Positions 1 to 64,000 of a DNA stretch of 64,000 nucleotides are shown here, piece by piece. The stretch is taken from positions 1-64,000 of the forward strand of contig JACMLM010000064.1 in assembly GCA_014379595.1 (NCBI GenBank). The letters are read 5' to 3'. Position numbers and translations under genes: made by a program. This stretch comes from Anaerolineales bacterium. Its GTDB lineage: Bacteria; Chloroflexota; Anaerolineae; Anaerolineales; Villigracilaceae. Position 1 is the first letter of the stretch; each line of letters begins with the position of its first letter. The notes under the pieces were generated by a model, which saw only the letters and a list, made by a program, of their open reading frames with translations, did no database searches and was not told the origin of the DNA.

Positions 1-77
1 AGGTTAAGAATAAAGAGTAGTTAGGCTAAGTGCCCGTTTTGTGGGTATGCAGTCTGACAATTTTTGAAATAATATTT

Positions 78-100
78 GGCGGGTTTGTAACCTGCCCTAC
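78..100. repeat. short GC-rich hairpin upstream of def
   Basis: Imperfect inverted repeat with arms GGCGGGTT and AACCTGCC around a three-base loop, followed by CCTAC. It looks like a decayed member of the family of palindromes ending in CTAC/GTAG seen at 1142, 21055, 46406 and 59506. It lies in the leader of the deformylase gene. Confidence 0.4.
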
Positions 101-128
101 AATTAATTTTGAAGAGGAAGAATCAAGT

Positions 129-671
129 ATGACATTACGACAGATCGTGAACTTGCCTGAGCCCATTTTACGACGCAAGGCAAAACCAGTGACAAAGTTC
201 GATAAAGACCTACAAACATTGATAGATGACATGATCGAAACCATGCGTGACGCGCCAGGTGTGGGCTTGGCCGCTCCGCAGATCAATATCCCTGAACAAC
301 TGGCTGTGATCGAATATTCAGAGGAAGACGAAGAAGAAGAATTTGAGTCTGAAGAGGCGGAAGACAGACCTCTTAAACCAAAAAAACTTTATGTGCTTAT
401 TAACCCGGAGATCATAAAAGTATCGGAAGAAAAAGTACTGGGCGTGGAAGGCTGTTTATCCATGCCAGGTTTGCAAGGCGAAGTGGAAAGGCATGAAGCC
501 ATACAAGTCAAAGCCTTAAATCGTTATGGCAAGCCGCAAAAGTTAAAAGTAGATGGTTGGATGGCACGTATTTTTCAACATGAAATTGATCACTTAAATG
601 GTGTCTTGTTCACAGACCGCGCCACAAGTGTTTGGAGATTACCGGACCCAGAGGCCCCTGAAGAAATGTGA
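129..671 (+). CDS. def: peptide deformylase
   Basis: Removes the formyl group from the N-terminal methionine of new proteins in the cytoplasm. All three family motifs are visible: GVGLAAPQ at residues 44-51, EGCLS at 107-111 (metal-binding Cys) and HEIDH at 151-155 (two metal His and the catalytic Glu). At 180 residues it is somewhat longer than usual because of a strongly acidic insert at about residues 64-81 between the first two motifs. I chose the ATG at 129, preceded by an AGAGGAAG ribosome site; the frame stays open upstream but without family similarity. The stop overlaps the start of the following acetyltransferase (TGATG), so the two are likely cotranscribed. Identification is secure from the motifs. 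Confidence 0.95.
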   Translation: MTLRQIVNLPEPILRRKAKPVTKFDKDLQTLIDDMIETMRDAPGVGLAAPQINIPEQLAVIEYSEEDEEEEFESEEAEDRPLKPKKLYVLINPEIIKVSEEKVLGVEGCLSMPGLQGEVERHEAIQVKALNRYGKPQKLKVDGWMARIFQHEIDHLNGVLFTDRATSVWRLPDPEAPEEM

Positions 672-1138
672 TGAGTCGCATCCGCCGTCTCGCAAAAGAT
701 GACCTGCCCCGCCTGCGAAATTTTTGGATTGAACAATGGGGCAGCGAGGTCATCGTTGCTCACAATGAAGTTATCCGCTATGATGAAGTGGAAGGCTTCA
801 TTTATGATGATTGGGCAGGCGTGATCACTTTCATGATAAGAGACACGGAATGTGAAATCACTTCGCTGGATAGTTTGCATGAAGGAAAAGGAATTGGAAC
901 GGCTCTTATCAACCAAGTGGTAGAGGAAGCGAAAGAAAAGAAATGTCGCCGTGTTTTCCTAATCACTACAAATGACAATCTACATGCGCTTGGGTTTTAT
1001 CAACGATATGGATTTGAATTGGTCACAATTCGACGCGGCGCAATAAATGAATCTCGAAAGATCAAACCAACCATTCCCTTAATTGGAATGAATAACATTC
1101 CTTTGCGCGATGAAATTGAATTGGAAATTTTGATATAA
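671..1138 (+). CDS. GNAT family N-acetyltransferase
   Basis: Predicted acetyl-CoA dependent acetyltransferase of about 155 residues. The acetyl-CoA loop is seen as EGKGIGTAL, followed by the usual helix and the motif ALGFYQRYGF near the C-terminus, typical of small single-domain GNAT enzymes. The substrate cannot be read from sequence. The ATG at 671 shares its A with the TGA of def; a GTG at 668 would add one residue. The tight overlap with deformylase makes an N-terminal protein or ribosome related substrate possible, but that is only a guess. A hairpin at 1142-1198 may end the transcript. Confidence 0.85.
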   Translation: MSRIRRLAKDDLPRLRNFWIEQWGSEVIVAHNEVIRYDEVEGFIYDDWAGVITFMIRDTECEITSLDSLHEGKGIGTALINQVVEEAKEKKCRRVFLITTNDNLHALGFYQRYGFELVTIRRGAINESRKIKPTIPLIGMNNIPLRDEIELEILI

Positions 1139-1141
1139 ACA

Positions 1142-1198
1142 GTAGGGGCGACCCGCCGAGCAAGAATCAGATCCTTTGACAACATTGAAGGGTCGCCC
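1142..1198. repeat. GTAGGGGCG palindromic repeat, possible terminator
   Basis: Nine-base perfect arms GGGCGACCC (1146-1154) and GGGTCGCCC (1190-1198) enclose about 35 bases. It begins four bases after the GNAT stop and belongs to the GTAGGGGCG family found again at 21055, 46406 and 59506. It could act as a weak terminator between the def operon and recF. Confidence 0.55.
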
Positions 1199-1213
1199 TT
1201 ATCATAATAATAA

Positions 1214-2419
1214 ATGTATCTAAAACATCTCTCTCTCACAAATTTTCGCAGCCTTACCCGCCTGGATGTAGAACTTCCACGGCGGGTTGGTTTGCTTGTA
1301 GGTGAGAACGCACAAGGTAAAACCAGCGTGCTTGAAGCTATTTATTTTCTGGCGGCATTTACCTCTTTTCAAACTCATGTAGATCGGCAAATAGTCAACT
1401 TTCACGAAGCAAAAAATCCACTGGCGGTGACACGCCTCGTTGCAGACTATCAACGCGGCAAAGTAAAGAATCATTTGGAAGCACGGCTTATCCTTGAGCC
1501 CACGGGAGTCAATGGTCAACGGCTGCGCAAGGAAGTTTTACTAAATGGTGTAAAGAAACAAGTCAGCGACATTATGGGACATTTCAATGCAGTTATCTTT
1601 GTTCCACAAATGTCACAGATTATCGAAGGCGGACCCGATGAACGCCGTCGTTATCTCAACCTCGCATTGGCGCAGGCTGTCCCCTCTTATGCACGTGTTT
1701 TGAGCGAATACAACCAGGCACTTTCACAACGCAATGCACTTCTCAAAGCGCTGAGTGAGCGTGGAGGAGATGCGACCCAGCTTCAAGTGTGGGATGAAGC
1801 GCTGGTGCGATTCGGCGCGCAGATCATTTTGTGGCGCATTCAGGCTGTTCAGGAAATCGAACGCTTCGCATCACGCATTCATCACGAGCTGACTCGCGGA
1901 AACGAAGTGCTTCGTCTTGCCTATGAGCCTGCGTACGATCCGCTGCCCAAACCTGAGATGCAGTTGGGGCTGAAATTGGATACGCCTATTGACCGCTCCA
2001 GTTTGGATGCGGATGTAATTCAAAAAGGATTTTTAGCACGGCTGAAAAATATTCGCAATGAAGAGATCGCGCGCGGCGTGACAACAATTGGCCCGCATCG
2101 CGATGACTTGCGTTTCATCATCAATAAAGCAGATGTCAGTGATTACGGTTCGCGTGGTCAATTGCGGACGACATTGCTTGCGCTCAAACTTGCCGAAGTG
2201 GAATGGATGAAGGAACGCACAGGGGAATGGCCTGTGATCTTGCTAGATGAAGTAATGGCTGAGTTGGATGTCTATCGCCGTGCAGATTTATTGAAATACG
2301 TTGGTAAAGGCGAACAGGTTTTATTTACAACTACTGACACAAAATTATTTACGCCAGAATTTGTTGAACAAGCAGAGATCTGGGATGTTCGTGGCGGCGT
2401 AGTAATTCCAAGAAAGTAG
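1214..2419 (+). CDS. recF: DNA replication/repair protein RecF
   Basis: SMC-like ATPase that helps load RecA at single-strand gaps. Walker A is GENAQGKT at residues 30-37, the ABC-type signature region reads YGSRGQLRTT around residue 310, and Walker B is PVILLDEV followed by AELD near 340. The N-terminus YLKHLSLTNFRSL is the classic RecF start. At 401 residues it is longer than the E. coli protein (357). It is not beside dnaA, dnaN or gyrB here, unlike many bacteria. The TAG stop lies inside a palindromic repeat (2416-2440), so the natural C-terminus may have been set by repeat insertion. Confidence 0.95.
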   Translation: MYLKHLSLTNFRSLTRLDVELPRRVGLLVGENAQGKTSVLEAIYFLAAFTSFQTHVDRQIVNFHEAKNPLAVTRLVADYQRGKVKNHLEARLILEPTGVNGQRLRKEVLLNGVKKQVSDIMGHFNAVIFVPQMSQIIEGGPDERRRYLNLALAQAVPSYARVLSEYNQALSQRNALLKALSERGGDATQLQVWDEALVRFGAQIILWRIQAVQEIERFASRIHHELTRGNEVLRLAYEPAYDPLPKPEMQLGLKLDTPIDRSSLDADVIQKGFLARLKNIRNEEIARGVTTIGPHRDDLRFIINKADVSDYGSRGQLRTTLLALKLAEVEWMKERTGEWPVILLDEVMAELDVYRRADLLKYVGKGEQVLFTTTDTKLFTPEFVEQAEIWDVRGGVVIPRK

Positions 2420-2440
2420 GTCACGCTTGTAGCGTGATTT
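2416..2440. repeat. GTAGGTCACGCTT palindrome, copy 1
   Basis: Arms TCACGCT and AGCGTGA around TGT, with the flank GTAGG. A near-perfect second copy is at 51703-51729, also next to a stop codon. The TAG of recF (2417-2419) is part of this repeat. Confidence 0.7.
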
Positions 2441-2468
2441 ATGTATTCAAATAAGTTGTCACAGTAAA

Positions 2469-3917
2469 GTGAAAACCGTGAACTCAAAACAAAATTTCAA
2501 AACAGACCTGATTGCACTAAGTCATCCATTGACTTTAGTAAGTATTTTAGTTTTGCTCATCAATGATCATGTTTTGAAAGTGTATGCGCCATCCATATTA
2601 ACGGGAAAAATAAGTGATTTTGCAGGGCTATTTTTCTTTCCTATTTTATTAAGTGCAATTCTAAACTTGATTTTCAAGTCATTAAATCTACAGGCACGGC
2701 AGGTTTCTATTGCATCATTTGGTTTTACAGCCATTTGGTTTATTTTGATTAAGACAATTCCATTTTTCAATAATTTCACTGAATCGGTTTTGTCAGTTCA
2801 AATCATTCGCGACCCAACTGACTTAATGGCACTGGTTATGTTTTTGCCTGCATGGAAGTTGAGAGCGAGTATTGAAGATCAAAAAGAAGTAAAAGTTCAA
2901 AAATTATCTTACGTGATGTTATGCTTTGCGTCATTGGCTGCTTTGGCAACAAGTCCTGCTTATACTCCAACCATTTACAATCTTATTGTTCACAAAAATA
3001 TAATCTATGCCGAGTTTGATGAAGGCTATTTCTTCTATAGTACGGATGGTGGAAAAAACTGGGAAGAAGTTGATTTTGAACTTCCATCACAAGTCACTGA
3101 GCAAGCAGGGAAATATCCAGAATTACCTTTTACATTATGTCTGCCAGAAAAGCCAGATATTTGTTATCAAACAGGAGAGGAAACTATCCTTGAATCTCAG
3201 GATGGCGGGAAAATATGGGTTACTAGTTGGGGTTTTCCTTTGGGAAGGATGCAATTCTTCAATCGTATTTCTCAATATAATGATATAGGACCTTATGATT
3301 TAGCCTATATCGAGTTAAGTGGAGAATACACTATTAGTGCTGCAATGGGTACTGGAGGTATTCTTCTAAAAACAAAAAATAACGCATGGGAGTCAATTGA
3401 AGTTAATTACGCGGGTCCAATTTATTTCAATGCAAAGAGTTTTACAGAAGCAAAAAATAGTGTGGACAGAGAATTTCAAATATTTTGCTTTACCTTGTTT
3501 GTCTTTTTGTATATCAACATATTGGCAAATACTAAGAAACGAAATACTTTAGGGCGTAAACTATTAATTGCACTACCACTACTTTCCGTTGCAGCAAGTA
3601 TTCTTGGGTTAGCTTTTGCAAATATTCTATACCCAATAATGGGTTTATTACTTTTCGTATTTGTTTTAATGATTGTTCTCTTAATATTCCTAGAGTTATT
3701 CACAAATACAAACAAAAGAGCAAAAGCAAACTTGATTCCGCTTGCTATCATCACTTTGGCATCTTACAGTTTATTTATTCTTTGGGCGTATGGCATAATT
3801 CCCGTTTATGAAATAGCACAATGGATCACAATAGGTTTGCATGTCTTTCTCTTACTATGGATTATCTATCCACCTATCAAAGAAGTTATTCAAACAAAAC
3901 GCACCCTGCCTGAATGA
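2469..3917 (+). CDS. multi-pass membrane protein with Asp-box (BNR-like) insert
   Basis: Function not known. The first 140 residues hold several hydrophobic helices and the conserved-looking stretches NDHVLK and LTGKISDFAGLFFFP. The middle (about residues 185-265) carries two Asp-box motifs, STDGGKNW and SQDGGKIW, as in sialidase and photosystem assembly-type beta-propellers, and probably faces outward. The C-terminal 150 residues contain five or so more helices. Start codon is uncertain: GTG 2469 is given; GTG 2478 has a TAAAGT -10-like box seven bases upstream and would fit a leaderless start. It is AT-rich compared with its neighbours, which may mean transfer. It stands alone between recF and the nucleoside cluster. 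Confidence 0.75.
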   Translation: MKTVNSKQNFKTDLIALSHPLTLVSILVLLINDHVLKVYAPSILTGKISDFAGLFFFPILLSAILNLIFKSLNLQARQVSIASFGFTAIWFILIKTIPFFNNFTESVLSVQIIRDPTDLMALVMFLPAWKLRASIEDQKEVKVQKLSYVMLCFASLAALATSPAYTPTIYNLIVHKNIIYAEFDEGYFFYSTDGGKNWEEVDFELPSQVTEQAGKYPELPFTLCLPEKPDICYQTGEETILESQDGGKIWVTSWGFPLGRMQFFNRISQYNDIGPYDLAYIELSGEYTISAAMGTGGILLKTKNNAWESIEVNYAGPIYFNAKSFTEAKNSVDREFQIFCFTLFVFLYINILANTKKRNTLGRKLLIALPLLSVAASILGLAFANILYPIMGLLLFVFVLMIVLLIFLELFTNTNKRAKANLIPLAIITLASYSLFILWAYGIIPVYEIAQWITIGLHVFLLLWIIYPPIKEVIQTKRTLPE

Positions 3918-3919
3918 AG

Positions 3920-3925
3920 TAAAAT
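3920..3925 (+). promoter_or_regulatory. -10 box for leaderless ribokinase transcript
   Basis: TAAAAT lies seven bases before the ATG at 3933 and no Shine-Dalgarno sequence is present, so transcription would begin at or next to the start codon. No clear -35 box. Confidence 0.5.
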
Positions 3926-3932
3926 ACTGCCC

Positions 3933-4868
3933 ATGCCCGATATTCTCGTCGTTGGTTCGCTGAATGCAGACCTAGTCGTTAAGTCACCACGCTTTCCTCA
4001 ACCGGGCGAAACCATCAGCGGCGAGGACCTGCAGATCATTCCCGGGGGCAAAGGAGCCAATCAAGCAGTAGCCGCAGCGAGACAAGGTGCAAGTGTAGCG
4101 ATGGTTGGACGAGTGGGGAAAGATAGTTTTGGCCCGTTTCTAGTAGACAGTTTAAAATCAAATCAAGTAAATATAAAAAATGTGATTGACACCGAATCAG
4201 CAACAGGGACGGCCATCATCATTGTGGATACAAATGGACAGAACAGTATTGTTCTTTCGGCGGGCGCAAATGGAAAAATGTCATCACAAGATATAGATGC
4301 CATTGATATTGATGCAAAAATTTTATTGTTACAACTTGAAATTCCATTGGAAACTGTAATTTATGCTGCGAAGTGGGGAAAGCAAAAAGGCATGATCGTT
4401 GTTTTGAATCCTGCACCTGCTCGCGAATTACCCGATGAATTAATTGCAAATATAGATTACATTACTCCCAATGAAACAGAACTGAGTCTATTAACAGATA
4501 GTTCTGTAACAGATGAAGCCAGTTCAGAGCAGGCGGCGCAAGTTTTATTACAACGAGGGGCAAAAAATGTAATTGTGACTCTAGGAAGTAGAGGCGCGTT
4601 GATCGTCAATGCCTCAAACACAACTCATGTAGATTCATATAAAGTAGATGTCGTGGATACAACAGCTGCAGGTGACTCTTTCATTGGCGGATTGGCATAT
4701 AAACTTTTGGAGTCGGACAGCAAGCTGTCCGCGCAAGAGCAAGCTCTTGCACTCCAGAAAGCAGTTAAATATGCCAATGCTTGCGGCGCGTTAGCAGTCA
4801 CAAAGTTTGGTGCACAACCATCATTACCAACAAAAGAAGAAGTAGAAAGGTTCACGTCATTATTATGA
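3933..4868 (+). CDS. rbsK: ribokinase (PfkB family)
   Basis: Phosphorylates ribose to ribose-5-phosphate in the cytoplasm. The N-terminal GSLNADLV and PGGKGANQA motifs and the C-terminal anion-hole motif DTTAAGDSF are all present, with the catalytic Asp in AAGD. It is 311 residues, a normal length. Between LAYKLLE and AVKYANA there is an extra stretch (about residues 260-275) encoded by a double-hairpin repeat at 4708-4756, in frame and apparently tolerated. The gene overlaps the following nucleoside hydrolase by ATGA, so ribose released by that enzyme is the likely substrate. Other PfkB sugar or nucleoside kinases are possible, but the context favours ribokinase. Confidence 0.9.
   Translation: MPDILVVGSLNADLVVKSPRFPQPGETISGEDLQIIPGGKGANQAVAAARQGASVAMVGRVGKDSFGPFLVDSLKSNQVNIKNVIDTESATGTAIIIVDTNGQNSIVLSAGANGKMSSQDIDAIDIDAKILLLQLEIPLETVIYAAKWGKQKGMIVVLNPAPARELPDELIANIDYITPNETELSLLTDSSVTDEASSEQAAQVLLQRGAKNVIVTLGSRGALIVNASNTTHVDSYKVDVVDTTAAGDSFIGGLAYKLLESDSKLSAQEQALALQKAVKYANACGALAVTKFGAQPSLPTKEEVERFTSLL
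4708..4756. repeat. in-frame double-hairpin repeat (TGGAGT...ACTCCA)
   Basis: Outer arms TGGAGT (4708-4713) and ACTCCA (4751-4756) enclose two perfect hairpins with two-base AA loops: GGACAGC/GCTGTCC and GCAAGAGC/GCTCTTGC. The whole can fold as a three-way junction. It lies inside rbsK without breaking the frame. A second element of the same design is at 19558-19614 inside another gene. Confidence 0.8.
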
Positions 4869-5821
4869 CCCCAACAAAAATTATTATTGACACCGACCCC
4901 GGTGTAGACGATGCACTTGCCTTTCTCCTCGCCCTTGCCTCACCAGAGATCAAACTCGAAGCGTTGACCAGTGTGCATGGCAATATTGGTATTGAGAAAA
5001 CCACGCGCAATGCATTGGCCGTTTTAGAACTTGCCAACGCAAGTCATATCCCTGTTGCCCGCGGATGTTCACTTCCGCTTGTGAGTGCGCTGAATACGAC
5101 AGGGGATGTAGTGCATGGCTCAAGTGGAATTGGTAATTCAAAGTTACCCGAGCCAAAGTCACAGCCTATTGAGCAGCACGCCATTGATTATTTGATCGAA
5201 AGAATTTTAGCTGAACCAAACCAGATCAGTGTATTCCCTATTGGCCCGTTGACCAACGTAGCGCTTGCGATCCGCAAAGAACCGCGTATTGTGCAGGCTT
5301 TGAAAGAACTTGTCATCATGGGCGGCTCGATCAAACAAGGCGGCAACGCTTCTCCATTGGCTGAGTTCAATATATTCGCAGACCCACAGGCGGCGCATAT
5401 TGTTTTTCATTCAGGTATTCCGATCACATTGATCCCATTGGATGTCACTCACAAATGCCTACTCACTTCTGAAGATGTCGAAAAATTAAATAAGATCAGT
5501 TCCCCCATTGCGCGTTTCGTCCGCGATGCGACTGAAGTTTATATGGATTTTTATAGACAGCATGAAATCTTCGATGGTTGTGCTTTGCATGACCCTTTAA
5601 CACTTGCCACCATCATTGCACCCGAATTGTTCACCTTCGAAGAACATTATGTGGATGTAGATATTTCCACTGGTATATCCACTGGAAATACGTTTGCTGA
5701 TCTCATGAAAATATCGAAAAAGCCTGCCAATATGAAAGTTGCAATGGATGTGCGCGGACGCGACTTCATAAATTTATTCCTTGAAAGGATGGAAACGCTT
5801 AGTCGTTCCATTTCAGAATAA
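4865..5821 (+). CDS. nucleoside hydrolase, IU-NH family (His type)
   Basis: Splits ribonucleosides into base and ribose. The calcium and ribose binding motif DTDPGVDDA is at the N-terminus (residues 9-17), and the C-terminal catalytic motif reads CALHDPLTLA with His near residue 242, as in inosine-uridine nucleoside hydrolases. The ATG at 4865 overlaps the ribokinase stop (ATGA), giving 318 residues, the usual size; a longer open frame upstream only overlaps rbsK. The next gene is a paralog three bases downstream. Base preference (purine or pyrimidine) cannot be read from sequence. The partner kinase upstream and ECF transporter downstream point to nucleoside salvage. Confidence 0.92.
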   Translation: MTPTKIIIDTDPGVDDALAFLLALASPEIKLEALTSVHGNIGIEKTTRNALAVLELANASHIPVARGCSLPLVSALNTTGDVVHGSSGIGNSKLPEPKSQPIEQHAIDYLIERILAEPNQISVFPIGPLTNVALAIRKEPRIVQALKELVIMGGSIKQGGNASPLAEFNIFADPQAAHIVFHSGIPITLIPLDVTHKCLLTSEDVEKLNKISSPIARFVRDATEVYMDFYRQHEIFDGCALHDPLTLATIIAPELFTFEEHYVDVDISTGISTGNTFADLMKISKKPANMKVAMDVRGRDFINLFLERMETLSRSISE

Positions 5822-5823
5822 GA

Positions 5824-6771
5824 ATGCCAAAACATATTATTTTAGACACAGATCCCGGCATTGATGACTCACTCGCCATTTTGCTCGCTCTTGCCTCGCC
5901 CGAGCTTGCTCTTGATGGAATCAGCACAATCCACGGGAATGTATCCACCGCGCAAACGACGACGAATGCACTTTCGATTTTAGAGCTTGCGAATGCAAGT
6001 CATGTCCCCGTTTACAAAGGCTGTGACCTGCCGCTTGTAAAAGAATCTCTGCTCAGCCCAGAGACTCATGGAGATACAGGCTTGGGGTACGCAAAACTGT
6101 CAGCACCGCAAGCGCAGGCTCAGGCGCAGCACGCATGCGATTTTCTGATAGAGAAGATCATGTCTTCGCCAGATGAAATCACATTGGTGGCAATTGGTCC
6201 GCTTACAAATGTCGCCCTTGCGATTCGTAAAGAGCCACATATCATCCAGAAAGTAAAAGAAGTATTGATCATGGGCGGGGCGATCAGACATCAAGGCAAC
6301 ACCACACCGTTGGCTGAGTTTAATACGTATGTAGACCCGCACGCCGCGCATATTGTATTTCATTCAGGAATGCCGATCATCCTTACGCCATTGGATGTGA
6401 CTTATCAATGTATCTTTTTAAAAGAAGACCTGGATAGATTGTTAAAGATCGATTCGCCGATCACAAAATTCATTTCAGATGCGACACGTTTTTACATGGA
6501 ATTTCATGATGAATATCAAAAGATAGATGGCTGTGTGATCAATGATCCGATGACCTTGGCATTGACCTTCATGCCTGAAATTTGCGATTATGAAGAACTT
6601 TATGTAGATGTGGATATTTCAACAGGCGTGGGGCTTGGAAATACATTTGCAGATTTTTATAACTACGATAAAAAGGCTCCAAATATGAAGGTAGCGCTTG
6701 GCGTAAGGCCGCGCATGTTCATGGAGCTGTTTTTAGAAAGGATGGAAAAACTGGCAAAGTCTATTTCGTGA
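5824..6771 (+). CDS. nucleoside hydrolase, IU-NH family (Asn type)
   Basis: Second member of the family, 315 residues, clearly a tandem paralog of the preceding gene (shared blocks such as VDVDIST and PLAEFN). The DTDPGIDDS motif is intact, but the C-terminal motif reads CVINDPMTLA: the catalytic His is replaced by Asn at about residue 240. IU-NH members with IND in place of HD are known in other bacteria, so this is probably a distinct specificity class and not a dead copy. Together the two enzymes may cover different nucleosides. It ends 71 bases before the ECF S component. Confidence 0.92.
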   Translation: MPKHIILDTDPGIDDSLAILLALASPELALDGISTIHGNVSTAQTTTNALSILELANASHVPVYKGCDLPLVKESLLSPETHGDTGLGYAKLSAPQAQAQAQHACDFLIEKIMSSPDEITLVAIGPLTNVALAIRKEPHIIQKVKEVLIMGGAIRHQGNTTPLAEFNTYVDPHAAHIVFHSGMPIILTPLDVTYQCIFLKEDLDRLLKIDSPITKFISDATRFYMEFHDEYQKIDGCVINDPMTLALTFMPEICDYEELYVDVDISTGVGLGNTFADFYNYDKKAPNMKVALGVRPRMFMELFLERMEKLAKSIS

Positions 6772-6787
6772 CCTTTGAAAATAAACG

Positions 6788-6808
6788 GTGTTATTATATA
6801 AGTAACAC
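6788..6808. promoter_or_regulatory. palindromic operator-like site before the ECF S gene
   Basis: GTGTTA (6788-6793) and TAACAC (6803-6808) flank a nine-base AT-only core containing TTATATA, which could serve as a -10 box. A repressor bound here would cover the promoter of the S component. No regulator gene is nearby, so the binding protein is unknown. Confidence 0.4.
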
Positions 6809-6842
6809 AATTCATTCTTAATTTATCTTTCTTGGAGGAAGC

Positions 6843-7532
6843 ATGCTAGACAAAATTAAAAGCAATTTCACTACTCAAACCTGGGTGCTTATCCCTATTG
6901 CCATCGCAATTAACGTTGCAATCGGACAGCTGGTATTAGTGCTCAAATTGCCAGTGTTTTTGGACTCCATTGGTACAGTGCTCGTCGCCGTTTTGTGCGG
7001 ACCCTGGGCTGGCGCATTAACAGGCGCGCTTTCCAATGTAATTTGGGGAATTGCATTTGACCCGGGTGCTTTCCCATGGTGGCCTGTAGCTTTCTTTATT
7101 GGTTTCATGGCTGGCAAGATGGCAGAGTGGGGCTTCTTCAAATCCTGGTGGAAGGTGGTCGTCACCGGAATTGTCATCGCTCTCACAGCTGCAATCATCT
7201 CAACCCCAATTTCTGTATATCTCTTTGGCGGTATTACAGCCAGTGGTTCATCATTCATCACAGCCTATCTTCTCCAAACAGGACAAGGCATCTGGTCTGC
7301 AGTAGTAAGCACAGCCTTCCTCACCGAACCTGTGGATAAGATCACCACTGCCATGCTTGCCTTTGCCATTATCCAGGGCTTGCCCAAACGCACAGTTGCC
7401 GGATATCCGAAAGCAGATCAAGTTGAAATTGAAGGCGGCTCAGACAAGAATCAGATGTACATTGCCATTGGTATTGTCGTGGTGCTGATATTATTCGCAG
7501 CTTTTCTGCTGCGCAGCATTCTCGGCGGATAA
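6843..7532 (+). CDS. ECF transporter S component, predicted nucleoside specificity
   Basis: Integral membrane substrate-binding subunit of an energy-coupling factor importer. About 229 residues with six predicted helices and the small-residue-rich loop GPWAGALTGALSNV typical of S components; the start is fixed by a strong GGAGGA ribosome site. The EcfT and two ATPase genes follow after a terminator at 7554. The residues do not tell me the ligand. Because ribokinase and two nucleoside hydrolases lie directly upstream, I infer ribonucleosides (or ribose) as cargo. This is an inference from context, not a family assignment. Confidence 0.85.
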   Translation: MLDKIKSNFTTQTWVLIPIAIAINVAIGQLVLVLKLPVFLDSIGTVLVAVLCGPWAGALTGALSNVIWGIAFDPGAFPWWPVAFFIGFMAGKMAEWGFFKSWWKVVVTGIVIALTAAIISTPISVYLFGGITASGSSFITAYLLQTGQGIWSAVVSTAFLTEPVDKITTAMLAFAIIQGLPKRTVAGYPKADQVEIEGGSDKNQMYIAIGIVVVLILFAAFLLRSILGG

Positions 7533-7553
7533 ATATTTAATACTATCGTCATT

Positions 7554-7588
7554 ACAAAAGGGCATGGCTCGCAGCCATGCCCTTTTGT
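7554..7588 (+). terminator. rho-independent terminator after the S component
   Basis: Perfect 16-base stem (arms start ACAAAAGGGCATGG and end CCATGCCCTTTTGT) with a three-base CGC loop. It separates the S gene from the EcfT-A-A' genes, which have their own promoter five bases later. Confidence 0.85.
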
Positions 7589-7592
7589 CGTT

Positions 7593-7598
7593 TATAAT
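7593..7598 (+). promoter_or_regulatory. -10 box for leaderless ecfT transcript
   Basis: Consensus TATAAT eight bases before the ATG at 7607, directly after the terminator. No Shine-Dalgarno sequence. Suggests that the energising module is transcribed separately from the S component. Confidence 0.6.
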
Positions 7599-7606
7599 CC
7601 CAGCTT

Positions 7607-8383
7607 ATGCATGAACGCCTTTCCTTTCATATAAAAAGAGACAGCGTACTTCATCGTCTCAACCCGTTGACAAAACTAACTTTGGTTTTGGCGTTGATCA
7701 TGGTTGCATTTACCAGTCCATGGTATTGGACTCCCCATCTTTTATTTCTCTTCGTAATCATCCCATTAAGTTTTATTGGAAAAGTATTTCGCGAGTTTTT
7801 TTTCGCGGCCACGCGCCTCATTCTCCCTGCGGCTGGATTTCTGTTTCTGATGCAAGCCTTCTTCCAGCCGATCGGCGAGCATGTGATCTTCAAGTTTTAT
7901 TTTCTGGATATCACACAGGAAAGCCTGATGTTTGCATTCAAAAATGCAATGCGTGTGATCGTAATGGTTTCATCATTTACACTTTTTCTTCTCACTACCC
8001 ACCCCAGTGAATTAATGTCAGATCTTACCCGCCGCGGATTGCCTGGTCAATTTGCTTATGTGATTATCTCAACACTTCAGATCCTGCCGCAGATCCAATC
8101 CAAATCGCAGACCATTATCTCTGCCCAGCGTTCACGAGGGCTGGATACCGAAGGTAATTTTTTCAAACGAGCGGGTTCACTGGTTCCGCTTGTAGGTCCG
8201 CTTGTTTTTGGTTCACTTGTTGAAGTAGAGGAAAGAGCGATTGCTATTGAAGCTCGCGGCTTTACATCTAAATCTATAAAAACTTCTCTGTATGAAATTG
8301 CAGATACATCCTTTGAGAAGATCATTCGCTGGGGCCTTATTATCATTATTATTCTTTCCATTGTGTTAAATATATGGCTTTAG
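7607..8383 (+). CDS. ecfT: ECF transporter transmembrane protein EcfT
   Basis: Scaffold membrane subunit that links the S component to the two ATPases. 258 residues with about five helices. The coupling helices are visible as AQRSRGLD near residue 175 and IEARGFTS near residue 215, the two short Arg-containing motifs that dock on the ATPases. It overlaps ecfA1 by ten bases. As a stand-alone T-A-A' set it may serve the nearby S component only, or several S components elsewhere in the genome. Confidence 0.92.
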   Translation: MHERLSFHIKRDSVLHRLNPLTKLTLVLALIMVAFTSPWYWTPHLLFLFVIIPLSFIGKVFREFFFAATRLILPAAGFLFLMQAFFQPIGEHVIFKFYFLDITQESLMFAFKNAMRVIVMVSSFTLFLLTTHPSELMSDLTRRGLPGQFAYVIISTLQILPQIQSKSQTIISAQRSRGLDTEGNFFKRAGSLVPLVGPLVFGSLVEVEERAIAIEARGFTSKSIKTSLYEIADTSFEKIIRWGLIIIIILSIVLNIWL

Positions 8384-9213
8384 TAAATCTTCAAAACGTA
8401 ACCTACAAATATCCGCTTACAAAAACACCCGCTTTGCAAAATATAAATTTGCAAATTAAGGAAGGTGAATTTGTTGCGGTTGTCGGAGCAAACGGCGCGG
8501 GTAAATCCACGCTTTGCTATACGCTTGCTGGTTTTGCGCCGCACTTTTTCAAAGGTGAAATGAGTGGCAGTATTGAAGTGGCAGGCAAAGAGTCCAGTAA
8601 ATCCACTTTGGATGAATGGGTCTTGAATGTTGGCCTCGCGTTTCAAAATCCATTCAATCAGATCAGCGGCGCAAAATATACAGTCTTTGAAGAGATTGCG
8701 TTTGGATTGGAAAATATTGGTGTGCCACGCGATGAAATGAAAGACCGAGTGAATGATGCTCTGGCTCTGACAGGAATTACGGATTTAGCGGATCGCTCGC
8801 CTTATTCATTATCCGGCGGTCAACAACAACGCGTCGCTCTGACCTCGATCCTGGTTATGCAACCCAAGCTGCTCGTGCTCGACGAACCGACCTCACAAAT
8901 GGACCCCATCGGCACGCGCGAAGTCTTCAGCGTGATCCGCAAAATGGCAGAAGGCGGCATGACGGTTGTGATGGTAGAACATAAAATGGAATGGATCGCA
9001 CAATTTGCAGATCGAGTCATCGCATTGAAAGATGGAAGTATTCTGTTGGAAGGCAAACCCGGTGAAGTATTAACTTCTGATGTTTTAGCTGAAAATGGAT
9101 TTGGTATTTCACGCTATACATCCACAGCAAGAGAAGCAAAAAAACAAGGATTGTGGAAGAAAGAGAAATTACCGGTTACTTTAGATGAAGCTGTGGAAGG
9201 ATTTAAGAAATGA
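8374..9213 (+). CDS. ecfA1: ECF transporter ATPase, canonical subunit
   Basis: Cytoplasmic ABC ATPase powering ECF import. Walker A GANGAGKST, Q-loop AFQNPFNQ, signature LSGGQQQR near residue 147, Walker B LLVLDEPT and H-loop VEHK are all intact in 279 residues. It overlaps ecfT by ten bases and ecfA2 by four. Its signature motif pairs with the Walker A of ecfA2, forming the site expected to hydrolyse ATP. Confidence 0.93.
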   Translation: MALVNLQNVTYKYPLTKTPALQNINLQIKEGEFVAVVGANGAGKSTLCYTLAGFAPHFFKGEMSGSIEVAGKESSKSTLDEWVLNVGLAFQNPFNQISGAKYTVFEEIAFGLENIGVPRDEMKDRVNDALALTGITDLADRSPYSLSGGQQQRVALTSILVMQPKLLVLDEPTSQMDPIGTREVFSVIRKMAEGGMTVVMVEHKMEWIAQFADRVIALKDGSILLEGKPGEVLTSDVLAENGFGISRYTSTAREAKKQGLWKKEKLPVTLDEAVEGFKK

Positions 9214-10004
9214 AGATCGAAATTAACGACCTTCGTTTCACTTATCCTACAGGGCTGGAAGCATTACAGGGAATTTCACTCACCATTGAAGCGGGCGAGC
9301 AGGTTGCTATCGTGGGTCAGAATGGTGCAGGGAAAACTACTCTTGTAAGACATTTCAACGGATTACTGCAACCCAGTTCAGGATCGGTTTTGATCGGTGA
9401 GTGGGATACAAAAAAACATTCAGTAGCAAAGCTCGCATCACGAGTCGGGTATGTCTTTCAAAACCCTGATGAACAATTATTTTCAAAAGATGTAGGTACA
9501 GAGATAAGGTTTGGGCCGCGTAATTTGGGTTATTCAAAAGAGAAAATAGATGAGCTGGTCACGCGTGCGTTGTCGCTGACAGAATTAAGTGACAAGACCG
9601 ATACCAATCCTTATGACCTTTCCCCTACATGGCGCAAGATGGCTGCACTCGCATCTGTGATCGCGATGGATACACCGATTGTTATTTTCGATGAACCCAC
9701 AACGGGACAGGATGCGGTCAACGTGGCACGCATTGCAAATGTCATTGCTGAGTTACGCAAAGAAGGCAAGACAGTTATTACGATCACTCATGATATTGAT
9801 TTCTGTGCAGAAAATTTTGATCGCGTGATCGCGCTTTCGAATGGGAAAATTTTACTGGATGGGTCCGCACGCGATGTGTTGGGTCAGGAAGAAATCCTTG
9901 CACAAACTTATGTTGACCCGCCCCAATTAACAAGGCTGGGAAAAAGATTGGGGTTAAAAGAAACGGTAAGAAATCAGGATGAATTTTTGAAGGCATTAAA
10001 ATAA
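9210..10004 (+). CDS. ecfA2: ECF transporter ATPase with degenerate signature motif
   Basis: Second ABC ATPase of the ECF module, 264 residues. Walker A GQNGAGKTT, Q-loop VFQNPDEQ, Walker B IVIFDEPT and H-loop ITHD are intact, but the signature LSGGQ is replaced by LSPTW at residues 137-141. In the heterodimer this would spoil the ATP site built with the Walker A of EcfA1, giving one active and one degenerate site. That layout is known from heterodimeric ABC exporters but is not the norm for EcfA pairs. The stop codon abuts a 13-base terminal inverted repeat element. Confidence 0.9.
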   Translation: MKIEINDLRFTYPTGLEALQGISLTIEAGEQVAIVGQNGAGKTTLVRHFNGLLQPSSGSVLIGEWDTKKHSVAKLASRVGYVFQNPDEQLFSKDVGTEIRFGPRNLGYSKEKIDELVTRALSLTELSDKTDTNPYDLSPTWRKMAALASVIAMDTPIVIFDEPTTGQDAVNVARIANVIAELRKEGKTVITITHDIDFCAENFDRVIALSNGKILLDGSARDVLGQEEILAQTYVDPPQLTRLGKRLGLKETVRNQDEFLKALK

Positions 10005-10105
10005 TGTCGTTGCGAGGGCGTATTTGTTCTATGCCCGAAGCAATCTCCTCGTCAAGTTGGGGATTGCTTCGTCGCAAACAGCAAGAGCGCTCCTCGCAAC
10101 GACAT
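10004..10105. repeat. palindromic element with 13-bp terminal inverted repeats, copy 1
   Basis: Ends in ATGTCGTTGCGAG and its exact reverse complement CTCGCAACGACAT, with inner blocks GAAGCAATC and GATTGCTTCGTCGC. The second copy is at 57333-57422. Such elements starting with a 'TTGCGAG' end are widespread non-coding repeats in several phyla. It follows the ecfA2 stop and fills the space to the convergent DUF296 gene; the short open frame inside it is not a gene. Confidence 0.85.
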
Positions 10106-10106
10106 G

Positions 10107-10505
10107 TTATTTTTTATGAACTACCAACTCTTCATACCCTGAATCATTCTCCATCAGTTCACGCTTATAGACAACATCATCAAACGTGGCAATCACAATT
10201 TCAGCTGTAGTATAAATTATGCATCCATCGGCAAAATGCCCGCCAATGGTTTTTCCATCGCCGTCTGAAATAGAAATATGCAAATGCGAACCATTGGTTG
10301 AGATAGTGCCTGTCAAAGAAACTATTTCAAAGTAGCCGTCATACTCATTGTTGTACTCGCGGTTTGCAAGGCGCAATGTAGCGTGTGTAAGACTCCCCAC
10401 GGAGGAAAGCACACACCCTGCTTCAATTTTTTTATCGGTAACAAAAGCTTCAATTGAGTCAAACAAATCCTGCCCGGGCTTTAGTCGAAAAGTATATGCT
10501 TTCAT
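10107..10505 (-). CDS. PPC/DUF296 domain protein
   Basis: Single-domain protein of 132 residues belonging to the PPC (plants and prokaryotes conserved, DUF296) family. Hallmarks are the N-terminal YTFRLKPGQDL, the middle GSLTHATLR and the block GSHLHISISDGDG followed by GGHFADG. These proteins form trimers; in plants the domain sits on AT-hook DNA-binding proteins, while the role of bacterial stand-alone forms is unknown. A possible ribosome site AAGGAT lies before the ATG at 10505. The upstream space contains a double hairpin and the terminator of the PAP2 gene. Confidence 0.85.
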   Translation of the reverse strand: MKAYTFRLKPGQDLFDSIEAFVTDKKIEAGCVLSSVGSLTHATLRLANREYNNEYDGYFEIVSLTGTISTNGSHLHISISDGDGKTIGGHFADGCIIYTTAEIVIATFDDVVYKRELMENDSGYEELVVHKK

Positions 10506-10541
10506 ATTAAATATCCTTGTTGTTATTCAATAAGTAAGTTT

Positions 10542-10587
10542 TTCGGCAGTTGGACTGCCGAACTGTCAGCAGTGCAACTACTGACAG
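10542..10587. repeat. tandem pair of hairpins
   Basis: TTCGGCAGT/ACTGCCGAA around TGG, then CTGTCAG...CTGACAG with one internal mismatch. Same two-hairpin design as the in-frame repeats at 4708 and 19558, but with different arms and no outer TGGAGT pair. Confidence 0.55.
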
Positions 10588-10624
10588 AACAAAGTAAAGA
10601 CTTATGCAAGAAGTCAATTAATTA

Positions 10625-10663
10625 AAAAGACATGGAATGAAGTATCTCATATCCATGTCTTTT
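10625..10663 (-). terminator. terminator of the PAP2 operon
   Basis: Twelve-base stem AAAAGACATGGA/TCCATGTCTTTT with a 15-base loop. Read on the minus strand it follows the PAP2 stop by about 20 bases and runs into a T-rich tract. Confidence 0.7.
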
Positions 10664-10680
10664 GATTTCATAAGATCCAC

Positions 10681-11241
10681 TTACCAGAGCGGGAAACCGA
10701 TCAACGCAGTCAACCAGATGATCATCGGTGGATATATTTGCAGACCAATCAATGCCACAATAATTCCTAAAACCGCGCCTGCTACAACATCGGACAGATA
10801 ATGCACACCCATGGCCACGCGCGCCAAAGCTACCAGTGGCGCCCATATCCATAGAGCAGTAGCAAGCCAGAGCGGAGCAAGAGCCGAGGCTAATACCGCA
10901 ATAAGAAATGCGCGGGCGGCATGCCCCGATGGAAATGAGTGTGGGTCAGAGTTGCGATAAATCCCGCCCCATTCTCCTTTTGGCCTTTCCCTGCGCACAA
11001 GAAACTTAATCGCAAGCACAACACCAGCCAATCCTAAAATACCAAAGAATTCAACTACAGCCCATTGTTTCCATAGCGGACTACTAATGAACCAAAGGAT
11101 AATTAGTGCAACTGCCCAAAACCATGAGTCACCAGAATGTGCAAGGAAGGCAGAAAAATTTCGTAAAAGACCCGGCTTTTCGGCCACACGCAATTGATCC
11201 GAAAATCGGGCATCCAATTCAAGTAAAGGCCGAAGACTCAT
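10681..11241 (-). CDS. PAP2-family membrane phosphatase
   Basis: Type 2 phosphatidic acid phosphatase, 186 residues, about five helices. The three catalytic motifs are visible: KFLVRRERP, PSGHA and RVAMGVHYLSDV, with the two catalytic His outside or at the membrane face. Likely removes phosphate from a lipid phosphate or undecaprenyl diphosphate. It overlaps the upstream NTP transferase gene by four bases (ATGA), so the pair is translationally coupled; the lipid handled by this operon is unknown. Confidence 0.9.
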   Translation of the reverse strand: MSLRPLLELDARFSDQLRVAEKPGLLRNFSAFLAHSGDSWFWAVALIILWFISSPLWKQWAVVEFFGILGLAGVVLAIKFLVRRERPKGEWGGIYRNSDPHSFPSGHAARAFLIAVLASALAPLWLATALWIWAPLVALARVAMGVHYLSDVVAGAVLGIIVALIGLQIYPPMIIWLTALIGFPLW

Positions 11242-12128
11242 TTACCGCTAGCCTTCGCCTTTGCGATAATTTTTGTCTTTTGGGAAACTACTTTTTTAAC
11301 GAGTTTTGATTTTACATTCTTCGTAACAGCAATCTTCTTATTTACAGATCCAGTTTTGCGCTGCCGGCTCGCAAAATCTTCACGCATTAATTCCAACTGA
11401 TGTGGTTTATCAATATCCATGCAGGGTTCAGCCTGAGACCAAATAATGGCGCGGCCTTTTATACCAATTCTTTCAGATGCACGTTCAGCTAATCCCTGCA
11501 AAGTGATTTGACGTGTAAATAATTGAAAAAGTGTATCCCAACCAATCACTGCTGCCTGACGTAACGGACTCTTGCGATTGCCGATCAACGCTTCCCAGGT
11601 ATCGAGATTTTGCGTCACTTGATTGACATGGAAAATATTCACATCTGCGCCGCATACTTCCATATCTTTTAATTTGGTATATGTACGATGCGAGGTGGGA
11701 AAGCGGGCTTCCATGACTTCACGCGGACAAACACCATAATAAAGATCATCTTTGGTCTGCATGGCTGTGTTTATCAGCCAATCCACCATTTCGCCTTTGA
11801 TGGTTGGAATATCAGAGGAAACAATCAGAACATATTCGCTCTTCTTATTCAACTCAATCGATTTCTTTACACCTGTCACGATATTTGCAAGCATGCGTCC
11901 TTGATTGGAAACGTAATGCAAAGGCTTTTTACAAGTGAGGCCGCTTTTTGATGAAAGACCGATCACGATCACGTTATCAACTTTTTTGGAATCACTCAAC
12001 GCGTCCAAAACCCACTGGATCATTGGTTTGCCTGCAATATCGATCAGCGCTTTTGAATTGCCATTCGAATAAGTATATAAAGGGTCGCCGGGGTGCGGGA
12101 TTCCGCCAGCAGTTACGATCGCATCCAT
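11238..12128 (-). CDS. MobA-like NTP transferase family protein
   Basis: Nucleotidyltransferase of the MobA/GlmU fold, 296 residues. The N-terminal nucleotide loop reads MDAIVTAGG, followed by SKALIDIAGKPM with the conserved Lys, and a metal-binding Asp is in VSSDIPT. The last 35 residues are very rich in Lys, Val and Ala, perhaps for nucleic acid or membrane-surface contact; this tail is unusual. It lies between an unknown-family gene and the PAP2 phosphatase with spacings of two and minus four bases. A role in making a nucleotide-activated polar head group is conceivable; a molybdenum cofactor role is not supported by neighbours. Confidence 0.8.
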   Translation of the reverse strand: MDAIVTAGGIPHPGDPLYTYSNGNSKALIDIAGKPMIQWVLDALSDSKKVDNVIVIGLSSKSGLTCKKPLHYVSNQGRMLANIVTGVKKSIELNKKSEYVLIVSSDIPTIKGEMVDWLINTAMQTKDDLYYGVCPREVMEARFPTSHRTYTKLKDMEVCGADVNIFHVNQVTQNLDTWEALIGNRKSPLRQAAVIGWDTLFQLFTRQITLQGLAERASERIGIKGRAIIWSQAEPCMDIDKPHQLELMREDFASRQRKTGSVNKKIAVTKNVKSKLVKKVVSQKTKIIAKAKASGK

Positions 12129-12130
12129 AT

Positions 12131-13036
12131 TTAGTTTAGCTCCTGCAATTGCGGCTCGAAGCCCAGTTTATCCAGCATTTCAGTTAATTCAGGCCATGTG
12201 AGAGGGCGTCCCCTGCCAGAGATAGCTACTAATGCGGCTTCCATCATATTCGTACCGAATGAACGGCCTTCCAATACAGGTGTGGTTGTGATGAGATATT
12301 TCACGCCTGCTTTTTTAAATTCAGCTACATCTTCAGGCGTAGTGGTATTAGTAACGATCACTTTGCCTGTCAGATCATCGGGCATGAAACGTTTGATGTA
12401 ATGACAATCTCCTGCAATGACAGTTGCCCAGGCATATTGTTTTCCCCATTTGGGTGTACGCTTCTCCTGCTTTTCCCCTGTGGGATAGATCCATGCGAAA
12501 GGCAGACGCCCCGCAATTGGCATTAGCAATGCAGCTACAGTCTTAAGCTGACTGATCTTATGAATGGCAATCGGAATATCCAAACCAAACATTAGGTCAC
12601 CAAATATGATTTCATAGCCTGCATCTGCAAAAGCCTGAGAGAGTCCCCAGCGATCAACACCTACCGTGACGAGGACTTTTCGTCCTCGTGAGTTGATGTA
12701 ATCACCAATTTTTTTATCTAAGAACGCAGGAGCTTTATTTTCAAGTGTGTTCTTTAATCCGCCGCCATCTACTATAGGAGTTTTCTTAACATAACGCACA
12801 ATTGGCGTCACTGAATGAAAAGGATATCGTTTTCCATCTGCCACAACTTCCAAGTCTGCCCCGCCTACGCCGAACGCATCTACTGTTCCATCAAGTTCTT
12901 TGAATTTCAAAGCGGCGGCTTCCATATCACCATCAGTGCCAATACGTTCAATACTGACTTTTTCGCCAAGCAAAGTTACTTCAACAGCCTTGTTTCGTTT
13001 GGATGAACCAATGCTGATACTCACGGCTCGTTTCAT
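12131..13036 (-). CDS. conserved protein of unknown function, likely the family loosely named quinate 5-dehydrogenase
   Basis: About 301 residues starting MKRAVSISIGSSKRNK. From memory, proteins with this start, the block ERIGTDGD and the C-terminal GRSFGTNMMEA are often labelled quinate 5-dehydrogenase in databases, but I see no clear NAD Rossmann motif and would not trust that name. I chose the ATG at 13036 because an AGGAGA site lies seven bases before it. A hairpin repeat at 12669-12689 is encoded in frame (RGRKVL). It is the first gene of a tight operon with the NTP transferase and PAP2 phosphatase. Confidence 0.7.
   Translation of the reverse strand: MKRAVSISIGSSKRNKAVEVTLLGEKVSIERIGTDGDMEAAALKFKELDGTVDAFGVGGADLEVVADGKRYPFHSVTPIVRYVKKTPIVDGGGLKNTLENKAPAFLDKKIGDYINSRGRKVLVTVGVDRWGLSQAFADAGYEIIFGDLMFGLDIPIAIHKISQLKTVAALLMPIAGRLPFAWIYPTGEKQEKRTPKWGKQYAWATVIAGDCHYIKRFMPDDLTGKVIVTNTTTPEDVAEFKKAGVKYLITTTPVLEGRSFGTNMMEAALVAISGRGRPLTWPELTEMLDKLGFEPQLQELN
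12669..12689. repeat. in-frame hairpin ACGAGGAC/GTCCTCGT
   Basis: Perfect eight-base stem with a TTTTC loop, inside the coding region. It may be a small repeat insertion or chance; only one copy is seen here. Confidence 0.35.
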
Positions 13037-13134
13037 GAAAATATTCTCCTGTTTTGATGGGTTCAACGAAAGTATACCCCGAACTCAGAGGCGTGAGAAT
13101 GACGACGAAAATAGGCACAGCCCCCTCTGGGGAA

Positions 13135-15732
13135 TCAGGATTCAGGTCCGCTGGGAAGCGTGAAAAAGAATGTAGATCCTTTTCCCGTTTCGCTCTGGAC
13201 CCAGATCCTGCCTCCGTGAACTTCGACAATTCTCTTAACGAGAGCAAGCCCGATCCCGGTGCCGTCAGATGTTGCATCCAGTTTATTGAATAATCCAAAG
13301 ATGCGGTCTTGATGCATAAGATCTATACCCAGTCCATTATCCTTTACATAAAAAATGGGTTTATTATTTTCAAATCCACTTTGGCCGATCTCAATACGCG
13401 GATCAGTTTGAGTTCCTGTAAATTTTGCAGCATTATCAATTAAGTTTTGAAGCACTTCGCTCAAGCGGCGCGGGTCCCCATATACAGAAGGAAGATCATC
13501 CTGAATCTCAATAATGATTTTCTTCTCATGAAGGCGGCCATATAAAAGTTCCACGACTTCATTTACCAACTCTTTGAAATCAACCTGCTGATATGGATTC
13601 ATCAACCTGCCAATGCGGGAAAGTTCGAGCAATTCATTAAGAAGCACCTGCATCTTATCGGTTGCATCAGCGATGCGTTTAATATCTGCTTTTAAACGCA
13701 CAGTATTGCCACTGTTGGCATCCTGCTCCAAAAAGCCAAGAAATCCTTTAATAGTGATCAACGGGGATTTAAGATCATGCGATACGGTATAGGTAAAACG
13801 TTCAAGCTCACTGTTTTTGTCTTCCAATTCATTGATCAACTTCTCGCGTTCAGACCCTACCCATTGACGCTGGCTGATATCTCGCACCATGATGATCGCG
13901 GATTCATAAGTGATAGGCATGATACGCGCCTCGAAAAATTGAACTTCCTCCCCAGGCGGCATTCCATATTCAAAAGCGTGGAGTTGACCTGTAGCAAGCG
14001 CACGGTCCAGCGCGAAAAAAGTTTGTTCGGCAATCGTTGGCGGAAATAATTCCTTTACATTCCTGCCTAGAAATTCTGAGGGTGACATAACGGGCGCAAT
14101 TTCTGCAGATGCCATGAAATCCAAAAATGTTCCATCGTTTGATATCTCAAAGATCATATCGGGAATGGATGTGAGAATGGCACGTGTTCGCGCTTCCGCA
14201 GTTTCCAGTGCATCCTGTGCCTGCCTTTGTTCAGTAACGTCGTAAAACATGGACAAAATGCAGGTTTGATCCTTGATCTGTATCAATTCGTAAAAGGCAA
14301 TTGCAAAGCGATGTTCTTCGTTATCATGTGTAAGGAATTCATAATTCGGTGTGATGATCGAATGTTCAGCCTTGATCTGTTCCACAAAATCCAGGCGCTC
14401 TTGCGGAGAATCCCACATTCCTAATTCTTCTGCCCTGCGGCCAATTGATTCTTGAGCGTTGTAACCACTTATTTTCCAATACGCTTCATTCGCATCAAGT
14501 AAAAGACCATCTTCAAGTGTGGTGATGCAAATGGCTACCGGGCTGGCATGGAATACTTTCCTAAATCTCTCTTCACTGAAGCTCAAAGCAGTCTCAACTA
14601 ATTTTCGCTCATTCAACTCGATTTGGGCTTGTTCATAGAGACGCGCATTATCAATTGCAATCGATACGAGGGAGGCAAACCTTTCCAATAACAGAACCTG
14701 TTCGAAGGCAAATGTCTTTATATGATCTGTATGAGCAACCAACAGCGTGCCGACTACTTTCTTACCTGTTTTGAGAGGCACACCAATAATAGAGACGATG
14801 CCCTCTTCCTCTGCAACAGAGATTCTTCCTTCCCACTGGCTATAATCTTGTGTGACTATGGTTTCGCCCAATTCCCATACTTTTCCTGTTAACCCCAAGC
14901 CTTTCTCTATGGTATTCCCATTAAGAGGTGCAAAGTATCCATATCCAACTTCCTGCCGTAGGAGAGATTCGTCTGGCAGCACCAGATCAAGGCACACATG
15001 CGGCGTGTCCAACAGTTCACTGGCTTTTGTCAATATCGATTCAAGTAGAGGACCAAGCTCGAGGCGGTTGACCAGCCCCAGGGTGGTCTCATGCAACGCA
15101 GTAAGATAATCCGCTTGTTTTTGTAATTTCTCCTCAGTGCGTAATCTTTCCTGTAATTCAATGCGAGCAGATTGCAAAGTGCGCGACCAGCCTGTGATCA
15201 ACAAGTAGATCAGTACACCCACAAGCATAAAGATGACGGTAAGATCACGCGCATAGCTAATAGGGTCATCTACATGAAAAACACGGAGTCCCAGTTTCTC
15301 CGTAATCCCAAAAAACCACACAACAGCTATACTCATCAGACCGAGAATTGTTGCAAAGCGCCAACCAAGCAAAAGGCTGGACATCATGATAACAACAAGA
15401 TAGGCGAGCACTGCTACATCGCGAACGCCATCGGCAACCCATGCCAGATATGTCATTAATCCCCACAGACCGAATATAACGAAGACGCTCGCAGCGTATA
15501 CATAGCCCAGCCTGAGAATATATTGCATGACCAAAAAAACTATGATGATCATGATAAAGACGATCATTGGGGTATTCGTTATATCTGTCCGTAAAAAGAG
15601 ACGGGATAAGATCAATAAAAAGACAATAACTATCGCAATCCACGAGAAAGTGATCATGAATTGCGAAATTCGCGTTTTCTCTTCGTCCGCAAAAATGGGC
15701 GGGGCAAGCAAACGGTTTAACCTGTTGAGCAT
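13135..15732 (-). CDS. membrane sensor histidine kinase (TM-GAF-PAS-PAS-HisKA-HATPase)
   Basis: 865-residue hybrid-free sensor kinase. Five or six N-terminal membrane helices (about residues 20-185) are followed by a GAF domain (220-370), two PAS domains (380-500 and 510-620), a HisKA dimer domain with the H-box TYTVSHDLKSPL, and a HATPase domain with N-box LQNLIDNAAKF, G1 DNGLGID and G2 GTGIGLALV. All catalytic parts look intact. No response regulator is adjacent, so the partner is unknown. A TATAAT box six bases before the ATG suggests a leaderless transcript. Confidence 0.93.
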   Translation of the reverse strand: MLNRLNRLLAPPIFADEEKTRISQFMITFSWIAIVIVFLLILSRLFLRTDITNTPMIVFIMIIIVFLVMQYILRLGYVYAASVFVIFGLWGLMTYLAWVADGVRDVAVLAYLVVIMMSSLLLGWRFATILGLMSIAVVWFFGITEKLGLRVFHVDDPISYARDLTVIFMLVGVLIYLLITGWSRTLQSARIELQERLRTEEKLQKQADYLTALHETTLGLVNRLELGPLLESILTKASELLDTPHVCLDLVLPDESLLRQEVGYGYFAPLNGNTIEKGLGLTGKVWELGETIVTQDYSQWEGRISVAEEEGIVSIIGVPLKTGKKVVGTLLVAHTDHIKTFAFEQVLLLERFASLVSIAIDNARLYEQAQIELNERKLVETALSFSEERFRKVFHASPVAICITTLEDGLLLDANEAYWKISGYNAQESIGRRAEELGMWDSPQERLDFVEQIKAEHSIITPNYEFLTHDNEEHRFAIAFYELIQIKDQTCILSMFYDVTEQRQAQDALETAEARTRAILTSIPDMIFEISNDGTFLDFMASAEIAPVMSPSEFLGRNVKELFPPTIAEQTFFALDRALATGQLHAFEYGMPPGEEVQFFEARIMPITYESAIIMVRDISQRQWVGSEREKLINELEDKNSELERFTYTVSHDLKSPLITIKGFLGFLEQDANSGNTVRLKADIKRIADATDKMQVLLNELLELSRIGRLMNPYQQVDFKELVNEVVELLYGRLHEKKIIIEIQDDLPSVYGDPRRLSEVLQNLIDNAAKFTGTQTDPRIEIGQSGFENNKPIFYVKDNGLGIDLMHQDRIFGLFNKLDATSDGTGIGLALVKRIVEVHGGRIWVQSETGKGSTFFFTLPSGPES

Positions 15733-15738
15733 AATGTC

Positions 15739-15744
15739 ATTATA
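15739..15744 (-). promoter_or_regulatory. -10 box for leaderless sensor kinase transcript
   Basis: On the minus strand TATAAT is followed by six bases (GACATT) and the ATG at 15732. No ribosome site is present. Confidence 0.6.
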
Positions 15745-15862
15745 TATCGAAATAGGCTGAAGCCGTTATCAGCTGCCTTTTTCAAGGCAGACTCTTGAGT
15801 TGTATAAAGCCGTCTGAATGGGAACGGGGTAAAATATAAAACAAATCACTCCTGGAGATAAA

Positions 15863-17353
15863 ATGAGATCATCGGATTTCCGAAAAGAAAAAGATTCGCT
15901 TGGCGAACTACAAGTGCCAGCTTTGGCTTTATACGGCGTACAAACACAACGCGCAGTGGACAACTTCCCCATCAGCGGACTAAAACCCTGGCGAGCATTC
16001 GTCTGGTCTATGGCGGCTGTTAAACGTGCAGCAGCACTGGTAAATTTTGAACTGGGGTTATTCAACGACCGCGAAGTGGATGGCAACCATTTCACAGCCA
16101 AGCAACTCGCAGATTCTATTGCGCAGGCCGCAGAAGAGGTAATGGATGGCAAATGGAATGATCAATTTGTCGTTGATCCTTTTCAAGCGGGTGCTGGCAC
16201 TAGTCACAATATGAATGCGAATGAAGTCATCGCCAATCGTGCCACACAGATTTTAGGCGGTGAACTTGGTAAGTATTACGTCAACCCGAATGACCATGTC
16301 AACATGGCGCAATCTACCAACGATACGATCCCAACTGCAATTCGGCTTGGCGCGTTGTGGCGGCTGGATGAATTGTTAACTGCATTAAAGAATTTACAAT
16401 CTGCACTTGAATCGAAGGCGCATGAATTTGATGAAATTGTTAAATCAGGACGCACTCATTTGCAGGATGCTGTGCCAGTACGTTTGGGACAGGAATTTTC
16501 TGCGTATGCAAAAGCAGTGGAACGCGATGCAGAACGAGTTCGCAGATCGGCTGAAGGGCTGAGTCGTTTGGGGATTGGTGGAACAGCTGTGGGGTCGGGT
16601 TTGAACGCACATCCTGAATACCATGCGCGCATGGTAAAGAAATTATCCGAGTTGACTGGCTTGAAGTTAATTGAATCCGATAATTTATTTGAATCAATGC
16701 AATCGATGGCGGATGCAGCGGATTTTTCTGCTTCATTGCGAACTCTGGCATTGACTTTGATCCGCATCGCAAATGATTTCCGCCTCCTCTCTTCTGGACC
16801 GTCCACTGGATTCGACGAAATCAGATTGCCTGCCGTTCAACCTGGTTCGTCCATCATGCCAGGCAAAGTGAATCCTGTATTGGCAGAAATGCTAGACCAA
16901 GCCATGTTCCATGTGATCGGCTGTGACACAACAGTGGCTATGGCGGCCCAGGCGGGACAATTAGAATTAAATGTTATGATGCCGATCCTTGCACATAATT
17001 TATTTGAAATGATGCAAGTGGTGATCGGTTCGGTCAACGCATTTACTGAGCGCGCCGTGAAAGGCGTGACTGCTAATCGCGAAAAAGCCGAAGGCTGGCT
17101 CGCTAAGAATGCAATTGTTGTAACAGCATTAAATCCTGTGATTGGATATTCACAAGGAGCAGCTTTGGTAAAAGAGGCACTGGCAAACAATGCTTCTATT
17201 AAAGAGTTAGCCATTGAAAAAGCAAAAGCAGGCACGCTGAAACATCGCGATGAAGACCGCGCTGTGACTGAAGCCGAGATCGAGTCTGCTTTGGGTGATT
17301 TACGAAAGTTGACTGAAGGTGGGATTGTTGGCGGAGTGAGCGGCGGCGGATGA
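15863..17353 (+). CDS. class II fumarate hydratase / aspartase superfamily lyase
   Basis: Homotetrameric lyase that adds or removes water (fumarase) or ammonia (aspartase) across fumarate. The superfamily signature GSSIMPGKVNP is intact, with GAGTSHNMNANEVIANRA and SGRTHLQDAVP upstream. The His in GRTHL is the fumarase-type residue; E. coli aspartase has GRTQL there, so fumarate hydratase is favoured, although the N-terminal part is also aspartase-like. 496 residues, slightly long. Start ATG 15863 follows a GGAG site, and TAAAAT at about 15830 is a likely -10 box. The C-terminus ends in a Gly/Ser-rich tail. Confidence 0.85.
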   Translation: MRSSDFRKEKDSLGELQVPALALYGVQTQRAVDNFPISGLKPWRAFVWSMAAVKRAAALVNFELGLFNDREVDGNHFTAKQLADSIAQAAEEVMDGKWNDQFVVDPFQAGAGTSHNMNANEVIANRATQILGGELGKYYVNPNDHVNMAQSTNDTIPTAIRLGALWRLDELLTALKNLQSALESKAHEFDEIVKSGRTHLQDAVPVRLGQEFSAYAKAVERDAERVRRSAEGLSRLGIGGTAVGSGLNAHPEYHARMVKKLSELTGLKLIESDNLFESMQSMADAADFSASLRTLALTLIRIANDFRLLSSGPSTGFDEIRLPAVQPGSSIMPGKVNPVLAEMLDQAMFHVIGCDTTVAMAAQAGQLELNVMMPILAHNLFEMMQVVIGSVNAFTERAVKGVTANREKAEGWLAKNAIVVTALNPVIGYSQGAALVKEALANNASIKELAIEKAKAGTLKHRDEDRAVTEAEIESALGDLRKLTEGGIVGGVSGGG

Positions 17354-17375
17354 TTATCTAAAAAATTAATTTTGG

Positions 17376-17429
17376 ACGCAGAAAACGCTGATTTTGCTTT
17401 TGATCAGCGAAAATCAGCGTTTTCTGCGT
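17376..17429. repeat. large hairpin repeat, 20-bp perfect arms
   Basis: Arms begin ACGCAGAAAACGCTG (17376-17395) and end CAGCGTTTTCTGCGT (17410-17429), with a 14-base loop that itself repeats ATCAGCG. Looks like a mobile non-autonomous repeat of the AAACGCAGA/ATCAGCG type; it lies between the convergent lyase and GNAT genes and could also stop transcription. Confidence 0.75.
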
Positions 17430-17499
17430 TTATCAGCGTCCCACTGGCTCTTAATAAAGAAACTCATCGAATAAAGATTAATTTCGAGGTGAGACATGA

Positions 17500-18537
17500 T
17501 TAATTTCTCGTAATTTTCGCCCTCATTACATACTGATTGACCGCGCCGAAGCGATATTTATATTCCTCATCGCCGCGCATGAAATCAAATTCGTAGCGTT
17601 TGTTTTCACAACACCATTGCAAAACATAACTGAGCAAAACCCAACCTGGAGAAAGGTCCATGAAAGCGCGGTTGACTCCTGCGTTATAGCCCCATAATTT
17701 ATTGTTGTAATCAAAGTTAAGTGCGGCTGCTATGCGTTGACCATCTGCTTCGAGGAAGGCGAGCCAGAGCCAGCCGTTTTCGTGTGCGGCGCGGATCACT
17801 GATCGCATTTGAGCGCGCATCGGTTCATGTAGAAAACCTGCTTTGCCTTGATCTTGTTCCATGAGGCCAAGAAACGAATCAATTTCAGCTTCAACATCGG
17901 CCATATCCGAAATCGCCCAGCGGACTCCACGTCCACTTTCTTCGGCGCGACGCATCTTGCGACGGATCTCGTGGCGTTGTTTCTTTTCCACACGAGAGAG
18001 ATATTCTTCGAAGTCACCGTTCAATGCAATACGCGGAGTTGGACGATACATTTCTTCATGATGAGTCCAGCCTCGTTGTGTAGATTCTGCTTTGAGTACG
18101 GCAAGGGTTGGGGATGAATCGGGGAGGTTATACCAATCGAGTCCAGACCATGCGTAGGGGTGGGGTTCTCCCGCCCGATTAATTGAATCAAGAAAATCTA
18201 TCAATCCAGCTATAAAACGCGCATGATCGTCAACCCGTACGATGAGATCAAGATAGTCAGATATCTCAATGCTTCCAAGTAAGAGTAATACAGATTGACC
18301 GTCGTATTCAGAGATAAACAAAGGAGCGATGCCAATCAGTTTTTCATCTTCACGTGCGCTGACCAGAATTAGTTCTGCTTGCTGGCGAAGCCATTCCCCA
18401 CCGCCGCGATGTTCCCACCATGCCTGCTGATATTCATAACGTAAAAAAGGTGTATCTGTGATCGAATTTTTTAATAGCTCATTCCACTCTTGTGCGTTTA
18501 ATTCTGAAAAATTCTTGTGAAGTGTATATTGAATCAT
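17500..18537 (-). CDS. BioF2/FemAB-type GNAT acyltransferase
   Basis: 345-residue protein with the double-GNAT architecture of FemAB and CelD/BcsL-type proteins. Recognisable parts are the basic helix VEKKQRHEIRRKMRRAEE at about residue 185 and the C-terminal block LNFDYNNKLWGYNAG followed by DFMRGDEEYKYRFG. This group transfers acyl or aminoacyl groups, often in envelope polysaccharide or lipid pathways; the substrate here is unknown. It is divergent from the PP2C-like gene, and TAAAAT eight bases before the ATG suggests a leaderless mRNA. Confidence 0.85.
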   Translation of the reverse strand: MIQYTLHKNFSELNAQEWNELLKNSITDTPFLRYEYQQAWWEHRGGGEWLRQQAELILVSAREDEKLIGIAPLFISEYDGQSVLLLLGSIEISDYLDLIVRVDDHARFIAGLIDFLDSINRAGEPHPYAWSGLDWYNLPDSSPTLAVLKAESTQRGWTHHEEMYRPTPRIALNGDFEEYLSRVEKKQRHEIRRKMRRAEESGRGVRWAISDMADVEAEIDSFLGLMEQDQGKAGFLHEPMRAQMRSVIRAAHENGWLWLAFLEADGQRIAAALNFDYNNKLWGYNAGVNRAFMDLSPGWVLLSYVLQWCCENKRYEFDFMRGDEEYKYRFGAVNQYVMRAKITRN

Positions 18538-18545
18538 AGCTGCAA

Positions 18546-18551
18546 ATTTTA
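18546..18551 (-). promoter_or_regulatory. -10 box for leaderless BioF2-type GNAT transcript
   Basis: TAAAAT on the minus strand, eight bases upstream of the ATG at 18537. A TATAAT for the opposite direction lies at 18556-18561, so this 50-base region is a divergent promoter. Confidence 0.5.
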
Positions 18552-18609
18552 CCAGTATAATGATAGCGAAGCGTATCCTTTAGGATAGGTGCTTACGGTT
18601 TATTCTTAC

Positions 18610-21054
18610 ATGCCTCTTGATATAACTCTCTCCCCCCTCTATAGAATCAACGGACAGGAAATTGCAAACTTACCTGGTCTACTTGCGCTCGCGCCTCCCA
18701 GTAATGTAGTGCGCGGCCGTGAAAAAGACAGGCTGATCGTATATTTATTACTCACAGGAAACTCCACTTTTTCAACAAGTGAATATTTAAAAGTAGCACA
18801 GGATGCAGCAAATGTTTTTTATCAAACTCCGCGTGCGCTTACCAGCGCATTGCGTACCGCCGCCGAACATGTAAACAAAACCCTGCTTGAACGCAACATG
18901 AGCACAAGCGCACGCGGTCAATATGCAATGGGCTGGCTGACGCTTATGGCAGTGCGCGATACACAATGCACAATTTCATCGAGCGGACCCATGCACGTTT
19001 ATTGGTATAGCCAAAATGAAATGCGTCATATTCATGAACCTGTTACTTCAGGCAAGGGTTTGGGCACAAATCAAAACACAAACCTTCATTATGCACAAAC
19101 TACGTTAAGCGCGGGTGATCGTCTTTTGATTTTTGGAAGAGCACCAAGCGCCTGGGATAGCACACTCAATGCGCCTGTCGCTTCTTCATTAGATGCAATG
19201 CGCCGCCGTCTAACAACACTTACCAGTGCAGATTTAAATGCAGTCTTGATGCAAGCGACTGATGGCGCAGGCGTTTTCAATCTTTTACAGGGAGCGCCTG
19301 AATCGAAAAAGGAAGAACCCGTTTCACTCCCAAACTCAAGCCTGCCTCACTTCGAAGAAACATTATCCACGCCTAATGTGGATTCTGCTTCCGCTCCGTC
19401 TGCACATGTTGTTCAAGCTTCAGCATATCCAATACCTTCAGAATATGAAGAACCTCAGGATCAACTGGGGACAAGTCCAGTGGCAAGCTTCCCCCGTATG
19501 AATAGCACTACGTCACGTGATTTTCCTTCATCCATTCCAAGAATGCAGACTCCAACTCTGGAGTCAGGCAGCTTGCTGCCTAAACAAATCCATCAGCAAG
19601 CTGATGTACTCCAGAATGAAGAAGACAGCGATCCACCCATACTGGAAGAAGAAAAATTTGTTGAGCCTGTAAAAGAGCTTGAACCCGAAGTTCCGCGCGA
19701 ACCTTCTCAGATGACCCGTCAAACCGCGAAGGTACTAGCAACTGGTATTCAGTCTACGCGCCGTATGAGTGAATCCCTGGGTGAAAGATTCAAAAATTTT
19801 CTGCCGCGTCTATTACCAAATACAGAAACAAATGATCCCATCACGCCATCCACAACCTCGATGATATTCATGGCGATCTTGATCCCATTGATCGTGGTCA
19901 CGATTGCCAGCGTGGTTTATTTACGTTATGGGCGTAGCCAGCAATACGATACCTATCTCGGGCAGGCACAAGAGATGAAGGCGCAGGCCCTCACACTCAG
20001 CAATCCTGTGGAACAACGCATCGGCTGGGAAAACGTGATCAACAATTTGAACATCGCTGAATCTCATCGTGAAACTTCCGAAACGACTGCACTCCGTCAG
20101 GAAGCAAATGCCAACCTAGATAGATTGCTGGGTATTACGCGCCTGCAATTTAGCCCTGCATTCAGCACCAATCTCGGTATTGAAGTCAGTCGTATGGCCG
20201 CGAGTGAAATAGATCTGTTTCTGCTTAATGCAGCCAATGGAGAAGTGATCCGCGCACAACCATCTAATAGTGGACGCGGCTATCAACTGGATACAGCATT
20301 TAACTGCAAGCCCGGGGTTTACGGTAATTACACAGTCGGCCCGCTTGTGGACATTCTCGCATTACCCGGTTTGAATTCGATTAATGCTACGTTGCTTGGA
20401 ATAGATGCCAGCGGCAATCTTTTATACTGTGCACCGGGACAAGTAGCACAAGCCATTCCCCTGCCGCCACCTGATACAAATTGGGGACGCGTCACCGCAT
20501 TCGTAATGGATAGCGGCAATCTTTATGTGATGGATGCACCCGCGCGTGCTGTATGGGTATATAACGGCAAAGATGGCACCTTCATTGATCGTCCATACTT
20601 TTTCTTCGGCGGACAAACTCCAGAAAAACAGGATGTGATTGACCTCGTCATTTCTGGTGATGACCTGTACATGCTTCACGCCGACGGACATCTCTCCACC
20701 TGTTCCTACAGTCGCATTGAATCCGTGCCCACACGCTGTCAGGATCCATCTCCATTGGTAAATCCATTCCCAGCCTATCAAGACACAGACCTATTTGCCA
20801 ATGCCCACTTCACACAAATGCTGTTCACCGCATTGCCAGATCAGTCGATTCTATTATTAGATGCAGATACCGCCACCAGAGGCGTGTTCCGCTTCGCACC
20901 TCGTACTCTGGAATTGCAGAATCAGTTCCGCCCCACAATGGGAGCATCAAATCCGATTCCATCCAAACCAGTAGGCGCAGTAACCGTTGGGCCAAACCAT
21001 GTGCTGTATCTTGCAGTGGATGGACAAGTCTATTTTGCAACAGATATGCCATAA
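18610..21054 (+). CDS. PP2C-like single-pass membrane protein with extracellular beta-rich domain
   Basis: Large protein in three parts. Residues 1-220 resemble a PP2C/PPM-type phosphatase fold by layout (GWLTLMAVRD, SSGPMHVYWY, LSAGDRLLIFG), but the usual metal Asp motifs are not obvious, so it may be a pseudophosphatase. Residues 220-410 are low-complexity and rich in Pro, Ser and Glu. A membrane helix (MIFMAILIPLIVVTIASVVY) precedes about 380 outside residues with beta-propeller-like strands. A double-hairpin repeat at 19558-19614 sits in frame within the disordered linker. Start uncertain: ATG 18610 chosen; GTG 18589 is possible. The next gene, with its own ribosome site, is 44 bases on. 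Confidence 0.7.
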   Translation: MPLDITLSPLYRINGQEIANLPGLLALAPPSNVVRGREKDRLIVYLLLTGNSTFSTSEYLKVAQDAANVFYQTPRALTSALRTAAEHVNKTLLERNMSTSARGQYAMGWLTLMAVRDTQCTISSSGPMHVYWYSQNEMRHIHEPVTSGKGLGTNQNTNLHYAQTTLSAGDRLLIFGRAPSAWDSTLNAPVASSLDAMRRRLTTLTSADLNAVLMQATDGAGVFNLLQGAPESKKEEPVSLPNSSLPHFEETLSTPNVDSASAPSAHVVQASAYPIPSEYEEPQDQLGTSPVASFPRMNSTTSRDFPSSIPRMQTPTLESGSLLPKQIHQQADVLQNEEDSDPPILEEEKFVEPVKELEPEVPREPSQMTRQTAKVLATGIQSTRRMSESLGERFKNFLPRLLPNTETNDPITPSTTSMIFMAILIPLIVVTIASVVYLRYGRSQQYDTYLGQAQEMKAQALTLSNPVEQRIGWENVINNLNIAESHRETSETTALRQEANANLDRLLGITRLQFSPAFSTNLGIEVSRMAASEIDLFLLNAANGEVIRAQPSNSGRGYQLDTAFNCKPGVYGNYTVGPLVDILALPGLNSINATLLGIDASGNLLYCAPGQVAQAIPLPPPDTNWGRVTAFVMDSGNLYVMDAPARAVWVYNGKDGTFIDRPYFFFGGQTPEKQDVIDLVISGDDLYMLHADGHLSTCSYSRIESVPTRCQDPSPLVNPFPAYQDTDLFANAHFTQMLFTALPDQSILLLDADTATRGVFRFAPRTLELQNQFRPTMGASNPIPSKPVGAVTVGPNHVLYLAVDGQVYFATDMP
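19558..19614. repeat. in-frame double-hairpin repeat (CTGGAGT...ACTCCAG)
   Basis: Outer arms CTGGAGT (19558-19564) and ACTCCAG (19608-19614); inner hairpins AGGCAGC/GCTGCCT with loop TT and CATCAGC/GCTGATG with loop AA. Same plan as 4708-4756 although the inner arms differ in sequence, so structure rather than sequence is conserved. Confidence 0.8.
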
Positions 21055-21072
21055 GTAGGGGTGCGACGCACC
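21055..21072. repeat. GTAGGGG palindrome directly after a stop codon
   Basis: GTAGG followed by GGTGC-GAC-GCACC, beginning at the base after the TAA of the PP2C-like gene. A short member of the GTAGGGG repeat family. Confidence 0.45.
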
Positions 21073-21098
21073 GCAGCCATATTAGTAAGGAGAAAATC

Positions 21099-22088
21099 AT
21101 GGCTAACTTATTCAGTTTCTTCTCTAATCTTTTCAAACCCGCTTCAGCAAAATTCCCATCAGATAGTTCCACTGAACCCGCGCAGATCACACATAGCAAA
21201 GTGTTAGTGATCGTCTATGATCCCATCATGGACAAAGCCAAAGGGACAACGCTGTCACAACAGCAGAAGTGGTTTCATCCCATAGACTTAATGAATGAGT
21301 TTATGACAGATATACTTCAAGTGAGCGGAGGCATGGCACGTTATCAAATTGTTGAGCGTGTGGATGTAGACGGGTTCCCAGCAAAGACCGACGGTTTCCA
21401 ATACACTCCCCAAACTTATATGGAAGTATTAAATGGCAGGGCAGTTCCACATGCTCCTCAGGAAGTTAACTACAATGCCATTATTAGTAAATACAACATT
21501 CTGCAGCGTGTTGCAAGAAATGAGATCGATGAAGTATGGATTTTTGGTTTTCCACATGCGGGGTTTTACGAATCAGTAATGTGCGGGCCGGGCGCGTTTT
21601 GGTGTAATGCACCTCCATTGAAAAACACAGCCGAAAGTAAACGCCGTTTTGTAATTATGGGATTTTCCTATGAAAGACATGTCGGCGAAATGCAGGAGGC
21701 GTATGGACATCGCGCCGAATCGATCATGGAAATGGCTTTTAGTAAAATAACAGGCGATGCAAATTTATGGAAGCGCTTTACTCAATACGAGAAGATCGCA
21801 TCTGGTAAATCAGCCTGCGGAAATATCCATTTTGCGCCTAATAGCCAGCAGGATTATGACTGGAATAATCCTACCCTCGTCAAAAGCGAGTGTTATGATT
21901 GGAAATTGAACTTTCCAAATTTTAAAGGAGATGTTCGCATGGTCGGCCCAGCTGAATGGGGCAGCGGAGACACCCGCGCACATCACAAATGGTGGTTCAG
22001 TCATTTTCCACGTGTGGCTGGTCGCAAGAACGGGATACATAACAACTGGTGGCAATATATTGTTGCTCCACAGCAAGTCATTGTATAG
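21099..22088 (+). CDS. conserved protein of unknown function
   Basis: 329 residues, good AAGGAG ribosome site. I recognise no domain. Notable are VLVIVYDPIMD near residue 35, DEVWIFGFPHAGFYESVMCGPGAFW around 145-170, and the Trp/His-rich end HHKWWFSHFPRVAG...NNWWQY. The pattern of DEVWIFG and a final HHKWWF suggests a large family that I recall from actinobacterial and Chloroflexota secreted proteins, but no activity is known to me and no signal peptide is clear here. It follows the PP2C-like gene by 44 bases and may share its transcript. Confidence 0.75.
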   Translation: MANLFSFFSNLFKPASAKFPSDSSTEPAQITHSKVLVIVYDPIMDKAKGTTLSQQQKWFHPIDLMNEFMTDILQVSGGMARYQIVERVDVDGFPAKTDGFQYTPQTYMEVLNGRAVPHAPQEVNYNAIISKYNILQRVARNEIDEVWIFGFPHAGFYESVMCGPGAFWCNAPPLKNTAESKRRFVIMGFSYERHVGEMQEAYGHRAESIMEMAFSKITGDANLWKRFTQYEKIASGKSACGNIHFAPNSQQDYDWNNPTLVKSECYDWKLNFPNFKGDVRMVGPAEWGSGDTRAHHKWWFSHFPRVAGRKNGIHNNWWQYIVAPQQVIV

Positions 22089-22178
22089 GGAGAGTAAAAA
22101 AAACTTCATGCAAAGTTTTAGAAGAGGCATATAAAAGTCATCAATATCTTTACTCTATCAGATACAACATATTAATTT

Positions 22179-25100
22179 ATGGAAAAATATCTTGGACTTT
22201 CTGTTTCATTTATTTACCTGCTGGCAGCCATTCCTTTTGTGTGGTTGGGCCTATATGCATGGCGCAAACGTCCCGCAATAGCCGTTACTCCATTTGCATG
22301 GGCAATGCTCGGCATGGCCATCTGGTCATTTACTTATAGTTTGGAGATATTCTTTCCAACCCTCCCTGCAAAACTATTTATTACAAAAATTGAATACATC
22401 GGGATCGTATCCATCCCGGTTTTCCTTTTATTATTCTCGCTTGAATTTACAGGCAAGAGTCATTTGCTCTCTGTACGCAATCGGCTTTTGCTCTGGACCC
22501 TTCCTCTTCTGATATTGCTCCTCGTCTGGACCAACGAATCCCATCACCTGATGTGGGATATGGCTACTGTCACGGAGACCAGGGGAATTAAATTGCTGGA
22601 TGTCCGCTTTGGTTTGTTTTTTTGGATACAGGTTATTTTTTCATACATTTTAGTGATTATCACCAGCTTGATCCTCATCATGGAAATGATCCAGAGGCCG
22701 GGCCTCTACCGAATTCAGCTCAGCTTTGTCGTTGTGGGTATTCTTATACCGTGGGTGGGCAGCCTGATATTTGTTGGAAAAATTAATCCGATCCCTAACC
22801 TTGATATCACACCGATATTATTTTTGCCGACCGCGCTTGGGCTTTCATGGGCAGTCATACGTTATCGCTTGCTAGAAATAGTGCCTCTCGAGCATCTTAC
22901 TGTTCTAAAGAACATGAAAGATGGGGTCATCGTTGTCAATTCAAGCGAGCGTGTTTTATATATCAATCCATTGGTGGAGAGCCTGCTTGGGCGTTCGGAA
23001 GTGGACGTGATCGGCCAGCCGCTCTCCCATATTTCCGAAAAATATGGCCACACACTGAAATCTTATCTCACTGGCACAGAACATCAAGCTGAGATGCTGA
23101 TTGGGTTGGGCGACCAGGCTAAAGTTTATGAAGTGATCGTTTCTCCCGTCTCGAATCCTGCATCTGCAAAAAATCAGATCAGACCTGATAATATGATCGT
23201 CCTGCACGATATCACGCAGCGCAAAGAGACTGAGAGTGATCTTAGCCGCCGCGAATCGATTATGTCTGCCATCAGCCTGACCGCAGAACAATTTTTAAAA
23301 GATACGTCGTGGGAACATCATGTGCCAACCATGCTTGGAAAAATTGGACAGGCAGTAAGTGTAAACCGCGTGCACGTGTTTATGAATTATATGGATCAAC
23401 AGCAGATACTACATTCCAGCCTGTGCTATGAATGGGCCGCGCCTGGCATCACCCCCCAAAGTAAGAACCCTGACCTGCAGCATATACACCTAAGAGCAGC
23501 AGGTTTTAGCAGATGGGAAAAAGGATTGTCACAAAACTTGCCGATCCATGGCCTGATAGAAAATTTTCCGGAAGCTGAGCAAGCCTTGCTTAAGAAACAA
23601 GGCAGTATTTCCATGGCTGTCATGCCGATATTTGTGGAAAATGAATGGTGGGGATTTATTATTTTCGATGAATGTACTAACAACAGATATTGGACAGACG
23701 TAGAGTTAAAAGCTCTGCGTACTACTGCCAGCCTATTCGGCTCTGCTGAAACTCGCGCGCGCACAGAGCAAAAACTCCTGCGCAGACAGAGAACTCTAGA
23801 GCTCTTGCAGGATATCGTTCAATCTGCTTTGCGATCTCAAGATTTGCAATCCATGGCGCAAAGTATCGTACATCGCTTTAGAAAATTGATCAATGCAGAT
23901 TCATGCTTTATCACACAATGGGATGAAGTGAATAAAATCCCATCGCCTCTCGCAGCTCATGGGCCATCCAGTGAAAGCTATCTAAGTATAAAGTTTGAAC
24001 CTGGCAAGCTGACATTTGCAGAATCCGCTTTCAAAGCTGGCAGCCCTTTGATCGTGGATGATATTGCATCATCCACTTATGCCGATATAAGCGTTATCCA
24101 AAAAATTCATTCGAAATCTATGATCGTTATTCCTCTTATATCTGGCACAAAACGACTCGGTACCGTCTTTTTATTATTTAACCGCGTTCATCATTTTCAA
24201 CAGGAAGAGATCTCGATCAGCCAACAAGCCGGTGATTTGATCGCCCTCGCTTTTGAAAAATTCCAGGCTGTGCAGCAGGCACAACAGCGTGCGGATACAT
24301 CTGAGACACTGCGAAAAGCGAGTGCAGCGATTTCAGAGACACTTGAAATGAAAGACGCAGTGACGCAAATTTTGGAACAACTAAATCGAGTCGTTCCTTA
24401 TGACAGTGCTTCGGTACAAATTCTAGTAGGCAATGAACTGAAGATCATTGGAGGAAGTGGATTTACTGATCCAGACTCTGTAATAGGTCAACGCTTCCCA
24501 ATACCAGGTGATAACCCCAACACCATTGTGATGGAAACTGAAAAACCATTTCTTATTGCTGAAATGGAAGAAAAGTACGGCTTCTTAGATGATGTAACAA
24601 GCTTTCATATTCTTTCATGGCTTGGTGTGCCGCTCATATATCAAAATCGTATCATTGGATTATTGGCGATTGACAGCACTATACCAAATCATTTTACGCA
24701 GGATGATATCAATATTGCCACTACCTTTGCAGATCAAGTGGCTGTGGCACTTGAAAACGCTCGTATCTTTGAAGAAGCACAAGATCTTGCAATCACCGAC
24801 CCATTAACCGGTTTATATAACCGCCGAGGATTGTTTGAGTTGGGGAGAGTAGACTTTGCAAGAGCCGCTTCTTTGGGCCGTCCATTTTCGGGGATCATGG
24901 TGGATATTGATCATTTCAAACAAATTAACGATACATACGGTCATGCAGCTGGCGACCAGGTATTACGTGAACTTGCAAATCGTTGTAAAAGCTGTGTGCG
25001 GGGATTAGACTATGTGAACCGTTATGGAGGTGAAGAGATCCTGATCCTGCTTCCTGAAACCAATCTTGATATAAGCAAGATTGTAGCCGAACGCGTGCGA

Positions 25101-25283
25101 GCCATCATAGCCAATAAGCCCATTCATGCGGGAGAAGGTTTGGAATTAAATGTAACTGCAAGTGTGGGTGTTGCACAAATGGATGAACATACAACCAATT
25201 TGGAAATGTTAATTACACGCGCAGATCAGGCAATGTACATCGCAAAGCACAAAGGTCGCAATCGTGTGGCTGTTAGTGTATGA
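22179..25283 (+). CDS. membrane GAF-rich diguanylate cyclase
   Basis: 1034 residues. The N-terminal 220 residues form seven helices of the histidine-kinase-type 7TM sensor module, followed by a PAS domain (235-355), three GAF-like segments (about 370-530, 545-700 and 715-870) and a C-terminal GGDEF domain. The active-site motif is RYGGEEI (GGEE near residue 950), which is compatible with cyclic di-GMP synthesis, and the inhibitory I-site RxxD is present as RGLD five residues before it. No EAL domain. The input signal is unknown. Start has no obvious ribosome site. Confidence 0.92.
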   Translation: MEKYLGLSVSFIYLLAAIPFVWLGLYAWRKRPAIAVTPFAWAMLGMAIWSFTYSLEIFFPTLPAKLFITKIEYIGIVSIPVFLLLFSLEFTGKSHLLSVRNRLLLWTLPLLILLLVWTNESHHLMWDMATVTETRGIKLLDVRFGLFFWIQVIFSYILVIITSLILIMEMIQRPGLYRIQLSFVVVGILIPWVGSLIFVGKINPIPNLDITPILFLPTALGLSWAVIRYRLLEIVPLEHLTVLKNMKDGVIVVNSSERVLYINPLVESLLGRSEVDVIGQPLSHISEKYGHTLKSYLTGTEHQAEMLIGLGDQAKVYEVIVSPVSNPASAKNQIRPDNMIVLHDITQRKETESDLSRRESIMSAISLTAEQFLKDTSWEHHVPTMLGKIGQAVSVNRVHVFMNYMDQQQILHSSLCYEWAAPGITPQSKNPDLQHIHLRAAGFSRWEKGLSQNLPIHGLIENFPEAEQALLKKQGSISMAVMPIFVENEWWGFIIFDECTNNRYWTDVELKALRTTASLFGSAETRARTEQKLLRRQRTLELLQDIVQSALRSQDLQSMAQSIVHRFRKLINADSCFITQWDEVNKIPSPLAAHGPSSESYLSIKFEPGKLTFAESAFKAGSPLIVDDIASSTYADISVIQKIHSKSMIVIPLISGTKRLGTVFLLFNRVHHFQQEEISISQQAGDLIALAFEKFQAVQQAQQRADTSETLRKASAAISETLEMKDAVTQILEQLNRVVPYDSASVQILVGNELKIIGGSGFTDPDSVIGQRFPIPGDNPNTIVMETEKPFLIAEMEEKYGFLDDVTSFHILSWLGVPLIYQNRIIGLLAIDSTIPNHFTQDDINIATTFADQVAVALENARIFEEAQDLAITDPLTGLYNRRGLFELGRVDFARAASLGRPFSGIMVDIDHFKQINDTYGHAAGDQVLRELANRCKSCVRGLDYVNRYGGEEILILLPETNLDISKIVAERVRAIIANKPIHAGEGLELNVTASVGVAQMDEHTTNLEMLITRADQAMYIAKHKGRNRVAVSV

Positions 25284-25287
25284 TGTA

Positions 25288-26004
25288 TTATTTTGGCTGC
25301 CAAATTTGATACAGACTTAAATTGCCGCCATCACCATCTGACAGAAAAGAATCGATCACGCTCATTTCAGTCTGCTCGGCCAACCCAAGCAGTTCCTCCG
25401 CTGAGAAATGATGCACATACCGCAGGCCGTCTCCCCCGCTTCGCCAGTCTAATAAATAATCCCCTTCATCTAAATCACTTTCGTTAATTCCAACTTTATC
25501 CCATGGCTGAATGCGTGACTTGAGTTTCTCACTGTTCAAAAATTGCCAGTTGGACAAAATAAATTTTCCGTTTTTGTTTAGCAATTTTTTCACCGTCTTC
25601 AAAATATCCGAACGCATTTCATGGGATGGAATATGATGTAAAGCAGCGAAAGCAGTTATCAATGACCAGTTACTAGTTATCAGTGACTGATTACTGGTAA
25701 CTGATAACTTTGATAAATCCACTTCCCGAAACTCAACCCCAAGTGTAGATTCTGCATTTTGAAGCAGAGGCAGGCTAAAGTCCACGCCGAGAAGCGCAGC
25801 TTTATGACCACGCTTGCTGATCTCGTTTAGAAAATGCCCATTGCCGCATCCCAAATCCAAAATGGAGACATCATCCTGAATCGAATCGATGATTTTTTTT
25901 ACACCCGGTTGTAACCGCTGACGCGTGGCTGAAAATTGATCTCCAAAATGGTTATAAAATTCCCGGTTGATTGTAAGCAGGTGCTCAGCTGTGGCAGAAT
26001 TCAT
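25288..26004 (-). CDS. Trm9/ALKBH8-like SAM-dependent methyltransferase
   Basis: Class I methyltransferase, 238 residues from the ATG at 26004; the open frame upstream only overlaps the divergent gene. The SAM motif is ILDLGCGNGHFL. The match to eukaryotic Trm9 runs through the whole protein: NREFYNHFGDQFSATR at the N-terminus, AFAALHHIPS, GKFILSNW, then GDYLLDWR and LRYVHHFSAEEL, which parallel VFVPW and RYYHLYKEGEL of yeast Trm9. Trm9 methylates carboxymethyl-uridine at tRNA position 34, the product of Elp3, and an Elp3 gene is close by on the other strand. A repeat (25653-25708) replaces the loop before AFAALHH, in frame. Role inferred, fold secure. Confidence 0.82.
   Translation of the reverse strand: MNSATAEHLLTINREFYNHFGDQFSATRQRLQPGVKKIIDSIQDDVSILDLGCGNGHFLNEISKRGHKAALLGVDFSLPLLQNAESTLGVEFREVDLSKLSVTSNQSLITSNWSLITAFAALHHIPSHEMRSDILKTVKKLLNKNGKFILSNWQFLNSEKLKSRIQPWDKVGINESDLDEGDYLLDWRSGGDGLRYVHHFSAEELLGLAEQTEMSVIDSFLSDGDGGNLSLYQIWQPK
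25653..25708. repeat. in-frame GTTATCAGT-type repeat
   Basis: Tandem and inverted copies of GTTATCA, CCAGTTACTAG, CAGTGACTGATTACTGG and TGATAAC. It encodes a Ser/Thr/Asn-rich loop in the methyltransferase. AGTTATCAGTTATCAGT repeats are widespread intergenic elements in several bacterial phyla; lying inside a conserved gene is unusual. Confidence 0.75.
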
Positions 26005-26010
26005 AATAAG

Positions 26011-26016
26011 ATTATA
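26011..26016 (-). promoter_or_regulatory. -10 box, minus strand half of a 28-bp divergent promoter
   Basis: TATAAT on the minus strand, six bases (CTTATT) before the methyltransferase ATG at 26004. Only four bases separate it from the opposing TATAAT at 26021. Confidence 0.7.
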
Positions 26017-26020
26017 ACGG

Positions 26021-26026
26021 TATAAT
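26021..26026 (+). promoter_or_regulatory. -10 box, plus strand half of a 28-bp divergent promoter
   Basis: TATAAT six bases (CTGCCC) before the cysH ATG at 26033, no ribosome site, hence leaderless. The -35 region would lie inside the opposing methyltransferase gene. Confidence 0.7.
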
Positions 26027-26032
26027 CTGCCC

Positions 26033-26785
26033 ATGTTATCGGTACAAAAGATAAAAAGACTTTCAGAAGAATTTGAAACGAAGACACCGCAGGAAATCAT
26101 TGAGTGGGCGGTGAATAGGTTTGCACCAGATATTGCATTGAGTTCATCTTTTCAAACGCAATCCATGCCGCTTTTATATATGGCTACCCGCATACAACCT
26201 GACCTGCCCGTTTTCTTTATTGATACAGGCTATCATTTTTGGGAAACGCAGGAATTTCGCGAACAAATTGCCCATGACTGGAATTTGAACATTGTTGATC
26301 TATATCGCAGCCATAGCTGGGATACGTTTGCGCGGCAGCACATACGCACATTACCGGGAGAAGACCCAAACCTGTGTTGTTATATCCATAAAGTACAACC
26401 CATGCAAAATGCCTTACAAGGCTATAAAGCATGGATCAGCGGAATTCGCCGCGACCAGACCTCTGTGCGAACCCAGGCAAATATTTTAGAGCTGCAGGAA
26501 GATGGACTGCTCAAAATAAATCCGCTTTTGAATTGGACGCAAGTAGATGTGAAAAATTATATGGAAGAAAACAACCTGCCGGAGCATCCACTCTATGGAA
26601 AAGGATATCGAAGCGTCGGTTGTGCACCTTGCACAATCGCCATTGGCGTAAATGATGATGAACGCGCAGGCCGCTGGGCAGGCCGCACCAAAGTAGAATG
26701 TGGTTTGCATACCGATATGTTCAGTAAGAAAAATATCACTGAATCGAATTACGAGTCTCAAATTGAGACAATAAAGGCTAAATAA
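26033..26785 (+). CDS. cysH: adenylyl-sulfate (APS) reductase, CysH family
   Basis: Thioredoxin-dependent reduction of activated sulfate to sulfite in assimilatory sulfur metabolism. 250 residues. The N-terminal LSSSFQTQSMPLL and FFIDTGYHFWET match the family. Iron-sulfur ligands of the APS type are present: Cys-Cys at residues 115-116 and CxxC (CAPC) at 197-200, and the catalytic Cys is in ECGLH at about 223. The four Cys indicate a [4Fe-4S] enzyme that uses APS rather than PAPS. The six-base gap to elp3 implies cotranscription, a pairing that might link sulfur supply with tRNA thiolation, though no thiolase gene is nearby. Confidence 0.92.
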   Translation: MLSVQKIKRLSEEFETKTPQEIIEWAVNRFAPDIALSSSFQTQSMPLLYMATRIQPDLPVFFIDTGYHFWETQEFREQIAHDWNLNIVDLYRSHSWDTFARQHIRTLPGEDPNLCCYIHKVQPMQNALQGYKAWISGIRRDQTSVRTQANILELQEDGLLKINPLLNWTQVDVKNYMEENNLPEHPLYGKGYRSVGCAPCTIAIGVNDDERAGRWAGRTKVECGLHTDMFSKKNITESNYESQIETIKAK

Positions 26786-26791
26786 CAAAGT

Positions 26792-28438
26792 ATGGAAATT
26801 TCTGAACGACGACAACGCTGGAGAAAAAATAACGTACTCACGCCAGAAAAAATTATTCTGGCTCATCACGTTTTGGATGAAATACGTGAAGGCAGTGATG
26901 TAATGCGCGCCTTGCGCACGCATCCACTGGAGGGCGGCGAAGGTTATCTGACAAAAGCTGCATTGGTTGCCGCCTATAACCAAATGGTGGAAGCAGGCAC
27001 TATAGAGCCAGACAGAGTCTTGCTTGAAAGTATTCGCATGAAACCGATGCGGACTCTTTCCGGTGTGACAACTGTTACTGTTTTAACAAAGCCCTACCCC
27101 TGCCCCGGGAAATGTATCTTCTGCCCCACTGATGTACGCATGCCCAAGAGTTATCTACCTGATGAACCCGGTGCGATGCGTGCGCTTGAACATCAATTTG
27201 ACCCATATGAGCAAGTCCATGCGCGGATTCGAGCACTTGAAAATTTGGGACACCCAACCGATAAGATCGAATTGTTGATCCTCGGCGGCACGTGGTCATC
27301 TTATAAACGAGATTATCAGGAGTGGTTCGTCAAGCGCTGTTTCGATGCCATGAATGAACTCGAACGAGGCGCGCTTCGAGATCACGCCGACAAAATGGAA
27401 ACGGCTGGAGTGGACATTGCTCAAGCGCAAGCCACAAATGAAACTACATCTCATCGCAATGTGGGCCTTGTGATCGAGACCCGTCCCGATGAAATTAATC
27501 CAGATGAATTGCGTTGGCTCCGTCACTTGGGCGTGACCAAAGTGCAGATGGGCGCACAAAGTTTTGACGACCATATTTTGGAAATTAACAAACGCGGACA
27601 TGATGTGGAATGCACGCGCAAAGCCACAGCTTTATTACGTGCGGCTGGATTTAAGATCGTTTTACATTGGATGCCAAATCTTTTAGGGGCAACACCTGAA
27701 TCAGACCGCGAAGATTTTGCAAAACTTTGGCAGGATTTTTGCCCCGACGAAATAAAAATATACCCGAATCAATTGCTTGCAAATGCAGAGCTCTATGAAT
27801 ACTGGCAGCGCGGTGAATTTCATCCATACACAACTGATGAATTAGTAGAATTGATTTCAGATATCAAACCAACGATCCCGCGTTACTGTCGCGTGAACAG
27901 GGTGATTCGTGATATTCCGGGCAACAATGTTGTAGAAGGAAATACGCGCACAAGTTTACGGCAGGATATTCAAGAAATAATGAAAAAACGCGGCACACGC
28001 TGTCAATGTATACGCTGCCGCGAGGTACGCGGTAAAGCGGTTGAATCAGCTTCATTGCATCTTGATGATCTCGTTTATCAAGCGGGTACAGCCGAAGAAC
28101 ATTTTATTTCATTCGTCACACCTGAAGACGGACTCGCAGGGTTTATCCGCTTGTCTCTGCCTGCAAAAGATTCAGCATTAACAGGCATGTCTGATCTGGA
28201 TAATGCAGCATTGATCCGCGAAGTGCATGTCTATGGACAATCTCTCGCAGTTGGTGCGGAGCAAACTGGCGCCGCTCAACATTTAGGGCTGGGTACTCGT
28301 CTGCTAGAAGAAGCGGAGAATGTTGCACGAGCACATGGCTTCTCACGCATGGCTGTCATTGCGGCAGTGGGAACAAGACATTACTATCTTGGTCGCGGCT
28401 TTGAGCGTGGTGAGTGTTATTTGGTAAAGAAGATCTAA
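26792..28438 (+). CDS. elp3: Elp3-like tRNA uridine-34 modification enzyme (radical SAM + GNAT)
   Basis: 548-residue homolog of the catalytic subunit of Elongator, which attaches a carboxymethyl group to wobble uridine of tRNA. The radical SAM Cys motif is CPGKCIFC at residues 104-111, followed by PTDVRMPKSYLPDEP; the KAT domain occupies roughly residues 400-548 with the acetyl-CoA loop HLGLGTRLLEEAE. Cys residues in RGTRCQCIRCREVRG probably bind zinc. Stand-alone bacterial Elp3, as in Dehalococcoides, lacks the other Elongator subunits. Immediately downstream of cysH; a Trm9-like methyltransferase is divergent from the pair. Confidence 0.93.
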   Translation: MEISERRQRWRKNNVLTPEKIILAHHVLDEIREGSDVMRALRTHPLEGGEGYLTKAALVAAYNQMVEAGTIEPDRVLLESIRMKPMRTLSGVTTVTVLTKPYPCPGKCIFCPTDVRMPKSYLPDEPGAMRALEHQFDPYEQVHARIRALENLGHPTDKIELLILGGTWSSYKRDYQEWFVKRCFDAMNELERGALRDHADKMETAGVDIAQAQATNETTSHRNVGLVIETRPDEINPDELRWLRHLGVTKVQMGAQSFDDHILEINKRGHDVECTRKATALLRAAGFKIVLHWMPNLLGATPESDREDFAKLWQDFCPDEIKIYPNQLLANAELYEYWQRGEFHPYTTDELVELISDIKPTIPRYCRVNRVIRDIPGNNVVEGNTRTSLRQDIQEIMKKRGTRCQCIRCREVRGKAVESASLHLDDLVYQAGTAEEHFISFVTPEDGLAGFIRLSLPAKDSALTGMSDLDNAALIREVHVYGQSLAVGAEQTGAAQHLGLGTRLLEEAENVARAHGFSRMAVIAAVGTRHYYLGRGFERGECYLVKKI

Positions 28439-28495
28439 TCTCAATCGTCAATACTCTGTAAAGCCACATTACAACAAATAAGTTAATAGAAACCT

Positions 28496-28530
28496 CCTTC
28501 CATCCTTTGGTATTAAGGATGGAAGGGTTT
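28496..28530 (+). terminator. rho-independent terminator after elp3
   Basis: Twelve-base stem CCTTCCATCCTT/AAGGATGGAAGG with a seven-base loop, followed by GTTTT, about 58 bases after the elp3 stop. Confidence 0.8.
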
Positions 28531-28643
28531 TAAAAGAGAAAATGAGCAAGAATCGGGTCGTGCAAATATAGCTTGTCAGCTACAATCTTAAAGTACATAT
28601 TACGCTTTTTTATAGACCTTAGAATTTATTGTAAGGAGAAAAA

Positions 28644-29522
28644 TTGAAAACAAAACACTGGATCGTCTTCATCTCTCTCGGCTTAATTTGGAGCTCGTCC
28701 TTCCTTTGGGTTGAGCTTGCCATTCGAGAATTGGGTCCGATCACACTGGTTGCATTTCGTGTATTGTTCGGGCTTTTATTTGGGTTGGTTGTTATTTTTA
28801 TTCAAGGCGTGAAATTTCCTCGCACATTAAAAGAATGGACTCCTCTACTGGTGCTAGGGTTAAGTAATATCGCAATCCCTTTCTTCTTGATTTCATGGGG
28901 GCAAGTTTCGATTGAATCAGGCGTCGCTTCCATTCTCGATGCCACAGTGCCGCTCTTCACTATTCTTGCCTCACACTTCCTGCTTGATGACGATAAAATG
29001 ACTACATCAAAAGTTTTGGGCCTGCTGGTTGGCTTTGCGGGCGTGATCATTTTAATGATCAAAGATATCGGTGCAGGCACAAGCTCTTTGCTCGGTCAAA
29101 TCGCTGTGATCGTAGCTTGTGTCTTTTATGCAGGCAGTTCCATTTATGCCCGTAAAATGACAGAAGATACACCCGCTATTTTTAGAAGCATGGGGCCGCT
29201 TGTCTCTGCTACGATTGCAATGTGGATTTCCGCTTTCTTATTTGAAGCGCCGATCAAAATTCCAACTTTGCCAATTACATGGATTGCATTGATCTGGCTG
29301 GGGATTCTCGGTTCAGGTGCGGCATTTATTATGTTGTACTATTTGATCCATGAAATTGGACCAACACGCGCTACAATGGTCACATATCTTTTTCCATTGG
29401 GAGGCGTGTCTCTCGGTGTAATATTCCTGGATGAAAAATTGACATGGCAAATTGTTACGGGTGCAGTATTAATTATTTCGAGTCTTGTTATTGCAAATTG
29501 GAAATCTAAAACAAATGAGTGA
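28644..29522 (+). CDS. EamA/DMT family transporter
   Basis: Ten-helix drug/metabolite transporter of 292 residues made of two EamA repeats; the first begins with IWSSSFLWVELAIRELGP, a classic DMT start, and the second ends with GAVLIISSLVIANW. Substrate unknown, usually amino acids or metabolites. The start is TTG with a good AAGGAG site. A TACAAT -10-like box lies at about 28582. It overlaps era by eight bases, an unexpected partner for a housekeeping GTPase. Confidence 0.88.
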   Translation: MKTKHWIVFISLGLIWSSSFLWVELAIRELGPITLVAFRVLFGLLFGLVVIFIQGVKFPRTLKEWTPLLVLGLSNIAIPFFLISWGQVSIESGVASILDATVPLFTILASHFLLDDDKMTTSKVLGLLVGFAGVIILMIKDIGAGTSSLLGQIAVIVACVFYAGSSIYARKMTEDTPAIFRSMGPLVSATIAMWISAFLFEAPIKIPTLPITWIALIWLGILGSGAAFIMLYYLIHEIGPTRATMVTYLFPLGGVSLGVIFLDEKLTWQIVTGAVLIISSLVIANWKSKTNE

Positions 29523-30417
29523 ACATCGTTCTGGATTCATCGCAATTGTTGGTCGTCCAAATGTAGGAAAATCTACATTGGTGAATGCGCTGTTGGGTCA
29601 AAAGATCGCAGCTGTATCGCCGCGTCCGCAAACGACACGTCGTCGTCAGCTTGGAATTCTTACCATTGAAAACGCGCAACTCGTTTTTGTGGATACGCCA
29701 GGTATTCATCAATCGCGTCATAAATTAGGTGAATTTCTCAATTATGAAGCGGAAGAAGCCGTAGCAGGCGTGGATGTGATCATCTGGCTGGTGGATGCAT
29801 CGTCTGAACCAACAGAAGACGACATCCGTATATCTGACTTGCTCAACAAACTTCCGCTCCGCGCTCAACGGTTGCTGGTGCTAAACAAAATAGACACACT
29901 CAGCGCTGACGAGGAAGCTGCTCGGACTGAGACATTCTCCAAGATGTTGAATCATGCTGATGTTATGAAAGTATCCTCTACGAAAAAGATTGGGCTTGAT
30001 GAACTGCTTGAGAAACTGATCAGCATGCTTCCGCAGAGACCTCCCGATTATCCTGAAGAACAAGTGACAGATTCATACGAGCGCGACATCGCTGCAGACC
30101 TTCTGCGCGAAGCTTGCTTAATACAACTACGTGATGAAGTGCCGCATAGTTTGGCAGTGCGTATTGACGAATTCACAGAGCGTGAGAACGGCATGGCTTA
30201 TATCGCCGCAACCATTTTTGTGGAACGCGAATCGCAAAAGGGAATCGTAATCGGCGAAGGCGGCAAGATGTTGAAATCCATTGGAAGTGCTGCGCGCAAA
30301 GAGATCGAAGAGATGGGTGGAAGAAAGGTTTTCCTCGAAGTGCGTGTGAAAGTCTCGAAAGACTGGCGCGACAATCAAAATATGTTAAATCAATTTGGAT
30401 ATATAAAAAGGAAATAA
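29515..30417 (+). CDS. era: GTPase Era
   Basis: Ribosome assembly GTPase that binds the 3' end of 16S rRNA. 300 residues. G1 GRPNVGKS, G2 region RPQTTRRR, G3 DTPGIH, G4 NKID, and the C-terminal KH domain with GEGGKMLKSIGSAARKEIEE are all intact. The ATG at 29515 overlaps the end of the EamA gene by eight bases; a longer frame from 29485 is unlikely. A bidirectional terminator follows. Confidence 0.95.
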   Translation: MSEHRSGFIAIVGRPNVGKSTLVNALLGQKIAAVSPRPQTTRRRQLGILTIENAQLVFVDTPGIHQSRHKLGEFLNYEAEEAVAGVDVIIWLVDASSEPTEDDIRISDLLNKLPLRAQRLLVLNKIDTLSADEEAARTETFSKMLNHADVMKVSSTKKIGLDELLEKLISMLPQRPPDYPEEQVTDSYERDIAADLLREACLIQLRDEVPHSLAVRIDEFTERENGMAYIAATIFVERESQKGIVIGEGGKMLKSIGSAARKEIEEMGGRKVFLEVRVKVSKDWRDNQNMLNQFGYIKRK

Positions 30418-30422
30418 ATTAA

Positions 30423-30463
30423 AAAACTCCGAGCGCCAAAGAACGGCGAGAACTCGGAGTTTT
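30423..30463. terminator. bidirectional terminator between era and the YitT gene
   Basis: AAAACTCCGAG/CTCGGAGTTTT arms with an inner CGCC...GGCG pairing, flanked by A and T tracts on both sides, so it can serve both convergent genes. Confidence 0.8.
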
Positions 30464-30474
30464 GCATTAAATAC

Positions 30475-31365
30475 TTATCTTTCCTTCAACGGCCTAAACC
30501 CTTCCCCCAATGCTTCATGTGCCACACCGATCACCATAAATGCTTGGGGATCCGTTTCATGTACGATGGCCTTTAATGTCGCCACTTCTGCGCGCATGAT
30601 CACACAATATAAGACAGGGCGTGACGTACCTGTGTATGCACCCGTCCCGTCCAACACAGTAACACCGCGTTCGAGTTCCTCAAGAATACGCGCAGAAACC
30701 GATTCGGGATCGCTAGTAACGATCATTGCCGTACGGACAGTGCCGCCGCCTTCGAGAACAGTTTCAGCAACGAGGCCGCTTACATAAAGTGTGATCATTG
30801 CATAGAGAGCTTCCTTCGCGCCAAAAATAAAACCTGCTGATAAGATCACAATGGTATCCACAATCAAATAACTTTGTGTCATTGGAATTCCACGCCAATG
30901 ATTCAGGATACGCGCAAGAATATCTGAGCCGCCGCTTGTGCCTCGTGCACGATAGATCAATCCATAAGCAATACCACTTATGATCGCACCGTATAAAGAG
31001 TTTAAGAAAATATCACCTTTTAAGTCATTGATCAGCAATGTCGCTGCGCCGTTGGGAGCAAAGAACGGGAATTTTATAAGCAAGTCAGTAAACAAAGCGA
31101 AGGTAATGATCGCAACCGCAGTCCGCATGGCAAAGCGGCGCCCGCCGAGGAAACGCCAGCCAAGCAGAAACAACGGCACATTACCGATCAACACCATCAA
31201 ACCGATCGGCCAGCCTGTGAAATGATTAATTAATTGCGCGATACCACTTACACCACCGGAAGCTAAATTCGCAGGGACAAAGAAAATGCGCAAGCTGATC
31301 GCTTGAATTAAGCCTGCAAGCGCAATCAGAAAATAATCTAGAATAGTGGGCCAATATTTTTTCAT
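30475..31365 (-). CDS. YitT family membrane protein (DUF161 + DUF2179)
   Basis: 296 residues: five or six membrane helices (YitT/DUF161, about residues 1-205) followed by the cytoplasmic DUF2179 domain with GTGAYTGTSRPVLYCVI and the end DPQAFMVIG. GGVSGIAQLI in the first helix region is typical. Function in the family is not established; transport is suspected. The ATG at 31365 follows an AAAGGATG site. Confidence 0.9.
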   Translation of the reverse strand: MKKYWPTILDYFLIALAGLIQAISLRIFFVPANLASGGVSGIAQLINHFTGWPIGLMVLIGNVPLFLLGWRFLGGRRFAMRTAVAIITFALFTDLLIKFPFFAPNGAATLLINDLKGDIFLNSLYGAIISGIAYGLIYRARGTSGGSDILARILNHWRGIPMTQSYLIVDTIVILSAGFIFGAKEALYAMITLYVSGLVAETVLEGGGTVRTAMIVTSDPESVSARILEELERGVTVLDGTGAYTGTSRPVLYCVIMRAEVATLKAIVHETDPQAFMVIGVAHEALGEGFRPLKER

Positions 31366-31459
31366 CGAACATCCTTTTGTCTACATTAAATAATATTTCA
31401 AATCATTATAGCCTATAGATTTAAGAAGCCTTTTAAAGGGTTAAAATAATTGAAAATGG

Positions 31460-31465
31460 TAAAAT
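31460..31465 (+). promoter_or_regulatory. -10 box for leaderless flippase-like gene
   Basis: TAAAAT eight bases before the ATG at 31474; supports that start over the TTG at 31450. Confidence 0.5.
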
Positions 31466-31473
31466 CAGCCCCT

Positions 31474-32478
31474 ATGAAAAAATGGCAATTCTGGCTTGGG
31501 GTGCTCATCAGCATCTTTTTTATCTGGCTTTCGCTACGCGGACTGAAACTTAACGAATTTTGGAATACGGTTCAAAAAGCAAACTTTTTCTGGTTAATTC
31601 CAGGCATTGGCGTGTATTTTATTGGTGTTTGGGTGCGAGCTTGGCGCTGGCACTATTTGCTTAAACCGATCAAGGAAATTCCCACGAAGACTATGTTTCC
31701 CATCACAACGATCGGATACATGGGAAATAATATTTATCCTGCACGCGCAGGCGAAGTATTACGCGCCGTGATCCTCAAACGCAAGGAAGGAGTGCCCGTC
31801 TCCGCTTCATTAGCCACTATTATTGTGGAGCGCATCTTCGATGGCGTAGTGATGCTGGCATTCATATTTGTTAATTTATCTGAGTTGGCAAAATTAACGG
31901 GTTCATCTGGTTTTGTAGGGAATATCCAACAAGTGGCAGTGATCGGTACAGGCATATTTCTAGGTGCATTAATTGTCTTTTTGCTGGCTGCCATGTTTCC
32001 CCAGTTCACTGCAAAAAACGGGTTATGGATTATTGAACGAGTCACACCCAAGCGTTTGCACACCAAGATCATCAGCATTATGAATAAATTTCTGGATGGA
32101 CTCGCTTCGCTCCGCTCCCCATTTAACATTTTGATGGTCTTTCTTACATCGGTCATCATCTGGCTGTTGGAGACGGGCAAGTACTGGTTCGTGATGCACG
32201 CCTTTAATTTCAATGTCTCATTCTTCGCACTCATGCTGATGAACGGTATTGTCAACCTTGCTACGACGATTCCATCCGCACCCGGTTATATCGGAACATT
32301 TGATGCGCCAGGCATAGCGGTGCTAACTGCCTATGGCGTGGATCAAGCTACTGCGGCGGGATACACGCTAACGTTACATGTCGCGCTCTGGCTGCCGATC
32401 ACTTTGCTCGGTGCATATTTTATGGCACGTGAAGGGTTGAAGTGGAGTGATTCATTAAGAGAAGAAACAGCAGAATAG
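31474..32478 (+). CDS. flippase-like membrane protein (LPG synthase TM / UPF0104 family)
   Basis: 334 residues with seven or eight predicted helices of the type found in the membrane part of lysylphosphatidylglycerol synthase. Family marks are RAWRWHYLLKP, YMGNNIYPARAGEVLRA with ERIFDG, and SAPGYIGTFDAPG. Without the synthase domain these proteins are thought to move lipids or lipid-linked sugars across the membrane. Start chosen at ATG 31474 because of the -10 box just before it; TTG 31450 would add eight residues. Confidence 0.87.
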   Translation: MKKWQFWLGVLISIFFIWLSLRGLKLNEFWNTVQKANFFWLIPGIGVYFIGVWVRAWRWHYLLKPIKEIPTKTMFPITTIGYMGNNIYPARAGEVLRAVILKRKEGVPVSASLATIIVERIFDGVVMLAFIFVNLSELAKLTGSSGFVGNIQQVAVIGTGIFLGALIVFLLAAMFPQFTAKNGLWIIERVTPKRLHTKIISIMNKFLDGLASLRSPFNILMVFLTSVIIWLLETGKYWFVMHAFNFNVSFFALMLMNGIVNLATTIPSAPGYIGTFDAPGIAVLTAYGVDQATAAGYTLTLHVALWLPITLLGAYFMAREGLKWSDSLREETAE

Positions 32479-32589
32479 ATATAATAGGCTTGAGTTATAC
32501 TTATCAAAGTGCCGCATAATTATCTAAATTTTAAGTTTGAACTTTGCGATAAAACATCGTAAACGAGGCTTTTTAAGAAGGCCAAACAA

Positions 32590-33252
32590 ATGTCTCAATT
32601 CGATACACAAAAAAAGGAAAAGTTACGCATCCTCATCGCCGATGATGTTCAGGAAACGCGGCGCAATACACGCCTGATGATGTCTGAACTTAACTATGTA
32701 GAGGTAGTGGCGATTGCGTCCAACGGCCTACAAGCTGTTGAGATGACCAAAGAACATCGTCCTGATATTGTTATTCTAGATATTAATATGCCTGAAATGG
32801 ATGGGTTGACGGCATTCAAACATATTATCAAGGCATATCCAGGTACAGGTTGTATCATCATATCTGCAGAAAACGACCCTGCAACTGTGAAGGCAGCCAC
32901 GTCTATTGGGATACAAGAATATCTGGTAAAGCCATTTATCATCGAGGAATTAGAAGCGGCTATTAAGCATGTAAGCGAACTTTTATTAGAAACCCGCAAA
33001 AAAATCGCGAAGTCTAATCAGGTAAAAACAAATCATCCAGCTCCAACACTTCCACTCGAACAATTAGCCAATGAATACCTGAAAGAAGGCCGCACTGACG
33101 ATCAGGCTACACAAGTTTTTGAGCGCCTCGCCCAGAATCCGCAGTGCGATATACGATGGCTGGAGACTCTGGCAATGATGTATGCCATTCGCCGCGAGTG
33201 GGGTAAGCTCAAATCTCTTGCAGCAAGACTCGAGCAAGGGAAAAATAAATAA
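32590..33252 (+). CDS. response regulator with C-terminal helical extension
   Basis: 220 residues. The receiver domain (about 12-135) is intact: acidic pair in IADDVQ, phosphorylated Asp in VILDINMPEMDG, and Lys in LVKPF. The remaining 85 residues are helical, with one TPR-like unit (DQATQVFERLAQNP), and no DNA-binding or enzymatic domain, so it may act through protein contacts. Possible ribosome site AAGAAGG. No kinase adjacent; the histidine kinases in the window at 13135 and 38765 are candidates only by proximity. Confidence 0.88.
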   Translation: MSQFDTQKKEKLRILIADDVQETRRNTRLMMSELNYVEVVAIASNGLQAVEMTKEHRPDIVILDINMPEMDGLTAFKHIIKAYPGTGCIIISAENDPATVKAATSIGIQEYLVKPFIIEELEAAIKHVSELLLETRKKIAKSNQVKTNHPAPTLPLEQLANEYLKEGRTDDQATQVFERLAQNPQCDIRWLETLAMMYAIRREWGKLKSLAARLEQGKNK

Positions 33253-33278
33253 AGTAATTTCAAATTTTTGGAGTATTA

Positions 33279-34559
33279 ATGAAGATAGCAATTATCGGAG
33301 CGGGATATGGCGGCATGGCTGCTGCGTATGATCTAAGAAAAGCTGGTCATGATGTGACTATTTTTGAATCTGCAAATTATGTTGGCGGATTGGCATCTGG
33401 TTTCAAAGAACCGCATTGGAATTGGTCAGTGGAGAAGTTTTATCATCACTGGTTTCAAAGTGATTCGGAAATGTTAGGACTAATTCACGAACTGGGATTG
33501 GAACACAAAGTGCAATTCCAGCGCCCATTGACCATGATGCTGCACAAGAATAAATGGTATGCCTTTGACTCGATCATTAACGCGCTTCTTTTCCCTGGAC
33601 TTGGATTTGGTCTGAACAAAATTAGATTTGGCTTCGTCGGATTGTTTCTCCGTTTAACAAATAATTGGAAAGCATTGGAAAAGGTCACAGCCGATGAGTG
33701 GATGATGAAGTGGGCAGGCAAGCAAGTCTATGAGCAGATGTGGAAGCCGCTGCTGATCGGAAAATTTGGTCCATATTATAAAGACGTAAACATGTCGTGG
33801 ATGTGGGCACGCATTAAAGCACGCACTACTCGTCTTGGCACATTCGAAGGCGGCTTTCAGAAATTCGCAGATTTATTTGCAGAGAAGTTAAGAGAGCAGG
33901 GAGTAGAGATCAGACTTGAGGCTAAGGTAGAGTCTATTAAACAGGAACAGGCTAAGTTGTCAGTAAGAAGTGAGAAAGGTATCGAATCTTTCGATAAAGT
34001 ATTGGTTACTACTTCCCCGAATCTATTAGCAAAGTTAGCTCCCGATCTGCCAGAAAATTATTTAAAGGGTTTGCTCGAGTTGAAATCCATGGGTGCGGTA
34101 GTGATGACGCTGGCCCTCAAGCATTCGTTATCGAAAGAGGGCTATTACTGGTTCAACGTGCCGAAGGATGAAGGCTATCCGTTTTTGGCATTGGTGGAAC
34201 ATACGAATTTTGTGTCTGCAGAAAACTTTGGCGGCGATCATATTGTGTACGCAGGTGATTACTTGGAATTAGGGCACGAATATTTTTCAATGAGCGACGA
34301 TGAATTGCTGGAAAGATTTATTCCCGCATTCCAAAAATTCAATCCTGAGTTTTCACGTGATTGGGTCAGGAAGATTTGGGTATCGAAAACAAATTATGCC
34401 CAGCCTATTCCTTTGGTTAATCACTCAAAAAATATTCCTGAGATAAAAACACCAGTTGAAGGTTTATATTTTGCTTCGATGAGTCAGGTGTATCCGTGGG
34501 ATCGTGGAACGAACTTTGCGGTTGAAATTGGAAGAAAAGCTGCAAGGTTGATGAAGTAA
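33279..34559 (+). CDS. NAD(P)/FAD-dependent oxidoreductase
   Basis: Flavoprotein of 426 residues with an N-terminal dinucleotide fold GAGYGGMAAAYDL and E in VTIFE, of the amine oxidase / protoporphyrinogen oxidase-like clan. The C-terminal FAD motif region reads GLYFASMSQVYPWDRGTNFAVEIG. Often found near polysaccharide or lipid genes, where UDP-galactopyranose mutase-like roles have been suggested; the substrate here is unknown. GGAG ribosome site before ATG 33279. Confidence 0.87.
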   Translation: MKIAIIGAGYGGMAAAYDLRKAGHDVTIFESANYVGGLASGFKEPHWNWSVEKFYHHWFQSDSEMLGLIHELGLEHKVQFQRPLTMMLHKNKWYAFDSIINALLFPGLGFGLNKIRFGFVGLFLRLTNNWKALEKVTADEWMMKWAGKQVYEQMWKPLLIGKFGPYYKDVNMSWMWARIKARTTRLGTFEGGFQKFADLFAEKLREQGVEIRLEAKVESIKQEQAKLSVRSEKGIESFDKVLVTTSPNLLAKLAPDLPENYLKGLLELKSMGAVVMTLALKHSLSKEGYYWFNVPKDEGYPFLALVEHTNFVSAENFGGDHIVYAGDYLELGHEYFSMSDDELLERFIPAFQKFNPEFSRDWVRKIWVSKTNYAQPIPLVNHSKNIPEIKTPVEGLYFASMSQVYPWDRGTNFAVEIGRKAARLMK

Positions 34560-34587
34560 ATAAAAATCGGATACAATTGCATTACTT

Positions 34588-35142
34588 ATGATAAATTCCG
34601 ATGATCTAAATCCCCTCTTGCTCTCTGCTTTTACGAAAGAGATCACGTGGTTGGAAGCTTCTACCCGCTTCTCTTTGGATGAATTGATCGATACTTTCTA
34701 CCGCACTCGCGAACGGACTCGCGCAAGCCTTGACGGCCTTACGGATGCCCAAGTTGCGTATTCATCCACCGTTCATCCTTTTTGGTCGATCAGCGAATCG
34801 GTGAGCCATCTCATTTTTACACAGGGTTTTTATCATAATAAACTGCTTGATATTTCAACCAGTCAACTGGCTCATGCCGTAGAGGCTGCACGCGGATTTG
34901 GAGAAGGCTCACAGTTAAATGTTCCCGCAAGTGAGCTTACATCCAGCTTGACCACAGCAACGAATAGAATTCATGTGGTGATCGAAGGCACACGAAAAAA
35001 TCACAATCCTGAAAAGATCGAAGTTAATTCTGCATTTGGAAAATGCACCTATAACACATGGTTATTGCTCATGCTGGCACATGAAGTAGATCATCTGCGT
35101 CAAGTTGTAGCAATGCGCGGCATATCGCATACGAGCGAATAA
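34588..35142 (+). CDS. DinB family protein
   Basis: 184-residue four-helix metal-binding protein. The three expected His positions can be placed in SVSHLIF and HEVDHLRQ (with the typical C-terminal HxxxH). DinB-like proteins include thiol transferases acting on bacillithiol or mycothiol and many uncharacterised members. A TACAAT box lies ten bases before the ATG, so it may also be leaderless. Convergent with the next gene over a shared terminator. Confidence 0.82.
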   Translation: MINSDDLNPLLLSAFTKEITWLEASTRFSLDELIDTFYRTRERTRASLDGLTDAQVAYSSTVHPFWSISESVSHLIFTQGFYHNKLLDISTSQLAHAVEAARGFGEGSQLNVPASELTSSLTTATNRIHVVIEGTRKNHNPEKIEVNSAFGKCTYNTWLLLMLAHEVDHLRQVVAMRGISHTSE

Positions 35143-35170
35143 AAAACGAAGGCAAAAGCCTTCGTTTTTT
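35141..35170. terminator. bidirectional terminator
   Basis: AAAAAACGAAGGC/GCCTTCGTTTTTT with an AAAA loop between the DinB gene and the convergent SpoIIAA-like gene; it overlaps the last bases of both. Confidence 0.85.
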
Positions 35171-35534
35171 ATAACTTTGCCAGCCATTCTTTTGCTTCTT
35201 TAATATCTTCAAACTGACGAAAATCAAAACCGCGATTTCTGAATACGGTTTCCATAAAATATGTTTGTTCGTTTAGCTCTTTAAATATCATGGCGATCTT
35301 CCATAAATGCGATATGCCAATTTGTTCATTGATCGTGGGTCGCTCATAATATTCAAGAAGGTTAAAAGCAAAAGTGGTTTCTCGATGATCAACAATCTGT
35401 TTGCTGCATTGATGTAACCCCATCACCTGTACAGCTTCTTTTACCATTTTATTAGCCGATTCAGAGGTCAACACCCCTTTGGTCTTAATGTATAAAGTAT
35501 TTTCAGCAGCAAGATATTCCATTATCCATTCCAT
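35169..35534 (-). CDS. STAS/SpoIIAA-like small protein
   Basis: 121 residues in an alternating strand-helix pattern like SpoIIAA-like (STAS-related) proteins: LYIKTKGVLTSE at the start, IVDHRETTFAFNLLEYYERP in the middle, and an end with FEDIKEAKEWL. No conserved phosphorylatable Ser is obvious. Possibly a stress or signalling adaptor. A TATTAT box lies nine bases before the ATG at 35534; an internal ATG four residues later is also possible. Confidence 0.7.
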   Translation of the reverse strand: MEWIMEYLAAENTLYIKTKGVLTSESANKMVKEAVQVMGLHQCSKQIVDHRETTFAFNLLEYYERPTINEQIGISHLWKIAMIFKELNEQTYFMETVFRNRGFDFRQFEDIKEAKEWLAKL

Positions 35535-35622
35535 AGCGAAAAGATAATATCACATGTGATGGACAACCATTAACGAAATAATGAATTTGTAAGTCTCACC
35601 ATTTCGTTAATTTAAAATTTTC

Positions 35623-35964
35623 TTATTTAGGCTTATCCGCCCACAGGAAGGTAAGTAAAAATATCTCCGCTACTTTGGCGTAGTAACCAATTGCACTGGA
35701 TGTTCCTGCTACAAATTCTTTATCACCCAAAATCAACCATAGGATAATCGTAAGCAAAGTGTAGCCTGCAAACGCCCACCAGACTAATTTGTGCCTTTGC
35801 TGAAAAAACGCGAGCGGTAAAAAATATGCTCCCAGCAAACCGATGAATCCAAATCCATTTAAGAAGATGGGGTCAAATCCAAGTTTAGGGAATAACATAA
35901 GATGAAGAACAGCTGTAGCCAGAGTACTGATAATGATGCCATAGTGCTTAATAGTCAGTTGCAT
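35623..35964 (-). CDS. small four-helix membrane protein, paralog 1
   Basis: 113 residues, four predicted membrane helices, no known function. It is about half identical by eye to the next gene upstream (shared LTIKHYGII/LTFKHYGII, GTSSAIGYYAK/GTSSATGYYAK, LWADKP), so the two arose by tandem duplication. Good AAGGAG ribosome site. Confidence 0.75.
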   Translation of the reverse strand: MQLTIKHYGIIISTLATAVLHLMLFPKLGFDPIFLNGFGFIGLLGAYFLPLAFFQQRHKLVWWAFAGYTLLTIILWLILGDKEFVAGTSSAIGYYAKVAEIFLLTFLWADKPK

Positions 35965-35994
35965 GGTTTATCTCCTTATCTAAACTAGCAGGCT

Positions 35995-36333
35995 TTATTG
36001 CGGCTTATCTGCCCATAGGCATGCAAGCAATAGAACCTCAACGGTTTTAGCATAGTAGCCTGTTGCACTCGATGTGCCGAGCACAAACTGCAAATCACCA
36101 ATGATGAACCATAATATGATCGTAACAATGGTGTAAATTACAAGTCCCCACCAGAGTATTACATGAATATCCTTTTCCTGCAAGAAAGGGATTGGTAAGA
36201 AATAAGCTGCCAACAAACCGATGTAGCCAAATCCATTCAAGGTAAAGCTAAAATCTGGATAAAGAGAAATATGCAGATATGCAGTGATCAGAGTAAATAG
36301 AATAATGCCATAATGTTTGAAAGTAAGTTTCAT
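35995..36333 (-). CDS. small four-helix membrane protein, paralog 2
   Basis: 112 residues from the ATG at 36333, which has an AAAGGAAA ribosome site; the longer frame to 36426 is not similar to the paralog and is rejected. Four helices, ending in LWADKPQ. Thirty bases separate it from its duplicate. Function unknown. Confidence 0.75.
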   Translation of the reverse strand: MKLTFKHYGIILFTLITAYLHISLYPDFSFTLNGFGYIGLLAAYFLPIPFLQEKDIHVILWWGLVIYTIVTIILWFIIGDLQFVLGTSSATGYYAKTVEVLLLACLWADKPQ

Positions 36334-36500
36334 ATTTTCCTTTGAAATAAAATTCAATACTTGGACAATCGATTTCGTCTTTTGTTCGGCTTTGCTGGAT
36401 AATTGAAAAGACAACATTAACCACAATATTTCTTACTTTCAATGAAGAACACGCAACCCATGGCTAAGTTCCATTCGTTAACAAATAAACGAAGTGAGAG

Positions 36501-36543
36501 TACAATACGATTTGTTTTATATCCCCCGCCGTAATTCGGCGGG
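36501..36543 (+). promoter_or_regulatory. promoter and leader hairpin of ssb
   Basis: TACAAT at 36501-36506 is a candidate -10 box. A perfect hairpin CCCGCCG/CGGCGGG (36525-36543) lies in the leader, 20 bases before the AAGGAG ribosome site of ssb. Confidence 0.45.
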
Positions 36544-36571
36544 TACCTAAACTTATAAGGAGCAAATCCCA

Positions 36572-37003
36572 ATGTATCACACCATCATAATTGTCGGCAA
36601 TGTAGGCAAGGACCCTGAAATGCGTTATACGCCATCAGGCCAGGCTGTCACATCGTTCTCTGTAGCCACCAATCGTCAGTACACGTCAGGGAATGGAGAA
36701 CAGGTAAAGGAAACCATCTGGTTCCGTGTTTCCACCTGGGGCAAAACAGCAGAAGTATGCAATCAGTATGTAAAGCGAGGCTCCAAGGTACTTGTGGAAG
36801 GCCGATTGACACCAGATAAAAACACAGGCGGGCCGCGTATTTGGACCAAACAAGATGGCTCATCAGGCTCATCATTTGAGGTAACAGCCTCCACTGTCCG
36901 CTTTTTATCTTCGCGTGGTGAAGGCGGCGAAGGCGCACCCATGTCTGGAGGCGGCGGTATGGAAATGGCCGAGCTTCCTCCTGAAGATGAAATTCCATTT
37001 TAA
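36572..37003 (+). CDS. ssb: single-stranded DNA-binding protein
   Basis: 143-residue OB-fold protein. The start MYHTIIIVGNVGKDPEMRYT, the core FSVATNRQYT and WFRVSTWGKTAEVC, and the acidic C-terminal tip PPEDEIPF that recruits partner proteins are typical. A Gly-rich linker precedes the tip. It opens a run of genes with DUF3467, translin-like and membrane proteins, separated from them by a 44-base palindrome. Confidence 0.96.
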   Translation: MYHTIIIVGNVGKDPEMRYTPSGQAVTSFSVATNRQYTSGNGEQVKETIWFRVSTWGKTAEVCNQYVKRGSKVLVEGRLTPDKNTGGPRIWTKQDGSSGSSFEVTASTVRFLSSRGEGGEGAPMSGGGGMEMAELPPEDEIPF

Positions 37004-37015
37004 TTTCAGAATAAC

Positions 37016-37059
37016 AAAACAGGTCTAACGAATCAAATTTGATTCGTTAGACCTGTTTT
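37016..37059. terminator. 44-bp perfect palindrome, likely ssb terminator
   Basis: Arms of 22 bases, AAAACAGGTCTAACG... and its exact reverse complement, with no loop, ending in TTTT. It follows the ssb stop by 12 bases and would form a very strong terminator hairpin. Confidence 0.8.
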
Positions 37060-37077
37060 AGAATAAAGATAAATCGT

Positions 37078-37419
37078 ATGACAACTCCACAAACACCTCC
37101 CAAACAACCTGTTGGTCCTATTCTTGAGATTCCCGATGGCATGGAAATTGTATACGCCAATCTCGCGCGTATCTCTCACTCTCCTGCTGATATTGTGCTG
37201 GATTTCGCTCATTTATTACCAGGCGAGCCAAAAGCAAAAATACGCTCACGTGTAGTAATGACTCCCCTGAGTGCAAAATTATTGGTGAGAGCACTTACCG
37301 AAAACCTTGCACGCTATGAAACTGCTTTTGGAGAAATCAAACTGCCCACGAATACCACGTTGGCAGACAATCTTTTTAAACCATTTCAACAACCTCCTGA
37401 ACCACCAAAAGAATCCTAA
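37078..37419 (+). CDS. DUF3467 protein
   Basis: 113 residues. The central part YANLARISHSPADIVLDFAHLLPG followed by RVVMTPLSAKLLVRALTENL is the DUF3467 signature; the ends are Pro-rich and probably disordered. Function unknown. TAATG overlap with the translin-like gene shows coupling. Confidence 0.85.
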   Translation: MTTPQTPPKQPVGPILEIPDGMEIVYANLARISHSPADIVLDFAHLLPGEPKAKIRSRVVMTPLSAKLLVRALTENLARYETAFGEIKLPTNTTLADNLFKPFQQPPEPPKES

Positions 37420-38081
37420 TGCATAAACTTGAACAGATCACCGATGGAATAAGAAAAGTTTTTGATGCGCGCACATCTGCGCGTGATCAGGCGCTGGCGC
37501 AGGCACGTCAGTTAACCCGCGCATGTTCGCTTGCCATTCGCGCCGTACATCGTGATGAAGCGGATGTAATGAACACGCATTTGCAGGAAGCACGTCAACT
37601 GGCAGATACGCTTCGCAACTCTCTAGCATCGTATCCCGATCTATTTCATGCAGGATACACACAGGATGCGTTAAAAGAATTTGTCGAAGCAAATGTCACC
37701 TGTGCCTTGATAAGAAACGAACCGCTTCAGACTCCCGAAGAACTGGTCGTTGAACCTGCGACATATCTCAACGGGTTGGCAGAGGTTGTCGGCGAATTGC
37801 GCCGCCGCAGTTTGGATATCCTCCGTCATGGATATTCTCCAGAAGTGGAACGTCTGCTCGGCATCATGGACGAGATCTATTCTGTGATGGTCACCATGGA
37901 TTACCCTGATGCCATCACCAACGGCCTGCGCCGTCAAACCGATCTGGCACGCGGTATTATTGAAAAGACGCGTGGGGACATCACTTTTAGTTTGCGCGGC
38001 GAACACCTCACACAAGCTATCAGCCAGCTAAGTGCTCAATTAAACAGCGATCAGCTAAAAGATCATAAAAGAAGCGAATAG
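37419..38081 (+). CDS. translin/TRAX-like protein
   Basis: 220-residue all-helical protein of the translin family. The segment LKEFVEANVTCAL (Glu 87 and 90), the block YLNGLAEVVGELRRRSLDILRHG and the end DYPDAITNGLRRQTDLARGIIE (Asp 175) follow the eukaryotic and archaeal family layout. The two Glu and the Asp sit where TRAX of the C3PO nuclease has its catalytic acids, so RNase activity is possible. Such proteins are sometimes mislabelled haloacid dehalogenase. It overlaps the DUF3467 stop and lies downstream of ssb, hinting at a nucleic acid role. Confidence 0.8.
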   Translation: MHKLEQITDGIRKVFDARTSARDQALAQARQLTRACSLAIRAVHRDEADVMNTHLQEARQLADTLRNSLASYPDLFHAGYTQDALKEFVEANVTCALIRNEPLQTPEELVVEPATYLNGLAEVVGELRRRSLDILRHGYSPEVERLLGIMDEIYSVMVTMDYPDAITNGLRRQTDLARGIIEKTRGDITFSLRGEHLTQAISQLSAQLNSDQLKDHKRSE

Positions 38082-38087
38082 ATCAAT

Positions 38088-38702
38088 ATGGCGAAAGGCG
38101 GACATCGTTATCCATTAATTGTTTACACTCATATGATCAATCGTTGGTGGCCAGCCATCTCAGCGATTGGTGTTGCATTTCTTGGCGTGGCGTGGCTTGT
38201 CCGGTGGTGGGGATTTGAAGAATGGCGCTGGCTCGCTCTTGCCAGCATCGGCGGAATTAATATTTTTCTGGGAATTTTGTTATTCATCGTACGCAAAAGC
38301 GCTTATGTACAACCATTCAAAGATTACCTAAAGCTGGCAACACCCTTCTTAAGAGTCAATATTTCATATAAAAGATTTCTTCGCACATCATCGGCAAACT
38401 TCGGTACATTGTTTCCACCGAATAGCGTTTCAAAGTGGCAGGCGGAGATCATTCAGCCTATAGCAAAAATGACAGCAATTGTGCTCCAATTGAGAAGTCA
38501 TCCCATGCCGCAATCTACATTACGATTATTTCTTTCGCCATTATTTTTTAAAGATAAGACTCCTAATTTTGTGATCGTTGTCGATGATTGGATGCGATTG
38601 AGCTCTGAAATGCAAGGCATGCAGACGGGTACAGGCCCCACGTCAGCGCCTAAGAAAAAGCGGGATAGCTCGATCCTTTCAAGGCTGCCTCGTAATGAAT
38701 AA
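38088..38702 (+). CDS. membrane protein of unknown function
   Basis: 204 residues: two membrane helices within residues 25-75 (AISAIGVAFLGVAWLV and GGINIFLGILLFIV), then a soluble region with a PH-like strand pattern and a Lys-rich C-terminus. No recognised domain. Six bases after the translin-like gene, so probably the last gene of that operon. A terminator follows. Confidence 0.75.
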   Translation: MAKGGHRYPLIVYTHMINRWWPAISAIGVAFLGVAWLVRWWGFEEWRWLALASIGGINIFLGILLFIVRKSAYVQPFKDYLKLATPFLRVNISYKRFLRTSSANFGTLFPPNSVSKWQAEIIQPIAKMTAIVLQLRSHPMPQSTLRLFLSPLFFKDKTPNFVIVVDDWMRLSSEMQGMQTGTGPTSAPKKKRDSSILSRLPRNE

Positions 38703-38714
38703 ATAGAAGAAAAC

Positions 38715-38745
38715 AAAATCCGCCGAGTTTCACTCGGCGGATTTT
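38715..38745. terminator. bidirectional terminator
   Basis: AAAATCCGCCGAGT/ACTCGGCGGATTTT with a TTC loop, between convergent genes. Confidence 0.85.
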
Positions 38746-38764
38746 TAAATCATTAAATTTATTT

Positions 38765-40213
38765 TTATTCCTGTGCGGGCAATATAACAATAAATGAAGA
38801 ACCCTTGCCAAGAGTAGATTCCACCCACACGCGTCCCTGGTGACTGGTCACAATCGATTTGACAATAGCCAGCCCCAGCCCCGAACCCTCCACTCCATCG
38901 GGTGCAGTCGTGGCACGATAGAATTTATCAAACACATTAGTTTGCTCTTCAGCAGGAATCCCCGGGCCGGTATCTTCAACCTTAAGAATGATCTGATTGT
39001 CCTGCATGGACATGCTCACCCAAACACTGCCTCCATCTGGAGTGTATTTAATTGCATTGCCCAATAGATTATCCAACATTTGGCGAATACGGATCGGGTT
39101 CGCACGCAACGGTTGTAAATCAGTGGCAATATCTTTGGTGAGTATAATATTCTTTTTCTTTACTTGAGCATCGAACATATCCAAAGAATATTTCAATACG
39201 CCTTCAAGCTGCACCGCCTCGCGGCGTGTATCAAAACCTGCTTCGAGGCGGCCAAGGTCAAGCAAGTCATTGACCAAAGCTGTGATATGTTGAACACTCC
39301 CCTGCAAGCGGCCTAAAAATTCATATTGATTCTCATTCAGCGGGCCTGTGCGTTCGATCAACTCGGTATAGCCGAGAATCGCTGTTAAGGGAGAACGCAA
39401 ATCATGGGAAACCGTATGAATAAAATCGCTTTTCAAACGGTCAAGTTCTTTTATATAGGATATATCCTGCATAGTAACAGCCGCACCAATTTTTGGAATG
39501 GGCGTATATTGAGCATTGAATACGCGGCCATCGTCAAAATTGATCTCATGATATTTTAACGGTCCATCAGACGAGCGAACCAACAAAGCTTTCAAATCTT
39601 CATTTAGAACAACGTCTTTTAGTGATTTACCCGTAAGTTCTTTTCCATCTAAACTGAAAATTTCGCGTATGGCACGATTGACGAAAAGGATTTTTTGGTT
39701 ATCGTCCATGACGATCACACCATCCTGAATGTTCGCGATGATCGCTTCAAGTTTGGTACGTTCAGTCTCGGAGATTTGCGCCTTCTCAGCCAGCGACGAT
39801 GTCGTGCGTCGAACTTCGCGTCGTAACCAATCCCCTAACTTTCTTGCACGAGCGAGACTCTTTTTAACTTCATCCGTAATATCATCCATTCTAAGCGGCG
39901 GGTAAAGATAACCACTCAACCCCATTTTGATCACAGACTTGGCAAAGCCAGTCGTATCTTTATCTGCGTAAAAAATGATCGGCAAAGTAGGAAAGCGTTC
40001 AAGCAGCTCAGATGAAAGAGCGAAGCCATCCTGATCGGCAAATTTCTCCCCCACGATCATTAAAGCAGGAATAGCTTCCTGTATCGACAAATCCAAACTT
40101 GGGCGGTCGTGAGCAAATGCCACTTCATACCCGGCTGCATTTAAGGTGCGTTTCATTAAATCCAAAATTGGAGATGGATCAAGCGCCAGTAAGATAAGGT
40201 CCAGTTTTGCCAT
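38765..40213 (-). CDS. histidine kinase with N-terminal pseudo-receiver and PAS domain
   Basis: 482 residues, no membrane helix. The first 120 residues have a receiver fold, but the phosphorylated Asp position reads MIVGEKF (Gly) and the conserved Lys region reads GYLYPPLR, so it cannot be phosphorylated in the normal way. A PAS domain (about 155-260) and an intact kinase core follow: H-box TVSHDLRSPL, N-box LLGNAIKYT, G1 DTGPGIP and G2 GSGLGLAIV. The gene downstream of 40231 is a related protein, 17 bases apart. TAATAT six bases before the ATG suggests a leaderless start or internal promoter. Confidence 0.9.
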   Translation of the reverse strand: MAKLDLILLALDPSPILDLMKRTLNAAGYEVAFAHDRPSLDLSIQEAIPALMIVGEKFADQDGFALSSELLERFPTLPIIFYADKDTTGFAKSVIKMGLSGYLYPPLRMDDITDEVKKSLARARKLGDWLRREVRRTTSSLAEKAQISETERTKLEAIIANIQDGVIVMDDNQKILFVNRAIREIFSLDGKELTGKSLKDVVLNEDLKALLVRSSDGPLKYHEINFDDGRVFNAQYTPIPKIGAAVTMQDISYIKELDRLKSDFIHTVSHDLRSPLTAILGYTELIERTGPLNENQYEFLGRLQGSVQHITALVNDLLDLGRLEAGFDTRREAVQLEGVLKYSLDMFDAQVKKKNIILTKDIATDLQPLRANPIRIRQMLDNLLGNAIKYTPDGGSVWVSMSMQDNQIILKVEDTGPGIPAEEQTNVFDKFYRATTAPDGVEGSGLGLAIVKSIVTSHQGRVWVESTLGKGSSFIVILPAQE

Positions 40214-40219
40214 AAGAAA

Positions 40220-40225
40220 ATATTA
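40220..40225 (-). promoter_or_regulatory. -10 box for the pseudo-receiver kinase
   Basis: TAATAT, six bases before the ATG at 40213 on the minus strand; no Shine-Dalgarno sequence in the 17-base gap after the upstream gene. Confidence 0.4.
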
Positions 40226-40230
40226 CGTTT

Positions 40231-41382
40231 TTATTTTGGGGAAATAACCGTCTTTTCAGATAAACGCGAGAGACGCTGCAATGCAGCCTGCACAGATTCG
40301 AGTGCCATTTTTTGGTCAGGGTTGAGTGCACCAGGCATCTCTGTCAATACCAAGTTAAGCGGATAGGTTGCCGCCTGCACCTCGCTCTGAATCGCTTCAC
40401 GAACTGTCTCTAGCGCGGTAAAACGATTCTGTTCTCCCGTACGAGCAGATTCAGTATTTTGTTCCAAAGCACGGAATAAGCGTGCTTTTACCAGCGCGAT
40501 GGATGCATAATCTGCCATGGCTTCCAATAAAACCTGCGCATCGCGGATTATTTCACGATCGTTCTTTCGCACAACAATTAGCAAACCAATTACTTCATTT
40601 TGTATTTTTATCGGAATTACACCGACAGCTTTCCCCAGCGAAGCTATCTTAAACTTCTGCAATGCCGCGCCATGCATCACCAGACTTTCTCCTGAAAGAG
40701 CCACAAGAGAACTAATGCCATCATCCACAGCTTGATTCATTTTTTTCGACCATGCATCAGGCAAATTACGCTGTGCACGAAGTAAATAAGTATTAGTGCG
40801 TTCTTCACGCAGCATTAACCAACACATATCCGCTTCAGCTACCTGCAAGGCGCTTTCGAGGATGCGGTCAAATAACACCCGTTGATCTGTAATTGAAACC
40901 ACAGCCTTGGCTGTGGAAAGGATCGTTGTAAGATCGCGCAACCTTCTCTGCTGTTCATCATGTGCGACTTTTAATTGGCGATCCAACTTTTGTCGTTCGC
41001 GAGTTTCCTGAGTCTGGCGTAGCGCGCGCTCAACAATGGAAACTACTTCTGCATCACGCAAGGGCCAGAAGATCACATCTGTAGCACCGAGGCGGAAAGC
41101 CTGAATCGCATCTGCTTCCTGACCTTTCTCGGCGATCACGATCAAAGGTGATTTAACTCCCTGCGAATTTAACGCAGTGATCAGGTCTTTTCCGCTTAGG
41201 CCAGGTAAATTTAAATTGGCGAGAATCAGGTCTGGAGGAGTCTGAAGCGCGTGTTTAATCGCAGAGCCAGCATCGCCCACCACGGTCACTTGATATCCAA
41301 GCGGACGTAGCGATTGTCTCCCGATCAAATCAGCAATATCTGGATCGCTTTCAACAATGAGAATTTGTTCCCCGGTAGCCAT
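40231..41382 (-). CDS. pseudo-receiver plus GAF domain protein
   Basis: 383 residues. The N-terminal receiver domain has Asn in place of the phosphorylated Asp (LILANLNLPG) and Trp in place of the conserved Lys (VIFWPLR), though the acidic start VESDPD remains. A coiled-coil linker (LDRQLKVAHDEQQRRL) leads to a GAF domain (about 175-315) and a helical C-terminus that resembles a dimerisation stalk without kinase core. It lies 17 bases upstream of a kinase with a second pseudo-receiver, so both probably work together. An eight-base hairpin CCACAGCC/GGCTGTGG (40899-40916) is encoded in frame. Confidence 0.85.
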   Translation of the reverse strand: MATGEQILIVESDPDIADLIGRQSLRPLGYQVTVVGDAGSAIKHALQTPPDLILANLNLPGLSGKDLITALNSQGVKSPLIVIAEKGQEADAIQAFRLGATDVIFWPLRDAEVVSIVERALRQTQETRERQKLDRQLKVAHDEQQRRLRDLTTILSTAKAVVSITDQRVLFDRILESALQVAEADMCWLMLREERTNTYLLRAQRNLPDAWSKKMNQAVDDGISSLVALSGESLVMHGAALQKFKIASLGKAVGVIPIKIQNEVIGLLIVVRKNDREIIRDAQVLLEAMADYASIALVKARLFRALEQNTESARTGEQNRFTALETVREAIQSEVQAATYPLNLVLTEMPGALNPDQKMALESVQAALQRLSRLSEKTVISPK

Positions 41383-41425
41383 GGGTATAGTTTTATCCTT
41401 CGCGTGATTCTATCACCTTTTCGAG

Positions 41426-41431
41426 TACAAT
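41426..41431 (+). promoter_or_regulatory. -10 box for leaderless GT2 transcript
   Basis: TACAAT seven bases before the ATG at 41439, without ribosome site. Confidence 0.5.
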
Positions 41432-41438
41432 TTCTTTC

Positions 41439-42404
41439 ATGAATTTTGCTGATTACGGTATTGCAACGGTGATTCCGGCTTATCGTGTGGAACGTGATAT
41501 TGAATCAGTACTCAGTGGACTCCCAGATTATATAAAGCATATTATTGTGGTGGATGACGCTTCGCCCGATTCATCTGCGGACCTGATAACTGCTGCGGCC
41601 CAAAAAGATATTCGAATTATTCTGATAAAACACTCCCAAAACCAAGGTGTGGGTGGAGCTATGATTTCAGGCTTTGAGAAAGCCCTGGAACTCGGTGCGC
41701 AAATCGTAGTAAAACTCGATGGCGACGGCCAAATGGACGCAGCACATCTCCCTGCACTGATCGCACCTCTTATCGAAGGCAAAGCTGATTTTGTTAAAGG
41801 TAATCGCTTTCGTGATTTTCAATCACTGCAACAAATGCCTTTCATTCGCCGCATCGGAAATCTTAGTTTAAGCTTTCTCACCAAAGCTGCAACAGGCTAT
41901 TGGAATATCTTCGACCCCACAAATGGATTCTTCGCCGTCCGCACAGAAATACTTGCCAAGCTTCCTTTCAATCAATTAGACCGACGATATTTCTTTGAGA
42001 CATCCATGCTCTCAAATTTATATTTATTAGATGCTTTTATTTTGGATGTTCCCATTCCAGCACGCTATCGCGGTGAAGCATCAAGTATGTCTATTTGGCG
42101 TGTACTGGTTGAATTTCCCATCAAACTCATACGCACACTTTTACGTCGTATCATTCTCAAATATTTTCTATTCGATTTTTCCATGACATCTGTTTATCTA
42201 CTGACAGGTATTCCTCTTGTATTATTCGGCTTGATCTTTGGCATCACAAAGTGGATACAATACGCCAGCATCGGAATTGCAGCGCCTACAGGAACAGTGA
42301 TGATTCCAACGCTTTCCCTTATTGTGGGAATCCAAATTCTTTTATCTGCAATTGAAATCGATATGAAATCCACTCCGCACAAGGCGCTTACAAACCCATT
42401 ATGA
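41439..42404 (+). CDS. family 2 glycosyltransferase
   Basis: 321 residues of the dolichol-phosphate-mannose synthase-like GT2 group. The nucleotide-sugar site shows VIPAYRVE, VDDASPDSS and the metal motif KLDGDGQMD; two membrane helices form the C-terminal 90 residues. It probably makes a lipid-linked sugar or transfers sugar in envelope glycan synthesis. The stop overlaps the next methyltransferase by ATGA. Confidence 0.9.
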   Translation: MNFADYGIATVIPAYRVERDIESVLSGLPDYIKHIIVVDDASPDSSADLITAAAQKDIRIILIKHSQNQGVGGAMISGFEKALELGAQIVVKLDGDGQMDAAHLPALIAPLIEGKADFVKGNRFRDFQSLQQMPFIRRIGNLSLSFLTKAATGYWNIFDPTNGFFAVRTEILAKLPFNQLDRRYFFETSMLSNLYLLDAFILDVPIPARYRGEASSMSIWRVLVEFPIKLIRTLLRRIILKYFLFDFSMTSVYLLTGIPLVLFGLIFGITKWIQYASIGIAAPTGTVMIPTLSLIVGIQILLSAIEIDMKSTPHKALTNPL

Positions 42405-43084
42405 AAACAAATGATTTCAATACTTATAAATCCCGCTATCGTTCTGCCATTCGGCAGGTATTAGCTGAATCAGAAAAAGGCCGTCTTGATGAAGCCGCTT
42501 TTCCAGCATATTCACACCGAAACCCAGTCATCAACTGGTTATTCTGGCAGCGGCTTCGCAAAGTAATCGAACATATTCAACGCCCTACAATGTATGATAA
42601 TATTCTCGATTTTGGATGTGGCAGTGGTGTCATGCTCCCCCATCTTTCACAGATCAGTTCCAAAGTCATAGCCATGGATGTAGACCTTCTTCCAATTGAA
42701 CTTGTGCAAGCATATATTCCACTGGCATCGAACGTAGAAGTTAAGGATGCAAGCAAAATTGGCATCGCTGACCTGCCCGCGAATTCTTTTGATCTCATTA
42801 TTGCGTTGGATGTGCTTGAACATGTCAAAGATCTTCCACGCACATTAAATGAACTTCTCTCCTTGCTTAAACCTGATGGACAATTAATCGTTTCTGGCCC
42901 AACAGAAAACATTCTTTATCAGATCGGCCGCAAAATAGCTGGTCCTGAATACTCTGGTGCATATCACGAACGTGGAATTGCTGAGATCAAAAATGAACTT
43001 ATTAAGCTCGCACGTATTGGGCCGATTGCAACATTGTATTGGCCAATTCCGCTCTTCGAGGTTTTTACTGCCAAAAAGTTATAA
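42401..43084 (+). CDS. class I SAM-dependent methyltransferase
   Basis: 227 residues. SAM-binding motif ILDFGCGSGVMLPHL, acidic motif AMDVDLLP, and the catalytic-face motif LIIALDVLEHVKDL are clear. Similar to small-molecule methyltransferases linked with glycosyltransferases; probably modifies a sugar or lipid. Translationally coupled to the GT2 gene. Confidence 0.88.
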   Translation: MKTNDFNTYKSRYRSAIRQVLAESEKGRLDEAAFPAYSHRNPVINWLFWQRLRKVIEHIQRPTMYDNILDFGCGSGVMLPHLSQISSKVIAMDVDLLPIELVQAYIPLASNVEVKDASKIGIADLPANSFDLIIALDVLEHVKDLPRTLNELLSLLKPDGQLIVSGPTENILYQIGRKIAGPEYSGAYHERGIAEIKNELIKLARIGPIATLYWPIPLFEVFTAKKL

Positions 43085-43104
43085 ACGCTTTTTCTGGGGG
43101 GATG

Positions 43105-43110
43105 TATACT
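43105..43110 (+). promoter_or_regulatory. -10 box for the DNA methylase-like gene
   Basis: TATACT nine bases before the ATG at 43120, no ribosome site. Confidence 0.4.
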
Positions 43111-43119
43111 TAACCCAAG

Positions 43120-45330
43120 ATGGATTTTCAACCCTACATTGCTGGATTAAAACCCGCAGACCCGGGACCACTCTCCCGATTTCTACCTCCACTGGAGGAG
43201 GGAGTCGTCTCCTCGTGGCTCTCGAATCTCAACCTACCTGGAAGCTGGCTGCTGGACCCTTTTGGATTCTCGCCTCGACTGGTAATTGAAGCTGCGCGTA
43301 GTGGTTATCGTGTTTTAGTAACAGCAAATAATCCCGTCACACGGTTTCTAGTGGAGATGTTTGCAAACCCGCCTGCGCAAGCAGAATTCACAGCCGCGCT
43401 CGCAGACTTGGGTGCAGTAAAAAAAGGGGACGAACGCCTCGAACAACATCTTCAATCTTTATATTTCACCAAGTGCGAAAATTGTAATGAAGAGATCCAG
43501 GCTCATTCTTTTTTGTGGCGCAAAGGCGAAGATATACCTTATGCCCGCATTTACGAATGTAAATATTGCAACGACTCTGGTGAGCACGTTATCACTGACG
43601 AAGATATTGAGCGCGTAAAAAAGATCGCCGAAACAGATACATTACACCGCTCGCGTGCATTTGAAAAAGTCGTTGCATTGAATGATGAAGATCGGTTCTA
43701 TGCAGAAGAAGCAATTCAATATTATTTACCTCGTCCATTGTATGTGCTAACGACCATTGTCAATCGGCTTGATAGGTTAAATTTATCCTCAGAGCGAAAG
43801 CGTGCATTGACCGCGCTCATCCTAATAGCATGTGACGCTGGCAATACAATCTGGGCGCATCCAGCAGAACGTCCGCGACCGAAGCAGTTGAGCACGCCGA
43901 ATCAATTTCGCGAGCATAATGTGTGGATGATGCTCGAGCGTGGACTCAGCCTTTGGACTGAGACAGGCTCAACGATCCCATGTGAAGCGTGGCCTAATAA
44001 AATTCCAGAGAGCGGCGGCATTTGTATCTATGAAGGTCGCTTGAAGGGTCTATCAAATGAAGTCAAAAAAGAAATACCCATTGCCGCAGTGATCGGTTCG
44101 GTGCCGCGTCCTAATCAGGCCTTTTGGACTCTCTCTGCATTGTGGGCAGGTTGGCTGTGGGGCAAGGATGCGGTGGAGCCGTATAAAGTTGCGTTGCGGC
44201 GCAGACGTTACGATTGGGCGTGGAGTGCAACCGCTTTACATTCGGCGTTCAATCATTTAAATGATCTTCTTCCTGATGATGTTCCATTTTTTTGTTTGGT
44301 GCCCGAAGCCGAGCCAGCATTTCTCACTTCTGTTTTTAGCGCGGCGAGCGCATCAGGGTTTTCAGTGCAAAGTGTGGCCTTGCGAACGGAACATGATGCT
44401 GTGCAAGTGATTTGGAAGAGTGAACAAAAACAAAAAAGCGAAAGCACCGATATAAATATTATGCAAGATTCCATTCAGGAATATCTCAAGACGCGCGGTG
44501 AACCTGCCAGTTATTTACATGTTCACACAGCTGGTTTAATTGCTTTAGCAGAAACGAATGCTCTTAAACAACCAGATGACGAATTTGATGAAAGTTTAAG
44601 AAAGACGTCTGCATTATTTGAATCTGCATTGAAAGATGAAGAGCTTTTCGCTCACTATTCAACAGGTGAAAGTGTGGAATCGGGCATGTGGGACTCTTCG
44701 GCTTCACTACGCTCCGCTCAGAGCGAATCACTTTCAGACCGTGTGGAAATGGCTATTGTTAATTTTTTACAAAAAGATCAAAGTGCTTTATATCTTGAAG
44801 TCGAGAATGATCTATATCCGCGCTTTACTGGTTTGCTCACGCCTTCAAAAGGTTTGATCTATGCCGTTTTGAATTCGTATGCAGAAAAGGAATCAGGCGG
44901 GTGGAAATTGCGTGCTGAAGATGTAGCTTCTGCGCGGCGTGATGAATTAAATAATGTTTCCAAATTGATCGAAACCATTGGTAAAAAGCTGGGCTATAAA
45001 ACGCGCAAAGAAGACAAACTTTTGATATGGGATGAAGATGGGAAGCCTGTTCGCTCGTTTTACATACTCGCTTCTGCATTAATTGGGCGCGCACTGGAAT
45101 CGTCCAATTCTGATACTATTATCGTTATCCCCGGTGGGCGTGCTGCACTTGCCGCCTACAAACAACAACGCGACCCTGCACTCGCCGCACGTTTGAAAAA
45201 TGTTCAGGTGGTGAAATATCGTTTGTTACGCACCATCTCCGAGGTCCCGATCTTGACGCGTGAGTCATTTGAAGAACAGATCGCCAGCGACCCTGTCGAA
45301 AAATCTACTGGGCAAATGATGATGTTTTAA
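43120..45330 (+). CDS. DNA methylase-derived protein with degenerate motifs and zinc ribbon
   Basis: 736 residues. The N-terminal LLDPFGFSPRLVIEAARSGYRVLVTANNP follows the SAM-binding pattern of DUF1156-type adenine DNA methylases (DPFAGSG, then VDINP), but Gly residues are lost. A zinc ribbon is formed by Cys 119, 122, 147 and 150. Where the methylase catalytic motif DPPY is expected, about residue 327, the protein reads SVPRPNQAFWTLSALWAGWLWG. It therefore looks like a methylase that lost base modification and took another role, perhaps DNA binding. A Ser/Arg-rich patch (44690-44730) looks like a repeat insertion. No restriction gene is nearby. Confidence 0.65.
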   Translation: MDFQPYIAGLKPADPGPLSRFLPPLEEGVVSSWLSNLNLPGSWLLDPFGFSPRLVIEAARSGYRVLVTANNPVTRFLVEMFANPPAQAEFTAALADLGAVKKGDERLEQHLQSLYFTKCENCNEEIQAHSFLWRKGEDIPYARIYECKYCNDSGEHVITDEDIERVKKIAETDTLHRSRAFEKVVALNDEDRFYAEEAIQYYLPRPLYVLTTIVNRLDRLNLSSERKRALTALILIACDAGNTIWAHPAERPRPKQLSTPNQFREHNVWMMLERGLSLWTETGSTIPCEAWPNKIPESGGICIYEGRLKGLSNEVKKEIPIAAVIGSVPRPNQAFWTLSALWAGWLWGKDAVEPYKVALRRRRYDWAWSATALHSAFNHLNDLLPDDVPFFCLVPEAEPAFLTSVFSAASASGFSVQSVALRTEHDAVQVIWKSEQKQKSESTDINIMQDSIQEYLKTRGEPASYLHVHTAGLIALAETNALKQPDDEFDESLRKTSALFESALKDEELFAHYSTGESVESGMWDSSASLRSAQSESLSDRVEMAIVNFLQKDQSALYLEVENDLYPRFTGLLTPSKGLIYAVLNSYAEKESGGWKLRAEDVASARRDELNNVSKLIETIGKKLGYKTRKEDKLLIWDEDGKPVRSFYILASALIGRALESSNSDTIIVIPGGRAALAAYKQQRDPALAARLKNVQVVKYRLLRTISEVPILTRESFEEQIASDPVEKSTGQMMMF

Positions 45331-45361
45331 TAAGCTCATCATGGCCATTACATAAAGAGTT

Positions 45362-46396
45362 ATGAATAAAAAAATAATCCTATACTTGATAGTTACAACA
45401 CTACTTACATCCTGTATTTCGGTCTCAGTCAATTCAGAAACACAAACTCCTGTTCTGCCAAATTTTGTAACAGCAACTTTGCTGCCAACCAAATCTGGGT
45501 TTGTACCTGCTACATTGACTCCATCACCAGAGATCACACTTGCGCCGACTCTGGCTGTCACTGCGCCTCCGAATTGTACGAACAGCGCCGTGCTCCTGCG
45601 CGATGTGACTATTCCCGATAACACACAATTAAAAGCAGGTGAAACATTTACAAAGATATGGGAATTTCAAAATAATGGGACCTGCCCGTGGATTGGATAT
45701 ACTCTTAAGTTCGCATCAGGTGACCAAATGTTTGCGCCTCTTTCCGCGCCGATAGCTGATACTGCTCCAAAAGACATTGTCCAAGTTTCAGTTGATTTGA
45801 CTGCTCCTAGAGCCAATGGAACCTTCACTGGCTACTTCACATTGAATGATGCAAGTGGAAACAGTATTCCGATTGGAATTGAAAAAACATTTTGGGTGAA
45901 GATCATTGTAGGCGGTGGGACTATCGTCCCTACTATTTCAGGATTAGTTCCAACGCAATCAGGAAGCACAATAATCGGTGTCGGCGGAAATTGCAGCTAC
46001 AGCCAGAATGCTGGTTATGTTAACCAGATTGCATCTCTAATTAATACAGAAAGATCAAACGCTGGCCTATCTTCATTGAATGTTAACTCACAGCTCGCGG
46101 CTGCCGCGCAAAGCCACGCAGCTGACATGGCTTGCAACAACATGGTCAGTCACACAGGCACGGACGGTTCATCTGTATATTCACGTATAGCCGCATCAGG
46201 ATATTCATCTTCATTTGTTGAGGAAATCATATACGGTGGCGGAGGTCCGCAGGCTGCTGTGTCGTGGTGGATGAGTGACCAGATCCATCGTGATGCAATT
46301 TTGAATCCAAATACAACCGATATGGGAGTTGGATATGCTAATTTCTCAAACGGCTCTTATGGAGATTACATCGCTGTTGATTTTGGGAGTCAATAA
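45362..46396 (+). CDS. lipoprotein with NBR1-like Ig domain and CAP domain
   Basis: 344 residues. A signal peptide ends in the lipobox LLTSC (Cys 18 or so), a Thr/Pro-rich spacer follows, then an Ig-like domain of the NBR1 'four Trp' type (about 75-185: TFTKIWEFQNNGTCPW) and a C-terminal CAP/SCP domain (about 215-344) with LINTERSNAGL, AAQSHAADMA and SWWMSDQIHRDAIL. Exported and anchored; CAP proteins in bacteria are of unclear function, and some bind lipids or peptidoglycan. No clear ribosome site. Confidence 0.88.
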   Translation: MNKKIILYLIVTTLLTSCISVSVNSETQTPVLPNFVTATLLPTKSGFVPATLTPSPEITLAPTLAVTAPPNCTNSAVLLRDVTIPDNTQLKAGETFTKIWEFQNNGTCPWIGYTLKFASGDQMFAPLSAPIADTAPKDIVQVSVDLTAPRANGTFTGYFTLNDASGNSIPIGIEKTFWVKIIVGGGTIVPTISGLVPTQSGSTIIGVGGNCSYSQNAGYVNQIASLINTERSNAGLSSLNVNSQLAAAAQSHAADMACNNMVSHTGTDGSSVYSRIAASGYSSSFVEEIIYGGGGPQAAVSWWMSDQIHRDAILNPNTTDMGVGYANFSNGSYGDYIAVDFGSQ

Positions 46397-46405
46397 ATTA
46401 TCAGT

Positions 46406-46432
46406 GTAGGGGCGGGGTTATCCCGCCCCTAC
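46406..46432. repeat. GTAGGGGCGGG palindrome that supplies a stop codon
   Basis: Perfect 11-base arms GTAGGGGCGGG/CCCGCCCCTAC with a five-base loop. Its right end includes the TAG stop of the DUF1501 gene (46429-46431, minus strand). Also positioned to end both convergent transcripts. Confidence 0.8.
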
Positions 46433-47622
46433 TTCATCACATTCGGCATTGTTGGTTGATATTCAGGGAATATCTCATTCGTTGCGGGGTTATTCAATCG
46501 TTTCGTCAAAATTTCAGACAACACATCACGATAATCGGTTGTGACAGCGAGATCACCGGGCCCAATTAATTGACCTTCTTCCATTCCAGGCCATTGACCG
46601 TGGACTTTGCCGCCATCCACATTACCACCCAAAACCATCATCATACTTCCATGACCGTGATCTGTTCCGAGGCTTCCATTCTCAGAAGCGCGCCGCCCAA
46701 ACTCAGACATGGTTACAGTAGTAAGTTGATTTTGATGATCAAACATATCAGCATGAAAAGCGGCGAGGCCTTCGGCTAAATCTTTCATCAAGTTTGGCAT
46801 AAGTCCACTGGCCGAGCCCTGAGCGAAATGAGTATCCCAACCGCCCACATCAATAGCAGAGACTTCGAGACCAACATTTGCCTTGATAAGCATGGCTGTT
46901 TGCTTAAGAGCCAGTCCGAATTCTGTATCAGGATATTTTGCGTCGCGTGCAGAAATATAAGTCAATGGGTCCAGTGTCTGCAAAGTATCCATGATGGATA
47001 AAGTATCCTGTCCCAAGACATCATCCGTATAAACTGTTTCCAATGCAACTCGCATTTGCTGCAAGGCGCGTGGGTCTCCGCCCAAGTGAAAATCTGCTAT
47101 GGAACGCAAGGCAGAAACGGGAACTGACCCGCTCAAGCTTCGTTGCGGACGAGTGCCCATTCCTACTGCACGCAGTGGTGATGTATTGCCTGTATTCAGT
47201 GTGGCGAGGTGACGTCCGATCCAACCTGAAGCGGGACCACGTTCATCGTCCACGCCGCGTTCCATGAGTTCCATAGCTTTAAAATGACTGCGCGATTCAT
47301 CAGGTGCACCACAGGCATGGATGATGGCAAGTTGTTCGCTTTGCCATGCACCCAATAAAGATTGCATGTTTGGATGCAAGCCGAAGAATCCATCAAGGTC
47401 AACAGCACGTTCTTCTTTCTTTACATTTGCGTCATCGGGGCGTGCGATGCCTAACGATGGGCGCAATTGATAATAAGCATCTTCGCCATGCGGCACGACC
47501 ATATTTAATACATCGGCTGCGCCGCGCAGGAAGACAACGACCAATGTATCACCGCGAGGTGCGGTGTTGACCGGGGCGAATGAAAGGCGGGGCATCCAGG
47601 TAGGTAAAGTTTGTGTGAGCAT
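46429..47622 (-). CDS. DUF1501 protein
   Basis: 397 residues of the sulfatase-like DUF1501 family: LVVVFLRGAADVLN near the N-terminus, DESRSHFKAMELME, GWDTHFAQG and a metal-site-like TVTMSEFGRRASENGSLGTDHGHG. Usually exported by the Tat system together with its DUF1800 partner; here no signal peptide is visible, so it may ride with DUF1800. Function unknown. The C-terminus ends in a repeat-derived stop codon, so a few residues may be missing or added. GGAG ribosome site. Confidence 0.9.
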   Translation of the reverse strand: MLTQTLPTWMPRLSFAPVNTAPRGDTLVVVFLRGAADVLNMVVPHGEDAYYQLRPSLGIARPDDANVKKEERAVDLDGFFGLHPNMQSLLGAWQSEQLAIIHACGAPDESRSHFKAMELMERGVDDERGPASGWIGRHLATLNTGNTSPLRAVGMGTRPQRSLSGSVPVSALRSIADFHLGGDPRALQQMRVALETVYTDDVLGQDTLSIMDTLQTLDPLTYISARDAKYPDTEFGLALKQTAMLIKANVGLEVSAIDVGGWDTHFAQGSASGLMPNLMKDLAEGLAAFHADMFDHQNQLTTVTMSEFGRRASENGSLGTDHGHGSMMMVLGGNVDGGKVHGQWPGMEEGQLIGPGDLAVTTDYRDVLSEILTKRLNNPATNEIFPEYQPTMPNVMK

Positions 47623-47641
47623 TATTTATCTCCATTTCATC

Positions 47642-47754
47642 GGTGGTCGAGTAGGACGAAGTCCGTATCGAGACCACATACTTGTAATTTTATTTACACT
47701 TGTTATTGGTGGTCTCGATACAAGCGAGAAAAGCACTCGCCTTACTCGACCACC
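47642..47754. repeat. nested GGTGGTCGAGTA inverted repeat
   Basis: Outer 12-base arms GGTGGTCGAGTA (47642-47653) and TACTCGACCACC (47743-47754); inner 13-base arms GTATCGAGACCAC (47665-47677) and GTGGTCTCGATAC (47709-47721). It fills nearly the whole gap between DUF1800 and DUF1501. The GGTCTCGATAC/GTCGAGTA pattern is a common intergenic repeat, best known from Actinobacteria. Confidence 0.85.
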
Positions 47755-47766
47755 AGAGTATTTATC

Positions 47767-49248
47767 TCAACGCCATTGAAATGCAGGTGAGGCAATGAGA
47801 CTCGCGGCTACGATCTGCAGAGTCTCTTCATCGGTGGCACCTGCTGATCGGACGGAGTCAATCAACCCGTCGCGAGTGAGGCGATCTAACGGGGCGCCTA
47901 ATAATAAAGATGTAATCGAATCCACATCGTCTTGTAAAATGCCGGTAGACGAGACATCTAATAAAGAAGAAAGATCGTGTTTTGTATCTTCAATCTCGTT
48001 ACGAATTAACTCGAATGCGAATTGCCAGCGCGGCATAAGATTCCCCTGCCAGGCTTCGCTGGTATCGGGATAACCATCGGGCGTGGGCCAGTTGAAATAA
48101 AATTGACCCATGCGGATAAGATATTGATTAATTGCAACAGCATCAGTTTCAACATTTAACATGCGAAGCGATGAAAGAATAAAATTTGCAGGACGTTTAT
48201 ATTTTGGTTGTGCAAGTGCGAGCCCATTGAGCAGAATGACGCGCAAGACAGATTTAATATCGCCTTTGGTATCGAGAAAAGTTTGAGTTGCTTTTTCAAT
48301 AATTTCCTGAGGTGGCTCATCGGCGATAAAGCGGCGCGCGAGTTTGGTGGAGATAAATCTCGCAGTGCTGGGATGCGTAACTAACATCTCAATGATCTGT
48401 TCAGCTTCTTGAATGCCAGCATTTGCAATGGGCATCCCTAAAACTTTTTTTGTGCCCGTATCATGCAGGTCTTCTTTGAAAACAAAATCACCAAGCCAGA
48501 AATGGTCTTTGACATTCCAACCCGTGAGACAACGCGCGAGTTCCATCACATCTTCTTGAGTGTAGCCACCATCCACGCCGAGAGTGTGAAGTTCCATGAG
48601 TTCGCGCGCATAATTTTCATTCGGCGCGGATTTTTCATTGGCTTGATTATCGAGATAGATCATCATGGCAGGCGAATGAGCGGATGCCCACACAAGATCG
48701 CGGAAAGAACCCATTGCATGTTTGCGGATCACTTCGCGGTCATCCACAGTTTTGAGATAGAAATTATTTCCCTTTTCGATGAAGATGTTGAAATGATCGC
48801 TCCAGAATTCGACCATGATCTCATACAGTTGACGCTTGCTATAAATCTGACGAATGAGTGTGGCTTGACGTAATTCATTTGGAATGGAGTCACGGTCGTA
48901 GCCATCGAAGAGTTGATTGCTAATGCCTTCGAGTTCGTTGGCTTCCATCTTTAGTGTTTTGAATGGAGCAAGTTGAAGCTCGCAATCAAAGTCATTGATG
49001 GATTCAAAATTAAGTTGTTCTTCGACCCATGCTTGCAGACCAATTTCAACAAAGCGCGCGCGTTCTTCCACACGCGGACCGAAGGTGAGTCGATTCAATG
49101 CGGTGAAATCGAATTGGCTAAGCGGAGTCCATGCGAGCAGAGGCAGGCTACCTGCAATTTTTCGATAGACAGGAGCACAGGATGATAACGCCGCGCTGGC
49201 TGTGACGATGGCGCCGAGTTTGAGGAAGTCACGTCTGGAGAGTGTCAT
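47767..49248 (-). CDS. DUF1800 protein with Tat signal
   Basis: 493 residues. A twin-arginine signal MTLSRRDFLKLGAIVTASAALSS leads to a lipobox-like SSC, so it is exported folded and perhaps lipid-anchored. The family core includes LNRLTFGPR, QATLIRQIYSKRQLYEIMVEFWSDHFN and NYARELMELHTLGVDGGYTQEDV. DUF1800/DUF1501 pairs are widespread in Planctomycetota and other phyla and of unknown function. The start ATG has no ribosome site. Confidence 0.92.
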   Translation of the reverse strand: MTLSRRDFLKLGAIVTASAALSSCAPVYRKIAGSLPLLAWTPLSQFDFTALNRLTFGPRVEERARFVEIGLQAWVEEQLNFESINDFDCELQLAPFKTLKMEANELEGISNQLFDGYDRDSIPNELRQATLIRQIYSKRQLYEIMVEFWSDHFNIFIEKGNNFYLKTVDDREVIRKHAMGSFRDLVWASAHSPAMMIYLDNQANEKSAPNENYARELMELHTLGVDGGYTQEDVMELARCLTGWNVKDHFWLGDFVFKEDLHDTGTKKVLGMPIANAGIQEAEQIIEMLVTHPSTARFISTKLARRFIADEPPQEIIEKATQTFLDTKGDIKSVLRVILLNGLALAQPKYKRPANFILSSLRMLNVETDAVAINQYLIRMGQFYFNWPTPDGYPDTSEAWQGNLMPRWQFAFELIRNEIEDTKHDLSSLLDVSSTGILQDDVDSITSLLLGAPLDRLTRDGLIDSVRSAGATDEETLQIVAASLIASPAFQWR

Positions 49249-49317
49249 GAGGGATCAGAAAATAGAGAGTAGAAAGTGGTGAGTGGATTTATGTGTAAGA
49301 AGAAAGATGAAAGAGGG

Positions 49318-49839
49318 TTACGCGTGAGACGGTGATGTTGTTGCAGAAGATATTTGAGTCTTCTCACGCGGCATCCAATTTAATAAGGCGAAACCTGTTG
49401 CACCGAAGGCCATGATGAGCATGATCGGCCAGATGAAAAACCAGCCAAGCAGAGGAAAGAATGCAGCAAGTTCAAGAATGACAGAGCCACGCACGAATCC
49501 GCTCAAGGTTGAAATATTGCTTTGGCTTGCGAGTCTCGCACCTAAATGTGCAGCAATGCCTGCCGAGCCAATGGATGAAAGTGCCAGCGAAACCGCAAGC
49601 AGAATCCAGCCGCCGAATTTCGCAGGTCCGAAGGGAAGCGCGAGCAGGATGATAATGGGAATTGTTACAGCAATGACAACGGTGATTCCCATCCAAAAAG
49701 TTCCCCAGGGAGTTTTTTCTATACGAGTTTGCGCGCGAGTGACCACTGACGGGAACAATAGCCACCAAGTGGTTAGCATTGCAGGAAATGCAACCCCGAT
49801 AATTAATAGAATGAAGAAGATAGCAGATATGTCAGCCAT
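49318..49839 (-). CDS. four-helix membrane protein, sigma-operon member
   Basis: 173 residues with four membrane helices and a short charged C-terminal tail. Layout and size match the membrane protein encoded at 50107 (helix 1, loop with Arg/Thr, three further helices with the GWFF/GWFI signature), so the two may be distant paralogs. An AGGA site precedes the ATG. Probably part of the sigma factor operon, although a 267-base gap with a palindrome separates them. Confidence 0.75.
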   Translation of the reverse strand: MADISAIFFILLIIGVAFPAMLTTWWLLFPSVVTRAQTRIEKTPWGTFWMGITVVIAVTIPIIILLALPFGPAKFGGWILLAVSLALSSIGSAGIAAHLGARLASQSNISTLSGFVRGSVILELAAFFPLLGWFFIWPIMLIMAFGATGFALLNWMPREKTQISSATTSPSHA

Positions 49840-49951
49840 GAGAAATGTCCTTTTTTGTTTGGTGAGTTATATGTAGTACAGGAGTGGATGGAGAAAAGTT
49901 GCAAAGAAGAGAGTAGAGATTAGAGAACAGAGAACAGTTTTGTGATTAAAG

Positions 49952-49991
49952 CAATAATTCTCCACACTTGTACAAGTGTGGAGAATTATTG
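49952..49991. terminator. 40-bp perfect palindrome
   Basis: Twenty-base arms starting CAATAATTCTCCACACTTG with no loop. Lies between the two membrane protein genes and could attenuate the operon. A purine-rich AGAGAGTAGAGA stretch precedes it (49907-49936), similar to stretches at 49262-49284 and 59541-59562. Confidence 0.65.
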
Positions 49992-50106
49992 AGTTCATCG
50001 CTTGCTGTTTAAATTAATAATTTTTTGGAATAAATTATGAGTAAAAATGATGATTGTGGTTTCGTTACGCATATCTCCCATGCGTGCGGCACTCTGTAGA
50101 ATTTTA

Positions 50107-50601
50107 TTAAGCAGGTGTTTCGCGTTGGAATAATCCTAAAATAAATGCACCAATACCCATGAAGCCTGCATAAGGTAATAAGATGAACCAGCCCACAAAA
50201 GGTAAAGCGCAGGCAAAGGATAAAATCGCGGTCCCTACAAGAGTCCGCTTCCATAGAGTGACTTCGGGGAAGATGCGTTCGCCAAGCAAATTTGACATGC
50301 CTGCTAATCCGAAACTCAACATGATGGCGAGTACAGCAGTAATTAATAACGCGGGAAGAGTAAGAATAACTTTAATAAAGCTACCTGCGTTTTCAGCAAG
50401 TGAAAATAAAACCAGTGCGATCACTCCGAAAAATAAAAAATTGACCAATCCTACGCCAAATGAACGGCCCGGCATAGCCGTCAATACACGCTGAGTCTTA
50501 GCAGCACGGTTTGTGAACAATGCATCCAGGATGAGAAAGTATGCAGTCAAACTGATGGTTAGGAAAGTGACAATAAAGAATAAGCGAAAGATATCGTTCA
50601 T
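50107..50601 (-). CDS. four-helix membrane protein, cotranscribed with anti-sigma factor
   Basis: 164 residues, four membrane helices (first at 7-28, last around 125-155), no known domain. AGGAG ribosome site; 12 bases after the anti-sigma gene. Likely envelope-stress effector or co-regulator of the sigma system. Confidence 0.78.
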   Translation of the reverse strand: MNDIFRLFFIVTFLTISLTAYFLILDALFTNRAAKTQRVLTAMPGRSFGVGLVNFLFFGVIALVLFSLAENAGSFIKVILTLPALLITAVLAIMLSFGLAGMSNLLGERIFPEVTLWKRTLVGTAILSFACALPFVGWFILLPYAGFMGIGAFILGLFQRETPA

Positions 50602-50613
50602 ATGTTCTCCTGA

Positions 50614-51132
50614 TTATTTCATTTGATTTCGTAATAGCAATCCGTTACCTAAAATCCATAATACAGATACGCCTGCAAGCACAAACGCCAAGCTTGACAT
50701 TTCAAGGATGGGAATTTCAGGTATGGATGGCACTTGGAAAGTTGATAGGATATCCAGCCAGCTTGTCCATTGAGATTGGAGCTGGGAAAATATGTTAGGC
50801 AATGATGGCATCTCAATGGCAGGTATTAATTGAATGACAAATGGCGCGGCGATGATCAACACGATCAACGCGATAGCGGCTTGCAGAATCACTGTCAGCG
50901 TGAGGAATGTTGGGAGTTGCGGAACGGGCAGGCTTGGGCGGAGAGTGAACGGTGCGGCGAGATTGCGAGTCAATGCCTGTTCGGGCAGAGATTCTATTTC
51001 GACAAATAAACTTTGAAGTGTGGATAAACGCGCTGCACATTCATCGCATGAAGAGAGATGCGATTCAATTTGTGCTCGTTCATTTGTGGCTTCGTCTAAA
51101 TATTCGTTGAGTTGATTGTCAGTCAGGTGCAT
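50614..51132 (-). CDS. anti-sigma factor with zinc-binding HxxxCxxC motif
   Basis: 172 residues. The N-terminal anti-sigma domain has the ZAS-type motif HLSSCDEC, and two membrane helices follow (about 80-105 and 145-165) with an outside loop between. It overlaps the sigma factor gene by 14 bases. It would hold the sigma factor at the membrane until a signal arrives. Confidence 0.88.
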   Translation of the reverse strand: MHLTDNQLNEYLDEATNERAQIESHLSSCDECAARLSTLQSLFVEIESLPEQALTRNLAAPFTLRPSLPVPQLPTFLTLTVILQAAIALIVLIIAAPFVIQLIPAIEMPSLPNIFSQLQSQWTSWLDILSTFQVPSIPEIPILEMSSLAFVLAGVSVLWILGNGLLLRNQMK

Positions 51133-51655
51133 GGAGTTTCTCCGCCAAAAGTTTGCGGGCGCGGAAGAGATGACTCTTCACATCGCTCAATGGGATGTTG
51201 AGTTCATTTGCAATTTCGTCGTAGGACATTTCCTGATAATGCCGCAGTTCGACGATGATGCGATAATTTGCGGGCAATGACGCAAGCGCGCTGCGAATCT
51301 GTTCGCTTCTTTCACTTACCTCTTGGACTGCTTCAGGCAATTGAGCAGAATCGGCATCCCGTTCATCATCAATTTCAGTGGTGACTTTTTGTGACTCAAG
51401 ATGATTGAGACAAAGATTCGCAGCCACTCGCCGAATCCACGGCCCGAACTCGCGCTCGATATCAAAGATGTGGATGCGATCATAAGCGCGGATAAAAGCT
51501 TCCTGTGCGAGGTCTTCGGCCTCGCCGCGCTCATGCAGAATACGATAGCAGACATTGAAGACGCTCGTCTGATAGCGCGTGACCAGTTCGCCAAACGCCT
51601 CCGCCTCGCCGCGACGGGCTTGCAGAATCAGGTCGCGGTCTGAGGGCGCATTCAT
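51119..51655 (-). CDS. ECF sigma factor (RpoE/SigW type)
   Basis: 178 residues with region 2 (FGELVTRYQTSVFNVCYRIL, LAQEAFIRAYDRI) and region 4 (LPANYRIIVELRHYQEMSYDEIANEL then SDVKSHLFRARKLL). Directs RNA polymerase to a stress regulon. Its own gene has a TACACT box six bases before the ATG, unlike typical AAC/CGT ECF promoters, so autoregulation is not evident. Heads a minus-strand cluster reaching DUF1501. Confidence 0.93.
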   Translation of the reverse strand: MNAPSDRDLILQARRGEAEAFGELVTRYQTSVFNVCYRILHERGEAEDLAQEAFIRAYDRIHIFDIEREFGPWIRRVAANLCLNHLESQKVTTEIDDERDADSAQLPEAVQEVSERSEQIRSALASLPANYRIIVELRHYQEMSYDEIANELNIPLSDVKSHLFRARKLLAEKLHAPD

Positions 51656-51661
51656 GGCTAA

Positions 51662-51667
51662 AGTGTA
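51662..51667 (-). promoter_or_regulatory. -10 box for leaderless sigma factor transcript
   Basis: TACACT on the minus strand, six bases (TTAGCC) before the ATG at 51655; no ribosome site. Confidence 0.5.
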
Positions 51668-51702
51668 ATACAGGTTTAGAGCCGAAAAAGTTGCAAGAAA
51701 AA

Positions 51703-51729
51703 GTAGGTCACGCTTGAAGCGTGACCTAC
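51703..51729. repeat. GTAGGTCACGCTT palindrome, copy 2
   Basis: Perfect 13-base arms GTAGGTCACGCTT/AAGCGTGACCTAC around one G. Copy 1 is at 2416-2440. Lies five bases after the stop of the 694-residue gene. Confidence 0.8.
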
Positions 51730-51733
51730 AAAT

Positions 51734-53818
51734 TTATTTCAAAATTATCTTTTTCCAATCAAGCATCTCTTTTATATGCTCCGTCGGCACTTGACCTTCA
51801 GGCGTGAAGCCCACAAAAGAGCGGTTGTAATTATCTTCGGTGCCATCATCGAGATTCCACCTGAGTGTATTGCGGAACACACCAAGACAAGACGTACCGC
51901 GGTCATCATTCGGCAATGATGTTTCAAATGTGTAAACATACGTACCATCCGCAGTTTCAGCAACTTCGGCAACGGTGGCTTCGTGAATCCAACGTAACCA
52001 TTGAGTTTGATTAGATCTCACCTTGTTGGCATCGATCATAGTACGGGTGCGCGTGATTGGCTCACCCATTTTATATTGCCATGGGACAGGAGGTGGCGGC
52101 TCATTCTTTTTACCTTTGAGTTGTTGGCGTTTGCCAATAAAATCTTTCGAAAGCAAACCAACACCATTTGCATCTTCAACGCCTTTCGCAACCTGCCATA
52201 CACTTGGTTCGTTGTTGACGAAGCGTAGCCAGAAGATACTTGCACCAGGGATGTAATCTGTTGCGGTGGTGGGACGAACGAATTTAACAGCAGGTGTTTT
52301 TGCAGCAAACAGTTTGAAGTAACGCGCAGCATTGTCTGTTAACCCACCAGGCGGAAGATTGCCGCGAATATGTTGAACATGTTCCGCTGTTTCATTGCAC
52401 ACTGCTCTCGAAACGATCACTTCATGCGTGCGCCCATGTTCGTCTCGCCAACTGCCAGTATGTTTCACCGCCCAATCATTGATGATCTTCCCATAGACCC
52501 TATCCGCGCCGCGTTCTTTTTCTTCCTCAGGAGTGAGTGTTTCCCAAGCTTCATCGTTGACATAATTGACTCGCAGTTGCGTGAGCCTGACGATTGTTTT
52601 CCATGCCCATGCTGGAAATTGACTCTTCATCGCCTCCAACTTCGCCAGGGCCTGGTCTGTCGTCAATGACATAAACTCATACCGAGCTTCTTCCGCCGCC
52701 AATGCGGCCAGGCCTGCGCGTTTGGTTTTCGGTCCATTGGCTTTCACACCCTGCATATGAAGAGCAATTTTATCTTTCCATTTTTTGTCACTGGCTGTCG
52801 CAAGTTTTGGTTTGTTCGCACCAGTACTCTCATATTGTGAGATTTTTTCCTTCGCCCGCGTATCCACTTCGGCGTCGGTGAGAGCGAGTTGTTCTTTTTG
52901 CACATCCTTGAGTCTTAGCTCAACCAGTAAATCTTTTGGGTCTGCCCACGAACCATGTGCAGACTTGTATCTCATCCCCGAAAAATGGACAACCATATAC
53001 TGCAGCCAAAGTGGAAAGCGTTTTGGCTCTTTCTCAAAACGCTGACGTATTTCTTCAAGCAATTGATATTGACTCTTACCCTCTAACGTCTTTGTATATT
53101 GTTCCACTTTCAAACGCACAATTTGATTAACTGTAACTGGCGCTTTGAGATGGGAATCGATCACATACTCTTGTTCCGAAGGTTCAAACTTTGGGTCGCC
53201 TTTGCTGAGTTTATACCATTCGAGTTTAGGCTGTTCGAGTTTGTCATACGTCTCTTCAAAATCACGCAGTTTCTCCATTTCATCAAAAAGCATGGGCAAT
53301 ACCGAGTTGTTCTTTAGGCGCAATTCCTCTTCATCTTTGGGTCGGCTGGGGTGACCTGCCACCATACTCTCCAAACGGCGTTGCAGATATTTGACACGAT
53401 CTTTTAGAAAGCCGATTTGAGTCTTGAGTGAGTCGATCCGCATTAAGATAAAGCTGCGTTCTCCGCGAATATCCTTGGGCCAGGAAGAGATAAATATGGC
53501 GTGAATTTTATGAATTTCAGCCAGCGCATTTTCTTCAATAGGTTTGTATTTGACATAACTTCCGCGTACATCTGGATTCATGAAATATCCGCGTAAGGAT
53601 GTATATTTTTTGAACTCAGTGATGCGTGCAGTTTCTAATCCGCTTTCATAAGCTTCTACATCCGCTTTAAGCGTGGAGATATCCTTATTCTTGTATTCCG
53701 CCCACAGATCGACTTCTTTGTAATAGGCAAGGAAATCCCGCAGTTTTACATCGCGCATGGGATAGATGGTTTTACATAGAAACTCATTCTGCCATTGGAA
53801 GTACATTGGTTCAGCCAT
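51734..53818 (-). CDS. large protein of unknown function (694 residues)
   Basis: I recognise no domain. It begins MAEPMYFQWQNEFL with a good AGGAG site, has no signal peptide or membrane helix, and contains a charged coiled-coil-like segment at about 115-165. Marked stretches are VVHFSGMRYKSAHGSWADPKDLL near 310, AWAWKTIVRLTQLRVNYV near 440, VSRAVCNETAEHVQHIRG near 510 and a beta-rich C-terminal third with many Trp. HFSGMRY...HGSW could mark a catalytic site. It stands alone between the sigma cluster and a DUF4260 gene. Confidence 0.75.
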   Translation of the reverse strand: MAEPMYFQWQNEFLCKTIYPMRDVKLRDFLAYYKEVDLWAEYKNKDISTLKADVEAYESGLETARITEFKKYTSLRGYFMNPDVRGSYVKYKPIEENALAEIHKIHAIFISSWPKDIRGERSFILMRIDSLKTQIGFLKDRVKYLQRRLESMVAGHPSRPKDEEELRLKNNSVLPMLFDEMEKLRDFEETYDKLEQPKLEWYKLSKGDPKFEPSEQEYVIDSHLKAPVTVNQIVRLKVEQYTKTLEGKSQYQLLEEIRQRFEKEPKRFPLWLQYMVVHFSGMRYKSAHGSWADPKDLLVELRLKDVQKEQLALTDAEVDTRAKEKISQYESTGANKPKLATASDKKWKDKIALHMQGVKANGPKTKRAGLAALAAEEARYEFMSLTTDQALAKLEAMKSQFPAWAWKTIVRLTQLRVNYVNDEAWETLTPEEEKERGADRVYGKIINDWAVKHTGSWRDEHGRTHEVIVSRAVCNETAEHVQHIRGNLPPGGLTDNAARYFKLFAAKTPAVKFVRPTTATDYIPGASIFWLRFVNNEPSVWQVAKGVEDANGVGLLSKDFIGKRQQLKGKKNEPPPPVPWQYKMGEPITRTRTMIDANKVRSNQTQWLRWIHEATVAEVAETADGTYVYTFETSLPNDDRGTSCLGVFRNTLRWNLDDGTEDNYNRSFVGFTPEGQVPTEHIKEMLDWKKIILK

Positions 53819-53872
53819 GATATGCTCCTATTGATCGAAACGAATAAGCGACGACGTTATTTTATCTTAAGC

Positions 53873-54223
53873 CTACCTACCGATCATTCCCAAATGTGTA
53901 TTCTGGAACGAGTCGGAATGCTTCAAGCCGTAGCCTAAAGCACGATCCATGCTGGAATGACCGAACAGGATCAGGCCAGTCAGTTGTAAGAGTTGATTCG
54001 CAAGGACTACGCCCAACACAAAGAGACTAATCCCCAGCGCTTTGTGATGAATGAAATTATAAGTAATAGCTCCAACGCGAGTATTGATAATGTAACCCAC
54101 CATGCTTAGATCGGGTGCAAGGATCAACACGGGATACCACCACCAGGCATAATCCAGTTTCGAGAAGAGGAAAATAGACAGACCAAACATAAATGCTTCT
54201 TCGAGCTTGAGTAAATTCTTCAT
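53873..54223 (-). CDS. DUF4260 family membrane protein
   Basis: 116 residues with about four helices. The pattern LAPDLSMVGY, NFIHHKALG and the end LFGHSSMDRALGYGLKHSDSFQNTHLG is the DUF4260 signature, with several conserved His and Asp that may bind metal. ATG 54223 has an AGGAG site; the longer frame to 54313 runs through a palindromic repeat and is rejected. Function unknown. Confidence 0.87.
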   Translation of the reverse strand: MKNLLKLEEAFMFGLSIFLFSKLDYAWWWYPVLILAPDLSMVGYIINTRVGAITYNFIHHKALGISLFVLGVVLANQLLQLTGLILFGHSSMDRALGYGLKHSDSFQNTHLGMIGR

Positions 54224-54266
54224 AATGCAGGCTCCTATGCAAAAATTTATCCGAATATACCATGAC

Positions 54267-54373
54267 CAACCCCCACCCGTCCTCCCCCAAATACGACAAT
54301 AGAGTCTACACAAAATACACAGGCATTCTTCATGTCGTATTTGGGGGAGGTGCCCGTAGGGCGGAGGGGGTTG
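54267..54373. repeat. long inverted repeat with 18-bp perfect inner arms
   Basis: Arms begin CAACCCCC and end GGGGGTTG; inner arms CCTCCCCCAAATACGACA (54281-54298) and its exact reverse complement (54333-54350). The right arm carries an extra TGCCCGTAGGGCGGA hairpin. Probably a non-autonomous mobile repeat. It lies between the divergent DUF4260 and LysM genes. Confidence 0.8.
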
Positions 54374-54441
54374 TCTTTCCCCACTTTTTGACTTATCATG
54401 GACTCATAGGATTGTTGCTTTCTATTTCAGGAGGTAGTGCC

Positions 54442-55311
54442 GTGTCTCGTAAATTTTTTACTCAAGCTTCGGTTATTGTCTTATTCGTTTTAGCTTTGCT
54501 TGCGACGCCGCTCAGTGCCCAGGCGGGAGGTGTGTGCGGAGGTACATTCGTCGTCGAGAAAGGTGAAACGCTCGAAAAGATTGCTGCGATGTGCGGCACG
54601 ACAGTTGCTGTCATTACAGCTGCTAACCCCGGCATTAGCGGATCACTATCCGTGGGACAGGTCATCACCGTTCCCGGCGCTACCTATTCTGGCGGTGCCG
54701 TTACACCGGTGCCACCCGCTCCGACTAACACTAGCAGTACTTCCACAACAACCAATAACTATTACACAACCAATAATTACTATGATTCTGTGCCAGCTAG
54801 TTCACCGAGTTATAACTATAGCGCTGGAACATATACAGTTCAGTATGGTGACACGTTCTCGGGAATCGCGAGCCGCTTTGGAGTGAGCATCCATGCACTA
54901 TGGGCTGCCAACACATACATCTGGGATATCAATCTTTTATATGCTGGGCAAGTGCTCCATATTCCCGGCTCCTCGGGCACTGGGTACGTGCCTGCTCCTG
55001 TTTATACTCCTACCGAGGACCCTGTCCCGCTTTCGTATGGTGTGGTTCCTCCACATACTGCACACGGAGAAATTACCTTATCTAATCAGGCCAAAGCCGA
55101 TGTGTATGTATCATTGCAAGGCACTACCGGAGATGGCTTTAGCGTGATTAACGAATATCCGGTAAACGGGAGAATGACTGTCAAAGTACCGGCTGGATGG
55201 TATGTGTATGTGGCTTGGGTTGGCGGTGAGAAGTTTGTAGGAGAATTCAAGCTAAGTGGAGAGGTAGATCGCTCAATTACGTTTTACAGCAATAGAATCG
55301 TCGTAAAATAA
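54442..55311 (+). CDS. secreted protein with two LysM domains
   Basis: 289 residues from GTG 54442, which has an AGGAGG site six bases upstream; the open frame from 54262 runs through a repeat. A signal peptide (MSRKFFTQASVIVLFVLALLATPLSAQA) is followed by a LysM at about 35-80, a Thr/Asn/Tyr-rich linker, a second LysM at about 130-175, and a C-terminal beta domain of about 90 residues. LysM domains bind peptidoglycan, so the protein probably sits in the cell wall. Confidence 0.88.
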   Translation: MSRKFFTQASVIVLFVLALLATPLSAQAGGVCGGTFVVEKGETLEKIAAMCGTTVAVITAANPGISGSLSVGQVITVPGATYSGGAVTPVPPAPTNTSSTSTTTNNYYTTNNYYDSVPASSPSYNYSAGTYTVQYGDTFSGIASRFGVSIHALWAANTYIWDINLLYAGQVLHIPGSSGTGYVPAPVYTPTEDPVPLSYGVVPPHTAHGEITLSNQAKADVYVSLQGTTGDGFSVINEYPVNGRMTVKVPAGWYVYVAWVGGEKFVGEFKLSGEVDRSITFYSNRIVVK

Positions 55312-55354
55312 TAAGCTTGTACATCCCTATTGCTAACAGTTTCCGTTATTAAAC

Positions 55355-55388
55355 AAAATTGTGGTGGATTAATTTCCACCACAATTTT
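55355..55388. terminator. bidirectional terminator
   Basis: AAAATTGTGGTGG/CCACCACAATTTT with an eight-base loop between the LysM gene and the convergent hydroxylase gene. Confidence 0.8.
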
Positions 55389-55397
55389 TATATCTTA

Positions 55398-56411
55398 TTA
55401 ATTTCGAAGCGCAATGGGCTTCAAATAGGAATCAAGCAATGCATCCATCTGTTCAAGTGACTCACAGACGAAGAACATGGGGTTGAAAGCGTAAACAGTC
55501 TTGGGGATCTGGGAGATCGTTTCAATATCGAACGGGGCCAAAATCACCTCGCCGCCAAAGTATCCGCTGCGGTCAATTCCCAGCTTGTCGTACAGTGCGC
55601 GGACTACATTCCAGCCCTGATCTTCAGAAGACATCTGTCCCTTTTGATGCAGTTCATTGATACCCGCCGTGATGCGGTTGATATCCTTTTTATGGGTCAG
55701 GTAATTTTCCTGAAGCTGTTCAAACACGTCCCCGCTGTAATCCATTACATTGTCACGGCCAAGGCGGTAGAACTCCATGATGGTATTCGTCAGCTCACTG
55801 CGACCAGAAATAATTCCAGCGCCGAATACTTTTATGCGATTATCTTCCATCACCAAGCCAAACTCGGTGGTGTACCATGCCAGGCGCTTGATCACCTCCC
55901 TTTCTTCCTGAGTCGCATTCACATAGGCTGGGGCAAACTTATCCTCGATGCGTGCATAAAATTTCTGCGTTAGAAAAGGCAGGTGACCGAAGATATCGTG
56001 GAACATATCGGGTTCGGGCGTGAACAACATTTGCTCGCGTGTGCGCAGATAATCGGTGATCAGGAAAATGCGCTGGGCAAACTTCTTATACCAGTCATCC
56101 GCAACTGTATAACGGATAGCCGTTCGCTCGATGCGCCATCCAGTTTGAGGGGTAATTTGTTCATTGAGATGCTCGACCGTTGGAATACGGTGCGGGTCAA
56201 GCTTTAATAAGCCCCATCCATTTTTATATTCCTGGCAGATGTGCTCCAGCAAATAGGATTGATGAATGCCAGCGAACAGGTCGGCCCAAATGCCATGCTG
56301 TTCATCGGTGAATACAAGCTCCTGATTTTCAGCCGTATATTCGCGGGATGGATCAAGCTGTTCCTTGGCGATATCCCCGGTGTAGATCGGTGGATTTTGA
56401 TTTTTGGTCAT
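55398..56411 (-). CDS. phhA: pterin-dependent aromatic amino acid hydroxylase (phenylalanine 4-monooxygenase)
   Basis: 337 residues. Iron ligands are visible in PEPDMFHDIFGHLP (His 138 and 143) and EFGL (Glu 183), the fold signature of phenylalanine, tyrosine and tryptophan hydroxylases. Bacterial members mostly turn phenylalanine into tyrosine using tetrahydropterin. GGAGAGG site before ATG 56411. Genes for a pteridine-reductase-like SDR, FolB, FolK and FolE lie just across on the other side, which would supply and regenerate the cofactor. No regulatory ACT domain. Confidence 0.9.
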   Translation of the reverse strand: MTKNQNPPIYTGDIAKEQLDPSREYTAENQELVFTDEQHGIWADLFAGIHQSYLLEHICQEYKNGWGLLKLDPHRIPTVEHLNEQITPQTGWRIERTAIRYTVADDWYKKFAQRIFLITDYLRTREQMLFTPEPDMFHDIFGHLPFLTQKFYARIEDKFAPAYVNATQEEREVIKRLAWYTTEFGLVMEDNRIKVFGAGIISGRSELTNTIMEFYRLGRDNVMDYSGDVFEQLQENYLTHKKDINRITAGINELHQKGQMSSEDQGWNVVRALYDKLGIDRSGYFGGEVILAPFDIETISQIPKTVYAFNPMFFVCESLEQMDALLDSYLKPIALRN

Positions 56412-56444
56412 GGTCTTTCACCTCTCCAAGAATAAAATTCTTTT

Positions 56445-56512
56445 GCCACAGAGTACACAGAGACCTTTGAGAAAGGCTTTTAAAACTCTTTTTTCTCTGT
56501 GATCTCTGTGGC
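56445..56512. repeat. CCACAGAGTACACAGAG inverted repeat
   Basis: GCCACAGAG-TACACAGAGA at one end and TCTCTGTG-ATCTCTGTGGC at the other. A well-known type of dispersed repeat in many bacteria; located in the divergent promoter region of the hydroxylase and SDR genes. Confidence 0.75.
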
Positions 56513-56591
56513 TGCTACGCAAGCGAGCAAAGTAAGATATTATCACTCACAAAAATTCAAGTCAATAATAAGATGAGAAATAGTATAGTGA

Positions 56592-56597
56592 TAAAAT
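56592..56597 (+). promoter_or_regulatory. -10 box for leaderless SDR transcript
   Basis: TAAAAT seven bases before the ATG at 56605, supporting this start over the GTG at 56602; no ribosome site. Confidence 0.5.
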
Positions 56598-56604
56598 CCC
56601 TGTG

Positions 56605-57330
56605 ATGAACGACTTACCCCTAAACGGAAAGACAATCTTAATTACTGGATCGGCCAAGCGGGTTGGGCGCCTGTTTGCACTGGCCTGTGCCCAAGCTGGT
56701 GCGGATATTGTCATCCATCACGGACATTCACGAGAAGAAGCCTTGCAAGTGAAGGATGAGATCGAGTCCATTGGACGAAAAGCGCACATCATCGCATCAG
56801 ACATCGGGAAGCCTGCTGAGGCCGCCAAGCTCATTTCCAAAGCGAATCAGTTTTCTCCGCTATTCGCGCTGGTGAATAGTGCCGCCATCTTTGAGCCGCT
56901 CTCCTTTGACGATACGACCCTCGAAGATTGGAAACGTCATTTGGCGCTCAACTTAACTGCGCCATTTTTATTGAGCCAGGAATTTGCAAGACATACTAAA
57001 AAGGGCCGCATCGTCAATATTGTAGATTGGCGTGCTTTGCGCCCCGGTGCAGATCACTTCCCTTACACCATCAGCAAAGCCGCCCTCGCCTCGTTGACTC
57101 AATCTATGGCGGTTGCATTGGCTCCACGCATCACAGTCAATGGATTAGCATTAGGAGCTATTCTCGCACCGTCCGGTGGGAAGAAAAGCGACAAGATCAT
57201 AAAGGACGTCCCAGCCAAACGCTGGAGTGAACCACAGGAACCCGGTGAAGCTTTAGTATTTTTATTGACAGGCCCATCATATATTACCGGCGAGATCATC
57301 CATGTGGATGGTGGAAGACATTTAATATAG
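56605..57330 (+). CDS. pteridine reductase-like SDR (FolM/PTR1 type)
   Basis: 241-residue short-chain dehydrogenase. The cofactor loop reads TGSAKRVGR, the NADPH-type pattern of PTR1 and FolM rather than the usual TGxxxGIG; the catalytic Tyr and Lys are in YTISKAAL and the end is VDGGRHLI. It probably reduces dihydropterin to tetrahydropterin, as needed by the neighbouring hydroxylase. First of three pterin genes on this strand; followed by a repeat element and then folB. Other SDR roles cannot be excluded. Confidence 0.82.
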   Translation: MNDLPLNGKTILITGSAKRVGRLFALACAQAGADIVIHHGHSREEALQVKDEIESIGRKAHIIASDIGKPAEAAKLISKANQFSPLFALVNSAAIFEPLSFDDTTLEDWKRHLALNLTAPFLLSQEFARHTKKGRIVNIVDWRALRPGADHFPYTISKAALASLTQSMAVALAPRITVNGLALGAILAPSGGKKSDKIIKDVPAKRWSEPQEPGEALVFLLTGPSYITGEIIHVDGGRHLI

Positions 57331-57332
57331 TC

Positions 57333-57422
57333 ATGTCGTTGCGAGCGCACTTTGCGAAGCAACCCCCAACGACGATGAGATTGCTTCGTCGCGAAGAACA
57401 AGAACGCTCCTCGCAACGACAT
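57333..57422. repeat. palindromic element with 13-bp terminal inverted repeats, copy 2
   Basis: Ends ATGTCGTTGCGAG and CTCGCAACGACAT identical to copy 1 at 10004-10105, with shared inner GATTGCTTCGTCGC-type blocks. Sits between the SDR stop and folB. Confidence 0.85.
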
Positions 57423-57434
57423 AGCGGAGAACTC

Positions 57435-57791
57435 ATGGATAAAACCTTCATCAAAGACCTGCTCGTGCGCGGCATTATCGGAATTCGAGATTGGGAGCGT
57501 GAGAAGCCGCAGGATATTCTGATCAACGTGACTGTGTTCAGTGACACGACACGCGCAGGCGACACTGATGACATTGCATACTGTGTGGACTATAGTGTTC
57601 TTGCTAAAAAAATCCAATCCCATGCAGAGACTTCGGCACGCCTTACTGTTGAAGCGCTTGCAAATGATCTTGCAAAAATATGCCTGGAACAAAATGGAGT
57701 GAACAAGGCAATTGTCCGCGTGGAAAAGCCAGGGGCAGTTCGTTTTGCGAAATCAGTGGGCGTGGAAATACAACGCAGTCGTGATGAATGA
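57435..57791 (+). CDS. folB: dihydroneopterin aldolase
   Basis: 118 residues. Releases glycolaldehyde from dihydroneopterin in folate synthesis, and epimerises to dihydromonapterin in some bacteria. Recognisable: VRGIIGIRDWEREKPQ with the catalytic Glu, and VDYSVLAKKI. ATG 57435 has a GGAG site; the open frame upstream is repeat sequence. Overlaps folK by eight bases. Confidence 0.92.
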   Translation: MDKTFIKDLLVRGIIGIRDWEREKPQDILINVTVFSDTTRAGDTDDIAYCVDYSVLAKKIQSHAETSARLTVEALANDLAKICLEQNGVNKAIVRVEKPGAVRFAKSVGVEIQRSRDE

Positions 57792-58263
57792 GTTACATCA
57801 AATTTATCTGAGCCTCGGCTCGAACATTGAACCAGAGAACCATCTTCCTAAAGCGGTTCAACTGTTAAAGGAGTATGGTCAAGTCAAAGAGACATCCAGC
57901 GTGTGGGAAACAAAAGCTGTCGGTTCTGATGGGCCAAATTTTTTGAATGCGTGTGTTTTATTTTTATCCCCTATAAAACATCATCAATTGAAAGATCAGG
58001 TCATTAGACCTATCGAGGCTAAGCTTGGGCGAATCCGCTATGCGGATAAGAACGCGCCGCGCACAATTGACATTGACCTTTTGTTATTTGACCAAACTCC
58101 GCTCAACACAGAATTTTGGGACGTGGCATTCGTGGCTGTGCCACTAGCGGAATTGATCCCTGACTTTGAACATCCCATTCGCCAGGAAAAACTAATTCGA
58201 GTTGCCGAGCAGTTACAGGGTCAGATGTGGATCGTGAAGCGCGAAGATATAGCTATATTTTAA
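57784..58263 (+). CDS. folK: 2-amino-4-hydroxy-6-hydroxymethyldihydropteridine diphosphokinase
   Basis: 159 residues. Transfers diphosphate to hydroxymethyl-dihydropterin before the folP step. Signatures: [10 protein letters not shown] near the start and [13 protein letters not shown], the family pattern with the magnesium Asp pair. The ATG overlaps the folB end. The last bases overlap the convergent folE gene by 11 bases. No folP gene in the window. Confidence 0.92.
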
Positions 58264-58888
58264 GCGGACCTGCGCCGCGCGAGATATTATCCAAAAATTC
58301 TTGACGAGTAGCTATCTTGCTGCGGAAACTTCCCAACATGGTGGACGTGGTCATGCGGGCATCATGTTTTTTTACGCCGCGCATCATCGAGCACATGTGT
58401 AGGGCCTCAACCACCACTGCCACACCCTGCGGCTTGAGAAGTTCGTTGATGAAATCTGCGATCTGACGTGTCATCCGCTCCTGTATCTGCAAACGACGGG
58501 CGAACATATCTACGATGCGGGGAATTTTTGAAAGGCCGATCACCTGTCCGCGAGGAACATAAGCAACATGTGCGCGTCCAATGAACGGAAGCATATGATG
58601 CTCGCACAAACTATAGAACTCAATATCACGCACTATCACCATGTCATCATAATCAACCGTGAATAGCGCGCTATTGACCAGCTTCTTGGAGTCAGTACGA
58701 TAACCACTTAATAATTCAGGAAACATACGAGCAACGCGTTTGGGCGTGTTTTTGAGACCTTCACGCTCAGGGTCTTCTCCAAAAGCACGCAGCATACTCG
58801 TCACCGCAGACTCGATTGTATCCGTATCAATATTACTGTTAAGCAGTTCCTGTTCTTTTTGTTCATTAGTAAAATCAGGTTGTGTCAT
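58253..58888 (-). CDS. folE: GTP cyclohydrolase I
   Basis: 211 residues. First step of folate and biopterin synthesis, GTP to dihydroneopterin triphosphate. Zinc and catalytic motifs CEHHMLPF and HMCSMMRGV are present, with [23 protein letters not shown] between. GGAG site before ATG 58888. Convergent with folK, so the pterin genes form two facing units. Confidence 0.95.
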
Positions 58889-58968
58889 TTTTTATTCTCC
58901 AAACGATAGGTTCGTTTAGTCTAATTTTACCGCTTGTGCATATATTATTTGCCTGTTGGAAACAATAG

Positions 58969-58974
58969 TATACT
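58969..58974 (+). promoter_or_regulatory. -10 box for leaderless ICMT-like gene
   Basis: TATACT eight bases before the ATG at 58983, no ribosome site. Confidence 0.45.
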
Positions 58975-58982
58975 TTTCCCTT

Positions 58983-59492
58983 ATGCTCAAAACATTGCGT
59001 CATTTCTTTGCCATCTTATTACTACCATTTATGGCAGTCATTGTTGTTCCATTATGGCTGTTTAATTCATTTGTAAATTACGATACACGTTGGACCGAGA
59101 TGACACCCACCGCATGGACAGGATATATCGCAGGTGCGTTATTCGTCTGGATCGGGTTTACATTATTCGTGTGGTGTGTGAATCTATTTGCGATCATTGG
59201 CCAGGGGACACTTGCTCCGTGGGACCCAACTCAAAAGCTTGTAGTGTCTGGCCCATATCGTCATGTCCGCAACCCGATGATCAGCGCCGTGGCTATGATG
59301 TTGATCGGTCAGGCTTTGTTTTGGGGTTCTTGGGTGATCGGTCTTTGGGCAGTGATATTCATAATCATCAATACCGTCTATTTTATATTTTCAGAAGAAC
59401 CAGGTTTGGAAAAACGATTTGGGGAAAGTTATCTCAATTACAAAGCCAATGTCCCACGCTGGATTCCACGTCTCATGCCGTGGATAGATTAA
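58983..59492 (+). CDS. isoprenylcysteine carboxyl methyltransferase-like membrane protein
   Basis: 169 residues, four or five helices, of the ICMT/PEMT superfamily of membrane methyltransferases. The SAM-binding C-terminal part reads SGPYRHVRNPM and then EEPGLEKRFGESYLNYKANVPRWIP. Substrate unknown; bacterial members act on lipids or small thiols. Start set at ATG 58983; the frame from 58956 lacks support. Confidence 0.85.
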   Translation: MLKTLRHFFAILLLPFMAVIVVPLWLFNSFVNYDTRWTEMTPTAWTGYIAGALFVWIGFTLFVWCVNLFAIIGQGTLAPWDPTQKLVVSGPYRHVRNPMISAVAMMLIGQALFWGSWVIGLWAVIFIIINTVYFIFSEEPGLEKRFGESYLNYKANVPRWIPRLMPWID

Positions 59493-59505
59493 ACAAGTAA
59501 AACAT

Positions 59506-59536
59506 GGGCGAACCGCTTCGCGAGGCCCGCCCCTAC
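59506..59536. repeat. GGGCG/CGCCC palindrome ending in CCCCTAC
   Basis: GGGCG at the left and GGCCCGCCCCTAC at the right with an inner CGCTTCGCG. Member of the GTAGGGGCG family; followed by a pyrimidine-rich CTCTCTATTCTCTACTCTCT tract (59542-59561). Confidence 0.5.
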
Positions 59537-59574
59537 TAACCACTCTCTATTCTCTACTCTCTTTTTTTCTTTCT

Positions 59575-60639
59575 TTATTTTCCCCAGCGAGGCTGCCAAT
59601 CAGAAATGGGGCTGTTCGTTAAACGAGTTAGTCCAGTGCCATCGGGGTGAATGGCATAAATTTCGTTGTTGCCATCTCGAAAAGATGCGAAAGCAATCCA
59701 GTTCCCATCTGGTGACCAGCTTGGACCGAGATTATCTCCGCCATCTGTGAGCTGTACCAAACCAGTCCCATCCACATTAATAATATAAACATCACGGTCA
59801 GGAGATGGACCCGCATAAAAAGCAAGCCGCGTCCCATCCGGTGACCAGGAACTGCGTCCGCCCATATCTGGCAGATTCGTCACCTGACGAATGTTCGAAC
59901 CATCTGCATTCATCACAAACAATTGCCGCAAGCCGGCACGTGAGGATGCAAATGCGATCATCGAACCATCCGCTGACCAGGTTGGGTCAATATCATCGGA
60001 GGTTGTAAGAGCATGAGGATTCTTTCCATCAGGCTTCATCAACCATAGTCCATTTCCATTATTTGTAAAAACGACCCAATCACCGTTTGGGGAAAGCTCT
60101 GGCGCATATAAACTGCCGATGTTTTTTGTGAGGCGCTGCAACCCATTCCCATTGAGATTGACGGAATGGATTTCAAAGCCTGTGCTGCGGCGCGATGAGA
60201 AATAGATCTTTTGTCCATCAGGTGAGATGGATGCATAAAAAGCAGTTGCTTCCATCTCGGTTATTTGTTTGCGGTCTGAGCCGTCGGCATTCATTAAACA
60301 GATCTGGTCTATCTGCTTTATATAACAAGTGAAGGCGATCTTGCCAGCGAGAGAACCATCCCCGCCAAAATTTGGGACTGGTGAAGGAATCAGTGTGGAT
60401 GGGAGAACTCCCAAATCCAGCGTTGGCAGCAAAGTAGGCGTGGATGAATCAAATACTGAGGCAGTGGATGTTTCCAAAGGCAAGCTGACAAATGGAGTCG
60501 GGTCAATGCTTTGATTGGGAGGATTCATCAGGATGTAATAAAACACGCATGCTACAATGCAAATCCCTATTACTCCAACGCCTGTTCCGACGAGGAGAGT
60601 TTTATCGAATGCGGTGAGAATCTTATTAGGTGTAGACAT
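59575..60639 (-). CDS. PD40/TolB-like beta-propeller membrane protein
   Basis: 354 residues: a membrane anchor at about 15-38, a Ser/Thr/Pro-rich linker, then six or so WD40-like PD40 repeats each containing a motif such as WSPDGTRLAFYAG or WSADGSMIAFAS. The propeller would face outside, like the TolB C-terminal domain. Partner unknown. TAGAAT six bases before the ATG suggests a leaderless mRNA. Confidence 0.87.
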   Translation of the reverse strand: MSTPNKILTAFDKTLLVGTGVGVIGICIVACVFYYILMNPPNQSIDPTPFVSLPLETSTASVFDSSTPTLLPTLDLGVLPSTLIPSPVPNFGGDGSLAGKIAFTCYIKQIDQICLMNADGSDRKQITEMEATAFYASISPDGQKIYFSSRRSTGFEIHSVNLNGNGLQRLTKNIGSLYAPELSPNGDWVVFTNNGNGLWLMKPDGKNPHALTTSDDIDPTWSADGSMIAFASSRAGLRQLFVMNADGSNIRQVTNLPDMGGRSSWSPDGTRLAFYAGPSPDRDVYIINVDGTGLVQLTDGGDNLGPSWSPDGNWIAFASFRDGNNEIYAIHPDGTGLTRLTNSPISDWQPRWGK

Positions 60640-60645
60640 AGTCGA

Positions 60646-60651
60646 ATTCTA
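60646..60651 (-). promoter_or_regulatory. -10 box for leaderless PD40 gene
   Basis: TAGAAT on the minus strand, six bases (TCGACT) before the ATG at 60639. Confidence 0.5.
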
Positions 60652-60713
60652 TTCGATTATTGGAAAAAATATAATCCCAATAACTGGCCCTCAAAGCGAG
60701 AATTGTCCTGAAA

Positions 60714-60757
60714 TATAAAATGGTATCCGAGGTTTTAGCCTCGGATACCATTTTATA
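60714..60757. terminator. terminator of the 5'-nucleotidase gene
   Basis: Nineteen-base perfect stem TATAAAATGGTATCCGAGG with its complement and a six-base loop, 18 bases after the nucleotidase stop on the minus strand. Confidence 0.85.
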
Positions 60758-60774
60758 TTATTCGTAGGGCGTAA

Positions 60775-62490
60775 TTATGGAAGTCTTGTGATGCGGTTTT
60801 GTGGTCCAGGAGGAACAGGTCCACCATAGCTAGCAAAGTAAGCTTCAAATGCATCCGTATCTACAGCACCACCCAAACGGTTAGTTCCCTGCGTCAGGAT
60901 TGGGAAGCTATCACCGCCATCTGCAAGGAAGGAGTTTACTGTTACACGATAGCTGTCTGCTGCATTGATCATCACGCCATTGAGCATGATCGTTGCCGGG
61001 TCTACTTTATCGCAGACCGGACCTGAGGCTTTCCAAGTATAGGTAAAGCCCGCAGACACCTGTAAAATTCGCGCACTCGCTAAGGTACAACCAGCAAACT
61101 GTTCTTCCAGCAATCTTTCAATTTGTGTGCCTGTCAGAGTCATGGTAACCATGCTGTTACCAAACGGCTGGACGGTGAACATTTCGCCATACGTAACGTT
61201 ACCGTCACCTTCTCCTGCAGGACTGCCTGCATATGTCAGGTCTGCGCGAATGCCGCCTGGATTCATAAAGGCGACCACGGCATCACCCAAGCCCGGGTCA
61301 TCGGTTGCTTCAAGCTGACCATCGGCGATCACATCACCTAAAGCTGATTCACCTGCTGTATTGGGTGCACGACTAATATTTGCTGTGATGGAACCGATCA
61401 CACGATTGGCAAGCGGAGCAGCAATTGCGTTGTATTTGGCGAGCAAAGCAGTTAACGGAGCAGCCTTGGGAACAGTACGAGTAACAATCACATTGTTGGC
61501 TGACATGGTTTCCACTTCGCCTGTCGCCCGGCTGATACTTAGATCGATCTTGGTCACCAAACGTCCAAATGAGAATGAGCTAGTCACAATCTTGCCGTCG
61601 ATCACACAGTTATACGGCTGATGAGTATGCCCAGTGATGACTACATCTACTTCATCGTCCAATCGGTTGACGATATCAACAATTGGTCCTGAGATCCCTA
61701 CACAACCATTAGGATTGGTGGTGGCATCGGTTGTGGACTGATCAGCACCCTCATGGATCACGACCACAATCGTCTCAACCTTTTTGTGCTTGAGTTCGGG
61801 AATCAAAGCGTTGACAGTATCAGCCTCATCCAGGAAGTCTAAATCAGAAATGCCAGATGGGGTTACGATCAAAGGTGTGCCTTCGAGTGTCATACCAATG
61901 AAGGCAACTTCAACGTTCTTGTATTTGCGTGTCTTGTATGCTGGGAAAATGGTCTCGCCATTGTCCTCACGTACTACGTTAGCAGCCAGGAATTGGAAGT
62001 CTGCACCCTCAAAACCATCTCCATCCTGACAGCCGTCCACTGGGTGACAGCCACCATTCTGCATACGCATCAATTCCGTCCAGCCTTCGTCGAACTCGTG
62101 ATTACCAACTGCATTGAAGTCCAAACCAATCTCGTTAAAAGCTTCAATGGTTGGCTCATCGTGGAACAATGCAGAAAGCAATGGGCTTGCACCAATCAAA
62201 TCGCCTGCCGAAACGACAACTGTATTAGGGTTAAGAGCACGCAGGTTATCGATATGAGTGGCAAGATATTCAACCCCTCCCGCAACAATATTTGGAGCAG
62301 GGCAACCAGATACTGCTGGAACACACCCTGCACTGCTGGTGGGTGGTTCAAGGTTTCCATGGAAATCATTCAAAGCCAATATCTGCAGTTCTATCGTACC
62401 TGGGGGTTTTGCTTGTACTGTAGAAAATGTCTGGGAGGTTATTATTATGACGAGAGCAATCATACCAAGAGCATAAAGAAACTTCTTCAT
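60775..62490 (-). CDS. secreted bifunctional metallophosphatase/5'-nucleotidase
   Basis: 571 residues from ATG 62490 (AGGAG site). A signal peptide (first 27 residues) is followed by the metallophosphatase domain with LALNDFHGNL, VSAGDLIGAS, GNHEFDEGW and GHTHQPYN, then the 5'-nucleotidase C-terminal domain with MNPGGIRADL and SFLADGGDSFPIL. UshA-like enzymes release nucleosides from nucleotides outside the cytoplasm. Its products are the expected cargo of the nucleoside salvage system at 3.9-10 kb. Confidence 0.93.
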   Translation of the reverse strand: MKKFLYALGMIALVIIITSQTFSTVQAKPPGTIELQILALNDFHGNLEPPTSSAGCVPAVSGCPAPNIVAGGVEYLATHIDNLRALNPNTVVVSAGDLIGASPLLSALFHDEPTIEAFNEIGLDFNAVGNHEFDEGWTELMRMQNGGCHPVDGCQDGDGFEGADFQFLAANVVREDNGETIFPAYKTRKYKNVEVAFIGMTLEGTPLIVTPSGISDLDFLDEADTVNALIPELKHKKVETIVVVIHEGADQSTTDATTNPNGCVGISGPIVDIVNRLDDEVDVVITGHTHQPYNCVIDGKIVTSSFSFGRLVTKIDLSISRATGEVETMSANNVIVTRTVPKAAPLTALLAKYNAIAAPLANRVIGSITANISRAPNTAGESALGDVIADGQLEATDDPGLGDAVVAFMNPGGIRADLTYAGSPAGEGDGNVTYGEMFTVQPFGNSMVTMTLTGTQIERLLEEQFAGCTLASARILQVSAGFTYTWKASGPVCDKVDPATIMLNGVMINAADSYRVTVNSFLADGGDSFPILTQGTNRLGGAVDTDAFEAYFASYGGPVPPGPQNRITRLP

Positions 62491-62631
62491 TTGGATTCTC
62501 CTATATATGCTTATTCTAATAAGGTTACTTTGTAATCGACGGGAAAAACTTAAGCGATAGACGAAAATCATTTGATCTGTAATATGAATGTGATATGAGC
62601 GCGCTTTTCTCCTTTACAGTTATTTACTATA

Positions 62632-62660
62632 AGAATAGCATTTTTGTAAAGTCAGTGCAA
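62632..62660 (-). promoter_or_regulatory. promoter of the 5'-nucleotidase gene
   Basis: On the minus strand TTGCAC and TATTCT are spaced by 17 bases. The transcript would start near 62625, giving a leader of about 135 bases. I see no known riboswitch fold in it. Confidence 0.5.
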
Positions 62661-62692
62661 GTACTAATTTTGGATCTTAACCGCTTAATAAC

Positions 62693-62726
62693 AAAATCCT
62701 GATGGTCTTTTGACCATCAGGATTTT
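62693..62726 (-). terminator. terminator of leuS
   Basis: Fifteen-base stem AAAATCCTGATGGTC/GACCATCAGGATTTT with a TTTT loop, downstream of leuS on the minus strand. Confidence 0.85.
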
Positions 62727-62769
62727 AATTTTGGTGAGCATGAATCTCACCCTTATTCTTCACTACTCG

Positions 62770-64000
62770 CTACACCACAATACTCACTAAACGCCTATTC
62801 GCCACAATGATCTTTTTCGGCTCCTTGCCCTCTAAATATTTCTGGACAGTCTCCGAAGCTAATGCAGCAGACTTGATCTCATCATCTGTTGCATCCGCTG
62901 GGACAATGACCTTATCGCGCACTTTGCCATTGATCTGGATGGGCAATTCAATGGAGTCTTCTTTCGTGGCGGCTTCGTCCACTTGCGGCCATGATTGTGT
63001 ATGGATGGAATAAGGCTTGCCCAAATGATTCGTCCACAATTCTTCGGTGATATGTGGGGCAACAGGAGCCATCATCTTCAAATAGATTTCCTGTGCTTCC
63101 TTCCATTCAGGTGTGCCAACTGCGCCTGCTTCACGCGCCTTGTACATTTCATTCATCAATTCCATCAACGACGAAACAATTGTGTTGAACTCAAACTGCT
63201 CGAAGTTGCGAGTCACACGGCGCAGAGTCTGGTGGAGCTTTCGGCGCAGAGTCTTTTTTGTTTCATCAGAAGCAGGTATCGGCGCGAATGAAACGGGATC
63301 TGTGAACAAACTCCATACACGCCTCACCCAACGCACACTTCCTTCAATGCCCTGCGAGTCCCATGGCGCGCCCATTTCCCAACGTGCAAAGAACAAAATA
63401 TAGGCGCGCACACTATCCGCACCATATTTCTTAACCAACACATCAGGCGCAATCACATTACCCTTACTCTTAGACATCTTATCGCCGTCTTCGCCTAACA
63501 CCATACCCTGATTACGCAATTGCATCATCGGTTCGCCACCCTCGACGATACCCGCATCACGCAATGCCTTGTGAAAGAAACGTGTGTATAACAAATGCAT
63601 GGTGGCATGTTCGATGCCGCCCGTGTATGTATCGACGGGCATCCAATAGTTATATTCGGCATCATCAAACGGAGCCTTATCATACTTCGGAGACAGATAA
63701 CGCAAGTGATACCACGATGAACACATGAATGTATCCATTGTGTCGGTCTCGCGCACAGCCGCTTCACCACACACGGGGCAGGTTGTATTCTTCCATGTGG
63801 GATGCAGCTTCAACGGGCTTTCACCGGTTGGCCGCCACTCTACATCTTCCGGCAACAAGACAGGTAATTGATTCTCGGGCACAGGATTCCAACCATGCAC
63901 GTCACAATGGATCATAGGGATCGGCGCGCCCCAATAACGCTGACGGCTGATCAACCAATCACGATAACGATAGTTGACAGACTCTTTGCCGATACCTTTT
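62770..64000 (-). CDS. leuS: leucyl-tRNA synthetase, C-terminal part (cut by window edge)
   Basis: Charges tRNA-Leu. About 409 residues are visible; the frame stays open to the right edge, so the N-terminal half, including the HIGH motif, lies outside. Seen here are SRQRYWGAPIP after the editing region, a zinc-type CPVCGE, the class I motif DKMSKSKGN, the anticodon-binding helices and the C-terminal INGKVRDKVIVP. The apparent TTG start at 63954 is only an internal Leu codon. Confidence 0.95.
   Translation of the reverse strand, partial: KGIGKESVNYRYRDWLISRQRYWGAPIPMIHCDVHGWNPVPENQLPVLLPEDVEWRPTGESPLKLHPTWKNTTCPVCGEAAVRETDTMDTFMCSSWYHLRYLSPKYDKAPFDDAEYNYWMPVDTYTGGIEHATMHLLYTRFFHKALRDAGIVEGGEPMMQLRNQGMVLGEDGDKMSKSKGNVIAPDVLVKKYGADSVRAYILFFARWEMGAPWDSQGIEGSVRWVRRVWSLFTDPVSFAPIPASDETKKTLRRKLHQTLRRVTRNFEQFEFNTIVSSLMELMNEMYKAREAGAVGTPEWKEAQEIYLKMMAPVAPHITEELWTNHLGKPYSIHTQSWPQVDEAATKEDSIELPIQINGKVRDKVIVPADATDDEIKSAALASETVQKYLEGKEPKKIIVANRRLVSIVV

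Follow-up and report, generated by a model that had tools for sequence, protein, structure and literature searches.

What does an ECF importer carry when its genes lie directly behind those of a ribokinase and two nucleoside hydrolases? ECF importers are known mainly for micronutrients (vitamins and trace metals), and this question is raised by a locus in a 64,000-nucleotide stretch of an Anaerolineales genome (contig JACMLM010000064.1), hereafter the window.

Gene cluster and S component

The genes for ribokinase, the hydrolases NH1 and NH2, the S component, EcfT, EcfA and EcfA' run head to tail, all seven on the + strand, and profile matches bear out both the positions and the families that the initial annotation had given for them. 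The ribokinase (RbsK, 3933..4868, + strand) matches PF00294 at 246.6 bits and TIGR02152 at 355.2 bits (cut-off 299.65), and misses the cut-off of a second model, NF008353 (324 bits against 341). NH1 (4865..5821, + strand) starts with the ATG at 4865, in an ATGA overlap with the ribokinase stop, and is followed by NH2 (5824..6771, + strand), which adjoins S. Both hydrolases carry the DTDPGxDD motif and match PF01156 (339.1 and 336.7 bits, respectively, cut-off 34.2), while neither reaches the cut-off of any NCBIfam subtype model. Before DP, NH1 has a His (GCALHDP) that aligns with the equivalent His of RihA 4wr2 and IU-NH 1mas, a residue which we take to be the general acid of IU nucleoside hydrolases, whereas in NH2 an Asn replaces it (GCVINDP). 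Among distinct loci, Asn is found in 57 of 58 NH2-type proteins and His in 26 of 28 NH1-type proteins, and the base preferences of the two enzymes probably differ, judging by this residue.

Beside the S gene (6843..7532, + strand) lies an ECF module made up of a CbiQ-family EcfT (7607..8383, + strand; PF02361, 109.4 bits, cut-off 25) and two PF00005 ATPase genes. EcfA (8374..9213, + strand; 108.1 bits) has an intact LSGGQ signature, while that of EcfA' (9210..10004, + strand; 96.4 bits) is degenerate (LSPTW); their matches to TIGR04520 (244 bits) and TIGR04521 (232 bits), respectively, are below cut-off. A gene for a PPC/DUF296 protein (10107..10505, - strand; PF03479, 122.2 bits) is the convergent neighbour.

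The seven genes may not share one transcript, as an intrinsic-terminator-like hairpin of 16 pairs (7554..7588, + strand) separates S from EcfT. Read from the sequence, a TATAAT (7593..7598, + strand) that ends 8 bases 5' of the EcfT start is a possible promoter of EcfT's own, and a scan for promoter-like sites places an extended -10-like element, TGTTATTAT, 5' of S (6789..6797, + strand). The scan covered positions 3800-10700, where its totals do not stand above shuffled sequence: 15 promoter-like sites were found against 12.2 expected by shuffling, so that the element at 6789..6797 is weak alone, and 4 terminator-like sites against 7.2, of which those other than the S-EcfT hairpin have 5-8 pairs. 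In relatives, GTGTT[AG]TnA, a pattern picked after the gaps had been viewed, occurs in 19 of 56 NH2-S gaps against 0.16 expected from shuffled gaps. A hairpin with a T tract is present in 38 of 50 S-T gaps of close relatives (a raw count, without shuffle control), and TATAAT falls within the last 60 bases 5' of T in 22 of 50 (likewise raw, without control).

The predicted structure of the S protein shows the fold of ECF S components and an additional helix at the C terminus (residues 201-226). For the AlphaFold model (mean pLDDT 86.7, 26 sequences), S components occupy ranks 1-13 in Foldseek, none of them at E < 0.001 (best 4.3e-3, probability 1.00), and ranks 1-19 in VIA-align, with Z from 14.6 (4hzu_S) to 10.7. 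Lnt structures also match in VIA-align and were set aside, with Z of at most 10.7, level with the last S component and below the first 18. In sequence, S scores 27.9 bits against the mixed Pfam family PF12822, under the cut-off of 30.7. Its sole NCBIfam match at E 0.001 is NF045596, the CD3073 family, a name that specifies no ligand; the 129.5 bits do not reach the cut-off of 180, and five S relatives scanned against the same model score 121-143 bits. The solved S components nearest in sequence are folate ones (E about 2e-4), and of 5 relatives scanned, 4 score about 20 bits against the folate family TIGR04518, whose cut-off is 60. When set against the known families of Pfam and NCBIfam, S is claimed above cut-off by none with a proven other ligand, and on this point the nucleoside cargo proposed in the initial annotation stands.

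Linkage between S components and nucleoside hydrolases

Neighbours were compared at 154 S loci, 133 of them distinct at < 98.5% identity. One of these is the window's. A further 53 come from the 51 additional S-positive genomes among the 396 of the class, and one pattern scan contributes the best 80 of at least 581 relatives, a set that favours near relatives. The remaining 20 were chosen by eye out of 52 records of the plasmid collection. Fisher and Poisson values given here ignore relatedness. Among close loci the linkage is tight: of 55 distinct ones with 1.2 kb or more of upstream sequence, 54 have a hydrolase gene on S's strand within 4.7 kb of it, in most cases immediately before S, and a single close locus (L122) has no hydrolase neighbour. 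Where 5 kb is available on both sides, a hydrolase is beside S in 37/37 close distinct loci and a ribokinase in 28/37; a PPC gene lies on the opposite strand within 6.5 kb of S in 25/37 close loci. Within the window's family, PF01156 is present in 14/14 S-positive and 2/11 S-negative genomes (Fisher 2.7e-5, relatedness ignored). NH1 and NH2 are the only PF01156 genes of the window's genome at E 1e-10, so that neither of the remaining EcfT loci, one of them a CbiMQO set and the other containing a riboflavin-type S, has a hydrolase.

Below about 57% identity, S relatives are for the most part flanked by other genes. A hydrolase neighbour is missing in 20/21 loci of the next similarity band and in 37/48 of the most distant band (at least 1.2 kb upstream in each case), and is present in only 1/16 and 10/33 fully flanked loci, respectively; a PPC protein accompanies S in 12/16 fully flanked loci of the next band. 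Because distant relatives mostly have other partners, the S family, to judge from its neighbourhoods, spans more than one cargo.

Pairing nonetheless recurs in distant organisms, spanning three bacterial phyla and haloarchaea. A Bacillota MAG (L151) carries LacI-RbsK-NH-S-T-A-A'-PNP, Enterococcus raffinosus has both S-T-A-A'-MFS-NH-RbsK and S-T-A-A'-NH, and NH-S pairs are found in Lacticaseibacillus paracasei and E. faecalis. In Kaistia one NH gene precedes S and another lies two genes after it, and four haloarchaeal records have two NH genes around S-T-A. In three of these four, the S-NH group is adjoined by a set of SDR, fumarylacetoacetate-hydrolase-family and mandelate-racemase-family genes that looks like pentose oxidation. 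On a quick S tree with long branches, from which 4 of the 133 distinct loci were left out, the distribution of the NH label takes 12 changes to explain, of which starred branches force 7 or more, against an average of 41.1 for shuffled labels; these counts do not separate gain from loss. The initial annotation had turned on whether S homologs keep the company of nucleoside genes: close ones do so throughout and the pairing reappears in Bacillota, Kaistia and haloarchaea, whereas most farther relatives are unlinked. Six of the 20 named plasmid-collection records show no hydrolase, PPC or TudS-like partner of S. In 11 loci, from families f38, f34 and f18, a PfkB kinase comes after the ECF genes; one example, scanned as a candidate nucleoside kinase, best matches ribokinase-like sugar kinases, with a low score.

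It could be that the cargo of the ECF system is some unrelated vitamin, and that the hydrolases and ribokinase adjoin it for historical reasons alone. The different neighbours of the S relatives below about 57% identity and the distant sequence kinship with folate S components would agree with this, but it is hard to reconcile with a pairing seen repeatedly in haloarchaea and in three bacterial phyla, with 7 or more changes on the tree, or with the matching presence and absence of S and PF01156 in the window's family, and we give it very little credence.

Ribonucleosides, queuosine and other candidate cargos

The analysis establishes the gene families, the S-component fold and a conserved, recurrent S-hydrolase neighbourhood, and this neighbourhood fits ordinary nucleosides, queuosine and other modified nucleosides alike. 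The importer's cargo is probably a nucleoside, given the genes that accompany it. We favor, at a probability of roughly 0.58, ribonucleoside import through S-T-A-A' with cleavage by NH1 and NH2 and capture of the ribose by ribokinase. S would bind a ribonucleoside outside the cell, and the adjacent EcfT-A-A' motor, if it serves S, would drive import with ATP. NH1 and NH2 would then cut the N-glycosidic bond to give base and ribose, the latter passing through ribokinase to ribose-5-phosphate and the pentose phosphate pathway, while the base would be salvaged or excreted. The purpose would be salvage of carbon and base. Counting against ribonucleoside import are the absence of the usual His from NH2 and the 20/21 and 37/48 loci in the farther bands that have no hydrolase neighbour. 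The proposal of the initial annotation that S carries nucleosides thus keeps the support of a conserved and recurrent hydrolase link, but the cargo itself is one we infer, and part of the evidence is equally compatible with a modified nucleoside such as queuosine. An exported 5'-nucleotidase had also been suggested to feed the importer; the gene is real (60775-62571; PF02872, PF00149), but nothing links it to the cluster about 50 kb away.

Queuosine salvage is a serious rival. In this scheme S would be a QrtT-like importer of queuosine (or queuine or preQ1), NH2 would be a QueK-like queuosine hydrolase, and the ribokinase would serve only to dispose of ribose. QrtT of C. difficile, whose gene shares an operon with that of the hydrolase QueK, is reported to import preQ1, queuine and queuosine (PMC11477304, PMC11130926), a precedent that qualifies the view in the initial annotation that nucleosides fall outside the classical ECF cargos. 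The window has the order hydrolase then S, as in the C. difficile queK-qrtT-queL operon (PMC11477304). TGT, QueC, QueA and QPTR were surveyed in 72 genomes, namely all 52 S-positive ones and 20 near relatives without S, which is not a random draw. The window's genome (95% complete) has TGT and QueA, no QueC match at E 1e-5 and no QPTR, and a queuosine-using genome of this kind should therefore need to import a precursor. QPTR (PF02592, the Q-precursor transporter) lies within 6.5 kb of S in 12/60 close loci, and within 7 kb in 6 of the 32 genomes holding both, against 0.12 expected. There is also a separate S branch directly 3' of TGT (5 loci, two families), in whose genomes QPTR is absent and QueA is missing (4) or present only as fragments (1), and whose TGT has a GG-SLG loop, not GGL[SA]VGE. 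NH2-type Asn hydrolases are paired with S in E. faecalis, L. paracasei and a Bacillota MAG as well. 7-Deazapurines lack the N7 that the usual hydrolase His would protonate.

Several observations nevertheless speak against queuosine. The TGT of the window's genome has the canonical loop, so that queuine would need the lyase QueL, and Rfam, at its gathering threshold, detects no preQ1 riboswitch in the window, nor in the 22 loci scanned from other S branches; an Rfam search of the same sequences found no purine riboswitches either. Loss of QPTR, counted over all 396 genomes of the class, is weakly tied to S (absent in 20/52 S-positive and 78/344 S-negative genomes, p 0.024), and was rejected as a strict counterpart of S. 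The two hydrolases with a ribokinase, the LacI-RbsK-NH-PNP set and the haloarchaeal set all have a catabolic look. S also pairs with hydrolases in haloarchaea, which are not known to use queuosine. Taken together, we consider queuosine salvage unlikely, while giving it real weight.

Alternatively, S may carry another ribose-bearing or nucleoside-like micronutrient, such as nicotinamide riboside, a thiolated nucleoside or methylthioadenosine, with the hydrolases acting as salvage enzymes. In Cetobacterium and Enterococcus gilvus, CD3073-annotated S genes adjoin one for a TudS-related desulfidase, and in Acetoanaerobium an S relative comes after a protein that matches PF04463 below threshold (23.2 bits, cut-off 34.7). 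The Asn of NH2 might be suited to bases that need no protonation to leave. However, Pfam finds no desulfidase-like gene among the window genes at 3933-10505, S is below the CD3073 cut-off, and a ribokinase with two hydrolases points to bulk ribonucleosides, which makes such a cargo decidedly improbable.

Ribonucleoside import in the window might also be part of a larger pattern. The S proteins gathered here, bacterial and haloarchaeal, could be a single broad ECF branch that takes up nucleosides and nucleobases. Its sub-branches would be specialized in catabolic ribonucleosides (linked to hydrolase and ribokinase, as in the window), in queuine (linked to an unusual TGT, in Chloroflexota that lack an intact QueA) and in thiolated bases (TudS-like-linked). 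This is a tentative picture, and the odds lean against it, if not heavily. Were it true, ECF transport would be a general route for nucleic-acid breakdown products, beyond vitamins and metals. A branch that feeds nucleoside hydrolases would by itself provide ATP-driven nucleoside uptake in Chloroflexota, several Bacillota and haloarchaea. Annotation now leaves such proteins as "ECF transporter S component." The TGT-linked S branch is a candidate queuine importer in genomes where QueA and the known transporter QPTR were not found.

Comparison with known systems

No report of an ECF nucleoside importer appeared among the matches listed from a literature with few subscription journals, which does not prove that none exists. 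A Mycoplasma nucleoside transporter sits in an ABC operon, and "ECF" does not occur in the accessible part of that text (PMC12838404). The C. difficile QueK-QrtT(-QueL) system, compared by description, resembles the window in having a PF12822-assigned ECF S component in an operon with a nucleoside hydrolase, and in nucleoside import followed by hydrolysis. The window differs in having T-A-A' next door, an added ribokinase and second hydrolase, no detected preQ1 riboswitch and a canonical TGT loop.

The CD3073 family S with the CD3072 TudS-related desulfidase (NCBIfam names) is like the window's S in its ECF context and in being its only NCBIfam match, but S falls short of that cut-off (129.5 bits against 180) and its partner is a hydrolase, not a desulfidase. 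The desulfidase is a usual neighbour of CD3073 family S proteins and not an established requirement, and a literature search on CD3073 found no paper. PPC-S-T-A-A' clusters, which occur in Salmonella (between epd and tkt), Paracoccus yeei and Desulfobulbaceae, share with the window a homologous S, an ECF module and an adjacent PPC gene, but have no hydrolase neighbour. Outside the ECF class, bacterial nucleoside import is carried out by NupC/NupG and by Bmp/Nup ABC systems, together with RihA/IU-NH hydrolases and ribokinase. The window would share with these the conversion of nucleoside to base and ribose-5-phosphate, and would differ in an import step of the ECF type.

The gene cluster and its predicted transcripts

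The ribokinase (3933-4868), two PF01156 nucleoside hydrolases (NH1, 4865-5821; NH2, 5824-6771), ECF S component (S, 6843-7532), EcfT (7607-8383) and two ECF ATPases (EcfA, 8374-9213; EcfA', 9210-10004) lie together on the plus strand, spanning 3933-10004, which bears out the cluster described in the initial annotation. Ribokinase and NH1 are joined by an ATGA overlap, and only 2 bases separate NH1 from NH2. S scores below cut-off against both PF12822 (27.9 bits, cut-off 30.7) and NF045596 "CD3073 family" (129.5 bits, cut-off 180), and its predicted structure is that of an S component. The nearest solved relatives by sequence, the folate S components, are too remote (E about 2e-4) for the ligand of S to be deduced from them. 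In EcfA' the expected ABC signature LSGGQ is replaced by LSPTW, which may leave one of the ATP sites degenerate. With its nearest S loci labelled as Anaerolineales or Chloroflexi MAGs, the genome (G000) is assigned to Chloroflexota. It has two other EcfT loci, a CbiMQO set and a locus with a riboflavin-type S, and a 5'-nucleotidase gene (PF02872, PF00149) with a signal-peptide-like start is present on the minus strand at 60775-62571, about 50 kb from the cluster.

Between S and EcfT is a hairpin of 16 pairs with a T-rich end (7554-7588), followed by a TATAAT that ends 8 bases upstream of the EcfT start, and an extended -10-like element precedes S. In close relatives, 38 of 50 S-EcfT gaps contain a hairpin and T tract and 22 of 50 a TATAAT, both counted without a shuffle control. 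A pattern matching the -10-like element, picked after the gaps had been inspected, occurs in 19 of 56 NH2-S gaps versus 0.16 in shuffled gaps. Judged from sequence, a single operon is thus unlikely; EcfT, EcfA and EcfA' are probably transcribed separately, with S grouped with the hydrolases or alone.

Neighbours of S in related genomes

Of the 396 genomes in the window's class, 52 have a homolog of S (E 1e-8). Up to about 15 kb around S was examined at 154 loci (133 distinct): the window, 53 further places in the S-positive class genomes, 80 genome-scan loci (the best 80 of at least 581 relatives, biased to near ones) and 20 named plasmid-collection records (of 52, chosen by eye). By similarity to the window's S the distinct loci fall into three bands: a near band of 60 (score at least 240), of which 37 have 5 kb on each side; a next band of 21, with 16 fully flanked; and a most distant band of 52, with 33 fully flanked.

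The expectation that S homologs keep this neighbourhood holds in the near band, where a hydrolase is beside S in 37/37 fully flanked loci; the corresponding figures for the next and most distant bands are 1/16 and 10/33. In near-band loci with at least 1.2 kb upstream, a same-strand hydrolase is within 4.7 kb of S in 54 of 55, mostly immediately upstream; the 37 flanked loci also contain a ribokinase (28), an other-strand PPC/DUF296 (PF03479) gene (25) or the queuosine (Q)-precursor transporter QPTR, PF02592 (9). A same-strand PPC gene is present in 12 of the 16 next-band loci, while the 33 most distant loci include eight with a downstream PfkB kinase, two with PPC and three with TGT upstream of S (5/52 of all).

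PPC/DUF296 genes often accompany members of this S family (L147, L149, L150, L152-L155, L157-L159, L162, L163, L171, L173), with a window copy at 10107-10505 (minus strand) and 2hx0 as the best solved relative. PPC-S-T-A-A' sets, PPC directly upstream of S, occur in Desulfobulbaceae, Desulfovibrionaceae, Spirochaetaceae, Paracoccus, Salmonella and Chloroflexota. Downstream of the ECF genes, 11 loci belonging to families f38, f34 and f18 encode a PfkB-family kinase (L051, L054-L060, L062, L063, L065). In L077 and L080 the open frames that contain the S matches are 928 and 950 residues in length, so S is possibly fused to other parts. In Cetobacterium and Enterococcus gilvus (L183, L185), CD3073-family S genes lie next to a gene annotated as a TudS-related desulfidase, and in Acetoanaerobium (L174) the gene before the S relative encodes a protein whose PF04463 match is sub-threshold. 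Such partners suggest a thiolated base or nucleoside as cargo of those relatives.

Recurrent pairing of S with hydrolases

S also has hydrolase neighbours at a distance from the main clade: hydrolase-S pairs in L. paracasei and E. faecalis, and two arrangements in Enterococcus raffinosus (L175, L181). A Bacillota MAG (L151) has LacI, ribokinase, hydrolase, S, T, A, A' and a PNP-family phosphorylase, and Kaistia (L166) has one hydrolase upstream of S and a second one located two genes downstream. Four haloarchaeal plasmid records have two hydrolases each; haloarchaeal loci L172 and L187 have none beside S, and L172 also carries two genes for nucleoside 2-deoxyribosyltransferase on the opposite strand. 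The 20 named records divide into hydrolase (8), upstream PPC gene (3), TudS-like gene (3) and none of these (6). A tree of 129 S proteins (four of the 133 distinct left out; several long branches) requires 12 changes of the hydrolase label, of which starred branches force at least 7; with shuffled labels the mean is 41.1, and such a count does not separate gain from loss. In the window's family, PF01156 is present in 14/14 S-positive versus 2/11 S-negative genomes (p 2.7e-5, kinship ignored); NH1 and NH2 are the only two such genes in G000, and two of the 14 (G280, G314) have one extra elsewhere. It is very improbable that S, the hydrolases and the ribokinase are functionally unconnected. In L076 (G314, of the window's genus), as also in L079, a ribokinase-hydrolase cluster has an S protein of another branch, as if in L076 S had been swapped and the hydrolase retained.

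The His before DP in the C-terminal catalytic loop of nucleoside hydrolases protonates the leaving base. In alignments NH1 has this His, as do RihA and IU-NH, and NH2 has Asn, so their base preferences likely differ. Across distinct loci, Asn is found in 57/58 NH2-type proteins versus His in 26/28 NH1-type. NH2 adjoins S, and near-band loci with a single hydrolase have the NH2 type. S-paired hydrolases of E. faecalis, L. paracasei and the Bacillota MAG likewise have Asn; the position is His in E. raffinosus, Ser in haloarchaea, and Pro and His in Kaistia.

Ribonucleoside or queuosine as possible cargo

We put at a little under 60% the probability that S carries a ribonucleoside, imported for cleavage and ribose use. 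With ordinary nucleosides as cargo, the presence of a ribokinase and a second hydrolase would make sense, as would the haloarchaeal set and the LacI and PNP genes of the Bacillota MAG. Queuosine salvage, which would explain the QPTR and TGT companions of S, is unlikely by comparison; some other nucleoside-like micronutrient is less likely again. The first two readings agree on "nucleoside or its base".

In a non-random sample of 72 genomes, made up of the 52 S-positive ones and 20 S-negative near relatives, TGT is matched in 70 and QueA exceeds cut-off in 55, although QueC does so in only 1, so most of these organisms should import a Q precursor, and such import looks frequent in the class. 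QPTR, a known importer of Q precursor (PMC5372724, PMC11130926), is present in 298/396 class genomes. It is absent from 20/52 S-positive genomes, including G000, versus 78/344 S-negative (p 0.024, relatedness ignored), a weak tie between S presence and QPTR absence. Of the 32 genomes that have both, 6 carry QPTR no more than 7 kb from S (expected 0.12).

TGT is directly upstream of S in five Chloroflexota loci from families f36 and f40 (L067, L068, L069, L074, L075). In these five genomes QPTR was not found, and QueA had no match in G093, G113, G132 and G037 and only fragments in G069. Two further f36 genomes (G033, G066) lack QueA and QPTR and have TGT elsewhere. In 8 of 17 TGTs compared, those of f36, f40 and f46, the GGL[SA]VGE loop is replaced by GG-[SN]LG, which, judging from TGT specificity work, could presumably fit a queuine-accepting enzyme. 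The TGT-linked branch is thus a candidate queuine importer, and the f36/f40 sets a putative queuine salvage system. In G000 itself the TGT has the canonical loop, so imported queuine would need lyase conversion to preQ1. Searches for a preQ1 riboswitch in the window and at 22 loci from other S branches gave no match at the Rfam gathering threshold.

Ribonucleoside import would extend a known class: ECF importers are established, with queuosine the one precedent for nucleoside cargo. In C. difficile, QrtT is reported to import queuosine as well as queuine and preQ1, and QueK to cleave queuosine (PMC11477304, PMC11130926). Both that system and the window place a nucleoside hydrolase beside an ECF S component, a likeness that favours queuosine. 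What appears new here, with no earlier report found in the open-licence literature searched, is the pairing of a ligand-unassigned ECF S component with a ribokinase/hydrolase set.
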